Source: Chitiniphilus shinanonensis DSM 23277
Lineage (GTDB): Bacteria; Pseudomonadota; Gammaproteobacteria; Burkholderiales; Chitinibacteraceae
Length of the DNA: 64,000 bases
Reading direction: 5' to 3'
Assembly (NCBI RefSeq): GCF_000374805.1
Contig: NZ_KB895335.1
Coordinates: 124,001-188,000, forward strand
The first letter of the stretch is position 1; each line of letters opens with the position of its first letter. Below the pieces are notes generated by a model, which did no database searches, was not told the origin of the DNA, and saw only the letters and a list, made by a program, of their open reading frames with translations. A program made the translations under genes and the position numbers. This document shows positions 1 through 64,000 of the stretch, in pieces.

Positions 1-143
1 ACGATCTCGCCGTTCTTCACGTATTCCATCGGCACTTGCATCTTGCCGCGCACGGCCACCACCAGATAAGGCGTGAAGCCGTGATCGGAGCACCACTCGT
101 GGATGGCCCGGATCAGATAAGGCTTGGTCGAGACGGACTGCAT
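1..143 (-). CDS. sspB: ClpXP protease specificity-enhancing factor SspB (N-terminal part)
   Basis: Cut by the window edge: about 47 N-terminal residues are visible. SspB is a ribosome-associated adaptor that delivers ssrA-tagged proteins to ClpXP. The segment carries the family's conserved start, with a KPYLIRAIHEW stretch, then TPYLVV and QVPMEYVKNGEIV, matching the E. coli SspB N-terminus. The start is supported by a strong GGAGG ribosome binding site a few bases upstream. It lies directly downstream of sspA on the same strand, the usual sspA-sspB operon order. Confidence 0.93.
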   Translation of the reverse strand, partial: MQSVSTKPYLIRAIHEWCSDHGFTPYLVVAVRGKMQVPMEYVKNGEI

Positions 144-327
144 GGGTTTCCTCCGAGAAGACTGAGGAAAGAAACGGGCGGCGCCGGGCGCGCCCGCGAT
201 CTTTCCGGCCGCAGGAAGTCGCCGGCAAGACCCAGTGAAGCACGCCGGCCACGCCCGCGAAACGCGGACGGCGCGTTCGGCCCGGCAAATGGGCCGGACG
301 CGGGCCGGATGGGTCTTGCCGCGGCGC

Positions 328-933
328 TTACTTGCGCATGGCCTTTTCGTTCGGGGTCAGCGAATCGATGAAGGCCTGGCGGCTGAACAGGCGCTCGCCG
401 TACTTCATCACCGGCGCCAGCGCCTTGGTCACTTCGATGCCGTAGTGGTCGAAGCGCCACAGCAACGGGGCGATGGCGACGTCCAGCATCGAGAACTCCT
501 CGCCCAGCATGTACTTCTGCTTGGCGAACAGCGGGGCGAGCTGGGTCAGGTTGTCGCGGATGGTGGTGCGCGCGGCTTCCAGCGCCTTCTTGTTGGCGCT
601 GCTGTCCTCCAGCGTGCGCATGTGCACGAACAGCTCGCGCTCGAAGTTGAACAGCATCAGGCGCGCGCGGGCCCGCATCACCGGGTCGGCCGGCATCAGT
701 TGCGGGTGCGGGAAGCGCTCGTCGATGTACTCGTTGATGATGTTCGACTCGTACAGTTGCAGATCGCGCTCCACCAGTACCGGCACTTCGTTGTACGGGT
801 TCATCACCGCCAGGTCTTCGGGCTTGCTGTGCACGTCGACATCGATGATCTCGAAATCCATGCCCTTTTCGAACAGTACGATGCGGCAGCGATGGCTGAA
901 CGGGCAGGAAGTGCCGGAATACAGTTTCATCAT
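328..933 (-). CDS. sspA: Stringent starvation protein A (GST-fold RNA polymerase-associated protein)
   Basis: 201 residues, close to the usual family length. SspA binds RNA polymerase and alters transcription under starvation and acid stress. An N-terminal thioredoxin-like GST domain carries CPFS at residues 10-13 where active GSTs have a catalytic residue, and the ESNII stretch of the glutathione-site region. The C-terminal half is the helical GST domain, ending near SRQAFIDSLTP. Two consecutive Met codons open the frame; the first is used here. It follows petC after a terminator-like hairpin and precedes sspB, the standard betaproteobacterial order. Confidence 0.96.
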   Translation of the reverse strand: MMKLYSGTSCPFSHRCRIVLFEKGMDFEIIDVDVHSKPEDLAVMNPYNEVPVLVERDLQLYESNIINEYIDERFPHPQLMPADPVMRARARLMLFNFERELFVHMRTLEDSSANKKALEAARTTIRDNLTQLAPLFAKQKYMLGEEFSMLDVAIAPLLWRFDHYGIEVTKALAPVMKYGERLFSRQAFIDSLTPNEKAMRK

Positions 934-1066
934 GGGTGACGGTCTCCGTTGTCAAACTCGGGAATTGCGATGGCCGCGATTCTACCAGCCGCGGGGTGCC
1001 TCAGGCCAGAAAAAGCACCACAAGTCAATGATTTTAAAAAGAAAAACAACCATCAAGCCGACAAGC

Positions 1067-1092
1067 AAAAAGGGCGCTGTCGCGCCCTTTTT
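1067..1092 (-). terminator. Rho-independent terminator between petC and sspA
   Basis: Perfect inverted repeat AAAAAGGGCGC / GCGCCCTTTTT with a 4-nt loop (stem 1067-1077 and 1082-1092). It has A/T tracts on both sides, so it could act in either direction. It lies just after the petC stop on the minus strand and most likely ends the petABC transcript. Confidence 0.8.
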
Positions 1093-1109
1093 GCCTTGCC
1101 CTCGCGTGC

Positions 1110-1892
1110 TCAGTGCACGTCGCGCCAGTATTCCTTCTTCAGGAAGTAGCTGATCGGCACCAGGATGAACAGCAGGAACAACAGCACGGCGTAGCCGATC
1201 TGTTCGCGCTTCACCTTGGCCGGTTCGCCCATGTAGACCAGGTAGTTGACCAGCTCGGCGACGCGGGTGTTGTACTCGGTCTGGTCGAAACCGCCATCGT
1301 CGGCGACGCGGGTCAGCAGGCCGGGCTTTTCCAGCTTGAGCGACGTCAGATGCTGCTCTTCCTTGCCAGTCTCGTGGTTCTTCACCGTCTCGTAGACCGG
1401 CACCTGCTGGCCTTGCAGCTCCCACAGCACGTGCGGCATGCCCACCTTGTCGAACACCAGGTTGTTCCAGCCGGTGGGGCGGGAATCATCGCGGTAGAAG
1501 GTGCGCAGGTAGGTGTAGAGCCAGTCCGCGCCACGGGCGCGGGCGATCACCGACAGGTCGGGCGGCGTGGCGCCGAACCAGGCCTTGCCGTCGGCGGCGG
1601 CCATCGACACGCGCATGGGCTCGCCGATCTTGTCGGCGGCGAACATCAGGTTGGCCTTGATCTGCGCTTCGCTCAGGCCCAGGTCCTGCAGGCGGTTGTA
1701 GCGCATCGACAGCGCACCGTGACAGGACAGGCAGTAGTTGGCGAAGGTCTGGGCGCCGCGTTGCAGCGACACCGGGTCGCGCAGCAGGTTGGGTGCGCGG
1801 TCCAGGTGCACGCCGCCTTCGGAGGCCAGGGCTGCCAGCGGTGCGAGGGCGAGCGAGGCGGCCGCCAGCCATTTCTTGATATTGGATTTCAT
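1110..1892 (-). CDS. petC: Cytochrome c1 of the cytochrome bc1 complex
   Basis: 260 residues. It is the heme-c subunit passing electrons from the Rieske centre to soluble cytochrome c. A signal peptide (residues 1-23, ending AALAS) precedes the CLSCH heme-attachment motif at 54-58. A GMPHVLWE segment supplies the likely axial Met, and one C-terminal anchor helix ends in YFLKKEYWRDVH. The open frame continues far upstream inside petB, but the ATG at 1892 is chosen because it gives a proper signal peptide and lies 11 bp after the petB stop with a GAGAGGGAA ribosome binding site. Confidence 0.96.
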   Translation of the reverse strand: MKSNIKKWLAAASLALAPLAALASEGGVHLDRAPNLLRDPVSLQRGAQTFANYCLSCHGALSMRYNRLQDLGLSEAQIKANLMFAADKIGEPMRVSMAAADGKAWFGATPPDLSVIARARGADWLYTYLRTFYRDDSRPTGWNNLVFDKVGMPHVLWELQGQQVPVYETVKNHETGKEEQHLTSLKLEKPGLLTRVADDGGFDQTEYNTRVAELVNYLVYMGEPAKVKREQIGYAVLLFLLFILVPISYFLKKEYWRDVH

Positions 1893-1903
1893 GCCATTCC
1901 CTC

Positions 1904-3256
1904 TCAGATCACCCAGGCGAACACGGCGGACAACACCAGCGTCAGCGCGAACAGGGCGAGGAAGCGCATCTGGCGCCCCAGCGTGGAATCGGTCACGCGC
2001 TCGGGCACCGGCAGCGTCTTGTCCATCTTGCTGTACCAGGGCATGCCGAAGAAGAACGCGAAGTACACCACCGACAGGATCTGCGACACGATAGTGCGCA
2101 GGTTGGTCGGCGGCAGCGCGCCCAGGATGCCCAGGCCGATGAAGGCGATGATGAACAGCACCAGCGCGGTCTTGTAGATCGGACCGCGATAGCGGATCGA
2201 CTTGACCGGGCTGCGATCCAGCCACGGCAGGAAGGCGATCACCACCACGGCGGCGCCCATCGCCAACACCCCCCACACCTGGGTGCCGAGGAACGACGGC
2301 ACGGCGCGCAGGATGGCGTAGAACGGCGTGAAGTACCACACCGGCGCAATGTGCGGCGGGGTCTTCAGCGGATCGGCCGGGATGAAGTTGTTGTCTTCGA
2401 GGAAGTAGCCGAACACATTGGGGAAGAAGAACACCACCAGCGAGAACACCACCAGGAAGACGGCCACGCCCAGGATGTCCTTCACCGTGTAGTACGGGTG
2501 GAACGGGATGCCGTCGAGCGGGATGCCGGTCTTCGGATCTTTAAGCTTCTTGATCTCGACGCCGTCCGGGTTGTTGGAACCCACTTCGTGCAGCGCCACC
2601 AGGTGGGCGACCACCAGGGCCAGCAGCACCAGCGGCACGGCGATCACGTGCAGCGCGAAGAAGCGGTTCAGCGTGGCGTCGGATACGACGAAGTCGCCGC
2701 GGATGAACACCGACAGATCCGGGCCGATCACCGGGATCGACGCGAACAGGTTCACGATCACCTGGGCGCCCCAGAACGACATCTGGCCCCACGGCAGCAG
2801 GTAGCCCAGGAAGGCTTCGGCCATCAGGATCAGGAACACCAGCGTGCCGAACACCCACACCAGCTCGCGCGGCTTCTGGTACGAGCCGTAGATCAGGCCG
2901 CGGAACATGTGCAGGTAGACCACGACGAAGAACATCGAGGCGCCGGTGGAGTGCATGTAGCGGATGATCCAGCCGCCCGCCACGTCGCGCATGATGTACT
3001 CGACCGAGGCGAACGCGACCGAGACATTGGTGCCCGGGATCAGCGAGCCGTCCGGCTTGTAGTTCATCGTCAGGAAGATGCCGGTGACGATCTGGATCAC
3101 CAGCACCAGCAAGGCCAGCGAACCGAAGAAGTACCAGAAGTTGAAGTTCTTCGGTGCGTAGTATTCGGAGACGTGTGCCTTCCAGGTGGCGGTCAGCGGG
3201 AAACGGTCATCGACCCAGTCGAGAACCTGTTGGCCGACATTTTGTAGTTTGCTCAT
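1904..3256 (-). CDS. petB: Cytochrome b of the cytochrome bc1 complex
   Basis: 450 residues, inner-membrane quinol-oxidising subunit holding hemes bL and bH. The four heme ligands appear to be His102, His116, His203 and His218. The Qo-site loop reads PVWY (about 305-308) instead of the mitochondrial PEWY, a variant known from beta- and gammaproteobacteria. An extra C-terminal helix pair follows. Second gene of petA-petB-petC; the 11-bp spacings indicate one transcript. Confidence 0.97.
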   Translation of the reverse strand: MSKLQNVGQQVLDWVDDRFPLTATWKAHVSEYYAPKNFNFWYFFGSLALLVLVIQIVTGIFLTMNYKPDGSLIPGTNVSVAFASVEYIMRDVAGGWIIRYMHSTGASMFFVVVYLHMFRGLIYGSYQKPRELVWVFGTLVFLILMAEAFLGYLLPWGQMSFWGAQVIVNLFASIPVIGPDLSVFIRGDFVVSDATLNRFFALHVIAVPLVLLALVVAHLVALHEVGSNNPDGVEIKKLKDPKTGIPLDGIPFHPYYTVKDILGVAVFLVVFSLVVFFFPNVFGYFLEDNNFIPADPLKTPPHIAPVWYFTPFYAILRAVPSFLGTQVWGVLAMGAAVVVIAFLPWLDRSPVKSIRYRGPIYKTALVLFIIAFIGLGILGALPPTNLRTIVSQILSVVYFAFFFGMPWYSKMDKTLPVPERVTDSTLGRQMRFLALFALTLVLSAVFAWVI

Positions 3257-3267
3257 GGTTCAGCCTC

Positions 3268-3858
3268 TTACTGGTCTTCGCCGATCAGCAGCATGGAATC
3301 GCCATCGCCGAAGAACTTGTGCGGCGGGATGACGAGGTTGGTCGGCGCGGGCACGCCGGAGAACACGCGACCAGCCAGATCGAACTTCGAGCCATGACAG
3401 GGGCAATAGAAGCCGCCCAGCCATTCCGGGCCCAGGTCGGCCGGGGCCAGTTCGGGACGGAAGGTCGGCGAACAGCCCAAGTGGGTACAGACGCCGACGG
3501 CAACCCAGATGTCCGGCTTGCGGGAGCGGCCTTCGTTCTGGCAGTAGGCGGGCTGGTCGCTGGACTTCGATTGCGGATCGACCAGCTTGGGGTCGTTCTT
3601 CGGCAGGTTGGCGACCATCTCGGGGGTGCGTTTGACCACCCATACCGGTTTGCCGCGCCACTCGACGTCGATTTTCTGGCCGGGCTCGAGCTTACTGATG
3701 TTCACTTCGGCCGGGGCACCGGCGGCCTTGGCGCGCTCGGAAGGGAAGAAGCTTGCAATGAACGGCGTCGCCACGCCGGCCACGGCCACGGCACCCGCGC
3801 CGCTCGCCGCAACGAGCAAGAAGCGCCGTTTGCTGTTATCAACCTGCTGGTCACTCAT
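3268..3858 (-). CDS. petA: Ubiquinol-cytochrome c reductase Rieske iron-sulfur subunit
   Basis: 196 residues. It takes the first electron from ubiquinol in the bc1 complex. The N-terminus has a twin-Arg pair followed by a hydrophobic helix (about 11-38), the usual Tat-type uncleaved anchor. The 2Fe-2S ligands are in CTHLGC (124-129) and CPCHGS (152-157). It is the first gene of the operon, 11 bp ahead of petB, with a possible promoter just upstream. Confidence 0.97.
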   Translation of the reverse strand: MSDQQVDNSKRRFLLVAASGAGAVAVAGVATPFIASFFPSERAKAAGAPAEVNISKLEPGQKIDVEWRGKPVWVVKRTPEMVANLPKNDPKLVDPQSKSSDQPAYCQNEGRSRKPDIWVAVGVCTHLGCSPTFRPELAPADLGPEWLGGFYCPCHGSKFDLAGRVFSGVPAPTNLVIPPHKFFGDGDSMLLIGEDQ

Positions 3859-3901
3859 TGATCCAATCCCTGAAGATGGAAGTTCTGGCTAAAACTGGCG
3901 A

Positions 3902-3930
3902 ATTCTAACCGAGCATGCGGGGAACTGAAA
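3902..3930 (-). promoter_or_regulatory. Candidate sigma-70 promoter of petABC
   Basis: On the minus strand, a -35-like TTTCAG (3930-3925) and a -10 TAGAAT (3907-3902) are separated by 17 bp, giving a leader of about 40 nt before petA. The -35 is weak; it is supported by spacing and position only. Confidence 0.4.
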
Positions 3931-4028
3931 GCCGGACGCTATGTCTCGCGCTACGGCCCCCTAACACGAGCACTTCGGGCTGGAGTAGCCGTTTCGTCAA
4001 GGTTGCATCAGGCCGCACGCTACCCAGC

Positions 4029-4049
4029 AAAAGGGCCGCATCGCGGCCC
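4029..4049 (-). terminator. Terminator after the lipoprotein gene
   Basis: Stem GGGCCGC / GCGGCCC (4033-4039 and 4043-4049) with a 3-nt loop. It is followed on the minus strand by TTTT and lies 14 bp past the stop of the lipoprotein gene. Confidence 0.65.
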
Positions 4050-4062
4050 CCGAAGGAAACAG

Positions 4063-4578
4063 TCAGCGCCAGGCGCCGCCGGACTGGGTATAACGCGTCA
4101 GCTCAGTGCCCAGGCGGTCGGCCACTTCGGCGGTGATGTCGGCCACCTTCTCGCGCCCGGTGCCCGGATAACTCACCTGGAACACCCGCGCCGACAGGTT
4201 GAAGCCGTTCTTGACCGGCACCAACACATAGCGGATGCGCGCCTGCGTGGGGCGCTTGGCCTTGACGATGCCGGCGACGAACTCGATGCGGGTCTTGCTG
4301 CGCGCCGCGACGGTCATCCCGCGCGAGGTGCGGTATTGCTCGATGTCGTCGAGGATGGCCTCGGCGGTGCGCCCCTCGATCAATACCGTCGGCACGGTCT
4401 TGAGCTGCTGGATCTCGGTTTCCGCCAGTGGCGGTTCGGTGGTGTCGCCGGGCGTGGCCGGCGCGCTGCCGGTGGGGCCGGCCGGCGCCGGCTTGCCGGA
4501 CGAAGGCGGCACCGTGCCGCAGGCGGATAGCAGGATGCCGGCCAGCGCGACCGTCATGAGCTTGTAGGCTGTCGTCAT
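4063..4578 (-). CDS. Small outer-membrane-type lipoprotein of unknown function
   Basis: 171 residues. The signal peptide ends in a lipobox (LLSAC, Cys at about 20), then a Pro/Gly/Thr-rich linker to about residue 50, then a folded region with an ARIRYVLVPVK strand. I do not recognise a family. The start overlaps the Nif3 stop as ATGA, so the two genes are translationally coupled, and a terminator follows immediately. Longer in-frame starts exist upstream but would bury the lipoprotein signal. Confidence 0.75.
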   Translation of the reverse strand: MTTAYKLMTVALAGILLSACGTVPPSSGKPAPAGPTGSAPATPGDTTEPPLAETEIQQLKTVPTVLIEGRTAEAILDDIEQYRTSRGMTVAARSKTRIEFVAGIVKAKRPTQARIRYVLVPVKNGFNLSARVFQVSYPGTGREKVADITAEVADRLGTELTRYTQSGGAWR

Positions 4579-5327
4579 ACGGGGTTGTCGATGTCCAGGT
4601 GAACGAGATCGAGCGCGAAACGCTCGGCAAGATGCGCGCCCAGCGCCCGCACGCCGTAGCGTTCGGTGGCATGGTGGCCGGCGGCGACGAAGGCCACGCC
4701 GGATTCGCGCGCCAGATGGGTGACGAATTCCGATGCCTCGCCGGTGACGAAGCAATCGATGTCGTGGGTCGCCAACTCGTGGAAATAGCCCTGCGCGCCG
4801 CCCGTGCACCATGCCACACGGCGCAGCGTCCGCCCAGTGTCACCGATCACCAATGGTTGTCGTTCGAGCGCCTCGGCGGCATGGGCGGCGAATTCGCCCA
4901 GCGTCAGCGGCGCGGCCGGCGCGCCGAGCCAGACCAGATCCTGGTCGCCGCAACGGCCGTCGGCCACCAGATCCAGGCGCTGCGCCAACTGGGCGTTGTT
5001 GCCCAGCGTTTCGTGCGCATCGAGCGGCAGGTGGTAGGCCAGCAGGTTGATGTCATGGGCCAGCAAAGTGCCGATGCGCGCCTTCTTGGTGCCGACCACC
5101 GGCGCGCTTTCGTTCTTCCAGAAGTAACCATGGTGAACCAGCAGCGCATCGGCGCCGGCGGCCACCGCGCCTTCCACCGCCGCCAGGCTGGCGGTCACGG
5201 CGGTTGCCAGGCGGGTGATCTCGCGCCGGCCCTCGACTTGCAGGCCGTTGGGGCAGTAGTCCTTGAAGCGGTCTATCTGTAGAAGTTGTCCGATATAATC
5301 GGTTAGTTGCTCTCTGGCTACGGCCAT
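4575..5327 (-). CDS. Nif3-like dinuclear metal center hexameric protein
   Basis: 250 residues, the usual length for the YbgI/Nif3 family, a toroidal protein with a dinuclear metal site whose substrate is still debated. Likely metal ligands are the His pair in LLVHHGYFW, the His residues of AYHLPLDAH and the GHHATERYG segment near the C-terminus. The ATG at 5327 (MAVAREQL) is preferred to upstream Mets because it gives the family-typical N-terminus. It is divergent from the DegS-like protease with only 13 bp between start codons, so the promoters must overlap coding sequence. Confidence 0.9.
   Translation of the reverse strand: MAVAREQLTDYIGQLLQIDRFKDYCPNGLQVEGRREITRLATAVTASLAAVEGAVAAGADALLVHHGYFWKNESAPVVGTKKARIGTLLAHDINLLAYHLPLDAHETLGNNAQLAQRLDLVADGRCGDQDLVWLGAPAAPLTLGEFAAHAAEALERQPLVIGDTGRTLRRVAWCTGGAQGYFHELATHDIDCFVTGEASEFVTHLARESGVAFVAAGHHATERYGVRALGAHLAERFALDLVHLDIDNPV
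5294..5299 (+). promoter_or_regulatory. Candidate -10 element for the DegS-like protease gene
   Basis: A perfect TATAAT lies 41 bp before the protease ATG, inside the 5' end of the divergent Nif3 gene. No convincing -35 is seen at 17 bp; a TTGAAG lies 25 bp upstream. It may be an activator-dependent promoter. Confidence 0.4.
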
Positions 5328-5340
5328 TGCTTTCGACCAC

Positions 5341-6495
5341 ATGAAAAAACTCTGGTTGATTTTCGCACAAACCACCACGGTCGGGCTTGCCGTATGGTTT
5401 CTGGTGGCTTTACTCCATCCCGACTGGCTGCCCGGCCGCACCGCGCCGCCGCAGGAAGTGGTCACCGTCAAGAGCAGCGAACCCCAGAGCGCGTCCGCCA
5501 GCGGCATGGCGTCGTACCGCGGCGCGGCGCACCGCGCGATGCCGGCGGTGGTAAACATCTATACCGCCAAGGAAACCAAGCTCAGCCACCCGTTGCTGAA
5601 CGATCCGGCGTTCCGCCGCTTCTTCGACGACCGCCTGGACGGCGACGAGGCGCAACGCACCTCCAGCCTGGGTTCGGGCGTGATCGTGTCGCACGACGGT
5701 TATATCGTCACCAACAACCACGTGGTCGAATCGGCCGACGAGATCCAAGTGGCGCTGGCCGATGGCCGCACCGCCGAGGCCAGGCTGATCGGCACCGATC
5801 CCGAAACCGATCTGGCGGTGATCCGTATCGAACTGCCCAACCTGCCGACGGTGGCGTTCGCCGACGACAGCCGCGCCGAGATCGGCGACGTGGTGCTGGC
5901 GATCGGCAACCCGTTCGGCGTCGGCCAGACGGTGACCATGGGCATCATCTCGGCCACCAAGCGCACCCAGCTCGGCATCAACACCTTCGAGAACTTCATC
6001 CAGACCGATGCAGCGATCAACCCCGGCAACTCCGGCGGCGCGCTGATCGACGCCCACGGCGACCTGCTGGGCATCAACACCGCCATCTACTCGCGTACCG
6101 GCGGCTCGCTGGGCATCGGCTTCGCCATTCCGGCCAGCTCGGTGAAGCAGGTGATGGAAGCGCTGATCAAGGAAGGCAGCGTGGTGCGCGGCTGGCTGGG
6201 CGTCGAGCCGCAGGACGTCACCGAGGAACTGGCCAGCTCGTTCAAGCTGAAGCAGGCGCGCGGCGCCCTGGTGGCGGGCGTGGTACGCGGCAGCCCGGCC
6301 GACACCGCCGGCCTCAAGCCGGGCGACATCGTCCTGGCCATCGGCGGCCAGGAGGTCGGCGACACACTGGCGATGCTCAACCTGATCGCCGCGCTCAAGC
6401 CGGACCAGCAGGTGGATATCCGCCTGTTCCGCGATGGCCGCGAACTGACCCTGCCGGTGAAGATCGGCAAGCGACCGACCTTCCGCCAGCCCTGA
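5341..6495 (+). CDS. DegS/AlgW-type membrane-anchored serine protease with one PDZ domain
   Basis: 384 residues. A single uncleaved N-terminal helix (about 5-26) anchors a periplasmic trypsin-like domain with triad His127 (TNNHVV), Asp157 (ETDLAV) and Ser231 (GNSGG), followed by one PDZ domain (about 275-375). One PDZ plus an anchor is the DegS/AlgW layout; DegP/DegQ have two PDZ domains and a cleaved signal. In that family the enzyme starts cleavage of an anti-sigma factor during envelope stress; this role is inferred here. A terminator follows. Confidence 0.92.
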   Translation: MKKLWLIFAQTTTVGLAVWFLVALLHPDWLPGRTAPPQEVVTVKSSEPQSASASGMASYRGAAHRAMPAVVNIYTAKETKLSHPLLNDPAFRRFFDDRLDGDEAQRTSSLGSGVIVSHDGYIVTNNHVVESADEIQVALADGRTAEARLIGTDPETDLAVIRIELPNLPTVAFADDSRAEIGDVVLAIGNPFGVGQTVTMGIISATKRTQLGINTFENFIQTDAAINPGNSGGALIDAHGDLLGINTAIYSRTGGSLGIGFAIPASSVKQVMEALIKEGSVVRGWLGVEPQDVTEELASSFKLKQARGALVAGVVRGSPADTAGLKPGDIVLAIGGQEVGDTLAMLNLIAALKPDQQVDIRLFRDGRELTLPVKIGKRPTFRQP

Positions 6496-6513
6496 GCCGC
6501 GCAGCAGCCATTG

Positions 6514-6541
6514 AAAAAGCCCCGTCGCGACGGGGCTTTTT
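6514..6541 (+). terminator. Bidirectional terminator between the protease and antiporter genes
   Basis: Stem GCCCCGT / ACGGGGC (6519-6525 and 6530-6536) with a CGCG loop, flanked by A5 on the left and T5 on the right. It sits between two convergent genes and probably serves both. Confidence 0.85.
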
Positions 6542-6562
6542 CATGTGTGAGGCGACGGTGCC

Positions 6563-8533
6563 TCAGTTGCCCTGGAGCAGCAGCATCTCGGCGGCGGCCA
6601 GCCCTTCCGGCTCGCCCAGCAATACCAGCACGTCGCCCTCGTTCAGCACGAAATCGGCGGCGGGCTGCATCGGCCGCATGTTCTTGCGGCGCAGGCTCTT
6701 CACTTCGACATGCAGCCCGGCCAGATCCAGCGCCTCGATCGGCTTGTCGATGGCTGCCGAGCCGCTCACCAGCAGCACGGTATGCAGCCGCGGCAGCGGG
6801 CGGTCGCTGTCGTCCTGATCCTCCACCGTACCGCGGAAGAAGCCGCGGAACATCTGGTAGCGCGCCTCGCGCACGCTGCGGATGCGCTTGAGCACGCGAT
6901 TGAGCGGCACGCCCAGCATCATCAGCGTGTGCGACGCCAGCATCAGGCTGCCTTCCAGGATTTCCGCCACCACCTCGGCCGCACCGGCGGCCTTGAGGGT
7001 GTCGATGTCGGTGTCGTCGTGGGTGCGCACGATCACCGGCAGTTCGGGGCGCAGCTTGTGCACCAGATCCAGGATCTTCAACGCGGAATGGGTATCGGCG
7101 TAGGTCACCACCAGCGCCCGGGCCCGCATCAGGCCGGCGGCCATCAGCACCTCGCGCTTGGCGGCATCGCCGAACACCACCGATTCACCCGCCGCGCCGG
7201 CCTCGCGCACCTTCTCCGGATCCAGGTCCAGCGCGAAGAACGGGATGTCCTCCTGATTGAGCAGGCGCGCCAGGCTCTGGCCGCTGCGGCCGTAGCCGCA
7301 CAGCACCACGTGCCCCTGGCTTTCCATGGTGCGCACGGCGATCTGGTGCAGGCTGGCCGCCATGCTCATCCACTCCGACGCGACGAAGCGCAGCACCAGC
7401 TTGTCGGAGTACTGCAACACGAACGGCGTCGCCAGCATCGACAGCACCACGCTGGCGATCATCACCTGGTTGAGCCCGGCCGGCATCAGGCCGGCGCCGG
7501 ACACCAGCGCCAGCAGCACGAAGGCGAACTCGCCGCCCTGCCCCAGCGCGAAGCCGGTGCGCAGCGCCGGGCCGGGCTGGTTGCCGAACAGGCGCGCCAG
7601 CAGGGCGATCAGCAGCACCTTGCCCGGCAGCAGGAACAGCAACGTCAGCAGCACCAGCCACCATTGGCTGGCCAGCGTGGAAAAGTCGAGGTTCATGCCG
7701 ACGGTGACGAAGAACAGCCCCAGCAGCAGATCGCGGAACGGGCGGATGTCGTCCTCCACCTGATAGCGGTACTCCGTCTCGGCGATCAGCATGCCGGCCA
7801 GGAACGCCCCCAGCGCCAGCGACAGCCCGGCCAGCTCGGTCAGCCAGGCGATGCCCAGCGTCACCAGCAGCACGTTCAGCATGAACAGCTCGCTGGAGCG
7901 CTGCTTGGCCACCAGGTTGAACCAGGGGCGCATCAGCCGCTGCCCCAGATTGAGCAGCAGCACCAGCACACAGATGATCTTGACCGCCGCCAGCCCCAGC
8001 GCCCACAGCATCTCTTCGCCGGGCCGGCCCAGCACCGGCAGCATGATCAGCAGCGGCACCACCGCCAGATCCTGGAACAACAGGATGCCGATGGCGTTCT
8101 GGCCATGCGGCGCGTTCAGCTCGGCGCGCTCGGTCAGCAGCTTGGACACCATGGCGGTGGACGACATCGCCAACGCGCCGCCCAGCGCCAGCCCCACCTT
8201 CCAGTCGTAGCCCCCGAGCAGCGCGCCGGCGCAAACCAGCAAGGCAGTGGTGACCACCTGGCTGGCACCCAGCCCGAACACGATGCGGCGCATCGCGTTG
8301 AGCTTGGCGAGATTGAATTCCAGCCCCAGGGTGAACATCAGGAACACCACGCCGAACTCCGCGAGGTGGGTGGCCTCGTCCGACGAGGCGATCAGCGCCA
8401 GCGCGTGCGGCCCGATCAGCATGCCGACCAGCAGATAGCCGAACATCGCCGGCAGCTTGGCGCTACGACAGATCACCACCATCAGGACCGCCGCGGTGAG
8501 CAGCAGCAACAGCGAGGAAAGAGGATCGGACAT
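6563..8533 (-). CDS. CPA2-family monovalent cation:proton antiporter (KefB/YbaL-like)
   Basis: 656 residues. The first 380 or so form a Na+/H+ exchanger-type membrane domain with about 12 helices. Then comes an RCK/TrkA-N Rossmann domain beginning VVLCGYGRSGQSLA, and a TrkA-C domain (about 560-650). Such proteins exchange K+ or Na+ for H+ across the inner membrane, often gated by nucleotide or glutathione conjugates. The ATG at 8533 (MSDPLSS) places the first helix near the N-terminus; the longer frame adds an unsupported polar extension. It is divergent from kdsD. Confidence 0.92.
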   Translation of the reverse strand: MSDPLSSLLLLLTAAVLMVVICRSAKLPAMFGYLLVGMLIGPHALALIASSDEATHLAEFGVVFLMFTLGLEFNLAKLNAMRRIVFGLGASQVVTTALLVCAGALLGGYDWKVGLALGGALAMSSTAMVSKLLTERAELNAPHGQNAIGILLFQDLAVVPLLIMLPVLGRPGEEMLWALGLAAVKIICVLVLLLNLGQRLMRPWFNLVAKQRSSELFMLNVLLVTLGIAWLTELAGLSLALGAFLAGMLIAETEYRYQVEDDIRPFRDLLLGLFFVTVGMNLDFSTLASQWWLVLLTLLFLLPGKVLLIALLARLFGNQPGPALRTGFALGQGGEFAFVLLALVSGAGLMPAGLNQVMIASVVLSMLATPFVLQYSDKLVLRFVASEWMSMAASLHQIAVRTMESQGHVVLCGYGRSGQSLARLLNQEDIPFFALDLDPEKVREAGAAGESVVFGDAAKREVLMAAGLMRARALVVTYADTHSALKILDLVHKLRPELPVIVRTHDDTDIDTLKAAGAAEVVAEILEGSLMLASHTLMMLGVPLNRVLKRIRSVREARYQMFRGFFRGTVEDQDDSDRPLPRLHTVLLVSGSAAIDKPIEALDLAGLHVEVKSLRRKNMRPMQPAADFVLNEGDVLVLLGEPEGLAAAEMLLLQGN

Positions 8534-8693
8534 GGAAGGGCCGTGGCGTGGGAGCGCTTCGATTATAAGGGAACGCCCCCGGCCCCGGCTGACCGGCCTC
8601 AAGCACCGCGACACCGCATTGCCGGCGTGGCGAAGCGGGCGGGTTTACTACCGCAGGATCGGTTCTTGCTAGCGGCCGCGCGCGCCGCTCTCT

Positions 8694-8699
8694 TATACT
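8694..8699 (+). promoter_or_regulatory. Possible -10 of a near-leaderless kdsD promoter
   Basis: TATACT ends 8 bp before the kdsD ATG, and no Shine-Dalgarno sequence is visible in between. If used, the mRNA would begin at or next to the start codon. Weak evidence. Confidence 0.3.
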
Positions 8700-8707
8700 T
8701 GCCGGCT

Positions 8708-9685
8708 ATGGCAAATCCAGATCACTCCAAGGCCGTGGCGCGCGCCCGCCACGTGCTCGATATCGAATCGAAGGCGATCGCGCGGCTGGCCGGGCAACTG
8801 GACCAGCGTTTCGATCGCGCCTGCGCCCTGATCCTGGCCGCCAGCGGCCGCGTCGCCGTGTCGGGTATGGGCAAGTCGGGCCACGTCGCCCGCAAGATCG
8901 CCGCCACCTTCGCCTCGACCGGCACCCCCGCCCTGTTCGTCCACCCTGCCGAAGCCGCGCACGGCGACCTGGGCATGATCACCGGCAACGACGTGGTGCT
9001 GGCGCTGTCGTATTCGGGCGAAAGCGACGAGCTGGTGGCGCTGCTGCCCAGCCTGAAGCGCCTGGGCGTGCCGCTGATCGCCATCACCGGCAACGGCAAC
9101 TCCACCCTGGCCCGCGAGGCCGACGTCTGGCTCGACGGCAGCGTCGAGCAGGAAGCCTGCCCCTTGAACCTGGCCCCCACCGCCAGCACCACCGCCGCGT
9201 TGGCGCTGGGCGACGCGCTGGCCGTGGCGCTGCTGGACGCGCGCGGCTTCAAGGCCGAGGATTTCGCGCTGTCGCATCCGGGCGGCAGCCTGGGGCGCCG
9301 CCTGCTGGTGCGGGTGAGCGACCTGATGCATGCCGACGACCAGGTGCCGGCGGTGGATGCCGACGTGTCGCTGCGCGACGCGCTGCTGGAGATCAGTCGC
9401 AAGGGCCTGGGCATGACCGCCGTGCTCGACCAGGACGGCGCGCTGGCCGGCATCTTCACCGACGGCGACCTGCGCCGCGCGCTCGACCGCGGCATCGATG
9501 TCCACGCCACCCGCGTGGGCGATGTCATGACCCATTCCCCGGCCACGATCGACGCCGACCAACTGGCGGTGGAAGCCGTCGCACTGATGGAGAAGCGCCG
9601 CTGCAACGGCCTGCTGGTCACCCGGCAAGGCCGGCTGGTCGGCGCAGTGAACATGCACGACCTGCTGCGCGCCCGCGTGGTGTAA
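8708..9685 (+). CDS. kdsD: D-arabinose 5-phosphate isomerase (KdsD/KpsF)
   Basis: 325 residues. It converts ribulose 5-phosphate to arabinose 5-phosphate, the first step to Kdo for LPS. A SIS domain (about 30-185) carries SGMGKSGHVARK, the ATFASTGTPA stretch and HPAEAAHGDLGM; two CBS domains follow (about 205-325). The start aligns with known KdsD N-termini although no ribosome binding site is evident. It heads the Kdo/LPS-transport operon; kdsC follows after 99 bp. Confidence 0.95.
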   Translation: MANPDHSKAVARARHVLDIESKAIARLAGQLDQRFDRACALILAASGRVAVSGMGKSGHVARKIAATFASTGTPALFVHPAEAAHGDLGMITGNDVVLALSYSGESDELVALLPSLKRLGVPLIAITGNGNSTLAREADVWLDGSVEQEACPLNLAPTASTTAALALGDALAVALLDARGFKAEDFALSHPGGSLGRRLLVRVSDLMHADDQVPAVDADVSLRDALLEISRKGLGMTAVLDQDGALAGIFTDGDLRRALDRGIDVHATRVGDVMTHSPATIDADQLAVEAVALMEKRRCNGLLVTRQGRLVGAVNMHDLLRARVV

Positions 9686-9784
9686 AAGGTTGCACCGATC
9701 GGATCATCCCTTCGACCCCAACTACAACAGACCGACCACTGAGCGAAGCAAGGCGATGAATCCACCCCACACCAAGGAATCCCG

Positions 9785-10300
9785 ATGATTGACCACGCGC
9801 GCGCCGTGCGCCTGATGATTTTCGACGTGGACGGCGTCATGACCGACGGCGGCCTCTACTACACCGACAGCGGCGAGGAACTGAAAGCCTTCCATTCGCT
9901 GGACGGACACGGCCTGAAGATGTTGCAGGGCACCGGCGTGAAGCTGGCCATCATCACCGGCCGCACCTCGCGCCTGCTGGAACATCGCGCCGCCAACCTC
10001 GGCATCGACTACCTGTACCAGGGCGCGCACGACAAGCTGGCCACCTTCGAAGCGCTGCTCACCGCCGCCGGCGTCACCGCCGCCGATTGCGGCTACATGG
10101 GCGACGACGTGGTGGACCTGCCGGTGATGCGCCGCGTGGCCTTCGCCGCCAGCGTGCCCGAGGCGCCGCAGATCGTGCTGGACCACTCGCACTACGTGCC
10201 GACCCGCGCCGGCGGCCACGGCGCGGTGCGCGAAGTGTGCGAAGCCATCATGCGGGTCCAGGGCACCTGGGACGCCGCAATGGCCCCCTACCTGCGCTGA
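9785..10300 (+). CDS. kdsC: 3-deoxy-D-manno-octulosonate 8-phosphate phosphatase
   Basis: 171 residues, a cap-less HAD phosphatase that removes phosphate from Kdo-8-P to give Kdo. HAD motif I is DVDGVMTDG with nucleophile Asp14 and acid/base Asp16; motif II is the ITGR segment; the Mg-binding motif is YMGDDVVDLPVM. It lies between kdsD and lptC, as in E. coli and most proteobacteria. Confidence 0.96.
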   Translation: MIDHARAVRLMIFDVDGVMTDGGLYYTDSGEELKAFHSLDGHGLKMLQGTGVKLAIITGRTSRLLEHRAANLGIDYLYQGAHDKLATFEALLTAAGVTAADCGYMGDDVVDLPVMRRVAFAASVPEAPQIVLDHSHYVPTRAGGHGAVREVCEAIMRVQGTWDAAMAPYLR

Positions 10301-10309
10301 GGAACCGGG

Positions 10310-10879
10310 ATGCGCTGGTCTTCCAAATTCCTGCCGTTCGCCCTGCTGATCGTGCTCGGCATGCTGGTGTGGCTGCTGAACGAAGCCGCCCGCCTGCCCG
10401 ACCTGCCGCCGCACCTGCGCTCGGGCGAGCCGGATCTGGTGCTGGAAGACATCGACGCGATGCGCTTCAGCGAAACCGGCCAGCCGCTGCTCAAGGTGGA
10501 AGCCGAGCGCAGCCGCCACTATCCCAACGACAACAGCACCTGGTTCGACAACCCGCACCTCACCTACACCGAGGCGGATCAACCGACCATGCGCGCCGTG
10601 ACCACCCTGGCGCAGGGTTTGCAGAACACCAAGCGCGTCTGGTTCCCCCGCGAAGTCACCGTCACCCGCGACCCGGTGGGCGATCAATCCGAACTCGTGG
10701 TGCACGGCAAGGAAGTCTGGATGACCACCGACACCCGTCGCGCCTGGTCCGACGCGCCCGTCACCGCCACCATGGGGCCCTACCGCGGCAGCGGCGTGGG
10801 CTTCGAAGCCGACATGAACGCCGGCACTCTCCTGTTGAAATCCAAAGTGAGCACGACCTATGTACCGCCTCGCCCTTAG
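10310..10879 (+). CDS. lptC: LPS export protein LptC
   Basis: 189 residues. It is the bitopic inner-membrane protein that takes LPS from LptBFG and hands it to LptA. One N-terminal helix (about 7-24) is followed by a periplasmic beta-jellyroll with the typical PDLVLEDIDAMRF opening. It starts 9 bp after kdsC and its end overlaps lptA by 20 bp, so expression is coupled. Confidence 0.93.
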   Translation: MRWSSKFLPFALLIVLGMLVWLLNEAARLPDLPPHLRSGEPDLVLEDIDAMRFSETGQPLLKVEAERSRHYPNDNSTWFDNPHLTYTEADQPTMRAVTTLAQGLQNTKRVWFPREVTVTRDPVGDQSELVVHGKEVWMTTDTRRAWSDAPVTATMGPYRGSGVGFEADMNAGTLLLKSKVSTTYVPPRP

Positions 10880-11366
10880 CCTCACCGTCCTCGGCCTGAT
10901 CGCCGGCACCGCTCAGGCCGAGACGGCCGACCGGGAAAAGCCGATGAACATCGAGGCGGACCGTGCCACCTACGACCAGAAGCAATCGCTCGGCACCTAT
11001 ACCGGCAACGTGATCGTCACCCAGGGCACCATGACCCTGAAATCCGCCTACCTGACCGTGCGCCAGGACCCGGAAGGCAACCAGTTCGCCACCGGCAACG
11101 GCAACCCGGTCGACTTCAAGCAGCGCATGGACGCCGGCGAATGGGTGATGGCCAAGTCGCAGCGCTTCGACTACGACGGCAAGGCGGGCATCCTCAAGCT
11201 GATGGACAAGGCGTGGGTGCGCCGCGATACCGGCGACGAAGTGATCGGCGACGTGATCATCTACAACCTCAACACCGAAACCTACGAGGCGCAGGGCGGC
11301 ACCAGCGGCGGCAAGCCCGGCCGCGTCAACATCACCATCCAGCCGAAGAAGAAGGAAGCCCAATGA
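10860..11366 (+). CDS. lptA: Periplasmic LPS transport protein LptA
   Basis: 168 residues. The signal peptide (residues 1-20, cleavage after AQA) is followed by an OstA-type domain starting [13 protein letters not shown], whose head-to-tail oligomers bridge LPS across the periplasm. The C-terminal tail is Gly/Lys-rich. It overlaps lptC at its start and lptB at its stop (ATGA). Confidence 0.95.
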
Positions 11367-12094
11367 GCCAGACCAGCCGGCTTTCCGCCACCGGACTGAT
11401 GAAGCGATACAAGAAGCGCACCGTGGTGCGCGACGTATCGCTGGAAGTCGAAGCCGGCGAAGTGGTCGGCCTGCTCGGCCCCAATGGCGCAGGCAAGACC
11501 ACCAGCTTCTACATGATCGTCGGCCTGGTCGCCAAGGACGGCGGCGCCATCTCGCTGGACGAGCGCGACATCGGCCAGATGCCGATGCACCAGCGCGCGC
11601 AACTGGGCCTGGGCTACCTGCCGCAGGAAGCGTCGATCTTCCGCAAGATGACCGTGGCCCAGAACATCATGGCCGTGCTGGAACTGCACGAGCGCAACGA
11701 GGAAAAACGCAACGCGCGGCTGGAGGAACTGCTGCACGAGCTGCACATCGCCCACCTGCGCGACAGCGGCGCGATGTCGCTGTCCGGCGGCGAGCGGCGT
11801 CGCGCCGAGATCGCCCGGGCGCTGGCCGCCGACCCGCGCTTCATCCTGCTCGACGAACCGTTCGCCGGGGTCGATCCGATCGCGGTGATGGACATCCAGC
11901 GCATCATCGCCTTCCTCAAGGAGCGCGGCATCGGCGTGTTGATCACCGATCACAACGTGCGGGAGACCCTGGGCATCTGCGACCGCGCGTACATCATCTC
12001 CGACGGCGCGGTGATGGCGTCCGGCCACCCCTCCGAGATCATCAGCAACGAACAGGTCCGCAAGGTCTACCTGGGCGAACACTTCCGCATGTGA
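11363..12094 (+). CDS. lptB: LPS export ABC transporter ATP-binding protein LptB
   Basis: 243 residues. It is the cytoplasmic ATPase that powers LPS extraction with LptFG (not in this window). Walker A is GPNGAGKT (39-46), the ABC signature LSGGERRR is near 143-150 and Walker B FILLDEP near 160. The start overlaps the lptA stop as ATGA. It is followed by rpoN, the conserved proteobacterial arrangement. Confidence 0.97.
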
Positions 12095-12133
12095 CCTGAT
12101 GCGCTCCCGACCCCTCCTCCCCTTCCGCGCGCG

Positions 12134-13549
12134 ATGAAGCAGTCTCTTCAGCTCAAGCTGTCGCAGCAGCTCAACCTCACCCCGCAATTGCAGCAGTCGA
12201 TCAAGCTGCTGCAACTCTCCACACTCGAATTCCGCCAGGAGATCGAACGCTACCTGATCGAAAACCCCTTGCTGGAACCCGGCGAGGATCGCGGCGAAGG
12301 CCCAGGCGACGGCGAGGGTGACGCCCCAGCCGAATCGACCGGCGACGACAGCGGCAGCGAATACGGCGCCGAAGGCGACGACTGGAACTGGGGCAACGGT
12401 TCCGGCGGTGGCAGTGGCGGGCAAGGCGACGACGACGATTTCGACCCGGCCTCCAATACCGCCCGCGAGCTGACGCTGCGCGAACACCTGCTGGAACAGG
12501 CCGGACTGCTGCCGCTGCCCGCGCTGGACCGCGCGGTGCTGGGCCTGCTGATCGACGCCCTCGACGACGACGGCTTCCTCACCCAACCGCTGGAAGAGAT
12601 CTTCGCGCAGCTGCCCGAGGAACTCATCGCCGAGACCGGCCTCGAACTGGAGGACCTGTCGGTGGCGCTGGCCCGGATCAAGCAGTTCGAACCGATAGGT
12701 GTCGGAGCGCGAGATATGGCCGAGGCACTGGCAATGCAACTGCGCCAGCTGCCGGCGGATGACATCCGTCAACTGGCGCTGCAATTGGTCGAGGGGCATC
12801 TCGATTTACTCGCGGCGCGTGACTACACTAGGCTCAAGAAAGCACTCAAGTGCGACGACGCGCAGCTCAAGGCGGCCAACACGCTGATCGTGGGATTGAA
12901 CCCCCGGCCGGCGGCCAGATGGGCGGCGCTGACACCCCGCTACGTGATCCCCGATGTGATCGTCTACAAGGCGCGGGGCAAGTGGCGGGCAAGGTTGAAC
13001 GAAGCGGCACGACCGCGTTTCAGGGTGAACCGGATGTACGCCGATATCCTGCAACGTAGCGAAGGTGGGGTGCTGGCGCGGGAACTACAGGAGGCCCGCT
13101 GGCTGGTGAAGAGCGTGCAACAGCGTTTCGACACCATCCTGCGAGTCGCCGAGGCGATCGTGGCGCGGCAACATGCGTTCTTTGAACACGGCGAGGTGGC
13201 GATGCGGCCGATGGTGCTGCGCGACATCGCCGAAGAGCTCGAACTGCACGAATCGACGATTTCGCGGGTAACGAGCCAAAAGTATCTGCATAGTCCAAGG
13301 GGACTCTTCGAATTCAAGTACTTCTTCGGCAGCCACGTCGAAACCGAAGCCGGCGGTGAATGCTCGGCGACGGCGATCAAGGCCATCATCAAACAGCTGA
13401 TCCAGAACGAGGACAAGAACAAGCCGCTTTCAGACAGCGCGCTCGCCGAGACGCTGTCGAGGCAAGGGATCGTGGTTGCGCGGCGAACCGTTGCCAAGTA
13501 CCGGGAAGCGATGCAGATCGCCCCCGTCAATCAGCGCAAAACCCTGTAG
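12134..13549 (+). CDS. rpoN: RNA polymerase sigma-54 factor
   Basis: 471 residues. The Gln/Leu-rich activator-responsive region I (1-50, opening MKQSLQLKLSQQL) is followed by an acidic, Gly-rich region II (about 55-115), the core-binding domain, the HTH and the C-terminal RpoN box ARRTVAKYRE (449-458). It directs transcription from -24/-12 promoters with enhancer-binding proteins. The downstream hpf, ptsN and hprK form the usual rpoN regulatory neighbourhood. Confidence 0.97.
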   Translation: MKQSLQLKLSQQLNLTPQLQQSIKLLQLSTLEFRQEIERYLIENPLLEPGEDRGEGPGDGEGDAPAESTGDDSGSEYGAEGDDWNWGNGSGGGSGGQGDDDDFDPASNTARELTLREHLLEQAGLLPLPALDRAVLGLLIDALDDDGFLTQPLEEIFAQLPEELIAETGLELEDLSVALARIKQFEPIGVGARDMAEALAMQLRQLPADDIRQLALQLVEGHLDLLAARDYTRLKKALKCDDAQLKAANTLIVGLNPRPAARWAALTPRYVIPDVIVYKARGKWRARLNEAARPRFRVNRMYADILQRSEGGVLARELQEARWLVKSVQQRFDTILRVAEAIVARQHAFFEHGEVAMRPMVLRDIAEELELHESTISRVTSQKYLHSPRGLFEFKYFFGSHVETEAGGECSATAIKAIIKQLIQNEDKNKPLSDSALAETLSRQGIVVARRTVAKYREAMQIAPVNQRKTL

Positions 13550-13612
13550 GGTGGGCGTCGCTTCCTCGGCGGCACCACGTCACGCGGGGATCAACGCAGA
13601 AGGAGCAGACTT

Positions 13613-13936
13613 ATGAACCTCAAACTCAGCGGACATCACCTGGAAATAACCCCGGCAATTCGCGAATACGTCACCAACAAGGTGGAACGTATTACACGCC
13701 ACTTCGATTCCGTGATCGACGTAGGCGTGATCCTCTCGGTGGAGAAGCTGCAGCATAAAATTGAGGCTACCGTGCATGTACGCGGTCGTGACATCCATGT
13801 CGAAGCCATCGACGAGGATATGTACGCCGCCATCGACCTGCTCAGCGACAAGCTGGATCGCCAGATCGTCAAGCACAAGGAAAAGCTGATGGATCATCGT
13901 GGCGAAAGCATCAAGCACCAGGCTGTCGCGGAATAA
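13613..13936 (+). CDS. hpf: Short-form ribosome hibernation promoting factor
   Basis: 107 residues, the short HPF/YfiA type that binds the 30S decoding region and promotes 100S dimers in stationary phase. The N-terminus MNLKLSGHHLEITPAI and the central HVRGRDIHVEA segment are typical. An AGGAG ribosome binding site precedes the ATG. A strong terminator follows, ending the rpoN-hpf transcript. Confidence 0.95.
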   Translation: MNLKLSGHHLEITPAIREYVTNKVERITRHFDSVIDVGVILSVEKLQHKIEATVHVRGRDIHVEAIDEDMYAAIDLLSDKLDRQIVKHKEKLMDHRGESIKHQAVAE

Positions 13937-13954
13937 CCCGCTCGCTGTGCACAG

Positions 13955-13982
13955 AAACGGGAACCGGAGGGTTCCCGTTTTT
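13955..13982 (+). terminator. Strong terminator after hpf
   Basis: Perfect 11-bp stem AAACGGGAACC / GGTTCCCGTTT (13955-13965 and 13970-13980) with a GGAG loop and trailing T's. It separates the kdsD-to-hpf transcript from ptsN. Confidence 0.88.
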
Positions 13983-14002
13983 CGTTTGCCCGCCCACAGG
14001 GC

Positions 14003-14008
14003 TACAAT
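14003..14008 (+). promoter_or_regulatory. Candidate -10 of ptsN
   Basis: TACAAT lies 30 bp before the ptsN ATG, directly after the hpf terminator where a new promoter is needed. No good -35 is recognised. Confidence 0.38.
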
Positions 14009-14038
14009 AGCCGCGTCATTTCGAGGGCCTCCACCAGA

Positions 14039-14506
14039 ATGAGCCTGATATCCAAGATCTTGCCCAGTTCGAACGTTTTCCTGGAGATGGACGTCGGCAG
14101 CAAGAAGCGCGTTTTCGAGCAGGTGGGCATCCTGTTCGAGAACAGCCACGGCATCGCGCGCAGCGTGATCTTCGACAGCCTGTTCGCCCGCGAAAAGCTC
14201 GGTTCCACCGGTCTGGGCCAGGGCGTGGCGATCCCGCACGGCCGGATCAAGGGCCTGAAGGAAGCCACCGGCGCCTTCGTGCGGCTGAAAACCCCCATTC
14301 CGTTCGACGCGCCCGACGGCAAGCCGGTCTCGTTGATCTTCGTGCTGCTGGTGCCCGCCAACGCCACCGACCTGCATTTGCAGATCCTGTCCGAACTGGC
14401 CCAACTGTTCTCGGACAAAACCATACGCGACCAACTCGCCGCCAGCGAAGACACGGCGGCCACCTGGAAGCTCATCACCAGCTGGGAGCCGTACTCGGCG
14501 CTGTGA
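14039..14506 (+). CDS. ptsN: Nitrogen-PTS EIIA component (EIIA-Ntr)
   Basis: 155 residues. It is a regulatory phosphocarrier linking nitrogen/carbon status to K+ transport and other targets. The phosphorylated His is His67 in VAIPHGR, and the LGSTGLGQG loop before it is typical. It sits after rpoN-hpf and before hprK, so phosphotransfer and HPr-kinase control are encoded side by side. No sugar-specific EIIB/EIIC occurs in the window. Confidence 0.95.
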   Translation: MSLISKILPSSNVFLEMDVGSKKRVFEQVGILFENSHGIARSVIFDSLFAREKLGSTGLGQGVAIPHGRIKGLKEATGAFVRLKTPIPFDAPDGKPVSLIFVLLVPANATDLHLQILSELAQLFSDKTIRDQLAASEDTAATWKLITSWEPYSAL

Positions 14507-14631
14507 GCGAGCCCGGCCCGCGCCCAGGCCAGGGGCGCAGGCGCCGCGGGCTGTCCCGGCAAGTGTGGTACCGTTCAGCACACGCCACCCGGCGATGACG
14601 CCGGCCCTCGAACAGGTTCCGACTACACGCG

Positions 14632-15576
14632 ATGCCGCAGATCACCGTACGCCAGCTCTTCATCGACAACGCCGAGAAACTCCGGCTCACCTGGGTCGCC
14701 GGGCAATCGGGCGCCAACAGCCTGCTCACCAACGACGCCAGCGAGCAGAAGCCCAAGCTCGCGCTGGTCGGTCACCTGAACTTCATCCACCCCAACCGGG
14801 TGCAGGTCCTGGGCATCGCCGAGGTCAATTACTTCCAGGGCCTGTCGGCCGACGCGCAGAAGGAGTCGGTCGAGCGCCTGTTCGCCAACGAGATGGCGGC
14901 GATGATCGTCGCCAACAGCCAGCCGGTGCCCGACGCGCTCAAGGAAGCCGCCGAGCGCTACCACGTTCCGCTGCTCACCTCGCCGGAGCAGTCGCCGTAC
15001 CTGATGGACGTGCTGCGCTACTACCTGTCGAAAGCGCTGGCGGTCTCCACCCACCTGCACGGGGTATTCCTCGACGTGCTGGAAGTGGGCGTGCTGCTGA
15101 CCGGCGAGTCATCAATGGGCAAGAGCGAACTGGCGCTGGAACTGATCTCGCGCGGCCACGGCCTGGTAGCCGACGACGTGGTCGAGGTCTACCGCACCAA
15201 CCCCGAAACCCTGGAAGGCCGCTGCCCACCGATGCTGCGCGACTTCCTCGAAGTGCGCGGGATCGGCGTGCTGAACATCCGCACCATCTTCGGCGAAACG
15301 GCGGTGCGGCCGAAGAAAACCCTCAAGCTGATCATCCACCTGGCCAAGGCCAGCGGCGAAACCCTGGCGCCGATCGACCGCCTGCAGATGCAGGCCGCCA
15401 CCCAGGAAATCCTCGGCGTGCCGATCCGCAAGCTGGTGATCCCCGTGGCCGCCGGCCGCAACCTCGCCGTGCTGGTCGAGGCCGCCGTGCGCAACTACAT
15501 CCTGCAACTGCGCGGCATCGACTCCACCCGCGAGTTCATCGAACGCCACCAACGTTTCATGGAAATGGGCGAATGA
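14632..15576 (+). CDS. hprK: HPr kinase/phosphorylase
   Basis: 314 residues. It phosphorylates and dephosphorylates HPr on Ser46. Walker A is GESSMGKS (158-165), the HLHG catalytic-region His residues are at 141-143, and the family signature [10 protein letters not shown] is at 206-215. Its presumed substrate is the HPr encoded at 27.3 kb, which has Ser46 in the expected context. The stop overlaps the rapZ start as ATGA. Confidence 0.96.
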
Positions 15577-16448
15577 CGCACAAACGCCAACAGGTCGTCC
15601 TGCTTTCCGGTCTGTCCGGCGCCGGCAAGAGCGTGGCGCTCAAGGCGCTGGAGGACCTGGGCTACTTCTGCATCGACAACCTGCCCTCGCCGCTGCTGCC
15701 GCAAAGCGTGGCGCTGCTCGACGAGGACGGCTATCCGCGCGTCGCCATCGGTATCGACGTGCGCAGCGCCCACAGTTTCGTCTCGTTCCCCGAGCATCTG
15801 GACGCGCTGTTCGAGCTGAACCTGGACGTGCGGCTGCTGTTCCTGGAAGCCAAGACCGAAACGCTGGTGAAGCGCTTCTCGGAAACCCGCCGCAGCCATC
15901 CGCTGGCCTCGGGCGAGTTGACCGTGTTCGAAGCCATCGCGCTGGAACGCGAGATGCTCGAATACTTCTCGTCGCTGGCGCACCGCATCGACACCACCGA
16001 CCTGTCCGCCTCGCAGTTGCGCTCGTGGCTGCGCGACTTCGTCGCGCTCGACCGCTCGCGGCTGACGCTGATCTTCGAATCGTTCGGCTTCAAGCAGGGC
16101 ATCCCGCTCGACGCCGACTTCGTGTTCGACGCGCGCTGCCTGCCCAACCCGCACTACGACCCCGAACTGCGCCCGCTCACCGGCCGCGACCAGCCCGTGA
16201 TCACCTTCCTGGAGCGCGAGGAGATGGTCGGCAAATACCTGACCCACGTGCTGGGCTTCCTGGAACGCTGGCTGCCCGAATTCGAGCGCGACCACCGCAG
16301 CTACGTCACCGTGGCCATCGGCTGCACCGGCGGCCAGCATCGCTCGGTCTACCTGGCGGAGCAGCTGGCGCGCCATTTCGCCGTCAACCGCCAGGTGCTG
16401 GTCCGCCACCGCGAGCGGCCCGAACTGGCCACACCGCCGCATCGATGA
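15573..16448 (+). CDS. rapZ: RNase adapter protein RapZ
   Basis: 291 residues. An N-terminal P-loop domain has Walker A GLSGAGKS (13-20) and the C-terminal RNA-binding domain has the conserved [10 protein letters not shown] segment. In enterobacteria it delivers sRNAs to RNase E to control glucosamine-6-phosphate synthase; the target here is unknown. It is coupled by ATGA overlaps to hprK upstream and to the NusG-II gene downstream. Confidence 0.95.
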
Positions 16449-16813
16449 TCGAGGCGGTACGGCCCGGCGACTGGCTGATCCTGGGCCTGGGCGCGCTGCT
16501 GGCCGGATGGCTGTTCTGGTGGAACTGGCAGCAGCCCGCCGCGACGCGGGTACGCGTCTACAGCAATGGCCGGATCTACGCCGAGATCGACCTCGCGGCC
16601 CACCGTCGGCTCGACGTGCCCGGCCCGCTCGGCATCACCCGCGTCGAGATCGACCGCGGCCGCGCCAGGGTCGCCGCCGACCCCGGCCCGCGCCAGTACT
16701 GCGTGCAAAGCGGCTGGCTGGCCCGCGCCGGCGAGAGCGCCATCTGCCTGCCCAACCACACCGCCATCGCCCTGGTCGGGCGCACCGACGCCTACGATGC
16801 ACTCGGCTACTGA
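16445..16813 (+). CDS. NusG domain II-containing membrane protein
   Basis: 122 residues. One N-terminal helix (about 9-27) is followed by a small beta-rich extracytoplasmic domain of the NusG-II type, with a CVQSGWLARAGESAICLPN segment holding two cysteines. This small family is usually encoded beside the Gx membrane protein, as here. It overlaps rapZ by ATGA and the Gx gene by 17 bp, so the pair is translationally coupled. The molecular role is not established. Confidence 0.82.
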   Translation: MIEAVRPGDWLILGLGALLAGWLFWWNWQQPAATRVRVYSNGRIYAEIDLAAHRRLDVPGPLGITRVEIDRGRARVAADPGPRQYCVQSGWLARAGESAICLPNHTAIALVGRTDAYDALGY

Positions 16814-17315
16814 ACCGCCGCCGATCGACGCCGCCGACCGGCGCATCGCCGGCTACGCCGCCATCGCCATCGCACTGTCGGTGATGGAGGCCGCGATCCC
16901 GACGCCGGTACCCGGCATCAAGCCCGGCCTGGCCAACATCGTGGTACTGCTGGTGCTGTGGCGCCACGGCTGGGCGGAGGCCGCCTGGGTCGCCCTGCTG
17001 CGCATCTTCGGCGCCTCGCTGGCGCTGGGCGGACTGTTCTCGCCGGGCTTCGCCCTCAGCGTAGCTGGCGGCCTTGCCAGCCTCGGCATGCTGGTGCTGG
17101 CCCGACACCTGCCGCGACGCTGGTTCGGCCCGGTCGGCATCTCGGTGCTGGCCGCCTTTGCCCATATCGCCGGCCAGCTGCTGCTGGCCCGCTGGTGGCT
17201 GATCCCGCACGAAGGACTATGGCGGCTGGCGCCGTTGTTCGCCGTCGCCGCGTTGCTGTTCGGGCTGGTCAACGGCCTGATCGTGGCGCGGTTGTTGAAA
17301 AAGGAATCCCCATGA
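16797..17315 (+). CDS. Gx transporter family / heptaprenyl diphosphate synthase component I-like membrane protein
   Basis: 172 residues with about five membrane helices. The PVPGIKPGLANIVVLLVLW segment is the hallmark of the family once named heptaprenyl diphosphate synthase component I and now treated as an S-component-like transporter. The ATG at 16797 is chosen because it gives the family N-terminus shortly before the first helix. Paired with the NusG-II protein and overlapping ubiX by ATGA. The substrate is unknown. Confidence 0.82.
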   Translation: MHSATEPPPIDAADRRIAGYAAIAIALSVMEAAIPTPVPGIKPGLANIVVLLVLWRHGWAEAAWVALLRIFGASLALGGLFSPGFALSVAGGLASLGMLVLARHLPRRWFGPVGISVLAAFAHIAGQLLLARWWLIPHEGLWRLAPLFAVAALLFGLVNGLIVARLLKKESP

Positions 17316-17911
17316 AAACCATCACCGTCGCCTTTACCGGCGCCTCCGGTCTGGTCTACGGACTGCGTACCCTGGAATGCCTGCTGGCCGCCGGCTGCAC
17401 CGTGCACGTGCTGTACACCCAGGCTGCGCAGATCGTCGCGCGCGAGGAATTGGGCGTCACCTGGCCCGGCCGCGCCGAAGCGCTGGGCGAGCTGCTGCGC
17501 GAGCAGTTCCAGGTGGACGCCGCCCGCCTCAAGGTGTGGGGACAACAGGAATGGTTCGCACCGATGGCGTCCGGCTCCAACCCGGGTGACGGCATGGTGG
17601 TGGTGCCGTGCACCATGGGCGCGCTGGCCGCCATCGCGCACGGCAACTCGGACAACCTGCTGGAGCGCGCCGCCGACGTGATGATCAAGGAACGCAAGAC
17701 GCTGATCGTGGTGCCGCGCGAAGCGCCGTTCTCGGCATTGCACCTGGAGAACATGCTCAAGCTGGCGCGCCTGGGCGTGGTGGTACTGCCGCCCAACCCC
17801 GGCTTCTACCACCAGCCGCAAAGCATCGCCGACCTGGTCGACTTCGTGGTGGCGCGCATCCTCGACCAGCTTGGCGTGCCGCACCAGTTGCAACGGCGCT
17901 GGGGCGAGTAA
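17312..17911 (+). CDS. ubiX: UbiX flavin prenyltransferase
   Basis: 199 residues. It makes the prenylated FMN cofactor used by UbiD in ubiquinone synthesis. It has the N-terminal flavodoxin-like TGASGLVYGLR loop, the SGSNPGDGMVVVPCTMG region that holds FMN, and the VPREAPFSALHLENM segment. It is the last gene of the hprK-rapZ-NusGII-Gx-ubiX run and starts on the stop of the Gx gene. Confidence 0.94.
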   Translation: MKTITVAFTGASGLVYGLRTLECLLAAGCTVHVLYTQAAQIVAREELGVTWPGRAEALGELLREQFQVDAARLKVWGQQEWFAPMASGSNPGDGMVVVPCTMGALAAIAHGNSDNLLERAADVMIKERKTLIVVPREAPFSALHLENMLKLARLGVVVLPPNPGFYHQPQSIADLVDFVVARILDQLGVPHQLQRRWGE

Positions 17912-18080
17912 GCGCGGCTAGCAAAACCCTCCTGGCTGTGTCGCGCGGGGACGCCGAGCCTCACTTGCCGTACGCCTTGCACTGTCTGCGTTTCGCGCTT
18001 CGTGCCAGGACCGCTACGCTGGGTTTTGTCAGCCGCTCCGGAGTCCGGCGCGGCGGCGCCGATAGATTTTTATCAGTGCT

Positions 18081-19457
18081 TTATGCCGCTCGGCTCGGCG
18101 CCAGCCGCAACCGGGACACCCGGCGGAACAGCAGCACCAGCGCGATCGCCGCGAACGACAGCGCCACCACCAGCGCCAGCCAGTAGCCACGGGCGCCCCA
18201 ACCCGCCCAGCCGAAGCCGCCGAACGCCAGCAGATAGCCCAGCGGCAGCCCGATCGCCCAGAACGCGGTCACGTGCACCACCATCGGCTGGCGCGTCACC
18301 TTGTAACCGCGCAGCACCCCGGCCGCGACCACCTGGGTGGCGTCGGCCAATTGGAACACCCCGGCGAAGATCAGCAGGCTGCCCGCCAGCGCCAGCACCG
18401 CCGCGTCGCGCGTATACCAGCTGGCGACAACGTGGTTGCCGACGATCATCAGCAGCGCCGTACAGCTGGCCACCGCCAGGCCGATGCGGATCCCGGTCCA
18501 GCCGACGAAGCGCGCATAGGCCGGATCGCCCGCGCCCAGCGCCTGTCCCACCCGCACCGTCATCGCCGTGCCCAGCGCCGACGGGATCATGAAGGTAAGC
18601 GATGCCATGTTCAGCGCCACCTGGTGCGCCGCCACCGACACCGTGCCCAGCCGCGCCATCAGCAGCGCCACACCCGAGAACGCGCTGACCTCGACGAAGA
18701 ACATCGCCCCCACCGGCAGCCCCAGCTTGAGCAACTGCCATTGCAGACCCCAGTCGATGCCGCGCCAGTGCTTCAGCGGATCGGTATCGCGGTACACCGG
18801 CGAGATCTTGATCCAGACGACCATCAGCACCAGCGTGAACCAGGTGCACATCGCCGTGGCCCAGCCGCAACCCACCGCGCCCAGCGCCGGCATGCCGAAG
18901 TGGCCGTAGATCAGCACCCAGTTCAGCGGCACGTTCAACGCCAGCCCCGACAGCGCGATCACCATCATCGGCTTGGTCGCGTTCAGGCTGGCGCTGTAGC
19001 CGTACAACACGCGGAACAACGCGAAGCCCGGCAGCGCCCAGGTCACCGCGCGCACGAAACCGCGCGCCTTGGCCTCCACCAGTGGCTCCAGCCCCAGGTG
19101 TCCCAGCAGCGGCTGCGCCAGCCAGGCCACGCCCCAGGCGATCAGGCCCCACACCAGCCCCTGGTACAGCGCCTGCTGCGCCACGCCGGGAATCTCGGCG
19201 CGGCGCTGGCCGCCCACCGCGTGCGCGATCAACGGGCTGGCGGCCAGGGTCAGGCCGATCAGGGTCACGATCATCATCACCCAGATCGACGCGCCCACCG
19301 ACACCGCCGCCAGGTCGCCCGCCGACACGTGCCCCGCCATCACCGCATCGACGAAGGCCGTGCCGGTGCTGGCCAGCTGGCCGACCATGATGGGCCAGCT
19401 CAGTGTCCAGAGGCTGGCGAGTTCGTCCTTGAAATGATGTTGGGGTGACTGCGGCAT
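18081..19457 (-). CDS. MATE family multidrug/Na+ antiporter (NorM-like)
   Basis: 458 residues with about 12 hydrophobic helices in two six-helix halves. The N-terminal PIMVGQLASTGTAFVDAVMAG segment is typical of NorM-type MATE proteins, which expel cationic drugs in exchange for Na+ or H+. The ATG at 19457 is chosen because it precedes the conserved first helix. The gene is convergent with ubiX and its 5' end overlaps a small upstream gene by 58 bp. Confidence 0.92.
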   Translation of the reverse strand: MPQSPQHHFKDELASLWTLSWPIMVGQLASTGTAFVDAVMAGHVSAGDLAAVSVGASIWVMMIVTLIGLTLAASPLIAHAVGGQRRAEIPGVAQQALYQGLVWGLIAWGVAWLAQPLLGHLGLEPLVEAKARGFVRAVTWALPGFALFRVLYGYSASLNATKPMMVIALSGLALNVPLNWVLIYGHFGMPALGAVGCGWATAMCTWFTLVLMVVWIKISPVYRDTDPLKHWRGIDWGLQWQLLKLGLPVGAMFFVEVSAFSGVALLMARLGTVSVAAHQVALNMASLTFMIPSALGTAMTVRVGQALGAGDPAYARFVGWTGIRIGLAVASCTALLMIVGNHVVASWYTRDAAVLALAGSLLIFAGVFQLADATQVVAAGVLRGYKVTRQPMVVHVTAFWAIGLPLGYLLAFGGFGWAGWGARGYWLALVVALSFAAIALVLLFRRVSRLRLAPSRAA

Positions 19458-19717
19458 AGCGGGGGAATCTCGAATTGCCCGATCAGCTCGGGCCAGCGTT
19501 GTTGCAACGAAAGCGCGGTATGCACCGACAGGTCGAACACCAGCAGACTGCCGTCCTGGCGGCGTTCGACGGCAAAGCCCAGTGCGCGCAAGGCGCTTTC
19601 GGCACGAGGCACCTGGGATTCGGCACCGCGGCACGCGCTCAGGCGCAGGCAGCGGCGATGGAGGGACGGCACCGGTTGGCGCGCGGGAACGTCATCGGGG
19701 TAGAAGCAATCGTACAT
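19400..19717 (-). CDS. Small hypothetical protein overlapping the MATE gene start
   Basis: 105 residues, opening MYDCFYPDDVPAR. A near-perfect CAGGAGGT ribosome binding site stands 5 bp before the ATG, better than that of most neighbours. Residues about 40-85 look folded; the last 20 residues are read from the start of the MATE gene in another frame. No family is recognised. The overlap suggests coupled translation with the exporter. Confidence 0.55.
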   Translation of the reverse strand: MYDCFYPDDVPARQPVPSLHRRCLRLSACRGAESQVPRAESALRALGFAVERRQDGSLLVFDLSVHTALSLQQRWPELIGQFEIPPLCRSHPNIISRTNSPASGH

Positions 19718-19743
19718 GGCGACCTCCTGAAGCGACAGCAACA

Positions 19744-19766
19744 GTCGGCCGCCCTGCGCGGCCGAC
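19744..19766 (-). other. Leader hairpin before the small hypothetical gene
   Basis: 9-bp perfect inverted repeat GTCGGCCGC / GCGGCCGAC with a 5-nt loop, 27 bp upstream of the small gene's ATG. No U-tract follows in either direction, so it looks like a 5'-UTR structure rather than a terminator. The rest of 19767-20062 holds only the dtd terminator; I see no gene there. Confidence 0.4.
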
Positions 19767-19904
19767 GCTTTAGCGGATTCGCCCGTCCGGGCCGCGCTCC
19801 GCAAGTTGTCGATTAACTCGGCGCGTACAACACACATCGATTCCGGCCATCGCCATCGCGGCGATGACGGCAAGCCGCGCAAAACGCACGGCGTACCGGC
19901 AAAA

Positions 19905-19929
19905 CAAAAAACCCGCGTGGCCGCGGGTT
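19905..19929 (-). terminator. Terminator downstream of dtd
   Basis: Stem AACCCGCG / CGCGGGTT (19910-19917 and 19922-19929) with a TGGC loop, followed on the minus strand by a T-rich run. It lies about 135 bp after the dtd stop. Confidence 0.65.
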
Positions 19930-20062
19930 GGTCGGCACGCTTTAGCTGTATTTGTTGAAGCGCCCGCAAGCTGGCAGTCAAATCGGCGCTGTGTCGTTGG
20001 TTTTTACGCCCGCCGGCCCGCAGGCGTCAAGCGCGATGTTGCGCCCGGCGCGCGAGTGCGCG

Positions 20063-20515
20063 CTATTCGGGATTGCGCGAATCGAGCAGCAGCGTCACCG
20101 GCCCGTCGTTGACCAGCGCCACCTGCATGTCGGCGCCAAATACCCCCGTCGGCACCGATCGTCCCAGCGCCTGCGACAACTGCGCCACGAAGCGCTCGAA
20201 CATCGGCCCGGACACCTCGCCGGGCGCCGCGCGACTCCACGACGGCCGGTTGCCCTTGCGGCAACTGGCGAACAGGGTGAACTGCGACACCGCCAGCACG
20301 TCGCCGCCCGCGTCCAGCACGCTGCGGTTCATCACCCCCGCCTCGTCGGCGAAGATGCGCAACCGCGCCAGCTTGCCGACCATCCACGCCAGATCGTCGT
20401 CGCTGTCGCTGCCCTCCATCCCCACCAGCAGCAACAGCCCCGGCCCGATCTGCGCCACCGTGGCCTCGCCCACCCGCACCGCCGCCTGGCTTACCCGCTG
20501 CACCAGCACCCGCAT
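20063..20515 (-). CDS. dtd: D-aminoacyl-tRNA deacylase
   Basis: 150 residues, full family length. It hydrolyses D-amino acids (and Gly mischarged on tRNA-Ala) from tRNA. It carries both signature motifs, SQFTL (77-81) and NDGPVT (136-141), that form the dimer-interface active site. The ATG at 20515 (MRVLVQRVS) matches the conserved N-terminus; the longer open frame upstream is not supported. Confidence 0.96.
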
Positions 20516-20839
20516 CGCCGTTCCTCCGATCCAAAGCCCGCAGTCTACGAGGCGGCACCGCGCCAGTGGAATCGCGAAGCGGGCGGGACGCGCGCCCGGT
20601 CGCCATGCGGGGCGGCGCATCGGCACACGGATATCCGCGCCGAGCGGATGCCGGAAGCATGAATCCCGTCGGTCCGCTGCGCCCGATTCGGCCGTCGATT
20701 CAAATACTTGCCCACCACCGGCCATCGCCCCATTCCGCCGTCCGGCCCCTTGCTGCACTGCGCCACCGGCTGGCGCGGCACGGCGTTTTTCACTAACATC
20801 AGGGGCTTACGTTCAACGCTCTATCCAAAGGAAATGATG

Positions 20840-21946
20840 ATGAAGAAAGTTGGCCTCGTCGGCTGGCGCGGCATGGTCGGCTCGGTGCTGATGCAGCGCA
20901 TGCAGGAAGAAAAGGACTTCGACCTGATCGAGCCGGTGTTCTTCACCACCTCGCAGGCCGGCCAGCCCGCCCCGGCCATCGGTGGCGCGACCGGCACGCT
21001 GAAGGACGCCAAATCCATCGACGACCTCAAGGCGATGGACATCATCATTTCCTGCCAGGGCGGCGACTACACCACCGAGATCTTCGGCAAGCTGCGCGCC
21101 GCCGGCTGGAACGGCTACTGGATCGACGCTGCCTCCACCCTGCGCATGGAAGACGACGCCGTCATCATCCTGGATCCGGTGAACCGCGGCGTGATCGACG
21201 CGGCGCTGGCTCGTGGCGTGAAGAACTACATCGGCGGCAACTGTACCAACTCGATCCTGCTGATGGGCGTGGGCGCGCTGTTCCGCGAAGGGCTGGTCGA
21301 CTGGGTCAGCTCCATGACCTATCAGGCCGCATCCGGCGGCGGCGCCAACCACATGCGCGAACTGCTCAAGGGCATGGGCGTGGTCTATGGCTCGGTGGCC
21401 GACGAACTGGCGACGCCGGCTTCCGCCATCCTCGACATCGACCGCAAGGTGGCCCAGACCATCCGCAGCGACGTGCCGACCGAATACTTCGGCGCCCCGC
21501 TCGCCGGCGGCCTGATCCCCTGGATCGACAAGCAGCTGGAAAACGGCCAGTCCAAGGAGGAATGGAAGGGCCAGGCCGAGGTGAACAAGATCCTCGGCAA
21601 CGCCACCCCGATCCCGGTCGATGGCCTGTGCGTGCGCATCGGCGCCATGCGCTGCCACAGCCTGGCGCTGACGCTGAAGCTGAACAAGAACCTGCCGCTG
21701 GCCGAGATCGAATCGATCATCAAGTCGGGCAACCAGTGGGTGAAGTGGGTGCCGAACGACCGCGAAGTCACGGTCAAGGAACTCACCCCCGCCAGCATCA
21801 CCGGCGGTCTGGAAGTGGGCGTGGGCCGCGTGCGCAAGCTGAACATGGGCCCGGACTACGTGTCTGCCTTCGTCATCGGCGACCAGTTGCTGTGGGGTGC
21901 CGCCGAGCCGCTGCGCCGCATGCTGCGCATCCTGCTGGAAGACTGA
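20840..21946 (+). CDS. asd: Aspartate-semialdehyde dehydrogenase
   Basis: 368 residues; E. coli Asd has 367. It makes aspartate semialdehyde for Lys/DAP, Thr and Met. The NADP-binding N-terminus is [12 protein letters not shown], the catalytic Cys135 lies in GGNCTNS, and an RIGAMRCHS segment holds the active-site His. Three consecutive ATGs open the frame; the third (20840) has the best spacing (7 bp) from AAAGGA. A terminator follows after about 70 bp. Confidence 0.96.
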
Positions 21947-22015
21947 TCCGCCCCAGGCGGCCCCAGCCGGGGCCGCGCCGCGCAGTAAGAGCCTGTTCCA
22001 AGGCCACCAAAAAGG

Positions 22016-22042
22016 ACGGGACGCCTCGCGTCCCGTTTCTTT
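22016..22042 (+). terminator. Terminator after asd
   Basis: Stem ACGGGACGC / GCGTCCCGT (22016-22024 and 22028-22036) with a CTC loop, followed by TTCTTTT. It is only 20 bp before the next gene, which may therefore be read by leakage or from its own promoter. Confidence 0.75.
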
Positions 22043-22061
22043 TGCCTGGAGACCGAACGAC

Positions 22062-22457
22062 ATGTTGTGGACCATGCTGAAACGCCTGGGGCGCGCACCG
22101 ACGCGCGAACAGGAGGAAAGCCCGCTGCTGGCGCCGACTCAGTTGCTGCCGGCCACCCGCGAGCGGCAGGAGGCCAAGGCCAGCCACCCGCTCAATCATT
22201 CGCTGCTGTACCGCATCAAGCGCGACGCGCTGGCCATCGTCGCCGACATGAACCGCGGCGTCGCCATGCCCGACTGCGCGCTGCTGGCACGCCAGCTCGC
22301 CTTCGTGCAGAAAGAGCTGATCCAGGCCGCCTATCACGACGAATCGCTGCCGCGCGAGCAGCGGCAGACCCTGGCGCGTTATCACGCGCTGAACATCCGC
22401 CAGGGCATCGGCGAGCGACGCGACCGGCCGCTGCGCGGCGTCGGCGCCGACAGCTGA
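22062..22457 (+). CDS. Hypothetical protein
   Basis: 131 residues, Arg-, Gln- and Leu-rich, probably helical and cytoplasmic, without signal peptide or membrane segment. An AYHDESLPREQRQTLARYHALN stretch suggests a compact helical fold. No family recognised. It sits between the asd terminator and the convergent hemerythrin gene (7 bp between stop codons). Confidence 0.65.
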   Translation: MLWTMLKRLGRAPTREQEESPLLAPTQLLPATRERQEAKASHPLNHSLLYRIKRDALAIVADMNRGVAMPDCALLARQLAFVQKELIQAAYHDESLPREQRQTLARYHALNIRQGIGERRDRPLRGVGADS

Positions 22458-22464
22458 AGCGGCC

Positions 22465-22992
22465 TCAGCCCTCGCCCGGCCGGCGACGCGCCGCCATCCG
22501 CTCACCCATGCGGGCCAGTTCCTCCGGCCGCAGCAAGGTCTCCGCCCACGGGTAGACGTAGGTTTCCTCCCGGTCGGCGTGCGCGATGTATTGCGCGGCG
22601 AAGCGTTCGGCCCGCGCCTCGTCCAGCGCCACCGCCACGCCTTGTACCACCTGCGCCAACTGCTCGCGCCACACCCGCCATTGCGCACCGAGCACGTCGT
22701 GCTCGGCCTGCAACGCGCGCAGGGTCTGCAACGGCTCGCCGCTGAGCCGGCCGCCCAACAGCGCGAACAGATCGTCGTCCTCGTCGGCATGGTGCAACGG
22801 CGCCGCCACGTCGAAGTAGCGCAGGATGGCGCGCGCCGCCTCCGCCGCCTGGGCATCGGCGCCGTGCTGCGCGAGGTGCGCGGCCAGCCTGGGCAGCAGC
22901 GCCGCGTAATGGCGCACCCGTTCGTGGCAGGCGTGCAGCATGGCCAGCGGATCGTCGAAGCCCACGGCTTCGGTTTCGAAAGGGTTGCGCAT
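22465..22992 (-). CDS. Hemerythrin domain-containing protein
   Basis: 175 residues, all-helical HHE type. The di-iron ligand pattern is visible as CHERVRHY, LHHADEDDDLF, EHDVL and HADREETYVYP, in the order of the four-helix bundle. Proteins of this type bind or sense O2/NO or store iron; the specific role is not shown. Transcribed toward the hypothetical gene and divergent from gshA, 305 bp away. Confidence 0.88.
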   Translation of the reverse strand: MRNPFETEAVGFDDPLAMLHACHERVRHYAALLPRLAAHLAQHGADAQAAEAARAILRYFDVAAPLHHADEDDDLFALLGGRLSGEPLQTLRALQAEHDVLGAQWRVWREQLAQVVQGVAVALDEARAERFAAQYIAHADREETYVYPWAETLLRPEELARMGERMAARRRPGEG

Positions 22993-23118
22993 GAAAAAGG
23001 CCCGTCGGATCGTCGAAACTCAATGATAACCCCGCCGTATCGCCCGCTCCTGCGCAGGATCAGACCCGACACCCGGCCTCCGCCGTGGTCGCGGCATCAC
23101 CCAGGTTGTGGCACCTTC

Positions 23119-23148
23119 TTGATTCTGGATCGGCCAGCCTCATATTAG
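23119..23148 (+). promoter_or_regulatory. Candidate promoter of gshA-gshB
   Basis: TTGATT (23119-23124) and TATTAG (23143-23148) are separated by 18 bp, 150 bp before gshA. The remaining part of the 22993-23297 gap shows no gene or further signal. Confidence 0.35.
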
Positions 23149-23297
23149 GGCGAATCGATCTTCAAACGCGGGTGGGCCCCGAGCCGCCAGCGCCTGCACT
23201 GAAGACCAACCATGACAACGCCCGCCCCGACCGCTCCGGTTCGCGTGGCCGGTTTTCGACGGCTTGTTTCCGGCCGTGGCAAAAAAGGACCTCCTCC

Positions 23298-24590
23298 ATG
23301 AGCGTACCGCATCTCGTCACCGCCCTTTCGGGCCCGATCCTCGACCTGGAACGCAAGATCCTCGCCGCCCAGCCGGAGATCGAACACTGGTTCCGCAATC
23401 AATGGCAGGAACTGACGCCGCCGTTCTACGGCTCGGTCGATCTGCGCAATGCCGGCTACAAGCTGGCGCCGGTGGACATGAACCTGTTCCCCGGCGGCTT
23501 CAACAACCTGAATCCCGATTTCCACCCGCTGGCGGTGCAGGCCGCGATGGGCGCGCTGGAAAATCTCTGTCCCAGCGCGCGCCGCCTGCTGCTGGTGCCC
23601 GAGAACCACACCCGCAACACCTTCTACCTGCAGAACGTCGCCGCGCTGGTGCGCATCCTGCGCCAGGCCGGGCTGGCGGTGCGGCTGGGCAGCCTCAACC
23701 CCGACATCATCGAGCCGACCACGCTCGACCTGCCCGATGGCCAGAAGCTGGTGCTCGAACCGCTGGAACGCCACGGCGACCGCCTGACCCTGCCCGGCTT
23801 CGATCCCTGCGTGGTGCTGCTGAACAACGACCTGTCCGGCGGCATTCCGTCCATCCTGCAGAACCTGGAACAACAGGTGCTGCCGCCGCTGCGCGCCGGC
23901 TGGTCCACCCGCCGCAAGACCAACCACTTCGCCGCCTACGATCATGTCGCCGGCGACTTCGCCCGCCTGATCGGCATCGATCCGTGGGTGATCAACCCGT
24001 ACTTCGACCACGTGGACGGCCTGGACTTCCACCAGCGCGACGGCGAGGACCGGCTGGCCGCGTCGGTGGACGCCATGCTGGCGCGCATCCGCCGCAAGTA
24101 CGCCGAGCACGGCATCGACCACGAGCCCTTCGTCATCGTCAAAGCCAACGCCGGCACCTACGGCATGGGCGTGATGAGTGTGAAGTCGGCGGACGAGGTG
24201 CGCGGCCTCAACCGCAAGCAGCGCAACAAGATGTCGGTGGTCAAGGAGGGCCTGGAAGTGCACGACGTGATCGTGCAGGAAGGCGTGCCCACCTTCGAGC
24301 ACATCGACGACGCCGTCGCCGAGCCGGTGGTCTACATGCTGGACCGCTTCGTGATCGGCGGCTTCTACCGCGTGCACACCGGCCGCGGCCCGGAAGAGAA
24401 CCTCAACGCGCCGGGCATGCACTTCGCGCCGCTGGCCTTCGCCACACCGTGTACCACGCCCGACTGCGACGGCGCGCCCGACAGCGAGCCGAACCGCTTC
24501 TACGCCTATGGCGTGGTCGCCCGCCTGGCCCTGCTGGCCGCCGCCCACGAACTGGAGCCGGCGACGCAGGAAGTCGCCCTGGCGGTCTGA
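23298..24590 (+). CDS. gshA: Glutamate-cysteine ligase (proteobacterial GshA type)
   Basis: 430 residues. It joins Glu and Cys, the first step of glutathione synthesis. It belongs to the betaproteobacterial GshA family, not the E. coli type: it has the [11 protein letters not shown] segment, [17 protein letters not shown] and the C-terminal GGFYRVH region resembling an ATP-grasp site. A GGACCTCCTCC stretch stands before the ATG. gshB follows after 1 bp. Confidence 0.93.
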
Positions 24591-24591
24591 C

Positions 24592-25569
24592 ATGACGACA
24601 CGACTGCTGGTCGTCGCCGACGCCCCCCGCGGCTTCAAGATCCACAAGGATTCCACCTACGTCATGCTGCGCGAGGCCGCGCGGCGCGGCTGGGCGCTGT
24701 GGATCTGCGAAACCGCCGACCTGCGCGTGCGCGAAGGCGTGGTCGAGGCCCGCGCGCGGCCGCTGGCCTTCACCGACACCCAGGAATACCAGCGCTGGTT
24801 CGAATTGGGCGGCGCCGAGACCCAGGCGCTGCGCGACTTCGACGCGGTGCTGATGCGCACCGATCCGCCGTTCGACCAGCAATACCTGTACGCCACCCAC
24901 CTGTTCACGCTGGCCGAACGCCAGGGCGCGCGGGTGTTCAATCCGGGCCAGGCGCTGCGCGACTACAACGAGAAGCTGTCCATCCTGCGCTTCCCCGAGG
25001 TGATCGCCCCCACCCTGGTCAGCCAGCGCGGCGCCGACTTGCGCGAATTCCTGTCCGAGCACGGCGACATCATCCTCAAGCCGCTCGACGGCATGGGCGG
25101 CAGCGGCATCTTCCGCCTGACGCGGCAGGACCCGAACATCGGCTCCATCATCGAGACCCTCACCGCCGACGAAACGCGCACCGTGATGGCGCAGCGCTAC
25201 ATTCCGGCCATCGTCGACGGCGACAAGCGCATCCTGCTGATCGACGGCAAGCCGGTGGACTGGTGCCTGGCGCGGGTGCCGCTGGCCGGCGAGACGCGCG
25301 GCAACCTTGCCGCCGGCGGCACCGGCTACGCCCGCCCGCTCAGCCCGCGCGATCGCGAGATCGCCGAATCGCTCGGCCCCAGGCTGGCGGCGGATGGCCT
25401 GCTGCTGGTGGGGCTGGACGTAATCGGCGACTACGTCACCGAGATCAACGTCACCAGCCCGACCTGCTTCCAGGAGATCACCCAGCAAGCGGGCATCGAC
25501 GTACCGGCCTTGTTCATCGACGCGCTGGAGCGCAAGGTCGCCGCCGCGTCGCACCGGCAAGAGGGTTGA
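24592..25569 (+). CDS. gshB: Glutathione synthetase
   Basis: 325 residues. It adds Gly to gamma-Glu-Cys. The N-terminal pre-ATP-grasp domain includes [17 protein letters not shown]; the ATP-grasp part has [14 protein letters not shown] and the metal-binding [13 protein letters not shown] near the C-terminus. It directly follows gshA and is certainly co-transcribed. The next gene, apbE, is separated only by repeat DNA. Confidence 0.96.
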
Positions 25570-25576
25570 GGTAGTA

Positions 25577-26758
25577 ATGCTGGGAAGGGGGAAGAGGGAA
25601 GGGGGAAGGGTCAAGGCAGCTTGGTGGTCCGCGTGGCGCAGTGTCCGTTCGACAATCAACAACACCTGGCACAACCACCGGCCCACCCTTCCCTCTTCCC
25701 CCTTCCCTCTTCCCTCCCACATCCTTCCCACCAAACGCTGGCTCGCCCCTCTGCTCGCGCTGGCGCTGGCCGGCTGCGGCCAACCCCCGCTCTACCAGCA
25801 GACCGGCTTCGTATTCGGCACCAAGGTGGACATCGCCATCTGGGGCCTGCCCGAGCCGGTGGCCGCCAGGCATGCCGCCGCGGTGCTGGCCGAGCTGGAC
25901 CGCCTGCACGCCCGCCTGCATCCCTGGCAACCGTCGCCGCTCACCCAGCTCAACGCCGCCCTGGCGCGCGGCGAGGCCGGCAACGCCGACGCCGAGCTGG
26001 TCGGGCTGATCGAACAGGCGCGCGGCTACGCCCGGCGCAGCGACCAGTTGTTCAACCCCGCCATCGGCGGCCTGATCGGGCTGTGGGGCTTTCATGCCGA
26101 CCAGTACGCGGCACGCCTGCCCGATCCGGCACGCGTCGCGGCGCAGGTGGCCGCGCATCCCACCCTGGACGATCTGCAAATCGTCGGGTCCAGCATCGGC
26201 AGCACCAATCCGGCGGTCCAGCTCGACTTCGGCGGCTTCGCCAAGGGCTGGGCGCTCGACCGCAGCGCCAACTACCTGCGCCGCCACCGCGTCTACAACG
26301 CGCTGATCAATATCGGCGGCAACGTGCTGGCGCTGGGACGCAAGGGCGAGGAACCGTGGAAGGTGGGGCTGCAACACCCGCGCCAGCCGCGCGCGATGGC
26401 GGTGATCGCGCTGCGCGACGGCGAAGCCATCGGCACTTCGGGCGACTACCAGCGTTACTTCGAAGTCGGCGGCCGGCGCTACAGCCACCTGCTCGATCCC
26501 CGCACCGGGCAGCCGGCCCGCACCATGCAGTCGGCCACGGTGATCGCGCCGCCGTCGCTGGAGGCCGGCGCCGTCTCGGACGCCGCGACCAAACCGATCT
26601 TCATCGGCGGGCGCGAACATGCGCTCGACTACGCCGGCCGCTTCGGCGTCGGCGACGTGCTGCTGGTGGCCAACGATGGCAGCGTGTTCGTCAGCGCCAG
26701 CATGCAGCCGCGCCTGCAATGGCTGGTGCCGCCACCGCACCTCTACCGGCTGCGCTGA
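25577..26758 (+). CDS. apbE: FAD:protein FMN transferase ApbE (lipoprotein), start inside a repeat
   Basis: 393 residues as read from the only in-frame ATG. ApbE attaches FMN covalently to Thr/Ser of flavoproteins such as Nqr/Rnf subunits. It has the GTKVDI N-terminal segment, the DFGGFAKGWALD motif, INIGGNVLALG, and the SHLLDPRTGQP Mg/FAD region. The lipoprotein signal (KRWLAPLLALALAGC) begins only near residue 53; everything before it is encoded by a purine/pyrimidine inverted repeat. The native start was therefore probably replaced when the element arrived, or a rare start codon near 25730 is used. Confidence 0.88.
   Translation: MLGRGKREGGRVKAAWWSAWRSVRSTINNTWHNHRPTLPSSPFPLPSHILPTKRWLAPLLALALAGCGQPPLYQQTGFVFGTKVDIAIWGLPEPVAARHAAAVLAELDRLHARLHPWQPSPLTQLNAALARGEAGNADAELVGLIEQARGYARRSDQLFNPAIGGLIGLWGFHADQYAARLPDPARVAAQVAAHPTLDDLQIVGSSIGSTNPAVQLDFGGFAKGWALDRSANYLRRHRVYNALINIGGNVLALGRKGEEPWKVGLQHPRQPRAMAVIALRDGEAIGTSGDYQRYFEVGGRRYSHLLDPRTGQPARTMQSATVIAPPSLEAGAVSDAATKPIFIGGREHALDYAGRFGVGDVLLVANDGSVFVSASMQPRLQWLVPPPHLYRLR
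25580..25730. repeat. Inverted-repeat element with GGGAAGA-type arms
   Basis: The left arm (25580-25610) is built of GGGAAGG/GGGAAGA iterations; the right arm (25685-25730) is its complement (CTTCCCTCTTCCC). About 75 bp of unrelated DNA form the loop. It fills the gshB-apbE junction and runs into the apbE reading frame. Same architecture as the elements at 32.8, 41.8, 57.7 and 58.6 kb but with a different arm sequence. Confidence 0.85.
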
Positions 26759-26870
26759 GCGCCATGGCGATACCCGCAGGTAAGCATCGGATGAGCCCGA
26801 TCCGCCCCGCCACCAGGCAGCGTGGACGCAGAATCGAGTTGCCACGATCCAGGACAATATCCCTGAGTGC

Positions 26871-26887
26871 ACCCCTGCGGGGTTTTC
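26871..26887 (+). terminator. Weak terminator-like hairpin after apbE
   Basis: Short stem ACCCC / GGGGT (26871-26875 and 26879-26883) with a TGC loop and a following TTT. The low stem length makes it a weak or partial terminator before the PTS genes. Confidence 0.35.
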
Positions 26888-26930
26888 AGTTATAACGTCA
26901 GAAAACCGCACATTCAGGAAAGCTGCCCGC

Positions 26931-27326
26931 ATGGTCGGAATCGTCATCGTTACCCATGTCAGCCTCGGTGAAGCGCTGATTTCGTGTGCCCAGCACATCA
27001 TGGGTCGTCCGCTCGACAATCTGGCGCAACTGGCCGTCAGCAAGGCCGACGACCCGGACGACGTGGTACGCCGCGCCCGCGAGCTGGTGCAGTCGCTCGA
27101 CGACGGCTCGGGCGTGCTGCTGCTGACCGACATCTACGGCGGCACCCCGTCCAACGTCGCCAACCGCCTGATCGAGCCGAACCGGGTCGAGGCCGTGGCC
27201 GGCGTCAACCTGCCGATGCTGGTCCGGGCGCTCACCTATAGTCATCAGTCGCTGGAAGTGGTCGTCAGCAAGGCGATCACCGGCGGCCTGGAAGGCGTGC
27301 TCTACATGCTGCCGCCGCTCGAGTAA
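26931..27326 (+). CDS. PTS EIIA component, mannose/fructose (EIIA-Man) family
   Basis: 131 residues, a stand-alone EIIA-Man domain. The phosphoryl-accepting His9 lies in VTHVSLGEAL, and the LLTDIYGGTPSN segment forms the active-site wall. No EIIB, EIIC or EIID partner is nearby, so it probably has a regulatory role, as in other betaproteobacteria where EIIA-Man, HPr and EI form a sugar-free phosphorelay. ptsH follows after 18 bp. Confidence 0.92.
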   Translation: MVGIVIVTHVSLGEALISCAQHIMGRPLDNLAQLAVSKADDPDDVVRRARELVQSLDDGSGVLLLTDIYGGTPSNVANRLIEPNRVEAVAGVNLPMLVRALTYSHQSLEVVVSKAITGGLEGVLYMLPPLE

Positions 27327-27344
27327 TGCAATCGGAAGTCACCC

Positions 27345-27617
27345 ATGACGCAACAGGAAGTCGAAATCGTCAACAAGCTCGGCCTGCATGCCCGGGCGTC
27401 GAGCAAGTTCACCCAACTGGCCAGCCAGTTCAGGTGCGAAGTATGGATCACCCGCAACCAGCGGCGCGTCAACGCCAAATCGATCATGGGCGTGATGATG
27501 CTGGCCGCGGGCAAGGGCAGCAGCATCATCATCGAAACCGACAACGGCCCGGATGAGCGGGAAGCCATGGACGCGCTGGTCGCGTTGGTGGCGGACCGCT
27601 TCGGCGAGGGCGAGTAA
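27345..27617 (+). CDS. ptsH: Phosphocarrier protein HPr
   Basis: 90 residues. His15 in LGLHARAS is the EI-phosphorylated residue and Ser46 in NAKSIMGVMML is in the context used by HPr kinase, which is encoded at 14.6 kb. It passes phosphate from EI to EIIA proteins. It lies between EIIA-Man and ptsI in one operon. Confidence 0.96.
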   Translation: MTQQEVEIVNKLGLHARASSKFTQLASQFRCEVWITRNQRRVNAKSIMGVMMLAAGKGSSIIIETDNGPDEREAMDALVALVADRFGEGE

Positions 27618-27639
27618 ACCAGCGGGCGAGGAGAGGCGG

Positions 27640-29359
27640 ATGGGCATCACGCTGCACGGCATCGGCATCGGCGGAGGCGTCGCCATCGGGCACGCCCACG
27701 TGATCTCGCACAACGAGATCGAGATCGCGCACTACACCATCGCCGAGCAGGACGTTCCCCAGGAAATCGCCCGCTTCGACGGCGCCATCCGCCTGGCGCG
27801 ACAGGAGCTGGAAACGCTGTGGGGCAGTATTCCCGAGCATGCCCCCGCCGAGCTGGGCGCCTTCCTCAGCCTGCACATCATGCTGCTGAACGACCACACG
27901 CTGACCGCCGAGCCGCACCTCATCATCGAGGCCCAGCACTGCAACGCCGAATGGGCACTCAAGCAGCAGCTCGACATCCTGCTGGCGCAGTTCGACGAGA
28001 TCGAAGAGGAATACCTGCGCGAGCGCCGCGCCGACGTGATCCAGGTGACCGACCGCATCTTCAAGGCGCTGGCCGGACACCACAGCCAGCCCCCGGCGCC
28101 GGCGCGCCCGGACAGCATCCTGGTGGCGCACGACCTGTCGCCCGCCGACATGGTGCTGTTCAAGGACACCGAATACCACGCCTTCATCACCGACGTCGGC
28201 GGCCCCACCTCGCACACCGCCATCCTGGCGCGCAGCCTCGACCTGCCGGCGGTGCTGGCGCTGCGCCATGCCCAGGCGCTGATCCGCGAGGACGAGCTGA
28301 TCATCGTCGATGGCATCAACGGCGTGGTCATCGTCGACCCCGACGAGCAGGTGCTGGTGGAATACCGCGCCCGCCAGAGCGACTGGCAGGCCAGCCAGCG
28401 CGCATTGCAGGACATCCGCTACGCCCAGCCGGTGACGCGCGACGGCGAGGAGATCGAGCTGCTGGCCAATATCGAGCTGCCCGCCGACACCGCGCAGGCG
28501 CTCGCCCAGGGCGCCAGCGGCGTCGGCCTGTTCCGCTCCGAGTTCCTGTTCCTGCGCGACGAGGACGACCTGCCCACCGAGGACGAACAGTTCGAGGCCT
28601 ACCGCCAGGTGGCCGAATCGATGCAGGGCCACCCGGTGGTGATCCGCACCATCGACCTGGGCAAGGACAAGATCCCCAAGTGGCAGGAGGAAAGCGATTC
28701 GCCCAACCCCGCGCTGGGCGCTGACCGGCATCCGCCTGTGCATGGCCGAGACGCAGTTGTTCCGCACCCAGTTGCGCGCGCTGCTGCGCGCCTCGGCCTA
28801 CGGCAAGATCAAGCTGCTGGTGCCGATGCTGTCCAATCTGAACGAAGTGCGGCAGACCCGCCGCCACCTGGAAGAGATCAAGGAACAGCTCGCCGCCGAC
28901 GGCATTCCGTTCGACGCCGGCATCGAGCTGGGCGGGATGATCGAAGTGCCGGCGGCCGCGCTGACGGTGGGCGCCTTCCTCAAGCAGCTCGACTTCGTCT
29001 CCATCGGCACCAACGACCTGATCCAGTACACGCTGGCGGTGGACCGCAACGACGACGCGGTGTCCTACCTGCACGACCCGCTGCACCCGGCGGTGATCCA
29101 GCTGCTGCACCACGTGATCAGCACCGCCGACCGCATCGGCAAGCCGGTGTCGATGTGCGGCGAAATGGCCGGCGACCCGCAACTGACCACCTTGCTGCTG
29201 GCGTTGGGCCTGCGCCGCTTCTCGATGCTGCCGGCCCAACTGCTCAAGGTGAAGCGCCGCATCCTCGACGCCGACATGGGCAAGTTGCAGCGCGCCGTTC
29301 CCGAACTGTTGCAGGCCGAGGACGCCAACGCCGTCCGCGCCCTGCTGGCCGATTTGTAG
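27640..29359 (+). pseudogene. ptsI: PTS enzyme I (PEP-protein phosphotransferase) with apparent +1 frameshift
   Basis: Read as one gene it would give about 572 residues (E. coli EI: 575). The N-terminal HPr-binding and phospho-His domain has His192 in GGPTSHTAILA. The PEP-binding TIM barrel continues to NPALG near residue 360, then the frame breaks at about 28719-28725: seven bases occupy the place of the usual six-base LR pair of the LGLRGIR motif. From 28731 the normal sequence resumes in the next frame (IRLCMAETQLFRTQ) through IGTNDLIQYTLAVDRN to MCGEMAGDP at the active-site Cys. Either a real frameshift mutation or a sequencing/assembly error; both halves are otherwise intact. Confidence 0.85.
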
Positions 29360-29393
29360 TGGGCGACGATACGCCGACCCAGAGGGGGTCATC

Positions 29394-31022
29394 TTGACCG
29401 ACCCGGACGAGCAGGACATCGACGCCGACATCGCCCAGCGGCTGGCCGAAGCCAAGGCGATGTTCGCGCCCAAGTGCGAGGAATGCCTGACGCTGGCGAC
29501 CCAGGTCGCCACGCTGGCCGCCCGCCACGGCAACGTGCGCGCCGAAGCCGAGGCGCGGCTGTGGTGGGGCCGCTCGCTGCTGGTGATGATGGGCGCCGCG
29601 CCCGCCCTGCCGGTGCTGCGGCGCGCGCTGCGACTGGCGCTGGAGCTGGACGACAAGCGCCTGCTGGCCGACGTGCACCTGTCGCTGGCGCAATGCCACG
29701 TCGGCAGCAACACCCCCGCCGCCTTGCAGAACTGGCTGAAGAGCCTGGAACTGGCGTTGCAGATCGACGCCGTCGACCTGTACGCCGAGGTCTACCTGGG
29801 CATCGGCAATCTCTACCTGCTGCACGACGACCTGAATTCCGCGCTGCACTACCACGCCATCGCTACCGAGTTCGCCAGCGCCCAGCGCGACCGCGACCTG
29901 CGCGCCAAGAGCAACATCCATCTGGCGTCGATCCTGGTCAAGCTGGAACGCCACGCCCTGGCCGAGCACGTGCTGCACACCGCCGAGGCCGAATTGATCC
30001 TGCCGCTGCGCCGCGACTGGCAGGCGGAGATCTACAACTACCTGGGTGCCATCCACATGCGCCAGCGCCACGTGGAGCAAGCGCGGGATTTCCTCGAACG
30101 CGCCTACGCCATCAACCTGGACGCCGGCTTCCTGTGGGGACAGACCGTCAACCTGCTCGGGCTGGGGCAACTGGCGCGCGCCCAGGGCGACGACGTCCAG
30201 GCCGAGCAATACCTGCTGCGCGCCACCGAGGTGGTCGCCAAGTTCGAATCGCCCAACCTGGTGCAGCAGATCCACCTGGAGCTGTCGCAGCTGTACGAGG
30301 CGCGCGGCGACTTCGTGCGCGCGCTGATGCACCACGTCGGCTACCACGACCACTACATGCTGATCATGAAGAACGATCTGTCGGCGCGCCTGAACAGCCT
30401 GGCCTCGCGCCGGCTGGCCGCGGCCGAGATCCGCCTCAAGCTGCTGTCGTCCGAGATCGAACTGAGCCAGCTGCGCCAGCAGACCAGCGAGCGCGCCTCG
30501 CGCATGAAGCAACTGGAAGCCGCCGCCTACCGCGACGCGCTGACCGGCGTGCTCAACCGCCGCGCACTCGACGAGCGCCTGCCGCTGGAGATCCAGGAAG
30601 CGCACGAGCAGGGCTACCCGCTGTCGGTGGCGGTGCTCGACTTCGATCATTTCAAGCACGTGAACGACCGTTTCTCGCACCTGATCGGCGACAAGGTGTT
30701 GCAGGCCGGCGTGGCGCGGGCGCAGGAAACGTTGCGCGACGGCGACCTGCTGTACCGCTACGGCGGCGAGGAATTCGTGCTGGTGCTGCCGCACACGAAC
30801 GCCATCGGCGCGCTGCATGTGGCCGAGCGGGTAAGGTCGCGGGTGGCGGAACACGACTGGGACAGCATCGTCGCCGGCCTGTCGGTCACCATCAGCGTCG
30901 GCGTCGCCATGCTGAGCGACGACGACCAGGTGGAGGACATCGTCGGCCGTGCCGACGCGGCGCTGTACCAGGCCAAGCAGGGCGGCCGCAACCGTGTCTT
31001 CATGCAAAGCGAGGAAGCATGA
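29394..31022 (+). CDS. TPR-GGDEF diguanylate cyclase
   Basis: 542 residues from a TTG start at 29394 preceded by AGAGGGGG. The N-terminal part (about 1-350) is a tandem TPR-type helical repeat, followed by a coiled coil (about 360-395) and a GGDEF domain. The active-site motif is GGEEF (457-461), with an RDGD product-inhibition site five residues upstream. It makes c-di-GMP in the cytosol. No membrane segment or receiver domain is present, so input is likely protein binding through the TPRs. It lies 34 bp after ptsI. Confidence 0.93.
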   Translation: MTDPDEQDIDADIAQRLAEAKAMFAPKCEECLTLATQVATLAARHGNVRAEAEARLWWGRSLLVMMGAAPALPVLRRALRLALELDDKRLLADVHLSLAQCHVGSNTPAALQNWLKSLELALQIDAVDLYAEVYLGIGNLYLLHDDLNSALHYHAIATEFASAQRDRDLRAKSNIHLASILVKLERHALAEHVLHTAEAELILPLRRDWQAEIYNYLGAIHMRQRHVEQARDFLERAYAINLDAGFLWGQTVNLLGLGQLARAQGDDVQAEQYLLRATEVVAKFESPNLVQQIHLELSQLYEARGDFVRALMHHVGYHDHYMLIMKNDLSARLNSLASRRLAAAEIRLKLLSSEIELSQLRQQTSERASRMKQLEAAAYRDALTGVLNRRALDERLPLEIQEAHEQGYPLSVAVLDFDHFKHVNDRFSHLIGDKVLQAGVARAQETLRDGDLLYRYGGEEFVLVLPHTNAIGALHVAERVRSRVAEHDWDSIVAGLSVTISVGVAMLSDDDQVEDIVGRADAALYQAKQGGRNRVFMQSEEA

Positions 31023-32113
31023 GCAGCCCCGACGAAGCCCCGCTGGAACAGCGCATCGCCACCTTCATCCAGCTCAACTACGCGCTGGAACCCGAGGTGG
31101 TGACGCGCGCCAACGCGCTGCTCAACGAAGCCCGCGCGCTCGGCCAGCCCGCCCTGGTCGGGCAGATGCTGCTGGAGCGCGCCAGCGCCATGTTCGAGAA
31201 CGGCTCGCGCCAGCAGGCGCTGGAAAGCGCGCGCGAAGCGCAGCGCTACATCGCCGCCAACCACCTCGACGCGCTCAGGGCTCAGGCCCAGGACCGGCTG
31301 GCCATGTACTGCTACGACATGGCCGAATACCTGCGCGCGCTCGATGCCTGGCTCAAGTGCCTGGAATACGCCAGCGAGCAGAACGATACCTACTGGTGCG
31401 CGCGTGCCTATATCGGCGTCGGCAAGGTCTACGACGCGCTCAACGACTACTCCACCGCGCGTTACTTCCACGGCGTGGCGCTGCAACTGGCCGAAAAGCA
31501 GGGCAACCGGCGGCAGGTGTGCCAGATCCAGATCAACCTGGCCAGCGTGGCCTACAAGCTGCACGACTACGACCGCGCACTGGAGGCGTTGAACAGCGCC
31601 AGCGAGTGCATGGAGCAGCTCGATATGGAAACCGACATCTGGCAGGCCGAGGTGGTGTCCTACTACGGCCTGGTGTACTTCGAGCGCGGCGAATACCAAC
31701 AGGCCGAGCACTACCTGAACCAGGCGCACCAGATCTACCGCTCGCACGGCAACCGCTGGGGCGAGACGCAGGTGCTGCTCAACCTGGGCCGCACCTACCG
31801 CAAGCTGGGCCGCACCGAAGAAGCGCTGGAATACCTGCTCAACGCCGACCGGCTGGCGCAACTGGCCAACCTGTCGCCGCTGATGCTGCAGACCGAGGAG
31901 CTGCTGTCGCAGACCTACCTGGAAACCGGCCGTTACCGCGAGGCGCTGATCCACCACAAGCGCCTGCACGAAGTGCTCGCACGGCTCAACCGCAGCCAGG
32001 GCAGCCCGGTACGCCTGTCCAAGACCACCGCCAACCGCCTCAAGGAGCTGGAACACCAGCTCGACCTCGAACGCATCCGCATCCGTTGCGGCATCGGCAT
32101 CGCCCGGGCATGA
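31019..32113 (+). CDS. TPR protein, paralog of the upstream TPR module without GGDEF
   Basis: 364 residues made of about seven tetratricopeptide-like helical hairpins (for example AEVVSYYGLVYFERGEYQQAEHYLNQA) and a C-terminal coiled segment. It resembles the N-terminal half of the preceding diguanylate cyclase but stops before a catalytic domain. The start overlaps the cyclase stop as ATGA, so the two are made together; a partner or regulator of the cyclase is the simplest inference. Confidence 0.85.
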   Translation: MSSPDEAPLEQRIATFIQLNYALEPEVVTRANALLNEARALGQPALVGQMLLERASAMFENGSRQQALESAREAQRYIAANHLDALRAQAQDRLAMYCYDMAEYLRALDAWLKCLEYASEQNDTYWCARAYIGVGKVYDALNDYSTARYFHGVALQLAEKQGNRRQVCQIQINLASVAYKLHDYDRALEALNSASECMEQLDMETDIWQAEVVSYYGLVYFERGEYQQAEHYLNQAHQIYRSHGNRWGETQVLLNLGRTYRKLGRTEEALEYLLNADRLAQLANLSPLMLQTEELLSQTYLETGRYREALIHHKRLHEVLARLNRSQGSPVRLSKTTANRLKELEHQLDLERIRIRCGIGIARA

Positions 32114-32775
32114 GCCTCGACACCGTGCACCACGACGCCACGCTGGCGGATTACCTGGCCCGCGTCGGCTGGCGCGAACCGCTGGCCCTGGCCGCGCTGC
32201 GCGCCGAAACCGCCGGCCACCGCCTGGGTCACATGCAACTGGCGCCGCAGCAGGGCGCACTGCTGGCGTTGCTGCTGCGCCTGATCGGCGCTACGCGCTA
32301 CCTGGAAGTGGGCACCTTCACCGGCTACAGCGCGCTGACCGCGGCGCTGGCGATGGGCGAATCAGGCCGGGTGACCGCCTGCGACGTCAGCGACACCTTC
32401 ACCCGCATCGCCCGCCGTCACTGGGAAGACGCCGGCGTGGCCGGGCGCATCGAACTGGTGATCCAGCCCGCGCTGCTGACATTGAATGCGCTGCTCGCCG
32501 ATGGTGCCGCCGGCAGCTTCGACTGCGTGCTGATCGACGCCGACAAGCCCAGCTATCCCGCCTACTACGAACGCGCGCTGCAACTGGTGCGCCAGGGCGG
32601 GCTGATCGTACTCGACAACATGCTGCTGGGCGGCCGCGTACTGGCCCGCCAGGACAACGAACCACCCGGCGTCGCCGTGGTGCGCGCCCTCAACGCCTCG
32701 CTGCTCGACGACCAGCGCGTCGAACCCTTCCTGCTGCCGCTGGGCGACGGCATGACGCTGCTGCGCAAGCGGTAG
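32110..32775 (+). CDS. SAM-dependent O-methyltransferase (class I, caffeoyl-CoA OMT-like)
   Basis: 221 residues. The SAM-binding glycine loop is LEVGTFTGYSAL, motif II is TACDVS, and the metal-binding region is VLIDADKPSY followed by IVLDNMLLGG. Related enzymes methylate catechol-like small molecules. It is coupled to the TPR gene by an ATGA overlap, so it belongs to the same operon although its substrate is unknown. A palindromic repeat follows. Confidence 0.9.
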   Translation: MSLDTVHHDATLADYLARVGWREPLALAALRAETAGHRLGHMQLAPQQGALLALLLRLIGATRYLEVGTFTGYSALTAALAMGESGRVTACDVSDTFTRIARRHWEDAGVAGRIELVIQPALLTLNALLADGAAGSFDCVLIDADKPSYPAYYERALQLVRQGGLIVLDNMLLGGRVLARQDNEPPGVAVVRALNASLLDDQRVEPFLLPLGDGMTLLRKR

Positions 32776-32799
32776 CTGGTGGGGAAGCCTGGGTTGAAT

Positions 32800-32994
32800 T
32801 CCAAATCTTGAAACACAGAGGGCACAGAGAACACAGAGCATCACAGAGGAAAACCTTAGAAGGGAGTGGGGTTCTGCCTGCCGAAGTCGTGAATTCAGAT
32901 ACGACGCCGGCCTGCGTGAAACACCCATTCTCTTCTCGCCTTTCTCTGTGAATCTCCGTGTTCTCTGTGCCCTCTGTGGTTCAAGATTTGGGGT
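32800..32994. repeat. CACAGAG-type inverted repeat, copy 1
   Basis: Left arm 32801-32854 and right arm 32936-32994 are complementary over about 50 bp: an AAATCTTGAA tip followed by iterated CACAGAG / ACACAGAG units. The loop (about 80 bp) is not conserved with the other copies. It lies between the convergent O-methyltransferase and patatin genes. The matching copies are at 41.8 and 57.7 kb. Confidence 0.92.
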
Positions 32995-33014
32995 CTAGCA
33001 ACCCCTCCCCCACC

Positions 33015-34130
33015 TCACCCCGTCGCATCCGCCAGCACCCAGTCCTCGGGCAATGGGGCGACCGATTCGTCGTAGGTGATGCCCAGGGTGGCGGCGTGCT
33101 CGCGGCAGAAGGCGAGTCCGATGTCGAAGCCGGCGCGGTACAGGTCGTGCATGTTGGAATACGACCAGTCGAACATCTCGGCCCAGCGGTCGGCCGGGAA
33201 TTCGTCCGACAGCAGCGACACCCGCAGCAACTGGCGCTTGGCGCTGCCGTCCGGGTTGCGGTTGTAGACCAGATCGAACAGCTTCAGGTCGTCCTTGGCG
33301 ATCTCCACCAGCGGCGTGATGATCGACATCACCCAGGCGTCGTACAGATCGCGCGGCGGGCGCAGCAGCGCGTCGGCGCCCAGCACGTCGAACACCACCA
33401 GCGCGCCGATGTCGGGCTGCACGCCGTCCGGGCCCACCAACGCCTTGAAGTTCAGCGTATCCAGCGCCGCGCCCTCGATATAGTGCTCCGGCTTGCCGTC
33501 GGCGCCGGGCAATACCGTGGGCGGATAGAGGAACGGGAACGACAGCGCGGCGCGGAAGCGTTCCACGGTGATCTCGCCGCCCCGCCATTGCACCATCTCG
33601 TGCCGGTTCAGGTTGTAGGCGTTGAGGTAGATCGGCGTGGTCGACTCGGCCAACCGCGAGAAATCGACCACTTCCTCGATGAACGGCACGTGGGCGCACA
33701 AGCCCAGGCTGCGCAGCGTCAGATCGGTCGGCGTCGCCACCGCCCACATCAGCCGTACCCAGTCGGCCCAGGCGCGCCAGGCCGGACTCTGCTGCGACAA
33801 CTGGTCCACCATCGCCGCGAACGGCGAGCGCGCCAGCTCGGCACGGAACTGCTCGGCCAGCACCCCCGGCTTGCTGAATACCTTGTAGTTCACCGGCATC
33901 AGCCGGTAGATCGGATCCGACACCCCCATCTGCACCATCGACGCCAGCGCGGCGATCGGATTGCCCGACTTGGGCGCGGCATACAGCAGGCCCACCAGCG
34001 CGCCCGCGCCCGAGGTGGAGATCACGTCGAAGCGCACTTTCTGGCGGATCATCGCCGACAAGGCACCCGCCATCAGCGGCATGTTGGGCGCGCCACCGCC
34101 GACGATCAGCGCCGTCTTGGGCTGGGGCAT
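33015..34130 (-). CDS. Patatin-like phospholipase family protein with degenerate catalytic motifs
   Basis: 371 residues. The N-terminal oxyanion-type loop is GGGAPNMPLMAG. The place of the usual G-x-S-x-G nucleophile elbow reads STSGAGAL, and the usual DGG/DGA catalytic Asp motif reads EGAALDT. It may be a variant lipid hydrolase or an inactive relative. It is downstream of two lipid A-type acyltransferases on the same strand, consistent with an envelope-lipid role, but a 134-bp gap separates them. Confidence 0.75.
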   Translation of the reverse strand: MPQPKTALIVGGGAPNMPLMAGALSAMIRQKVRFDVISTSGAGALVGLLYAAPKSGNPIAALASMVQMGVSDPIYRLMPVNYKVFSKPGVLAEQFRAELARSPFAAMVDQLSQQSPAWRAWADWVRLMWAVATPTDLTLRSLGLCAHVPFIEEVVDFSRLAESTTPIYLNAYNLNRHEMVQWRGGEITVERFRAALSFPFLYPPTVLPGADGKPEHYIEGAALDTLNFKALVGPDGVQPDIGALVVFDVLGADALLRPPRDLYDAWVMSIITPLVEIAKDDLKLFDLVYNRNPDGSAKRQLLRVSLLSDEFPADRWAEMFDWSYSNMHDLYRAGFDIGLAFCREHAATLGITYDESVAPLPEDWVLADATG

Positions 34131-34264
34131 GAGGACTCCTTTGTTGCAATGCAGCGAAATAGGAACACCCAGGCATTATGGCAGGCGCGGCACCGCCGCC
34201 AAGGCAGTCCGGTCAATCAAAGCAAACTATGGAGAAAAACGAGCGTTTCGCCGTGCTACGACGC

Positions 34265-35182
34265 TCAGCCCTTGCGGCCGTAGCGATCCGGCTCGCCGGG
34301 CGGGCGGGTCTTGAAGCGGCGGTGCAGCCAGAAATACTGCGGCGTGCACTCCAGCACCCGCGCCTCGATGAAGGCATTCATGCGCCGGGTGTCCGCCTCG
34401 GCATCGTCCGAGGGGAACTGCTCCCACGCCGGGTAGAAGCGCGTGACGAAGCGGTTGCCCTCCAGCGTGGTCACCATCGGCACCACCGCCGCGTTGCTCA
34501 GCTGCGCCAGCCGCGACAGCGCCGGCACCGTGGCGGTCGACACCCCGAAGAACGGCACGAAGATCGATTCGGACGGCCCCAGGTCCTGGTCGGGCAGGTA
34601 GTACAGCGATGCGCCCTTGCGCATGGCGCGCACCACCTGGCGGATGCCGTCGGTGCGCCGGAACAGCAGCGGCGGCCCGAAGCGGCTGCGGCCGAAGCGC
34701 AGCAACAGGTCGAACGGGTTGTCGCGGGTGGAGGTGTAGATGCTGGCGCCCCAGTGGTCGAGCGTGTGGCGGATGCCGCCGAAATCCAGCCCCACGAAGT
34801 GCGGCGCCAGCGCGATGATCGGCCGCCCCTGGATCGCCAGGTAATGCTCGTAGCCCTCGCGCACCACCAGCCGCTCCAGCCGGGCCGGGCGGGAGAACCA
34901 CAGGATGCCGTAGCTGAGCAGGCAGGCGCCGAACGCGTGGTAGTGCCCGCGCAGCAGGCGTCGCCGATCGGCCAGCGTGCGCTCGGGGAAGCACAGCTCC
35001 AGGTTGCGCAGCCCCACCCGGCGGCGATTGGGCACCAGGTACAGCAGCTCGCCCAGCGCCACACCCAGCCAGCGCAACAGCGGGAACGGCAGAAAGCGCA
35101 GCAGCCAGAACGGCACGGCCAGCAGCCTAGCCTGCCAGGGCAGGTCATCCCAGGTGAGCGCCTTGTTGCCGTCTTCAGCCAT
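34265..35182 (-). CDS. LpxL/HtrB-family lipid A acyltransferase (first paralog)
   Basis: 305 residues. An N-terminal membrane helix (about 20-48) anchors an acyltransferase domain with the HX4D motif in APHFVGLD and a DQDLGPSESIFVPFFG segment typical of late lipid A acyltransferases, which add a secondary acyl chain to Kdo2-lipid IVA. Its start overlaps the stop of the second paralog by 8 bp. Confidence 0.92.
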   Translation of the reverse strand: MAEDGNKALTWDDLPWQARLLAVPFWLLRFLPFPLLRWLGVALGELLYLVPNRRRVGLRNLELCFPERTLADRRRLLRGHYHAFGACLLSYGILWFSRPARLERLVVREGYEHYLAIQGRPIIALAPHFVGLDFGGIRHTLDHWGASIYTSTRDNPFDLLLRFGRSRFGPPLLFRRTDGIRQVVRAMRKGASLYYLPDQDLGPSESIFVPFFGVSTATVPALSRLAQLSNAAVVPMVTTLEGNRFVTRFYPAWEQFPSDDAEADTRRMNAFIEARVLECTPQYFWLHRRFKTRPPGEPDRYGRKG

Positions 35183-36047
35183 GCGTCGGCTCCGGCGCGC
35201 CCGACGGGCGCTTGTAGCGGTTGTAGCTCCACAGGTACTGCGCCGGGGCGATGCGGATCAGCCCCTCGACGTTGGCGTTGACCAGCGCGGCGTCGGCCTG
35301 CGCGTCGCCGCTGAACGCGCCCTGCAACGGTCGCACATGGATACGGAAGCCGCGGCCCCACGACAGGCGCTCGGCGAAGCAGAACAGCACGCTGGCGTCG
35401 GTGCTGCGCGCCAGCCGCGCCAACAGCGTCATGGTGTAGGCCGGCCGGCCGAAGAACGGCGCCCATGCACCTTCGCCGGCGCCGGGCGCCTGGTCCGGCA
35501 GCATGTACACCGACTGGCCCTGCTTGAGCGTGCGCAGCAGCTGGCGCACCCCCTGGGCATTGGCCGGCGCCGCCTGCGCCCCGCCCCGGGTGCGCGAGGC
35601 CAGCATCAGCGGCTCCAGCGCCGCGATGCGAGGCGGGCGATACAGCGCGGTCAGCAGGCGCGGCTGGCTGGCCGCCAGATAGGCGCCGCAGACCTCGATC
35701 GAACCCAGGTGCGGCGAGACGAAGATGATCGGCGCCTGGCGCGCCACCGCGTCGTCCACCGCCTGCCAGCCATCGCGCTCGACCACCAGCGCAGCCACGC
35801 TCGGCAGCGGCCGCAGCCAGGCCGGGATCAGCTCCAGCGCGCCCATGCCATGCGCGGCAATACTTGACCGGATCAATCGGCTATAATCGGCGTCGCTCGC
35901 CGCCAGCCCCGAACGGCGCAGGTTGTCCGCCATTCGCCGCCGATAGGTCGGCGACCCCCACCAGGTCAGCCAGCCCAGCAGCCAGCCCACCGCGTGAAAG
36001 AACGGGAGCGGCAATCGGGCCAGTGGTTTGAGCAGTGCAACGAGCAT
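35175..36047 (-). CDS. LpxL/HtrB-family acyltransferase (second paralog)
   Basis: 290 residues with an N-terminal hydrophobic helix. The catalytic motif is HX4E in SPHLGSIE rather than HX4D, and the [16 protein letters not shown] stretch follows. It is clearly paralogous to the next gene; the pair probably adds two secondary acyl chains to lipid A. It is divergent from metK, 161 bp away; no SAM- or SAH-riboswitch motif was seen in that gap. Confidence 0.9.
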
Positions 36048-36208
36048 CGAATGGCAATACGCGGGGGAAGTCCCGGATTTTAGCGGCTTTGCCCCCCGCC
36101 TACACCCCCAAAGCGCCCGTCATCGCCCCGGGCGGACCGGAAAACGGCCCGCAGCGCGCAGCATGGCGGCACCAAGCAGCCAGAACCCGCCGAAGGATCG
36201 ATCAACGC

Positions 36209-37375
36209 ATGAAAGAATTCCTCTTTACCTCCGAATCGGTATCGGAAGGCCATCCCGACAAGGTCGCGGACCAGATCTCCGACTCCATCCTCGACGCCAT
36301 CCTCACCCAGGACAAACACGCGCGCGTCGCCGCCGAAACGCTGGTGAACACCGGCCTGGTGGTGCTGGCCGGCGAGATCACCACCGCCGCCAACATCGAC
36401 TACATCCAGATCGCGCGCGACACCATCAAGCGCATCGGCTACGACCACAGCGACATCGGCTTCGACTACAAGACCTGCGCCGTGCTGGTGGCCTACGACA
36501 AGCAGAGCCCCGACATCGCCCAGGGCGTGAACGAAGGCGCCGGCCTCGACCTGGACCAGGGCGCGGGCGACCAGGGCCTGATGTTCGGCTACGCCTGCGA
36601 CGAAACCCCGCAGCTGATGCCGGCCGCCATCTACTACGCGCACCGCCTGATGCAGCGCCAGTCCGAACTGCGCAAGGACGGCCGCCTGCCGTGGCTGCGC
36701 CCGGACGCCAAGAGCCAGGTCACCCTGCGCTACGACGCCGACAGTGGCAGCGTGCTGGAAGTGGACACCATCGTGCTCTCCACCCAGCACCATCCCGACA
36801 TCAGCCACGCCCAGCTGTCCGAGGCAGTGATCGAGGAGATCATCAAGCCGGTGCTGCCGGCCGAATGGCTGAAGAACCCCAAGTACCTGGTCAACCCGAC
36901 CGGCCGTTTCGTCATCGGCGGCCCGATGGGCGACTGCGGCCTGACCGGCCGCAAGATCATCGTCGACACCTACGGCGGCGCCGCGCCGCACGGCGGTGGC
37001 GCGTTCTCCGGCAAGGACCCGTCCAAGGTGGACCGCTCGGCCGCCTACGCCGGCCGCTACGTGGCCAAGAACATCGTCGCCGCCGGCATCGCCAAGCAGT
37101 GCCTGGTGCAGGTGAGCTACGCCATCGGCATCTCCAAGCCGGTGTCGATCATGGTCGATACCTGGGGCACCTCCAAGCTGAGCAACGAAGAGATCGTCAA
37201 GCTGATCGAAAAGCACTTCGACCTGCGCCCCAAGGGCATCGTGCAGATGCTGGACCTGCTGCGCCCGGTGTACACCCGCAGCGCCGCCTACGGCCACTTC
37301 GGCCGCGAAGAGCCGGATTTCACCTGGGAACGCACCGACAAGGCCGCCGCGCTGCGCGCCGACGCCGGCCTGTAA
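36209..37375 (+). CDS. metK: S-adenosylmethionine synthetase
   Basis: 388 residues. It makes SAM from Met and ATP. Family signatures are GHPDKVADQ near the N-terminus, [12 protein letters not shown] and [16 protein letters not shown]. The longer open frame upstream is rejected because [17 protein letters not shown] is the conserved start. A strong terminator follows 20 bp after the stop. Confidence 0.97.
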
Positions 37376-37395
37376 ACCCAGGCACCGCCGCGACA

Positions 37396-37422
37396 ACGGG
37401 ATGGCCCAGCCATCCCGTTTTT
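37396..37422 (+). terminator. Terminator after metK
   Basis: 10-bp stem ACGGGATGGC / GCCATCCCGT with a 3-nt loop, followed by TTTTT. Confidence 0.87.
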
Positions 37423-37546
37423 CATGCCCGCCGCCGATGCGCGCGGCATTGACGACGCCGGCGCCCCATCGCAACATCGCCGCTTCGCGACCGGGCCGAA
37501 AGAGCACGGCGCCCCGCCCGCGGCGGACAACCCTGGAACCGACACC

Positions 37547-37870
37547 ATGCAACACCTGCAACCCCAAGCGCTGGCCGACTGGCTGGCCGACGCCGAGCGC
37601 CCGCGCCCGGTGCTGCTCGACGTGCGCGAAGGCTGGGAGGTCGCGCACTGCGCGCTGCCCGGCATCGTCCATATCCCCATGAACGAGATCCCGGCCCGCC
37701 AGCAGGAGCTGGACCCGGACGTACCGACGGTGGTGATCTGCCACCATGGCATGCGCAGCTTCCAGGTGGCGATGTTCCTGGAGCGCAACGGCTTCGAGCA
37801 GATGATCAACCTGACCGGGGGGGTTGCCGGCTGGGCGGACGAGGTGGATTCCGCCTTTCCGCGCTATTGA
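37547..37870 (+). CDS. Single-domain rhodanese-like protein
   Basis: 107 residues. Active-site loop CHHGMRS with catalytic Cys65, preceded by LLDVREGWEVAHCALPGIVHIPMNE, the usual rhodanese core. It is a cytosolic sulfur-carrier or sulfurtransferase type. The ATG at 37547 gives the canonical length; the frame is open further up to the metK terminator but that part is low-complexity. A run of four repeat units follows directly. Confidence 0.9.
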   Translation: MQHLQPQALADWLADAERPRPVLLDVREGWEVAHCALPGIVHIPMNEIPARQQELDPDVPTVVICHHGMRSFQVAMFLERNGFEQMINLTGGVAGWADEVDSAFPRY

Positions 37871-37900
37871 ATGGCAGTGGTACGCGACCGGAACGCCAGC

Positions 37901-38500
37901 CCCCGGCCAAGCCGGGTGCGCACCATGCTCGGTATGCGAGTAGCGGCTCCAACCTGTTCCATTCCGACTCCCCCCGCCCTCGCCGCCGCGAGGGGGCCTC
38001 GCTTCGCTCGCGCTGTTGCATCCTGCTGGCGGATTGCCATGGTGAAAGTGCATCAAGCTCCCGGCCAAGCCGGGCGCACGCCGTTCGCGGTATGCCAACA
38101 ACCGCGCTTCCTGCTCGATTCCACTCCCCCCGCCCTCCGCCGCGAGGGGGCCTCGCTTCGCTCGCGCTGTTGCATCCTGCTGGCGGATTGCCATGGTGAA
38201 AGTGCATCAAGCTCCCGGCCAAGCCGGGCGCACGTCGTTCGCGGCATGCCAACAACCGCGCTTCCTGCTCGATTCCAATCCCCCCGCCCTCGCCGCGAGG
38301 GCCGGAGTACTTGCTACATGCCGGTCCCGCTCGATCTGCGGCAAGCCCCCGGCCAAGCCGGGCGCGCATCGTTCGGAGGGCGCCAGTACCGACCCTCCCT
38401 TTTTCGACACCACTCCCCCCGCCCTCGCCGCCGCGAGGGGGCCTCGCTTCGCTCGCACGCGTGGTCCCATCCCGGCTTGTCGGGCGGTCGGCTCAATCCA
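37901..38500 (+). repeat. Four tandem units of the CCCGGCCAAGCCGGG / CCCCCCGCCCTCGCCGC repeat
   Basis: Units begin with the palindrome CCCGGCCAAGCCGGG at about 37902, 38060, 38214 and 38348 (spacing 158, 154 and 134 bp). After a partly conserved 45-bp stretch comes a second block, CCCCCCGCCCTCGCCGCCGC plus GAGGGGGCCTCGCTTCGCTC. Units 1 and 2 also share a 45-bp GCTGTTGCATCCTGC tail. The array fills the rhodanese-GNAT gap (37871-38520); no gene is seen there. Single copies lie at 52.25 and 53.27 kb and an inverted array at 63.5 kb. Confidence 0.9.
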
Positions 38501-38520
38501 CAATCGGTGAAGAACCCACC

Positions 38521-39021
38521 ATGCTCGACAGCGCCAATGCCCTGGCCGATGGCCTGACCATCCGCCCCGCCCGTTCCAGCGACGAACCGTTCCTGGCCGC
38601 GCTCTACCAGAGCGCCCGGCCCGACCTGCAACTGATCGACGCCGACCCCGAGCTGATCGAAAGCGTGGTCGCGCAGCAGTACCAGACCTTGCAGACCGGC
38701 GCCGGCACCGCCTACCCCAACGCCATGCACTACGTGATCGAAAAGACCGCCGCCAACATCGGCGCGCTGGTGGTCGATTTCGGGCCCAACGAAGTGCGGG
38801 TGATCTACCTGGCATTCATCCCCAACGCGCGCGGCCTGGGCTTTGGCCGTACCGTGCTGCAAGGCGTGCAGCAGGCGGCGCGGCAGGTGCGCTGCCCGGT
38901 GGCCGCCGTGGTATGGCGCAGCAACCCGCGCGCACGGCAGCACTACATCGCGCTGGGATTCCAGGTGGAAGAGGCGGGGGATACCGCCGAACGACTGGTG
39001 TGGTACCCGACAGCGGCCTGA
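38521..39021 (+). CDS. GNAT family N-acetyltransferase
   Basis: 166 residues. The acetyl-CoA loop is the NARGLGFGRTVLQ segment, with the AFIPN strand before it and ARQHYIALGFQVEE near the C-terminus. The substrate is unknown. The start follows the repeat array at once. GNAT genes are often found with tail-collar and DUF6916 genes, both present nearby on the other strand. Confidence 0.88.
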   Translation: MLDSANALADGLTIRPARSSDEPFLAALYQSARPDLQLIDADPELIESVVAQQYQTLQTGAGTAYPNAMHYVIEKTAANIGALVVDFGPNEVRVIYLAFIPNARGLGFGRTVLQGVQQAARQVRCPVAAVVWRSNPRARQHYIALGFQVEEAGDTAERLVWYPTAA

Positions 39022-39028
39022 GCGCCGA

Positions 39029-39508
39029 TCAGCCGGCCCGCGCCTTGCGATTGGCCCTGCGGCCCCAATGGGCGCCGAGCAGCGAAGCGGCGTAGCCCAG
39101 CAGCGTCAGGCACAGCGTCGTGGTGGTGAATCGCGGCCAGCTCATCCAGACCATCAGACCGCAGGTCAGTGTGGCCGCGATCAGCGCGCAGCGGTACTCG
39201 TGGCGCTTGGCGATGCGGGCGCAGACGAAGCCCGCCAGCACCGAGATCATCGTGCCGAGTATCGTCACGATCAGCATGTACGGCGAGTACCATGCCAGCG
39301 ATCCCATGTGCGCTTCGAGCTGATCCGGCGGCATGCCGCCCAGCGTCAGCAAGGCACCGTAGGCGATGCCCAGTATCAGGGCCAGCAAGTTGGAGCCGAC
39401 GAAGTCCAGCAGAAAGGCATACAGCACCGCCTTCACCGGCGAGCCGGGGCTCGTGTCGGCCTGGGTCAGATCGACGCCGGGGGCGGCGTAGGGGTTGTCT
39501 TGTTCCAT
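39029..39508 (-). CDS. Hypothetical membrane protein
   Basis: 159 residues. A short polar N-terminus (MEQDNPYAAPGVD) is followed by four hydrophobic helices and a basic Arg/Lys tail. The NPYAAP opening occurs in several small bacterial membrane proteins of unknown function. The ATG at 39508 is chosen for this motif. It is convergent with the GNAT gene, 7 bp between stops. Confidence 0.72.
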   Translation of the reverse strand: MEQDNPYAAPGVDLTQADTSPGSPVKAVLYAFLLDFVGSNLLALILGIAYGALLTLGGMPPDQLEAHMGSLAWYSPYMLIVTILGTMISVLAGFVCARIAKRHEYRCALIAATLTCGLMVWMSWPRFTTTTLCLTLLGYAASLLGAHWGRRANRKARAG

Positions 39509-39595
39509 GGTCTCACCGGGTGATGCGCCCCACGCTCGGGGCGAAACCACGGCAGTGTCGGCCGCTGCGCGTGTCGGCGCAAGCGGCGGGCGCGC

Positions 39596-39904
39596 TCAGT
39601 TGAACACCACCTGGAAATACGCCGCGCGCTCGTCGCGGCCCAGCGCCGGCACGCGCGACACGAACATGCCTTCCAGCCGCCCCAGCGCCGGCAGGTCCAG
39701 CGCGCACGGGCCGTGGACGAAATCGGTGCCGTCCGGCGCGGTCAGCGCCACCGCGAACGGCATGCGGCTGCCCGGCATCTGCGACAGCGGCTTGAGGTCC
39801 ACCTGCTCGACCCGCACCGCCAGCGCGCGGCCGTCGGGCAGCGCCAGCGTACAGGTGGTGCCCACCAGGGGCTGGAAATGACTGGCTTCGATCCGGTGCA
39901 GCAT
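39596..39904 (-). CDS. DUF6916 family protein
   Basis: 102 residues. Small beta-rich protein opening with a SHFQPLVGTTCTL stretch and ending YFQVVFN, with a central FVHGPCALDLPALG segment. Proteins of this kind are regularly encoded next to tail-collar (microcystin-dependent-type) proteins, as here (83 bp downstream of that gene). Function unknown. Confidence 0.75.
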   Translation of the reverse strand: MLHRIEASHFQPLVGTTCTLALPDGRALAVRVEQVDLKPLSQMPGSRMPFAVALTAPDGTDFVHGPCALDLPALGRLEGMFVSRVPALGRDERAAYFQVVFN

Positions 39905-39987
39905 CGGTGCTCCAAAGAAAACGCAGGCCGGGGGCCCGGCCTGCGATGCGACGTGCGAGCGTCGCTTCGATCCGCGTATGCGGCGGA

Positions 39988-40584
39988 TCAGTTGCGCGAC
40001 GGAAAGATGCCGTTCAGCGCCACGCTGAAGTTCACCGCCAGGAACGGGTTCATCAGCCCGAACGGCTGGCTGCCGCCGGCCGCCGCGGCGGCCACGGTGC
40101 CGCCCAGGTTGCTGCTCACGCCTTGCAGCGTGATCGGCCCGGTGCCCAGCGCGTCGGAGTAGATGGTGGCACTGCCCGGGCCGGTGCCCGATGCGCCGAT
40201 GTAGGAGTTGGTCGCCGTCGGCGCGTTGACCGGGTTGCTGGCCGCGGCGGCCAGTTGCACGTTGGTGGCCACCGTCAGCGAGCTGGTGATGGCATGGGTG
40301 TGCATCGGCATGTTGTTGGAGGTCAGCGTGATGCTTTCCACGCCGCCCACCTGACCGATCGGACGATTGCTCAGGCCGGTGCCGGAGCCCTGGCCCATCG
40401 GCATGCGGCCTTGCAGGTTGGGCAGGCCGAAGGTGGATACGCCGTCGCCGCCGTAGGTGGTGCCGACCAGCGCGAACAGCGCGCTGAACTGCGAAACCGC
40501 CAGCAATTGGCCATTACAGAGCGCCCAGCCGGACGGCGCATAAGGGAAAGCAAACGGCTGAATGGTGCCGATGAAAACTTCCAT
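39988..40584 (-). CDS. Phage tail collar domain protein (MdpB-like)
   Basis: 198 residues. The N-terminus MEVFIGTIQPFAFPYAPSGW and the CNGQLL, GTTYGGDGVSTFGLPNLQGR segments are the tail-collar signature. The middle holds MPMHTH and an Ala/Asn/Thr-rich part. It lacks a signal peptide. No other phage structural gene is nearby, so it is a stand-alone member of the microcystin-dependent protein type, not a prophage. Confidence 0.9.
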   Translation of the reverse strand: MEVFIGTIQPFAFPYAPSGWALCNGQLLAVSQFSALFALVGTTYGGDGVSTFGLPNLQGRMPMGQGSGTGLSNRPIGQVGGVESITLTSNNMPMHTHAITSSLTVATNVQLAAAASNPVNAPTATNSYIGASGTGPGSATIYSDALGTGPITLQGVSSNLGGTVAAAAAGGSQPFGLMNPFLAVNFSVALNGIFPSRN

Positions 40585-40734
40585 CTTTCATCTCCAGATA
40601 TTTTTCTGATGGGTCGCGCTGCCCTGCCGCCGCCCCCGTGGCGGTGGTACACGCAGCGTCTTGCGAGATATAAAGCATTTTCCGACGAAAGACAGCGTCA
40701 TTTTGGTGACTGATCCGTAGTTGATCCGCCCCGC

Positions 40735-40758
40735 CTATGTCGCAAGCCGGTGACATAG
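40735..40758. promoter_or_regulatory. Palindromic operator-like site between the tail-collar and sulfotransferase genes
   Basis: CTATGTC (40735-40741) and GACATAG (40752-40758) form a perfect 7-bp inverted repeat with a 10-bp centre. It lies in the 209-bp divergent intergenic region, which also has three TGATCCG copies (near 40711, 40722 and 40775). It could be a regulator binding site for both genes. Confidence 0.4.
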
Positions 40759-40793
40759 AATAGTATTCACTAATTGATCCGCGAAGCGTAAGC

Positions 40794-41654
40794 GTGTCCA
40801 CAGCCCACTACCACTTCATCTCCGGTTTACCGCGCTCCGGCTCCACATTGCTGTCAGCTTTGCTGTTGCAGAACCCGCGTTTCCAGGCCGGCATGACCAG
40901 CCCTGTCGGCACGTTGTTCGGCGCGGTGCTGGCGCAATGCAGCGCCGGCAGCGAATTCGGCCCGGTGATCGAGCTGGCGCAGCGGCGCCGGCTGTTGAAG
41001 GGCTTGTTCGACAACTACTACGCCGATTGCCCACGGCCGGTGGTGTTCGACACCAACCGCCAGTGGTGCGCCCGCCTGCCTGCGCTGCGCGACCTGTTCC
41101 CGCAGGCCAAGGTGATCGCCTGCGTGCGCAACGTGGCGTGGGTGATGGACAGCATCGAGCGGCTGTACCGCGCCAATCCGTACGAGAACACCAAGCTGTT
41201 CGTGGACGATACCGAGCGCAACACCGTCTACAGCCGCGTGGATACCCTGGCGCAGCGCAACCGGCTGGTAGGTTTTGCCTGGGCCGCGCTGAAGGAAGCG
41301 TATTACGGCGAGCACGCCGATTCGCTGCTGCTGGTGGATTACGAACTGCTCACCCACGCGCCGGAGCAGGTGCTGCGGCTGGTCTACGACTTCATCGGCG
41401 AACCATGGTTTGCCCATGATTTCGACAACGTGCGCTACGACGCGCCCGAATTCGACCAGGCGCTGGGCGTCGGCGGGCTGCACCGGGTGAAGCCGCGCGT
41501 GGCGCCGCAGGCGCGGCGCACCGTGCTGCCGCCGGATCTGTTCGAGCAATACGCGCGGCTGTCGTTCTGGGAGGACGGCGCCGCCAGCGCCGCCAACGTG
41601 ATCCGCCTGCGGCCGGAACCCACGCCGGCGCCAGCACCGGCGGCGGCACCGTAG
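40794..41654 (+). CDS. Sulfotransferase family protein
   Basis: 286 residues from a GTG start at 40794. The PAPS 5'-phosphosulfate loop is SGLPRSGSTLL (10-20) and the 3'-phosphate loop region is ACVRNVAWVMDS. It transfers a sulfuryl group to an unknown acceptor. The C-terminus ends in a Pro/Ala-rich tail. It is divergent from the tail-collar/DUF6916 pair, sharing its control region, and precedes the giant protein gene. Confidence 0.9.
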   Translation: MSTAHYHFISGLPRSGSTLLSALLLQNPRFQAGMTSPVGTLFGAVLAQCSAGSEFGPVIELAQRRRLLKGLFDNYYADCPRPVVFDTNRQWCARLPALRDLFPQAKVIACVRNVAWVMDSIERLYRANPYENTKLFVDDTERNTVYSRVDTLAQRNRLVGFAWAALKEAYYGEHADSLLLVDYELLTHAPEQVLRLVYDFIGEPWFAHDFDNVRYDAPEFDQALGVGGLHRVKPRVAPQARRTVLPPDLFEQYARLSFWEDGAASAANVIRLRPEPTPAPAPAAAP

Positions 41655-41766
41655 CAGTAACGCAACACAGCAAGACCACAACAATAGAACTGTCATGCCG
41701 CCCGGGTCGAATCCGGCGGCAACACTGGAGATCGGCTGTCGCGTGGTGGTTTGGGTGGAAGCGCTA

Positions 41767-41922
41767 AACCCCAAATCTTGAACCACAGAGAACACAGAGA
41801 ACACAGAGATTCACGGAGAAAAACAAAACTCAACTCGGGTCTGGTTGGACTGGCGCGGGATTTGGGTTTCTCTGTGATCCTCCGTGTTCTTCGTGTTCTC
41901 TGTGGTTCAAGATTTGGGGTTC
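41767..41922. repeat. CACAGAG-type inverted repeat, copy 2
   Basis: Left arm 41767-41823 and right arm 41867-41922 match over about 55 bp with the same CCCCAAATCTTGAACCACAG tip as copy 1. The loop is only about 43 bp. It ends 47 bp before the ATG of the giant protein, so it occupies the expected promoter region; no separate promoter was recognised. Confidence 0.92.
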
Positions 41923-41968
41923 AGCGACACCCCCAACCACCACCCCACGGCCGCACAAGGAGCATGCC

Positions 41969-44900
41969 ATGTGGTGGACCAAGCGCAATTCGACGCAAGA
42001 CACGACCGGCCAACGCCGCCCCACGACCGGGTCCTCGCTGATCCTGGCGCTGGAGCCGCGCATCATGTTCGACGGCGCCGCCGTCGCCACCGCCATCGAC
42101 CGGCCGCATGAAGCGCCTACCCACGACACACGCTCCGATCCCGCATCCACCGGCGATGGCGCCGACCACAGCGCTGTGGCGCCCGCCGCGGTGCTGCCGC
42201 CGCAGGCCGAGCCGGCCGGGCGCAACGTGTTGTTCGTCGATGCGCGGGTCAAGGACGCGGACAAGCTGCTGGCCGATCTCAAGCCGAATACCGAGGTGGT
42301 CTACCTGCGCGCCGACCAGGACGGCCTGACGCAGATGAACACCTACCTCGCCGGCCATCCCGGCGCCCAGTCGGTGCAGATCCTGGCCCACGGCTACAGC
42401 GGCGACCTGTGGCTGGGCAGCAGCTACCTCTCCGCCGAAAACCTCAATACCTATTCCGACAGCCTGGCGCGGCTCGGCCAGAACATGGCGCAGGGCGGCG
42501 ACATCCTGATCTACGCCTGCAACACCGCCGACGGCGCGCGCGGATCGGCCTTCGTCGATGCGCTGGCCGCCGGCACCGGGCGCGACATCGCCGCGTCCAG
42601 CAACCGCACCGGCGCCGGCAGCGACTGGGTGCTGGAAGTCACCCGCGGCAGCATCGAAAGCACCTCGGTGCTGTCGGCCCAAGCCGAACACGGCTACCAG
42701 TACAACCTGGCCACCATCACCGTCACCAGCAGCGCCGACAGCGGCGTCGGCACCCTGCGCAACGCCATTGCTAGCGCCATCACCGGCGACACCATCACCT
42801 TCAGCAGCGGCATGACGGTCAGCCTCACCACCGGCGAGCTGGTCATCACCAAGAACCTGACCATCGACGGCGACATCAACAACGACGGCGTCGCCGACGT
42901 GACGCTGGACGCCAACTACCGCAGCCGCGTGCTCCAGGTACAGGCCGGCAGCAACGTGATGCTCGACGGCCTGGTGATCACCCGCGGCCTGGTCTCCGGC
43001 AACGGCGGCGACGCCGGCAACGGCCTGGCCGCCGCCGGCGCCTTCGGCGGCGGCATCTGGAACGCCGGCACGCTCACCCTGCTCAACACCTCGGTCACCG
43101 CCAACGCGGCGGCCGGCGGCGGCGGCGGCGGCGGCAACTTCGCCTACGACGGCGGCGGCGGCGGCGGCGGCGGCGCGTTGGGCGGCGGCATCGGCGGTCG
43201 CGGCGGCGAATCGGGCGTCTCCCACAATCTGGGCGGCAGCGGCAGCGCCAACCAGGGCGGTCGTGGCGGCGCCGATAGCGCCTTCCCCGGCATGGGCGGC
43301 CAGGGCGGTACCGGCGTCGGCGGCGCCGGCGGCAGCTACCTGGGCTATTCCACCGGCGGCACTGGCGGCACCGCCACCAACGGCAGCATCAGCATCGGCG
43401 GCGGCGGCGGCGGCCTGGGCACCGACGCCACCGGCGGCGCCGGCGGCTCGGCGGCGGGCGGCATCTACAACGCGGTCGGCGGCACCATCAACGTCATCGG
43501 CAACTCGATCATCAGCAACAACCTCGGCGCCGGCGGCGGCGGCGGCGGGGGCGGCGCCGGCGGCTCGCTGGGCAACCAGAACGGCGGCGCCGGCGGGCGC
43601 GGCGTCGGCGCGGTGTGGAACAAGGGCACCTTCAACATCACCGCCGCCAACAACGCGGCCATGACCGGCAACGGCGCCGGCAGCGGCGCCGGCGGCCAGG
43701 AACTGGGCACCGGCTCGCCGGGCCCCAGCCCCGCCGCGGTCACCGGCATCTACAACGACGGCGGCGCGCTCAACACCAGCTACGTGCCCAACGCGCCGCC
43801 CGTGCTGGGCGGCCTGCAAGGCGACAGCGTCACCTTCACCGAGGGCGACAGCGCCCGGCTGATCGACCTGGGCAGCAATGCCACGGTGTCGGACGGCGAT
43901 TCGGCCGACTTCAACGGCGGCAGCGTGCGGGTGTCGATCACCACCAACCGCGTCACCGCCGAAGACCTGCTGTCGATCCGCAACCAGGGCACCGGCGCCG
44001 GGCAGATCGGCGTCAGCGGCAGCACCATCACCTATGGCGGCGTCGCCATCGGCACCTTCACCGGCGGCAGCGGCAGCAACGATCTGGTGATCACCTTCAA
44101 CTCCGCTTCGGCTACGCCGGCCGCGGTCGAAGCCCTGCTGCACAACCTGGTGTACGACAACAGCAACGTCGACAACCCCACCGCGTCGGCGCGCACCCTG
44201 AGCGTCACCGTCTACGACGGCGACAGCTACACCACCACCACCAACACCGTCACCGTCAACGTGGTGGCGGTGAACGACGCGCCCACGCTCAGCCCGGCCA
44301 ACAGCAACGCCAGCTACACCGAGGGCGGCAGCGCCGCCGTGCTCAGCGGCAGCCTGACGCTGGCCGATGTGGACAGCACCACCTTCCAGGGCGCCACCGT
44401 CACCGTCAGCGACTTCCGCACCGGCGACGTGCTGTCGGTCGGCGCGCCCAACGGCTTCACCGTCAGCTACGACAGCGGCACCGGCGTGCTGACCCTGAGC
44501 GGCGGCGGCTCGCAGGCCGCGTTGCAGGCCGCGCTGCGCTCGATCACCTATTCCTCGACCTCGGACGACCCCACCGCCGGCGGCAGCGACACCACCCGCC
44601 AGATCAACTTCACCGTCACCGACAGCGGCGGTGCGACCTCCACCGCGGTCACCGCGCAAGTGGCCGTCACCGGCGTCAACGACGCGCCCACGCTGTCCGG
44701 CGGCCCCTACACCTGGGCCGGCACCAACGAAGACACCACCTCGTCCGCCGTCACCGTCGCCACCCTGCTGGGCAGCACCACCCACGCCGACCCGGACGGC
44801 CCCGGCAGCGGCATCGCCATCACCGGCAGCAGCGGCGGCGGCGCCTGGGAATACTCCACCGACGGCGTCAACTGGACCGGCGTCGGCGCCGTCTCCAACA

Positions 44901-47900
44901 GCGCCGCGCTGCTGCTGTCCAGTACCACCCAGTTGCGCTTCGTGCCGGACGGCGCCAACGGCAGCGCAGCCGGCCTCACCTTCCGCGCCTGGGACCAGAG
45001 CGCCGGCACCGCGTCCACCAACGGCACGCGCAATACCGCCGACACCAGCACCAACGGCGGCAGCGCCGCGTATTCCACCGGCACCGCGCAGGCCTCGCTC
45101 ACCGTCAGCAGCGTCAACGACGCCCCGGTGCTGACCCCGGTCGGCCCGACGCTGACCGGCCTGACCGATTCCGACACCAACAACCCCGGCGTGGCGGTGT
45201 CCAGCTTCCTGACCGGCCATGTCACCGATGCGGACACCGGCGCGGTGCAGGGCATCGCCCTCACTGGCCTGACCTCCGGCACCGGCACCTGGCAATACAG
45301 CACCAACGGCGGCGCCAGCTGGCAGAACGTCGGCGCGGTCTCCGACGCCTCGGCACTGCTGCTGCGCAGCGGCGACCGGGTGCGCTTCGTGCCCGACGGC
45401 GTCAACGGCGGCGACGTCAGCCTGACCTACCACGCGTGGGACCAGAGCGGCGCCACCGCCGGCCAGCAGGGCACCAAGGTCGACGCCAGCGCCACCGGCG
45501 GCGCCAATCCGTTCTCGGCCGCCAGCGATACCGCCACCCTGCACGTCACCGCCATCGACGACGCGCCGGTGGTCACCGCCAGCGGCGGCGCCGCCGCCTT
45601 CGTCGAGGGCAACAACGTCACCTCGACCCCGGTGGTGATCGACAGCGGCCTCACCGTGACCGACAGCGATTCGCCGCTGCTTTCCAGCGCCACGGTGGCG
45701 ATCAGCGGCAACTTCCTGGGCAGCCAGGACGTGCTGGCCTTCACCAACAATCCGGCCACCATGGGCGACATCGTCGCCAGCTACGACAGCGGCACCGGTA
45801 TCCTGACGCTGACCTCCGCCGCCGGCGCCTCCGCCGCGCAATGGCAGGCCGCGCTGCGCAGCGTCACCTACAGCAACAGCTCGGATACGCCGTCCAGCCT
45901 CGACCGCACCATCACCTTCAAGGTCAACGACGGCAACAGCGACAGCAGCGGCGCCAACCGCACCGTCACCGTCGCCGCCACCAACGACGCGCCGACCGTG
46001 TCGATGCCGGCCAGCCTGACCGCGGCCGAGGACACCGCCACCGCCATCACCGGCATCAGCTTCGCCGACGCGGACGCCGGCAGCGCCAGCGTCACCGTCA
46101 CCCTGTCGGTCGGCAGCGGCACGCTGTCCGCCACCAGCGGCGGCGGCGTCACCATCGGCGGCACCGCCAGCGCGCTGACGCTGTCGGGCTCGATCGCCAA
46201 CATCAACACCTTCATCGCCGGCGGCGCCGTGCAGTTCCTGGGCGCGGCCAACAGCACCGCCAGCGTCACCCTCACCGCCGGCATCGACGACGGCGGCAAC
46301 TCCGGCGGCGCGGCGCAGACCGGCAGCGGCACCGTCACCATCGCCATCACCGCGGTCAACGATGCGCCGCACATCAGCGCGCCCCCGTCCATCGCCGTCA
46401 CCGAGGATGTGACCACCGCGCTGAGCGGCATCAGCTTCAGCGACGTCGACGCCGGCCCGGGCACGGTGAGCGTGCAGTTCAGCGTCGCGCCGGGCAGCGG
46501 CACCCTCAGCGCCATCGGCGCGTCCGGCGTCACCGTGCTCGGCTCGGGCACCGGCACGCTCAGCCTCAGCGGCACGCTGTCCGACATCAACGCCTTCGTC
46601 ACCGGCGGCGCCGTCAGCTACACCACCGCCGCCAACGCCACCGGCAACGTGGTGCTCGACGTGACCATCGACGACAGCGGCAATACCGGCAGCGGCGGCA
46701 ACCAGACCGATCACACCACCGTCACCCTCACCGTCACCGCCGTCAACGACGCCCCGGTCAACAGCGTGCCGGGCACCCAGAGCGTGTTGCAGGACGGCAC
46801 CCTGGTGTTCAGCACCGGCAACGGCAACGCGCTGTCGATCGCCGACGTGGACGTCGGCGGCGGCACCATGCGCGTCACCCTCACCGCCAGCAACGGCCTG
46901 CTCACCCTGGGCAGTCTCAGCGGCGTGAGCTTCCTGGTCGGCAACGGCACCGGCGACGGCACCATGGTGTTCGAAGGCACCCTCAGCGCCATCAACAACG
47001 CCCTGGCCGGGCTGTCGTTCGCCCCCACCGGCGGCTACTACGGCCCCGCCTCGGTGCAGATCACCACCGACGACCTCGGCCAATCGGGCAGCGGCGGCGG
47101 TCAGACCGATACCGACACCATCCTGATCAACGTCGCCCAGCCCAACCCGTCGATCACCGGCGTGGCCGGCGGCAGCCCGGACGGCACCTACAAGGTGGGC
47201 GACACCGTCCACATCACCATCACCTACGACCAGGCGGTGACCGTATCCGGCGGCGTGCCCACCCTGCTGCTGGAAACCGGCGCCATCGACCGCAGCGCGG
47301 TCTACGTGAGCGGCAGCGGCACCGACACCCTGACCTTCGCCTACGTGGTCCAGGCCGGCGACCGGAGCAGCGATCTCGACTACGTCGGCTCCGCCGCGCT
47401 GTCGCTGAACGGCGCCAGCATCGCCAGCGTCAGCCTGGGCAACCCCGCCTTCACCACCTTGCCGGCGCCCGGCGCGGTGGACAGCCTGGGCGCCAATGCC
47501 GCCCTGGTGATCGACGGCGTGGCCCCCACCGTGGTCAGCGTGACCGCGCCGCCGGCCGGCACCTACATCGCCGGCCAGCCGCTGGACTTCGTGGTCAATT
47601 ACAGCGAAGCGGTGGTGGTCGACACCAGCGGCGGCACCCCGCGCATCGCCATCACCCTGGACAGCGGCACCGTCTACGCCGAATACCTGTCCGGCTCGGG
47701 CTCCAGCGCGCTCACCTTCCGCCTGGTGGTCGGCGCCGGACAGTCCGACACCAACGGCGTGGCGCTGGGCGGCAGCGTCACCGCCAACGGCGGCCTGGTG
47801 CGCGACCTGGCCGGCAATGCCCACGTGCCGGGGCTGAACGGCCTGCCCAACACCAGCGCGGTGCGCGTCGACGCCGTGGCGCCGGGCGCCACCGCCATCG

Positions 47901-49669
47901 TGCGCGCCGACCCGTCGCCGGTGGGCAACGGCAGCGTGCGCTTCACCGTGACCTTCTCCGAGGACGTCGGCGGCGTGGACGCGGCCGACTTCTCGCTGGC
48001 CGCCACCGGCAGCGCCAGCGGCACCATCGGCGCCGTCACCCAGCTGGACGCCCACACCTACGTGGTGCAGGTGGACGGCATCGCCGGCGACGGCACGCTC
48101 GGCCTGAACCTCAAGGCCAGCGGCACCGGCATCGCCGACCTCGCCGGCAACGCCCTGGCCGGCGGCCTGACCGGCCAGCGCTACGCGGTGGACGGCACCG
48201 CGCCCGCCATCCTCGACGTGACCGTGCCCAACAACGGCGCCTACAACGCCGGCGACGTGCTCACCTTCACTGTCAACGTCTCCGAGGCCACCGTGGTCGA
48301 AACCGCCGGCGGCACTCCGCGCCTGGTGCTCGACGTGGGCGGCCAGACCGCCTACGCCGACTACGTGTCGGGCAGCGGCGGCACCGCGCTGCTGTTCCGC
48401 TACGTGGTCGGCGCCGGGCAGAACGACGCCGACGGTCCCACCGTGGTGGCACTCGACACCAACGGCGGCAGCCTGCACGACACCGCCGGCAACGCGCTCG
48501 ACACCGCCGTGTCCGGCGTCGGCAATACTAGCGGCATCGTCATCGACACCACCCCGCCCGCCGCCACCGGCATCGTGCGGGTGGACGCCTCGCCGGTGAC
48601 CGGCAGCACCGTGCACTACACCGTCACCTTCTCCGAGTCGGTATACGGCCTGGATGCCGGCGACTTCAGCGTCACCACCACCGGCAGCGCCAAGGGCCAG
48701 GTGCAATCGGTCACCCAGGTGGACGCCACCACCTGGACCGTCACCATCGGCAACCTGGGCGGCTCCGGCCAGCTGGGACTGACGCTGAACGCCAGCGGCA
48801 GCGGCATCTCCGACCGCGCCGGCAACAACCTCGCCGGCAACGCCCAGGGCGACAGCTACGAGTTGACGCAGAACCTGGTGCCCACCCCGGCCCCCGTGCC
48901 GGCCCCGGCCCCGGTGCCCGCGCCCTACGTGCCGACCTACTTCGTCCCCACCGCCCCGCCGGTCACCCTCAACCCCATCGACGGCAGCGGCATGCTGGTG
49001 GACGCCCCCACCCTCAACCCCACCGGCGGCGGCGCCGGGCTGAGCCTGGTGGCGCTGACCGGCAACCCGTTCGTAGTGGACCCGCTGGGCAGCGGCAACA
49101 CCACCTTCGCCCCGAGCGAATCGCGTAGCGGCTTCATCGAGCTGGGCGGTGGCAGCGGCACCGGCCTGCAAGCCATGCCCGACATCGGCGAATTCTCGGT
49201 GCAGGCCGGCGAGCGCGTCAGCATCGCCCTGCCGGCCTCGACCTTCACCCACAGCGAAAAGGGCGTGGAGATCAGCGTCGAAGTGCGCCTGGCCGACGGC
49301 CGCCCGCTACCCAACTGGCTGAAGTTCGACCCGGTGACCGGCACCCTGAGCGGCCAGCCGCCCAAGGGCCTGAACCAGAAACTGGTGATCGAAGTGATCG
49401 CCCGCGACAACAAAGGCAACCGCGCCAGCAGCCACCTCGACCTGACGGTGAAGAGCGACGCCCAGCGCGGCGCCGACGCGGGCCACGCGCCGGTGCAGGT
49501 GGCCAGCGTGGACGCCGCCCACTGGGCGGCCCTGGCCGGCGGCGAGGCCCCGGCCGGCAAGCAGGCGCTGGCGCAGCAGTTCGACCAGTTCGGCCGCCCG
49601 GCCCGCCAGGCCGCCGCCGATGCGCTGTTGCATCACCTGCAACACAGTCGGGAGGTGGTGGATGCGTGA
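41969..49669 (+). CDS. Giant repetitive surface/exported protein: LEPR-type motif, DUF4347, beta-helix, cadherin- and Ig-like repeats
   Basis: 2,566 residues; AAGGAG 6 bp before the ATG. There is no classical signal peptide. The N-terminus has an ALEPRIMFDGAAV motif (about 27-39), then a DUF4347 domain (about 85-250; ILAHGYSGDLWLG, DILIYACNTADG). Next comes a beta-helix segment with long Gly runs (about 260-600), then about seven cadherin-like repeats joined by VNDAP motifs (about 605-1730). Then Ig-like repeats with YVSGSG.. and VVGAGQ motifs (about 1730-2300), a PAPVPAP linker, and a putative Ig domain (about 2410-2505) before a short C-terminal tail. No RTX nonapeptides are seen. Probably an adhesin or biofilm matrix protein exported by the genes downstream. 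Confidence 0.9.
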   Translation: MWWTKRNSTQDTTGQRRPTTGSSLILALEPRIMFDGAAVATAIDRPHEAPTHDTRSDPASTGDGADHSAVAPAAVLPPQAEPAGRNVLFVDARVKDADKLLADLKPNTEVVYLRADQDGLTQMNTYLAGHPGAQSVQILAHGYSGDLWLGSSYLSAENLNTYSDSLARLGQNMAQGGDILIYACNTADGARGSAFVDALAAGTGRDIAASSNRTGAGSDWVLEVTRGSIESTSVLSAQAEHGYQYNLATITVTSSADSGVGTLRNAIASAITGDTITFSSGMTVSLTTGELVITKNLTIDGDINNDGVADVTLDANYRSRVLQVQAGSNVMLDGLVITRGLVSGNGGDAGNGLAAAGAFGGGIWNAGTLTLLNTSVTANAAAGGGGGGGNFAYDGGGGGGGGALGGGIGGRGGESGVSHNLGGSGSANQGGRGGADSAFPGMGGQGGTGVGGAGGSYLGYSTGGTGGTATNGSISIGGGGGGLGTDATGGAGGSAAGGIYNAVGGTINVIGNSIISNNLGAGGGGGGGGAGGSLGNQNGGAGGRGVGAVWNKGTFNITAANNAAMTGNGAGSGAGGQELGTGSPGPSPAAVTGIYNDGGALNTSYVPNAPPVLGGLQGDSVTFTEGDSARLIDLGSNATVSDGDSADFNGGSVRVSITTNRVTAEDLLSIRNQGTGAGQIGVSGSTITYGGVAIGTFTGGSGSNDLVITFNSASATPAAVEALLHNLVYDNSNVDNPTASARTLSVTVYDGDSYTTTTNTVTVNVVAVNDAPTLSPANSNASYTEGGSAAVLSGSLTLADVDSTTFQGATVTVSDFRTGDVLSVGAPNGFTVSYDSGTGVLTLSGGGSQAALQAALRSITYSSTSDDPTAGGSDTTRQINFTVTDSGGATSTAVTAQVAVTGVNDAPTLSGGPYTWAGTNEDTTSSAVTVATLLGSTTHADPDGPGSGIAITGSSGGGAWEYSTDGVNWTGVGAVSNSAALLLSSTTQLRFVPDGANGSAAGLTFRAWDQSAGTASTNGTRNTADTSTNGGSAAYSTGTAQASLTVSSVNDAPVLTPVGPTLTGLTDSDTNNPGVAVSSFLTGHVTDADTGAVQGIALTGLTSGTGTWQYSTNGGASWQNVGAVSDASALLLRSGDRVRFVPDGVNGGDVSLTYHAWDQSGATAGQQGTKVDASATGGANPFSAASDTATLHVTAIDDAPVVTASGGAAAFVEGNNVTSTPVVIDSGLTVTDSDSPLLSSATVAISGNFLGSQDVLAFTNNPATMGDIVASYDSGTGILTLTSAAGASAAQWQAALRSVTYSNSSDTPSSLDRTITFKVNDGNSDSSGANRTVTVAATNDAPTVSMPASLTAAEDTATAITGISFADADAGSASVTVTLSVGSGTLSATSGGGVTIGGTASALTLSGSIANINTFIAGGAVQFLGAANSTASVTLTAGIDDGGNSGGAAQTGSGTVTIAITAVNDAPHISAPPSIAVTEDVTTALSGISFSDVDAGPGTVSVQFSVAPGSGTLSAIGASGVTVLGSGTGTLSLSGTLSDINAFVTGGAVSYTTAANATGNVVLDVTIDDSGNTGSGGNQTDHTTVTLTVTAVNDAPVNSVPGTQSVLQDGTLVFSTGNGNALSIADVDVGGGTMRVTLTASNGLLTLGSLSGVSFLVGNGTGDGTMVFEGTLSAINNALAGLSFAPTGGYYGPASVQITTDDLGQSGSGGGQTDTDTILINVAQPNPSITGVAGGSPDGTYKVGDTVHITITYDQAVTVSGGVPTLLLETGAIDRSAVYVSGSGTDTLTFAYVVQAGDRSSDLDYVGSAALSLNGASIASVSLGNPAFTTLPAPGAVDSLGANAALVIDGVAPTVVSVTAPPAGTYIAGQPLDFVVNYSEAVVVDTSGGTPRIAITLDSGTVYAEYLSGSGSSALTFRLVVGAGQSDTNGVALGGSVTANGGLVRDLAGNAHVPGLNGLPNTSAVRVDAVAPGATAIVRADPSPVGNGSVRFTVTFSEDVGGVDAADFSLAATGSASGTIGAVTQLDAHTYVVQVDGIAGDGTLGLNLKASGTGIADLAGNALAGGLTGQRYAVDGTAPAILDVTVPNNGAYNAGDVLTFTVNVSEATVVETAGGTPRLVLDVGGQTAYADYVSGSGGTALLFRYVVGAGQNDADGPTVVALDTNGGSLHDTAGNALDTAVSGVGNTSGIVIDTTPPAATGIVRVDASPVTGSTVHYTVTFSESVYGLDAGDFSVTTTGSAKGQVQSVTQVDATTWTVTIGNLGGSGQLGLTLNASGSGISDRAGNNLAGNAQGDSYELTQNLVPTPAPVPAPAPVPAPYVPTYFVPTAPPVTLNPIDGSGMLVDAPTLNPTGGGAGLSLVALTGNPFVVDPLGSGNTTFAPSESRSGFIELGGGSGTGLQAMPDIGEFSVQAGERVSIALPASTFTHSEKGVEISVEVRLADGRPLPNWLKFDPVTGTLSGQPPKGLNQKLVIEVIARDNKGNRASSHLDLTVKSDAQRGADAGHAPVQVASVDAAHWAALAGGEAPAGKQALAQQFDQFGRPARQAAADALLHHLQHSREVVDA
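43115..43174 (+). repeat. GGC triplet microsatellites inside the giant gene
   Basis: Runs of seven (43115-43135) and eight (43151-43174) GGC codons encode poly-Gly in the beta-helix region. Shorter GGC runs recur to about 43600. Slippage in these would change length in frame. Confidence 0.85.
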
Positions 49670-49689
49670 GGGGGGGAGGCAAGCCTTGG

Positions 49690-50350
49690 GCGGCTTGGTT
49701 GGGGTTGGGGTTGGGGTTGGGGTTGCAACTGCAACTGCGACTGCAACTGCAAAGGCTTTTAACCGCCTAGCGCCTGCGGCGCGGTTGATTGACGCCCTCT
49801 ACCGCCGTGCGGGCGGGTTCATTTCTTTTGCTTCTCCAAAAGAAACGAACCAAAGAAAAGGAGCCCCGCGTCTGCGCCCCTCCGGGGTTCCCTGCGTCGG
49901 TCGCGAGCCTAAGGTCTCGCTCCACTCCTCGGCGCTACGTAACGGGAGGAACCCCCGTTGGGTGCGGCGGGAAGTTGGAAAAAGCAAACACCCGCTTGTA
50001 CTTTTGGGTCGGCAAAAGGCGCGCGCGCGTCTGCTGGCCGTCGCACACGTCCCCCCTTCCCTTCAAGGGGAGGGGCCGGGGGTGAGGATGGTCTGCCCGG
50101 GGCCCCTCAGCAGCGCCGAGCAGAGGACAAGCGGGGCGGGGTTTCGGCGAGGACTGTCTGAGGGCGCGCAGCGCCCGAGTTTCGCAGCCGCCGACCCGAT
50201 TGTCCGGCGCGAGGGAATCCCGGCAACGCCGGGACGCGTATGCGGGGCGGCCTTTTCTTTGGTTCGTTTCTTTTGGCCGCGCAAAAGAAATGAACCCGCC
50301 CGCACGGCGGCAGAGGGCGTCAAACACCGCGCCGCAGGCGCTAGGCGTTT
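49690..50350 (+). repeat. ~600-bp palindromic element, copy 1 (forward)
   Basis: After GGTTGG and GCAACT hexamer tracts (49698-49755), terminal inverted repeats of about 110 bp (49755-49867 and 50242-50350) flank a core of about 375 bp. The TIRs contain AAAAGAAACGAACCAAAG and the GCGCCTGCGGCGCGGTT block. The core shows no transposase; the open frames inside it are compositional. It fills most of the gap between the giant gene and the TolC gene. An inverted copy lies at 54.86-55.45 kb. Confidence 0.9.
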
Positions 50351-50567
50351 AGGGGTTGGGGTTCAGGCCCGCCCGGTCGCGAAGGGCGTCAATCAACCGC
50401 GCCGCAGGCGCTCGGCGTTTCAGAAGTTGAAGTTGCCGTGCAGTCTGCCCAGCCACGAAGGGCACCAAACAACCCGCGCAGCAGACGCTCGGCGTTTAGA
50501 GGTTGGGGTTAAAGCCCGCCCGGCCGCCAGGAACATAAAGAAAGCCACACCGCAAGCGCTGGGTGTT
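50285..50567 (+). repeat. 70-77-bp tandem units at the right end of the 600-bp element
   Basis: The outer TIR block (CCCGCCCG... to GCCGCAGGCGCTCGGCGTTT) is repeated about four times, with the GGCGTTT end at 50344, 50414, 50491 and, degenerate, 50561. The remaining part to the TolC gene (50568-50728) has no recognised feature besides its ribosome binding site. Confidence 0.75.
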
Positions 50568-50728
50568 CCGGATATTGGGTCCGAAGCCGGCAGCAACATA
50601 TCAGCCCAACCCCCGCCCTCCAGCACCTGACAGCCATCGACCACGAACACCACAAACAGCAACAAAAAAACCAAGAACACGCTCGGGGCGTCACCGCCCC
50701 CTCACCCCACACCAGAAAGGACATCACC

Positions 50729-52228
50729 TTGCAGCAGCCCCGCTTCCGCCGCGTCACGCTCGCGGCCCTGGTATCCGCCGCCCTGCTCGCCGGCTGCGCC
50801 GTCAGCCCCACCCCCATCCCGCTGGAAGAACGCCAGGCCGACCTCGCCCGCCAGCGCAGCGACATGTTCGCCGACCAGGAACCGATCCAGGGCGAAGTCA
50901 CCCTGGAAGACGCCATGGCGCGCGCCCTCAAGTACAACCTCGACCATCGGCTCAAGCTGATGGAAGAAGCCCTGGCGCAGCGCCAGCTCGACCTGGCGCG
51001 CTGGGACATGCTGCCCAAGCTGACCGCCGACGCCGGCTACTTCTGGCGCAACAACGAACTGGCGTCGTCGTCCAAGGACTACGTCACCGGCGAACAATCG
51101 CTGGTGCCGTCCACCTCGTCCGACCGCATCCACGACACCGCCGACCTCACCCTGTCGTGGAACGTGCTGGACTTCGGCGTCAGCTACTACACCGCGCAAC
51201 AGCAGGCCGACCGCGTGCTGGTGATGGGCGAGCGCCGCCGCAAGGTGGTGCACCTGATGATGCAGCAGGTGCGCCAGGCCTATTGGCAGGCGCTGGGCGC
51301 GCAGCAGCTCGACAACAAGGTCGAGCCCATCCTCAAGCTGGCGCAGCAGGCGCTGGACGATTCGCGCAAGATCGAGAAGGAAAAGCTCCAGCCGCCGCTG
51401 GACACCCTCAACTACCAGCGCCAGCTGCTGGACATCCTGCGCCAGCTGGAATCGGTGCGCGACGAACTGGCGCAGGCCAAGCCGCGCCTGGCGTCGATCA
51501 TGAACGTGGCGCCGGGCACGCCGTTGCAACTGTCGGTGCCGTCGGACTTCGCCACCCCGGTGCTGCCGGTGCAGCCCGAGCAGATGGAAGAAACCGCGCT
51601 GCTGCATCGGCCCGAGCTGGTCGAGGCCGGCTACAACGAGCGCATCGGCCTGCTGGAGACCAAGAAGGCGATGGCCAAGCTGTTGCCGGGCCTGAACATC
51701 GAATTCGGCAGCAACTACGACAGCGACAGCTACCTGGTGAACCAGAGCTGGCGCGACCTGGGCCTGCGCGTGAGCTGGAACCTGATGAACCTGCTCAACT
51801 ACAAGAACATCCGCGGCACCGCCCAGGCGCAATACGAAGTGGCGCGGCAGCAGCACCTGGCGCTGAACATGGCCGTGCTGACTCAGGTGCACGTCGCCTA
51901 CCGCGACTACCAGGGCCGCAAGCGCCAGTTCGAGTTGTCCGACGAGATGAACGACGTCGACCAGCGCATCCTCACCCACACCCGCAACGCCGCGCGCGCC
52001 GACGCCCAGGGCAAGCTGTCCGAGATCCGCGCCCAGGCCAGCGCGGTGATGTCCGAGCTGCGGCTGTACCAGAGCTTCGGCGCGATGCAGAACGCCTACG
52101 GCCAGATGCTGGCCACGCTGGGCGTCGACCCGCTGCCCGAGGAAGTGCGCGCGCACGATCTGGCCACACTGCGCAGCGCGATTGCCCAGCGTGAGCGGGA
52201 GCCGGTGGTTCAAGCGAAGCCTCAGTGA
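50729..52228 (+). CDS. TolC-family outer membrane efflux lipoprotein
   Basis: 499 residues from a TTG start, 8 bp after AGAAAGGA. The signal peptide ends in lipobox LLAGC (Cys at 22). Two TolC repeats of long coiled-coil helices follow, with LSWNVLDFGVSYY and VSWNLMNLLNYKN at the repeat junctions where OEP proteins have their beta strands. It would form the outer-membrane channel of the export system. It is the first accessory gene downstream of the giant protein. Confidence 0.93.
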   Translation: MQQPRFRRVTLAALVSAALLAGCAVSPTPIPLEERQADLARQRSDMFADQEPIQGEVTLEDAMARALKYNLDHRLKLMEEALAQRQLDLARWDMLPKLTADAGYFWRNNELASSSKDYVTGEQSLVPSTSSDRIHDTADLTLSWNVLDFGVSYYTAQQQADRVLVMGERRRKVVHLMMQQVRQAYWQALGAQQLDNKVEPILKLAQQALDDSRKIEKEKLQPPLDTLNYQRQLLDILRQLESVRDELAQAKPRLASIMNVAPGTPLQLSVPSDFATPVLPVQPEQMEETALLHRPELVEAGYNERIGLLETKKAMAKLLPGLNIEFGSNYDSDSYLVNQSWRDLGLRVSWNLMNLLNYKNIRGTAQAQYEVARQQHLALNMAVLTQVHVAYRDYQGRKRQFELSDEMNDVDQRILTHTRNAARADAQGKLSEIRAQASAVMSELRLYQSFGAMQNAYGQMLATLGVDPLPEEVRAHDLATLRSAIAQREREPVVQAKPQ

Positions 52229-52247
52229 TCAACCGATCAGTTTCAAG

Positions 52248-52363
52248 CCCCCGGCAAAGCCGGGCGCGCGCCGGCTGCGGAATGCCGGCAACGGCTCCCT
52301 CTTACTTCATTCCACTCCCCCCGCCCTCTCCGCCGCGAGGGAGCCTCGCTGTGCTCGGGGGAG
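52248..52363 (+). repeat. Single unit of the CCCGGC(C/A)AAGCCGGG repeat
   Basis: CCCCCGGCAAAGCCGGG at 52248, a 50-bp middle with ATGCCGGCAAC, then CCCCCCGCCCTC and CGCCGCGAGGGAGCCTCGCT. Same order as the array at 37.9 kb. It fills the TolC-adaptor gap. Confidence 0.85.
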
Positions 52364-52418
52364 ACTTCGGTAATGTTGGTTGGATCAGCTTTTTCAAGCG
52401 CTTAGCAGGCATCAATCG

Positions 52419-53234
52419 ATGATCGACATGTTGTACGCGCGCCCGGTGGGCGCGCTTCTGGCAGCCATCCTGGCAGCCTCCGTGCAGGCCGCCCCCACCG
52501 CCGTCCCCGCCAAGCCGGCCGCCAAACCGACCGTCGCGCCCGCCGCACCCGGCAACTTCGCCGGCGCCGACAAGGACGGCCGCATCCGCACCCAGTTGGT
52601 GGCACGCGAATCGGTGGTGATCTCCAGCGAGATCAACGCCAAGATCGCCCGCCTGCCGTGGAAGGAAGGCGACAGCTTCCGCGCCGGGCAGGCGCTGGTG
52701 ACCTTCGACTGCTCGCTGTTCCAGGCGCAGCTGCGCAAGGCCGAAGCCACCCACGAGGCCGCGCGCAAGCTGCTGGACACCAACCGCCGCCTGGCCGAGC
52801 TGAACTCGGTGGGCAAGCTGGAGGTGGAACAGGCCGAAGCCAAGGTCAAGGAGGCCGCCGCCGAGACCGCCTACATGCGCACCACGGTGGGCAAATGCAC
52901 CATTCCCGCGCCGTTCAACGGCCGCGTCGCCAAGCGGGTGGCGTCGTCGTACGAGTTCGTCACCTCCGGCAAGCCGCTGCTGGAGATCGTCGACACCGGC
53001 GCGCTGGAATTGCAGATGATCGTGCCGTCCAAGTGGCTGGCGCGGATCAAGGTGGGCACCCCGTTCACCGTGCAGGTGGACGAGCTGAACCAGTCGTATC
53101 CGGCGCAGGTGCTGCGCATCGGCGCACGCATCGACCCGGTGAGCCAGACGATTTCCATCACCGGGCGCATCACCGGCAACCATCCGGATCTGTTGCCGGG
53201 CATGAGCGGTTGGGCGGGGGCGTTCGCCCAGTGA
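52419..53234 (+). CDS. Short RND/HlyD-type periplasmic adaptor
   Basis: 271 residues. The signal peptide (1-26, ending SVQAA) is followed by an Ala/Pro-rich linker, then a lipoyl half-motif (VVISSEINAKIARLPWKEGD), a short helical hairpin, the second half-lipoyl (KCTIPAPFNGRVAKR) and a beta-barrel domain. It lacks the membrane-proximal extension of classic RND adaptors. It would bridge inner-membrane parts to the TolC-like channel. The ATG at 52419 gives the cleanest signal peptide; other in-frame Mets lie at 52380 and 52428. Confidence 0.9.
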   Translation: MIDMLYARPVGALLAAILAASVQAAPTAVPAKPAAKPTVAPAAPGNFAGADKDGRIRTQLVARESVVISSEINAKIARLPWKEGDSFRAGQALVTFDCSLFQAQLRKAEATHEAARKLLDTNRRLAELNSVGKLEVEQAEAKVKEAAAETAYMRTTVGKCTIPAPFNGRVAKRVASSYEFVTSGKPLLEIVDTGALELQMIVPSKWLARIKVGTPFTVQVDELNQSYPAQVLRIGARIDPVSQTISITGRITGNHPDLLPGMSGWAGAFAQ

Positions 53235-53271
53235 AACGATGAACACTCGCTGCCCATGGCACCACATCGGG

Positions 53272-53386
53272 CCCCCGGCAAAGCCGGGCGCTCGATGTAT
53301 CGGACATGCCAACATGGGCTCACTCTTGTTCCACTCCTCCTCCCCCCGCCCTCGCCGCCGCGAGGGAGCCTCGCTGCGCTCGGGGT
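53272..53386 (+). repeat. Single unit of the CCCGGC(C/A)AAGCCGGG repeat
   Basis: CCCCCGGCAAAGCCGGG at 53272, a 50-bp middle with ATGCCAACA, then CCCCCCGCCCTCGCCGCCGC and GAGGGAGCCTCGCTGCGCTC. It fills the gap between the adaptor and the GAF-HlyD gene. Confidence 0.85.
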
Positions 53387-53429
53387 GGTTTCCTGTAACG
53401 CTTGCTGAACAACCGCAATTCGCCTTCCC

Positions 53430-54779
53430 ATGAACCTGCAACCGCCGCAACCGCCCGCGCCCGCCGTCGGCGCGCTGCTGACCCTGGTGCAACTGGCGCG
53501 CCGTGCGCGCGAGGCGGCCAGTGCCGAGGCGCTGGGCTTCGTCATGGTCAACGAGACGCTGTCGCTGGTGCCGTATCGCCAGGCCGTGTACTGGTCCAGC
53601 GCCGGGCTGGGCCACGTGGCGGCGGTGTCGGGCCTGCCGCAGACCGATCCCAACGCGCCCTACCTGCAATGGCTGGCCCCGCTGTGCCGCGCCTTGCAAA
53701 AGCAGCACAGCGCGCCCGCGCCGCTGGAGGCCGCCAGCGCCCCCGGCGACCTGGGCGAGGACTGGGCCGACTGGCTGCCGGCGCAGGCGCTGTGGCTGCC
53801 GCTGACCGACCGCGCCGGTCAGCCCGAAGGCGGCCTGCTGTTCGCCCGCGACACCCCGTTCAGCGAGCACGAGCGAGCGGTGCTGCTGGAGCTGGCCCAC
53901 GCCTACGGCCACGCGCTGGCCGCGTTCCGTCCCGGCGCGTCGCCGCTGCAAAAGCTGAAGCGCGCCCTGCGCCCCGGCAAGCTGCAAAAGCGCCTGCTGA
54001 TCGGGCTGGCCGTGGTGTGCCTGATCCCCGTGCGGCTGACCGTACTGGCGCCGGCCGAGGTCGCCCCGCGCGAGCCGTTCCTGGTACGCGCGCCGCTGGA
54101 CGGCGTGATCGAGCGCATCTTCGTCGCCCCCAGCCAGCCCGTCGCCGCCGGCGCGCCGTTGTTCAGCCTGGACACCACCACCTTGCAAAGCCGCCGCGCC
54201 GTGGCGCAACGCGCCTACGACACCGCGCTGGAGGAATACCGCCAGTCGGCGCAACTGGCCGTCACCGAGGACGACGGCCGGCTGAAGATGGCGCAAAGCC
54301 GCGGCGAGCTGGACCAGCGCGCGCTGGAACTGGAATACACCGCCGAACAGCTGGACCGGGTGCAGGTAAAGGCCGAGCGCGCCGGCGTGGCCGTGTTCGG
54401 CGACGTGAACGACTGGCAGGGCAAGGCCGTGACCATCGGCGAGAAGGTGATGCTGCTGGCCGACCCCGCCAAGGTGGAACTGCTGGCGCAGATGCCCGTG
54501 GCCGAGCAGATCCACCTGAAGGTGGGCGACACCATCACCCTCTACCCCAACGCCAGCCCGACCGAATCCTACGCCGCGCGCATCGTCAGCGTGGCCTACG
54601 CCGCCGCCGAGACCGACGAAGGCGTGCTGGCCTACCGCGTGCGCGCGCAATTCCAGGACGGCGAACACCCCCGCCTCGGCCTGCGCGGCACCGCCCGCCT
54701 GCCCGGCGGCTGGGTGCCGTTCGTCTATTACGCCCTGCGGCGGCCGTTTACCTTGGCGCGGCAATGGTTGGGGTGGTGA
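53430..54779 (+). CDS. GAF domain-HlyD fusion adaptor protein
   Basis: 449 residues. A cytoplasmic GAF-like domain (about 15-170) is joined by one membrane helix (about 188-206, ending CLIPVRLTVL) to an HlyD-type periplasmic part with a lipoyl-like FLVRAPLDGVIERIFVAPSQ segment, a coiled-coil region (about 245-320) and a beta-barrel. The GAF half could sense a small ligand inside the cell. The last codons and the stop lie in GGTTGGGG repeat DNA that continues into the next element. Confidence 0.88.
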   Translation: MNLQPPQPPAPAVGALLTLVQLARRAREAASAEALGFVMVNETLSLVPYRQAVYWSSAGLGHVAAVSGLPQTDPNAPYLQWLAPLCRALQKQHSAPAPLEAASAPGDLGEDWADWLPAQALWLPLTDRAGQPEGGLLFARDTPFSEHERAVLLELAHAYGHALAAFRPGASPLQKLKRALRPGKLQKRLLIGLAVVCLIPVRLTVLAPAEVAPREPFLVRAPLDGVIERIFVAPSQPVAAGAPLFSLDTTTLQSRRAVAQRAYDTALEEYRQSAQLAVTEDDGRLKMAQSRGELDQRALELEYTAEQLDRVQVKAERAGVAVFGDVNDWQGKAVTIGEKVMLLADPAKVELLAQMPVAEQIHLKVGDTITLYPNASPTESYAARIVSVAYAAAETDEGVLAYRVRAQFQDGEHPRLGLRGTARLPGGWVPFVYYALRRPFTLARQWLGW

Positions 54780-55590
54780 GGGTGGTTGGGGTTGCAAGAG
54801 CGGTTGCAACTGCCGCTGCTGCCACTACAACGGCAACGGCAACGGCCACAGCAACGGCTTTGAACCGCCTAGCGCCTGCGGCGCGGTTACTTGACGCCCT
54901 CAACGGCCGGGCGGGCCGGTTCATTTCTTTTGCACGGCCAAAAGAAACGAACCAAAGAAAAGGCCGCCCCGCATACGCGCCCTTCGGGTTCCCTCGCGCC
55001 GGACAATCGGGGCGGCGGCTGCGAAACTCGCGCGCAAGCGCGCTCAGACAGTCCTCGCCGAAACCCCGCCCCGCTTGTCCTCTGCTCGGCGCTGCTGAGG
55101 GGCCCCGGGTAGACCATCCTCTTCCCCGGCCCCTCCCCTTGAAGGGAAGGGGTGACGCGTGCAACGGCCACCAGGCGAGCGCGCGCCTTTTGCTGACCCA
55201 AAAGCGCAAACCAGTGTTTGTTTTTTCCAAACTCCCCGCCGCACCCAACGGGGGTTCCTCCCGTTACGTGGCGCCGAGGGAGCGGAGGGAGACCCTAGGC
55301 TCCCGACCGACTGAGGGAACCCCGGAGGGGCGCAGACGCGGGGCTCCTTTTCTTTGGTTCGTTTCTTTTGGAGAAGCAAAAGAAATGAACCGGCCCGCCC
55401 GGTCGCGAAGGGCATCAAACAACCCGCGCCGCAGGCGCTCGGCGTTTAATGGGGTGGTTGTACAGGCCCGCCCGGCCGTTGAGGGCATCAAACAACCCGC
55501 GCCGCAGGCGCCAGGCGTTTCAGACGTTGCAGTTGCTGTTGAAGTTAAAGTCGCAGCTGCAACAGCAGCTAAAAACCCCGCCTCCCAGGA
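54780..55590 (-). repeat. ~600-bp palindromic element, copy 2 (inverted core)
   Basis: Terminal inverted repeats at 54856-54970 and 55340-55447 match those of copy 1. The core between them is closely similar to the reverse complement of the copy 1 core, including a CAGCAGCGCCGAGCAGAGG block and the AACGGGAGGAACCCCCGTTG block. Outer arms carry AACGGC/AACTGC hexamers (54791-54850 and 55520-55585) and a second 73-bp unit ending near 55520. It completely fills the gap before the M50 gene; no real gene is seen in it. Confidence 0.9.
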
Positions 55591-55599
55591 GCAAGCCTG

Positions 55600-57702
55600 A
55601 TGCTCCCCCCCCTCCGCCAGGAACTCACCCTCCACCCCGGCCCGGCCGATCACGCCGGCGCGCCCACCTGGACGCTGCACGACCCGGCCGCCAACCGCTT
55701 CTACCAATTGACCTGGCCGGCGTTCGAACTGCTGTCGCGCTGGCGGCTGGGCGAGCGCGACGCCATTCTCGACGCCGTCGCGCGCGAAACCACCCTGCAA
55801 GTCGGCGCCGACGACTTCGACGCGCTGTACCTGCTGCTGACCCGCCACCACCTGCTGGTCGCCTGGCGCGCCGACGACAGCGCGCGGCTCGGCCAGGCCG
55901 CCGCGGCGCAGCGCATGTCCAAGGCCATGTGGCTGCTCAAGCACTACCTGTTCTTCCGCCTGCCGCTGCTGCGGCCGATGCCGCTGCTGCGTCGCCTGGC
56001 GCCATACACCCGCTGGGCGTACACCCCGGCGTTCTGGTGGAGCATGGCCGGCGTGGCGCTGCTGGGGCTGTACCTGGTGTCGCGGCGCTGGGACGAATTC
56101 ACCCACACCTTCTCCGCCTACGCCGGACTGCAAGGGCTGCTGGGCGTGGGCATCGCGCTCAGTTGCGCCAAGGTGCTGCACGAGTTCGGCCACGCGCTCA
56201 CCGCCTACCGCTACGGCTGCCGCGTGCCGACCATGGGCGTGGCCTTCCTGGTGATGTGGCCGGTGCTGTACACCGATACCAACGAAGCGTGGAAGCTGAT
56301 GCGGCGCGACCAGCGCCTGAAGATCGGCGCCGCCGGCATGGCGGCCGAGCTGGCGCTGGCCGCCGCCGCCACGCTGGCGTGGAACTTCCTGCCCGACGGC
56401 CCGCTGCGCGGCGGAGTGTTCCTGCTGGCCACCAGCACCTGGCTGCTGACGCTGGCGATCAACGCCAGCCCGTTCATGCGCTTCGACGGCTACTTCCTGT
56501 TGTCCGACTGGCTGAACCTGCCCAACCTGCACGACCGCGCCTTCGCCCAGGGGCGCTGGTGGCTGCGCGAGGCGCTGTTCGGCCTGGGCGAGCCGCCGCC
56601 GGAACCATTCGCCCCCGGCCGCCGCCGCTTCCTGATCGCCTTCGCCTTCGCCACCTGGTTGTACCGGCTGGTGCTGTTCTTCGGCATCGCGCTCACCGTC
56701 TACCACCTGTTCTTCAAGGCGCTGGGCCTGCTGCTGATGGCGATCGAACTCGGCTGGTTCATCGTGATGCCGGTGCTGCGCGAGCTGACCACGTGGTGGC
56801 GCCAGCGCCACGCCATCGGCTGGAACCGCGCCACCCGGCGCAGCGCGTTGCTGCTGCTGGCGCTGCTGATCGTGCTGCTGGTGCCGTGGCGCGGCGAAGT
56901 GCGCGCGCCGGCCATGCTGGGCGCGGCGCAGAGCCAGGCGCTGTACGCGGTGGAGGCGGCCCGGGTGCGCGGCGCCGCCGCGCGCGAAGGCCAGCGGGTG
57001 CAGGCCGGCGAACTGCTGGCGCAGCTCGATGCGCCCGAGCTGGATTTCCGCCTGCGCGCCGCCCAGGCGCACGAGCAGCAGATGCGCTGGGAAGTCGAGC
57101 AGCAGCCGTTCGCCAGCAAGTTGCAGGAGGAAGGCGACGTGCTGCGCCGACGCTGGGCCGCCGCGCGCGAGGAGGTGGCGGGGTTGCAGGCGCAGATCCA
57201 GCGGCTACAGGTGCGCGCGCCGTTCGCCGGGCGGGTGGTCGAGGCCAATCCGTTCGTGGTCGAGGGCGCCTGGCTGGCGCGCGGCGAGAAGCTGTACCAG
57301 GTGCTGGGCGACGGCGGCGAGCTGAAGGCCGAAGCCTTCGTCGGCGAGAAGGACCACGCGGCGCTGGCCGCCGTGCAGGGCGGCGTGTTCGTCGCCGACC
57401 AGCCGGAGTTCGGCGCGCTGCGCTGCCGCCGCGCCCAGGCCGACGAAGTGAACATCGCCGCGCTCAACCAGCAGCCCGCCCTGGCCAGCGTGCACGGCGG
57501 CCGGGTGCCGGTGCTGCGCACCGCCCGCCACGACCTGGTCCCCGTCGAGACCACCTACCGGGTGCGGCTGTCGCAATGCGACGCCCGCCCGCTGACCAGC
57601 GAACTGCCTGGCGTGGTGCTGCTGCAACGCCAGCGCCACAGCCTGGCCGGCGACGCCTGGACCACCCTGCTGGGGTGGTTCCAGCGGGAACGGGGGTTGT
57701 GA
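55600..57702 (+). CDS. PqqD-like / peptidase M50 / HlyD fusion membrane protein
   Basis: 700 residues. Residues about 15-95 resemble a PqqD-type winged helix (WTLHDPAANRFYQLTWPAFELL), a fold used by RiPP enzymes to bind leader peptides. A multi-helix M50 site-2-protease domain follows (about 145-430) with HEFGH as the zinc motif and RFDGYFLLSDW as the distal metal/substrate motif. After the last helix (about 425-440) comes an HlyD-like part with lipoyl (VRAPFAGRVVEANPF) and coiled-coil segments. It probably processes or translocates a substrate and docks to the TolC channel. Confidence 0.9.
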   Translation: MLPPLRQELTLHPGPADHAGAPTWTLHDPAANRFYQLTWPAFELLSRWRLGERDAILDAVARETTLQVGADDFDALYLLLTRHHLLVAWRADDSARLGQAAAAQRMSKAMWLLKHYLFFRLPLLRPMPLLRRLAPYTRWAYTPAFWWSMAGVALLGLYLVSRRWDEFTHTFSAYAGLQGLLGVGIALSCAKVLHEFGHALTAYRYGCRVPTMGVAFLVMWPVLYTDTNEAWKLMRRDQRLKIGAAGMAAELALAAAATLAWNFLPDGPLRGGVFLLATSTWLLTLAINASPFMRFDGYFLLSDWLNLPNLHDRAFAQGRWWLREALFGLGEPPPEPFAPGRRRFLIAFAFATWLYRLVLFFGIALTVYHLFFKALGLLLMAIELGWFIVMPVLRELTTWWRQRHAIGWNRATRRSALLLLALLIVLLVPWRGEVRAPAMLGAAQSQALYAVEAARVRGAAAREGQRVQAGELLAQLDAPELDFRLRAAQAHEQQMRWEVEQQPFASKLQEEGDVLRRRWAAAREEVAGLQAQIQRLQVRAPFAGRVVEANPFVVEGAWLARGEKLYQVLGDGGELKAEAFVGEKDHAALAAVQGGVFVADQPEFGALRCRRAQADEVNIAALNQQPALASVHGGRVPVLRTARHDLVPVETTYRVRLSQCDARPLTSELPGVVLLQRQRHSLAGDAWTTLLGWFQRERGL

Positions 57703-57724
57703 AGACCTGAAAACCTGAAAGCGA

Positions 57725-57945
57725 AACCCCACATCTTGAAACACAGAGGGCACAGAGAACACAGAGATTCACAGAGAAAACCGAAAGGAAAGCACAGCAT
57801 GAAGAGCAGGCGCCGTTGGTGGAGTGAATCCGCTGCCGCTCGACCTGCCACCTTCTCGCTCTTTCTCTGGTTTTCTCCGTGGAACTCCGTGTTCTCTGTG
57901 CCCTCTGTGTTTCAAGATGTAGGGTTTAAAAAGATTTGGGGTTTC
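57725..57945. repeat. CACAGAG-type inverted repeat, copy 3
   Basis: The left arm (57725-57780) and right arm (about 57860-57928) carry the same CACAGAG iterations and ATCTTGAAACACAG tip; a second AAGATTTGGGGTTTC tip is added at 57931-57945. The loop is not conserved. It lies in the 378-bp gap after the M50 gene; the rest of the gap up to 58080 shows no gene. Confidence 0.9.
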
Positions 57946-58080
57946 AACGTCTTAAGTGGTGCCCTCCTTCCCCCGCCACGGCAGGGGCGCACTATGGTTC
58001 CAGGCAGGACAAGTCGATGTATCGCGCCGCCGGGCGGGGTGGGCATCGCTTGGTCGGGTACTGGAACAAGGAGATCGGTC

Positions 58081-58521
58081 ATGGAAAGCAGCGAAGCGAA
58101 ACAACGGGCGCTGGTGCTGGTGGAAAAGCCTTCCATCGTGATGATGATGGGCACCGTCGATGGCGGCGGCGCGCCGCAGATCAAGGCGATGGTCAAGATG
58201 CGCGGCGACGGGCTGCGCCGGTTCTGGTTCTGTAGCAACACGTCCACCCGCCGGGCGCAGGCGCTCCAGCACGACCACCGCGCCTGTCTCTACGCCTACG
58301 AGTACGCGCCCGACGCCCAGCCGCTGGTATGTCGCGGCGTGATGCTGTCGGGCACAGCCGAGTTGTCGTGGGACGACGACCTGCGGCGCTCGCTGTGGCA
58401 GGACTTCATGACGATCTACTACCCGCAAGGGCCGCTCGATCCCGACTACGTCGTCGTCCAGTTCACCGCCGAGCGCGGAAACTACTACGAGGGCCTGGAG
58501 AACGAGGATTTTTCTGTGTGA
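58081..58521 (+). CDS. Pyridoxamine 5'-phosphate oxidase family (general stress protein 26-like)
   Basis: 146 residues, a split-barrel flavin-binding fold. The VMMMGTVDGGGAPQIKAMVKM N-terminal segment, RFWFCSNTSTRRAQAL and ACLYAYEYAP match this group, which binds FMN, F420 or heme; true PdxH is longer. The ATG at 58081 is favoured because upstream frame is repeat DNA. Its final Val codon and TGA are part of the following palindromic element. Confidence 0.85.
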   Translation: MESSEAKQRALVLVEKPSIVMMMGTVDGGGAPQIKAMVKMRGDGLRRFWFCSNTSTRRAQALQHDHRACLYAYEYAPDAQPLVCRGVMLSGTAELSWDDDLRRSLWQDFMTIYYPQGPLDPDYVVVQFTAERGNYYEGLENEDFSV

Positions 58522-58690
58522 GGAGGCGCTTCGCGAGTGAGGCGTGAGGTGGCGCTTCGCGGGTGAGGAGTGAGGTGTGAGGGGTGAGGTGCAAAGGCAA
58601 CGTCAAAACCGGGCGCCGTTGCTTTTGACGTTACCCCTCACTCCTCACTCCTCACACCTCACACCTCACTCCTCACTCCTCACACCCCAA
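58516..58690. repeat. Inverted-repeat element with GTGTGAGGAG-type arms
   Basis: The left arm (58516-58590) has TGAGGAG/TGAGGTG iterations and two GGCGCTTCGCGxGTGAGG units; the right arm (58631-58690) is the complement (CTCCTCACTCCTCACACC). The loop holds AACGTCAAAA / TTTTGACGTT. The outer ends supply GTGTGA, the last codon and stop, to both convergent neighbours. It fills the whole intergenic gap. Confidence 0.9.
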
Positions 58691-59690
58691 TCACCACCTT
58701 GCCGAAGTGCGCGCCCGACGCCAGGTGTTCGTACGCGTCGCGGGCCTGGTCGAAGGCGAACACGCGGTCGATCACCGGGCGGATGGCGGCCTGGGTCACC
58801 AGCCGGTTCAGATCGTGGTGCATGGCGTGCGAGCCGACGAAGATGCCCGACAGGCGCCGCGCGCCGCCGATCAGGGCGAAGGGTTCCAGCTCGCCGCCGA
58901 AGCCGCTGACGCCGCCGATGATGGCGACGGTGCCGCCCATGCCGGTGGACGCCACCGAGCGCTTCAGCGTGCCCTGCCCGCCCACTTCCAGCACGGCGTC
59001 CACCCCGGCGCCGTCGGTCAGGCGCAGCACTTCCTCCTGCCATTCCGGCGTGGCGCGGTAGTTGATGGTGGCGCTGGCGCCCAGTTGCCGCGCGCGTTCC
59101 AGCTTGGCGTCGCTGGACGAGGTGACGATGGCGCGCAGCCCGGCGGCGTGCGCCAGTTGCAGCCCCCAGATCGACACCCCGCCGGTGCCCAGCAGCAGCA
59201 CGCTGGCGCCGGGCTTGAGACGGCCCTCGACGAACAGCGCGTTCCACGCGGTGACGCCGGCGCAGGTCAGCGTGGCGGCCTCGTGCCAGTCCAGATGCGC
59301 GGGCACGCCGACCAGTTGGTCCTCGCCCCAGACGATCTGTTCCGCCAGCACGCCGTCGGCCCCGGCGCCGGGCGCGGCGCGGGTTCTGGCCGCCGTCGGT
59401 GCGCCGTCCTGCCAGTACGGGAAGAAGGTGCTGGCGACGCGGTCGCCGACGCGCCAGCGGGTGACCGCGGCGCCGATCTCGACCACCTCGCCGGCGGCGT
59501 CGGAGCCGGGAATCAGCGCCTGTCCGCCCGATGCCAGATAGGTGCCGCGCGCCACCATCAGGTCGCGGAAGTTGAGCGACACTGCGCGCACCCGCACCCG
59601 CACTTGGTGTGGCGCGAGCGACGGCGCGGCTTCGTCGCGAAGTTGAAGTCCGGCGATGTCGCTGCCGGGTTGAAGGCGATAGACCTGCAT
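58680..59690 (-). CDS. MDR-family NAD(P)-dependent alcohol dehydrogenase/quinone reductase-like protein
   Basis: 336 residues. A GroES-like N-terminal domain (SLNFRDLMVARGTY, IPGSDAAGEVVEIG, WRVGDRVAS) and a Rossmann domain with VLLLGTGGVSIWGLQLA. The catalytic-zinc ligand set is not evident, so it is probably of the zinc-free quinone-oxidoreductase type. It is divergent from a LysR regulator, which likely controls it. Its stop codon lies in the palindromic repeat. Confidence 0.9.
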   Translation of the reverse strand: MQVYRLQPGSDIAGLQLRDEAAPSLAPHQVRVRVRAVSLNFRDLMVARGTYLASGGQALIPGSDAAGEVVEIGAAVTRWRVGDRVASTFFPYWQDGAPTAARTRAAPGAGADGVLAEQIVWGEDQLVGVPAHLDWHEAATLTCAGVTAWNALFVEGRLKPGASVLLLGTGGVSIWGLQLAHAAGLRAIVTSSSDAKLERARQLGASATINYRATPEWQEEVLRLTDGAGVDAVLEVGGQGTLKRSVASTGMGGTVAIIGGVSGFGGELEPFALIGGARRLSGIFVGSHAMHHDLNRLVTQAAIRPVIDRVFAFDQARDAYEHLASGAHFGKVVIGV

Positions 59691-59715
59691 GCGGGAACTC
59701 CTTTGCGAGAACGGA

Positions 59716-59729
59716 CGGATATCGATCCG
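59716..59729. promoter_or_regulatory. Palindrome in the oxidoreductase-LysR intergenic region
   Basis: CGGAT (59716-59720) and ATCCG (59725-59729) with a 4-bp ATCG centre, 26 bp upstream of the oxidoreductase start. A possible LysR-type binding site by position; short and unproven. Confidence 0.3.
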
Positions 59730-59904
59730 GTATGGACGCGGCGGGCGACGCCCTGCGCCCGGCCCGACGCGCGGCGCGCCGGCCGGCGCCCGGATGTCGC
59801 GCCGCAGTGGGAACCGTTACGATACTGGCTCCGGCACATCGCCAGTGCCGGCATGTTTTCGTCAATCTGTAGCCCCGCAAGCACCAATCAATGAGCACCC
59901 ATCG

Positions 59905-60810
59905 ATGAGCGATCGCCTGAATGGCGTGGTCACCTTTGTCCACGCGGTGGAGGCCGGCAGCTTCGCGCTGGCGGCCGAGCGCATGCACCTGTCCCGCTCG
60001 GCGGTGGGCAAGACCATCGCCCGCCTGGAGCAGCGGCTGGGCGTGCGGCTGTTCCAGCGCACCACGCGCCGGCAAAGCCTGACCGACGCCGGCCACGCCT
60101 ACTACGAGCGCTGCGTGCGCGCGCTGGCGGAGCTGGATGCCGGCGCGGCGATGCTGGACGCCGGCCAGCGCGAGCCGTCGGGCCGGCTGCGGGTCAGCGC
60201 GCCGGTGCTGTTCGGCCGCCAGTGCGTGGCGCCGTTGCTCACGCCGCTGCTGCACGCGTGGCCACGGCTGGGCATCGATCTGTCGTTCAACGACCGGCCG
60301 GTGGACCTGGTGGCCGAAGGCTTCGATCTGGCGATCCGCATCGGGCCGCTGGCCGATACCCCCAACCTGGCGGCGCGGCGGCTGGGCAGCCAGCACATGG
60401 CGATCTGCGCGGCGCCGGCCTACCTGGCCGAGCGCGGCACGCCGGCCAGCGTGGCGCAGATGGCCGGGCACGCCGGCATCGTCTACAGCCACGGCGGGCG
60501 CGACAGCGTGTGGCGGGTTCGCGACGGCGACGGCCTGGTGCGCGAGGTGGAGCGCAACATCCGGCTGCGGCTGGACGATCTGCAGGCCATCGTCGACGCC
60601 GCGGTGGCCGGCGCCGGGCTGGCCTGGCTGCCGTGCTGGCTGGTCACGCCCTACGTGCAGCGCGGCGAGCTGGTGCTGGTGATGGATGCCGAGCGGGTGG
60701 TCGGCCACGACATCCACGCCATCTGGCCGGCCACGCCCTACCTGCCGCCACGCACCCGCGTGGCGATCGACGCGCTGGCGGCCGGGCTGCCGGCGCAGCT
60801 GGGCAAGTGA
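59905..60810 (+). CDS. LysR-family transcriptional regulator
   Basis: 301 residues. The N-terminal winged HTH (about 3-60; FALAAERMHLSRSAVGKTIARLEQRLG) is followed by a periplasmic-binding-type effector domain (about 90-295). The GDIAIRxG-like DLAIRIGPL stretch is typical of the LTTR group next to MDR or reductase genes. The ATG at 59905 gives the usual three-residue lead to the HTH. Divergent from the oxidoreductase across 214 bp. Confidence 0.93.
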   Translation: MSDRLNGVVTFVHAVEAGSFALAAERMHLSRSAVGKTIARLEQRLGVRLFQRTTRRQSLTDAGHAYYERCVRALAELDAGAAMLDAGQREPSGRLRVSAPVLFGRQCVAPLLTPLLHAWPRLGIDLSFNDRPVDLVAEGFDLAIRIGPLADTPNLAARRLGSQHMAICAAPAYLAERGTPASVAQMAGHAGIVYSHGGRDSVWRVRDGDGLVREVERNIRLRLDDLQAIVDAAVAGAGLAWLPCWLVTPYVQRGELVLVMDAERVVGHDIHAIWPATPYLPPRTRVAIDALAAGLPAQLGK

Positions 60811-60825
60811 CGGCGCGGCGGCACG

Positions 60826-60853
60826 AAAAAAGCCGGCGGACTCCGCCGCCGGC
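60826..60853 (-). terminator. Terminator after the esterase gene
   Basis: Stem GCCGGCGG / CCGCCGGC (60832-60839 and 60846-60853), followed on the minus strand by TTTTTT. It lies between the convergent LysR and esterase genes. Confidence 0.82.
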
Positions 60854-60873
60854 CTGATCGGGGGATGGGTGGG

Positions 60874-61965
60874 TTACTCGGCGGCGAGCGTTCTGGAGAA
60901 GAACGGCAGCACGTCGCTCTTCAGTCGGCCGTACACCTTGGATTGGTGATCGCCGTCGTACTCCACCAACTGGTGGCGGATGCCGCGCTGCTTCAGTTCG
61001 GCCGACAGGTACTTGCTGCCGTCGACGATCCAGGCGAATTCATCGTGATTGCCGTAGTCGATGACGAAGCCCTTGAGCGCCTTCAGGTTGGCGCCGTGCT
61101 GATCCAGCTTGGCCTCCCAGCCACCATAGCCGGCGTCGTAGCGTTGCCAGATGGCGTCGCGCCGCACCTCGCCGTCCTTGTTCTCGGCGGGGGTGTGGAA
61201 GAACGGCGGCTTGCCGTCGTTGCGGTAGGCGAAGGCGAAGGCATAGACGTAGCTGAAGTTGCCCGGCCACGAGATGCCGCTGATACGCTCCAGGTAATCG
61301 GCGGGCTTGAGCTTGCCGTAGAAGTCCTCGGCGTAGCGGGTGGTGGAGAACGACAGCGGCGTGCGGTCGAGGTCGCCCGGCTTGTAGACGCCGGGGCTCA
61401 TCGAATACAGCGCGCCGAAGACGCCGCTGGTGTTCAGCCCGAGGTGCAACACGCCGAAGCCGCCCATCGAGTGCCCGCCCAGGCCGCGCGCATAGGCGCG
61501 GGGAATGGTGCGGTAGTGCTTGTCGACATAGCCGACCACATCCTTGGTCACGAAGTCCTGCCAGTTGCCGCTGACCGGCGAATTGACATAGAACGAGCCG
61601 CCGTAGCGGTAGTTGCCTTCGAGACTGACCGCGATCATCTCCTGGGTCTTGCCTTCGGCCAGCAACGCCTCCATGGCGTCGGCCAACGCCATGCCATAAC
61701 CCAGCTGGCTGTCGCCATAGCCCGGCAGGAAGTACACCACCGGGTAGCGCTTGGCGGTGTCCTTGGCGTAGCCCGGCGGCAGGTAGACGGTGATGCCCTG
61801 CTGGTCCGCGATGCCCAGCAGGTTGCCGCGCAGCGAGGGCGCCGGCACCTTCAGTTCGGTGTAGGCGACGCGCGGCTTGGACGCGGCCTTGCTCTCCGCC
61901 GCCTGGGCGGTGCCATGCAGCCCCAGCGACAGCATGAATGCCAAAACCAATTTGCTCGTTTTCAT
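60874..61965 (-). CDS. Secreted alpha/beta hydrolase, esterase D-like
   Basis: 363 residues. A signal peptide (1-22, ending TAQAA) is followed by an esterase-type fold with YPVVYFLPGYGDS and the nucleophile elbow GHSMGG. A likely acidic residue is in DYGNHDEFAW, and the catalytic His in EYDGDHQSKVY near the C-terminus. It probably acts on esters or acylated substrates in the periplasm or outside. It is monocistronic, with an AT-rich leader upstream. Confidence 0.9.
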   Translation of the reverse strand: MKTSKLVLAFMLSLGLHGTAQAAESKAASKPRVAYTELKVPAPSLRGNLLGIADQQGITVYLPPGYAKDTAKRYPVVYFLPGYGDSQLGYGMALADAMEALLAEGKTQEMIAVSLEGNYRYGGSFYVNSPVSGNWQDFVTKDVVGYVDKHYRTIPRAYARGLGGHSMGGFGVLHLGLNTSGVFGALYSMSPGVYKPGDLDRTPLSFSTTRYAEDFYGKLKPADYLERISGISWPGNFSYVYAFAFAYRNDGKPPFFHTPAENKDGEVRRDAIWQRYDAGYGGWEAKLDQHGANLKALKGFVIDYGNHDEFAWIVDGSKYLSAELKQRGIRHQLVEYDGDHQSKVYGRLKSDVLPFFSRTLAAE

Positions 61966-62104
61966 CCCTCGACTCCTTAAGACGGTTCCCCCGTGCGATC
62001 AGCTTTGGCTTCTAAGTGCAATACCTTATTGACCTCAATCAATCGGCATAAATCGTAAATTTTCCGGGCTTGCCTTTGGCGTCAACGAGACAATTCGAGC
62101 AAAT

Positions 62105-62153
62105 AAAAAAAAAGCCGGCGACCACCCCGCCCCCACGGGGATCGGTCACCGGC
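62105..62153 (-). terminator. Terminator after the TauD-type gene
   Basis: Outer stem GCCGGCGACC / GGTCACCGGC (62114-62123 and 62144-62153, one G-T pair), with an inner ACCCC / GGGGT-like hairpin. It is followed on the minus strand by nine T's. The rest of the 61966-62295 gap is the AT-rich upstream region of the esterase gene; no gene is seen. Confidence 0.8.
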
Positions 62154-62295
62154 ATGACAGTGCAACGAGGAGAAAAACGCCCGTCGGGCGCGGCGGCGCC
62201 GGGTTGGTCGGCGCCGGGCGAGCCGGTCGGGGCGGTTGAGGCTCACGAACCGTTCACGGGCCGGCCACGACTGCGACCGGACCGCGAAGCGACGC

Positions 62296-63258
62296 TCAGG
62301 CCGCGGCGCTCTCGGTGGCCGGCGCGGCTTCGTTGGCGGCGCCCTGCTCCTGGCGCGCGACCTTGCTGCGGGTGATGCTGCGGCGGCCGTCCACCGCCAC
62401 CGGCACGGTGCCGTCCACCGTCACCCGGCGCACCACGCGGTGCGCGTCGCCGTAATCGTCCACCGCGTAGTGCTGGGTGGCGCGGTTGTCCCAGATCGCC
62501 ACGTCGCCCGGCTGCCAGCGCCAGCGCACGGTGTTCTCCAGGCGGGTGACGTGGCTTTGCAGCAGGTCGAACAGGTGCTGACTGTCGCGGGTGCCCACGC
62601 CGAGGATGCGCTTGACGAAGTGGCCCAGCAGCAGGTGGCGCTCGCCGGTTTCCGGGTGCACGTGCACCACCGGGTGCTCGGTCTCGTAGACGGTGGAGGT
62701 GAACACCTCGTGGTAGCGCTTGAGCGCCTCGGCCGAGGCGTTCGGTTTGCGCGCGGCGTAGTCGTATTCGTTGCTGTGCACCGCCCACAGCTTGTCGGCC
62801 AGCTCGCGCAGCTCGGGCGACAGATCCTGGTAGGCGGCATGGGTGTTGGCCCACACCGTGTCGCCGCCGGCCTCGGGAATGGTGACGCCGCGCAGGATCG
62901 ACGCCAGCGGATAGGCATCGACGAAGGTCACGTCGGTGTGCCAGCTGTTGGCGCGCCCGCCCAGCTGCGAATCGAGTTCCAGGATGTAGCTGGTGCCCTG
63001 CTTGGTGTGGGCGGTGGGGTGCTGCACGGCCTTCTCGCCGAACAGGGTGACCAGTTGCTCCTGGCTGGCGTCGTCCAGGTGGGTCTGGCCGCGGAAGAAG
63101 ATCACCTTGTACTTCAGCCACGCCTGGCGGATGGCGTCGCGCACCTCGGCGGGCAGATCGTGCGACAGCTTCACGCCACGGATCTCGGCGCCGATGCGCC
63201 CGGCGACGGGATGGATGGTGACGCCGGCGGGCAGCGCGATGGATTCGGTCTGGCTCAT
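62296..63258 (-). CDS. TauD/TfdA-family Fe(II)/2-oxoglutarate-dependent dioxygenase
   Basis: 320 residues. Iron ligands His107 and Asp109 lie in SWHTDVTF, with a distal His in NRATQHYAVDDYGDAHRVVRR and the 2-oxoglutarate-binding Arg after it. Related enzymes release sulfite from taurine or other organosulfonates, or hydroxylate other acids; the substrate is not fixed by the sequence. The ATG at 63258 matches the family N-terminus. An Ala/Glu-rich 20-residue C-terminal tail is unusual. Confidence 0.92.
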   Translation of the reverse strand: MSQTESIALPAGVTIHPVAGRIGAEIRGVKLSHDLPAEVRDAIRQAWLKYKVIFFRGQTHLDDASQEQLVTLFGEKAVQHPTAHTKQGTSYILELDSQLGGRANSWHTDVTFVDAYPLASILRGVTIPEAGGDTVWANTHAAYQDLSPELRELADKLWAVHSNEYDYAARKPNASAEALKRYHEVFTSTVYETEHPVVHVHPETGERHLLLGHFVKRILGVGTRDSQHLFDLLQSHVTRLENTVRWRWQPGDVAIWDNRATQHYAVDDYGDAHRVVRRVTVDGTVPVAVDGRRSITRSKVARQEQGAANEAAPATESAAA

Positions 63259-63527
63259 CTGGGAACTCCTGGTCTGGTGCCGCGCGCGGGCGCGGAGTGC
63301 GGGACAGCGCGAGCGATCGCGCCACAGGCCCGCCGTGGCGGGCAAGCCGCTTTATAAGCAACCGTCGTGCCAGATAAAGACCTAAGCGTTTGCAGGAATA
63401 TTGGTGCTGTACCCGCAGCCATTGCACGGTTCGAAGCAGCGCGGCGCAGCAGTTGGTTGCGAACGCAACAGCACCGGCTGGCGCGCGGAACTGGAAATGG
63501 CTGCGGCCAGCGCTACAGCGCTCGCGC

Positions 63528-63895
63528 CGGCTCCCTCGCGGCGGCGAGGGCGGGGGGAGTGGAATCGATCAAAGGGGGCCGATGCGCGCGTCCCACCGAC
63601 GCGAAGCGCCCGGCTTGGCCGGGAGCATGTTATCGATTGACGCCCGCCGATACCCGCAAGTCCTCAAGGCCCTTGCGGCGAGGGCGGGGGGAGTGGAATC
63701 GATCAAAGGGGGCCGATGTGCGCGTCCCACCGACGCGAAGCGCCCGGCTTGGCCGGGAGCATGTTATCGATTGACGCCCGCCGATACCCGCAAGTCCTCA
63801 AGGCCCTTGCGGCGAGGGCGGGGGGAGTGGAGTCGATCAGCAAGTGCCGTTGCTGGCGTACCGATCAAGGTATGCACCCGGCTTGGCCGGGGGCT
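63528..63895 (-). repeat. Three tandem 134-bp units of the CCCGGCCAAGCCGGG repeat (reverse orientation)
   Basis: The GCGGCGAGGGCGGGGGGAGT block recurs at 63541, 63675 and 63809, an exact 134-bp period. Each is followed by CCCGGCTTGGCCGGG (near 63609, 63743 and 63878). Units 1 and 2 are almost identical; the third diverges in the middle. The array lies between the TauD-type gene and the last gene. The part from 63259 to 63527 is the TauD upstream region with no other feature recognised. Confidence 0.9.
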
Positions 63896-63941
63896 TGCAG
63901 ACCGTGGCGTCGATGCCGGAAACGGCAAGAACGCAAGGCAC

Positions 63942-64000
63942 TCAGGTGAGGAAAACCGTCGCCAGCCCCAGGAAGATGAAGAAGCCCATGCTGTCGGTCG
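63942..64000 (-). CDS. C-terminus of an unidentified membrane protein
   Basis: Only the last 19 codons are present, ending DSMGFFIFLGLATVFLT then TGA. This is a hydrophobic, membrane-helix-like tail. Too short to assign a family. Confidence 0.5.
   Translation of the reverse strand, partial: TDSMGFFIFLGLATVFLT

Follow-up and report, generated by a model that had tools for sequence, protein, structure and literature searches.

EI of the general type (PtsI), represented here by the E. coli (2hwg) and S. aureus (2wqd) proteins, is commonly conserved at Arg358, a residue that is not used as a defining criterion of EI in the sources at hand. A published account describes Arg358 of E. coli EI as contacting the phosphoryl group of PEP (PMC5537066). 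Two further described systems are close to the one analyzed here. The incomplete PTS of Neisseria meningitidis is described (PMC5031443) as having consecutive locus tags for EI, HPr and a mannose-type EIIA, together with a separate fructose-type EIIA. The FruB-type fusions of Pseudomonas are multi-domain proteins with their own HPr and EI that could in principle feed other PTS proteins, and PtsN is reported to be able to receive phosphate from fused PTS proteins in this genus (PMC13104625, PMC3562155).

We analyzed a stretch of 64,000 nucleotides (the window; contig NZ_KB895335.1, positions 124,001 to 188,000) from Chitiniphilus shinanonensis DSM 23277, of the Chitinibacteraceae (Neisseriales by NCBI ranks), whose genome, denoted as G000, is a draft of 4,151,628 bases in 42 contigs. 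The gene order in the window is EIIA-Man (26931-27326, + strand; PF03610, E=2.4e-21), HPr (27345-27617, +; PF00381, E=5.1e-30), ptsI and a TPR-GGDEF protein (29394-31022, +; PF00990, E=7.2e-44). EIIA-Ntr (PtsN; 14039-14506, +; PF00359, E=5.2e-35) and HPr kinase/phosphorylase (14632-15576, +; PF07475, E=4.3e-66, and PF02603) are encoded apart from them. HPr, HPr kinase, EIIA-Man and EIIA-Ntr had been predicted to be intact, and all four are indeed open frames with full domain matches. The arrangement resembles that published for N. meningitidis, both in the grouping of EI, HPr and mannose-type EIIA and in the separate fructose-type EIIA, and the one Neisseria-labelled EI that we read (L044, from a metagenome-assembled genome) is without Arg358 like that of Chitiniphilus. 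In contrast with the incomplete system of N. meningitidis, that of Chitiniphilus also includes PTS permeases as well as a second EI in fused form. Compared with general EI, the window copy of ptsI has a frame break, and Chitinibacteraceae carry Thr at position 358 and Lys at position 338.

The ptsI gene is encoded in two frames

The ptsI gene spans 27640-29359 (+) and codes for EI up to 28719 and anew from 28727, in different frames. The N part (27640-28719, 360 residues; TIGR01417 1-355) holds the N-terminal domain, the mobile His domain and the first third of the PEP-binding domain (PF05524, PF00391 and PF02896 4-107), while the C part (28727-29359, +; TIGR01417 359-565; PF02896 110-291) holds the remaining PEP-binding domain. 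The EI domain order is thus the same as in E. coli and S. aureus EI, and it runs across two frames instead of the single continuous reading frame of a working copy. Between the two parts, at 28717-28723 (+), the window has one surplus base when aligned with two relatives of the same genus (G001 and G002), and the mismatches on both flanks hold a single codon phase in the coordinates of the relatives. The frameshift with one surplus base that the original prediction had read from the window alone is therefore supported by the same-genus alignments as well as by the two TIGR01417 halves in different frames. The break is not marked by an early stop, since the N frame is open as far as 29397. The start codon listed first for the C frame, an ATG, lies at 28742, and no ribosome-binding site was seen upstream of it by eye. 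The hexamer GCGCTG at 28711 is repeated at 28718, at the break, and no long homopolymer is present at the site.

As assembled, the gene encodes 360 normal residues followed by about 225 out of frame. Together, the two parts of ptsI keep every residue that aligns with E. coli H189, R296, R332, E431, N454, D455, R465 and C502, as in general EI, and the assembled protein is without those aligned with E431, N454, D455, R465 and C502. With most of the PEP-binding domain gone, this copy should yield no working EI and would not be able to take phosphate from PEP. A programmed ribosomal frameshift, or another form of recoding, would give full-length EI from the same gene and would be in line with the conservation of both flanks. 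This explanation seems extremely improbable, considering that none of the 22 family relatives read shows the arrangement and that the N frame has no stop codon at the site.

A second EI is present as an EIIA-HPr-EI fusion

It had been proposed that the phosphorelay would lack its entry enzyme, and a look for a second EI in the genome had been suggested. Such a gene was found elsewhere in the genome, where a single open frame next to a PTS permease gene encodes an EIIA-HPr-EI fusion (G000:C1:90153-91823). The fused EI keeps the aligned catalytic His and Arg358, and Arg358 is kept in all three genomes looked at (G000, G006 and G023). A second EI-like match occurs in 43 of 43 family genomes, and G023 is the only one in which the EI part of it is shortened, to a frame of 447 residues. 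There, in a single-contig genome, the fusion gene is split into two overlapping frames (L173:5183-7775, +), and ptsI is in one frame.

The Chitiniphilus fusion shares with the FruB-type proteins of Pseudomonas a multi-domain make-up that includes an HPr and an EI. It differs from them in having an EIIA of PF00358 type and a neighboring permease that is closest to glucose IIBC, whose score of 576.8 bits falls below the cut-off of 647 because the locus contained only 403 residues of it. A NagF-like name for the fused EI was rejected on account of this adjacent permease and of the location of the GlcNAc IIABC (683.5, cut-off 553.2) on another contig. A trehalose-type IIBC on another contig scored 581.2, just below its cut-off of 591.95. 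Cross-talk from the fusion to the regulatory PTS proteins is putative; by analogy with Pseudomonas, it is plausible that the fused EI rescues the regulatory branch. It may still supply PEP-derived phosphate, in which case the cell would tolerate the break in ptsI. The physiological conclusion first drawn from the frameshift was accordingly overstated, and that interpretation is partly supported.

Either a very recent break or an assembly error

To date the break, we placed codon changes on the branches leading to G000 and G001, using those codons for which G002, as outgroup, allowed a placement. On the G000 branch there are 31 synonymous changes and no nonsynonymous one (N part 17/0, C part 14/0); the corresponding counts on the G001 branch are 70 and 9 (36/6 and 34/3). 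By a rough neutral count, 31 synonymous changes would be accompanied by about 81-94 nonsynonymous ones, which leaves an unconstrained share of at most about 3-4% of the G000 branch. Considering the 31/0 changes, the break is either very recent or an assembly error.

In the latter case, an error of sequencing or assembly, the ptsI of the strain would be normal and nothing would be broken. The rest of ptsI is free of decay and the draft is in 42 contigs, as would be expected, and an error fits every sequence fact equally well. Against it, there is no long homopolymer at the site, where errors in length most commonly arise, and no crowd of like breaks that would signal a poor assembly is found nearby. 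The latter was seen in a phase test of G000 against G001 over 141,850 aligned bases. The test requires enough mismatches on both sides of a gap, so that it covers the sufficiently diverged stretches. Twelve of the 77 testable non-triplet gap clusters were flagged, five with a single gap and seven with 7-50 gap columns, among which further breaks may lie. In the single-gap class, ptsI was the only flagged site away from gene ends; 97122, 16212 and 78891 are gene ends, and 127328 falls at the EIIA-Man stop by coordinate. Against G002 (78,237 bases), 7 of 24 clusters were flagged, namely ptsI, the HPr stop, the EIIA-Man/HPr gap, the rpoN-hpf gap, the gene end at 78891 and two multi-gap clusters.

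A screen for split open reading frames (ORFs) gave 12 matches for G001 ORFs in G000 and 20 for G000 ORFs in G001; comparisons involving G002 yielded 6, 6, 4 and 1. After removal of overlaps, 10 and 15 remained, respectively, together with 3 for G002 ORFs against G000 and 4 against G001; these were judged by identity. With at least 85% identity on both sides, the comparisons between G001 and G000 retained only ptsI and one other, and the latter (window about 13440-13933) was rejected as a shadow ORF across the non-coding rpoN-hpf gap.

The alternative to an error is a genuine insertion of a single base into ptsI, very recently, in the sequenced strain. The recurrence of the hexamer at the break is what a misalignment of the template could give, although the repeat is short and could be due to chance. 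The first 360 residues would then be made as normal and about 225 would follow out of frame, the activity of this EI would be lost, and the fused EI would compensate, with the loss of Arg358 being unrelated and earlier. We regard this whole sequence of events as an even call, and the assembly error as falling a little short of one; the odds of a real recent mutation and of an error are roughly the same.

Breaks in ptsI are rare among relatives

Of 43 family genomes, that of the window among them, 41 encode ptsI in a single frame, the exceptions being G000 and G006; the control gene rpoN has a single frame in all 43. A second rpoN-like gene with 43-44% identity was observed in two genomes of one genus (G003:C48:11421-12782 and G013:C1:2015028-2016383). 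The ptsI of G006, a single-contig genome (L154:3781-5510, - strand), carries a separate one-base break around codon 70, at a different place from that of G000, with both flanks coding, as seen against five relatives. When G006 was compared with G023 over 45.6 kb in clusters of up to 6 gaps, ptsI was the only single-gap flag, along with one cluster of 5 gaps; a bad assembly of G006 was rejected on that basis. In a wider set drawn from the GTDB-style order, 145 of 150 genomes matched at E<=1e-90, a cut-off at which breaks leaving just short pieces would escape detection. Besides G000 and G006, partial ptsI rows came from G161, G133, G113 and G071, the last two at contig ends.

It could be considered that ptsI is dispensable in the family and is knocked out repeatedly, or adaptively, in isolates, and the separate break in G006 would be an instance of this. 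We find such recurrent loss very unlikely: two of 43 is few and the other 41 keep the frame, ptsI is not clearly special when the fused EI is split in one of 43 (G023) and rpoN in none, and the G000 branch has no nonsynonymous changes. Because of the break in G006 and the split fused EI in G023, the G000 break is not unique among the 43 family genomes. Breaks in ptsI are rare, and two cases give no trend.

The absence of Arg at position 358 is shared by a clade

In the alignment, the E. coli EI motif LGWRAIR, which includes Arg358, corresponds to LGLTGIR in Chitinibacteraceae, and in the window the codon at this position is a Thr codon in the C frame (28724-28726, +). A change of the conserved Arg codon had been counted as part of the damage. 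We matched 24 family relatives, of which G012 and G023 gave no locus, and the codon is Thr in all 22 that were read. Alignments and tree alike show that this residue is common to relatives and is no lesion, so the initial observation of a frameshift with a changed Arg is, as a whole, partly confirmed. Corrected reads had also been expected to restore LGLRGIR, and the relatives read L-G-L/M-T-G-I/V-R, or Cys in place of Thr. Since the altered residue is common to them, an intact copy would not show LGLRGIR. Family members retain the remaining active-site residues of the alignment.

Among 40 further genomes from the 145 (20 best-scoring outside the family and 20 hand-picked), we found 7 with Thr, 8 with Cys and 25 with Arg. 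We then constructed an EI tree from an alignment stripped of positions 338, 358 and 359, using 30 loci, the best 80 of at least 575 confirmed stretches and these 40; 149 of the 150 rows were used, as L088 (Arg) was dropped for coverage, and at least three row pairs come from the same genome (L039/L006, L040/L014 and L030/L203). The 42 non-Arg rows, window included (34 Thr and 8 Cys), form one clade with a support of 1.0 that has no Arg row inside, and the other 107 rows are all Arg. The name Neisseriales for this clade rests on L039, L040 and L044, the only three of its rows that NCBI ranks as far as order. A title search of the open-licence literature found no paper on the loss of Arg358 in Neisseriales EI. 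On the simplest reading of the tree, Arg would have been lost once, in an ancestor of the Neisseriales clade and before Chitinibacteraceae arose, and would not be part of the lesion; the gene would have remained under selection with Thr or Cys.

Position 338 is Lys in 26 of 26 rows of the Chitinibacteraceae clade and Arg in 3 of 3 rows of one other family, and neither Lys nor Arg occurs there in any of the 107 Arg358 rows. A base at 338 as a general compensation for Arg358 was rejected, because the remaining 13 non-Arg358 rows have Ala, Thr or Val. We tentatively suggest, at somewhat less than even confidence, that EI of the Neisseriales clade is a distinct variant that lost Arg358 once and works without it, maybe as a slower or lower-affinity PEP sensor for a regulatory phosphorelay in which Lys or Arg338 would partly make up for the lost charge in two families, while sugar transport in Chitiniphilus can use the fused EI with Arg358.

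Taken all together, the frame break serves mainly as a caution: the lesion is one of the strain or of the assembly, and the genome encodes another EI. The break is ordinary, and the loss of Arg358 from a gene that is still conserved is more interesting: the residue is absent in 42 of 42 clade rows and present in 107 of 107 outside, with purifying selection seen in the one branch tested. EIs of this clade are natural variants with which the role of Arg358 in coupling PEP binding to EI dimerization could be probed, and they bear on whether regulatory and transport EIs differ in their sensitivity to PEP.
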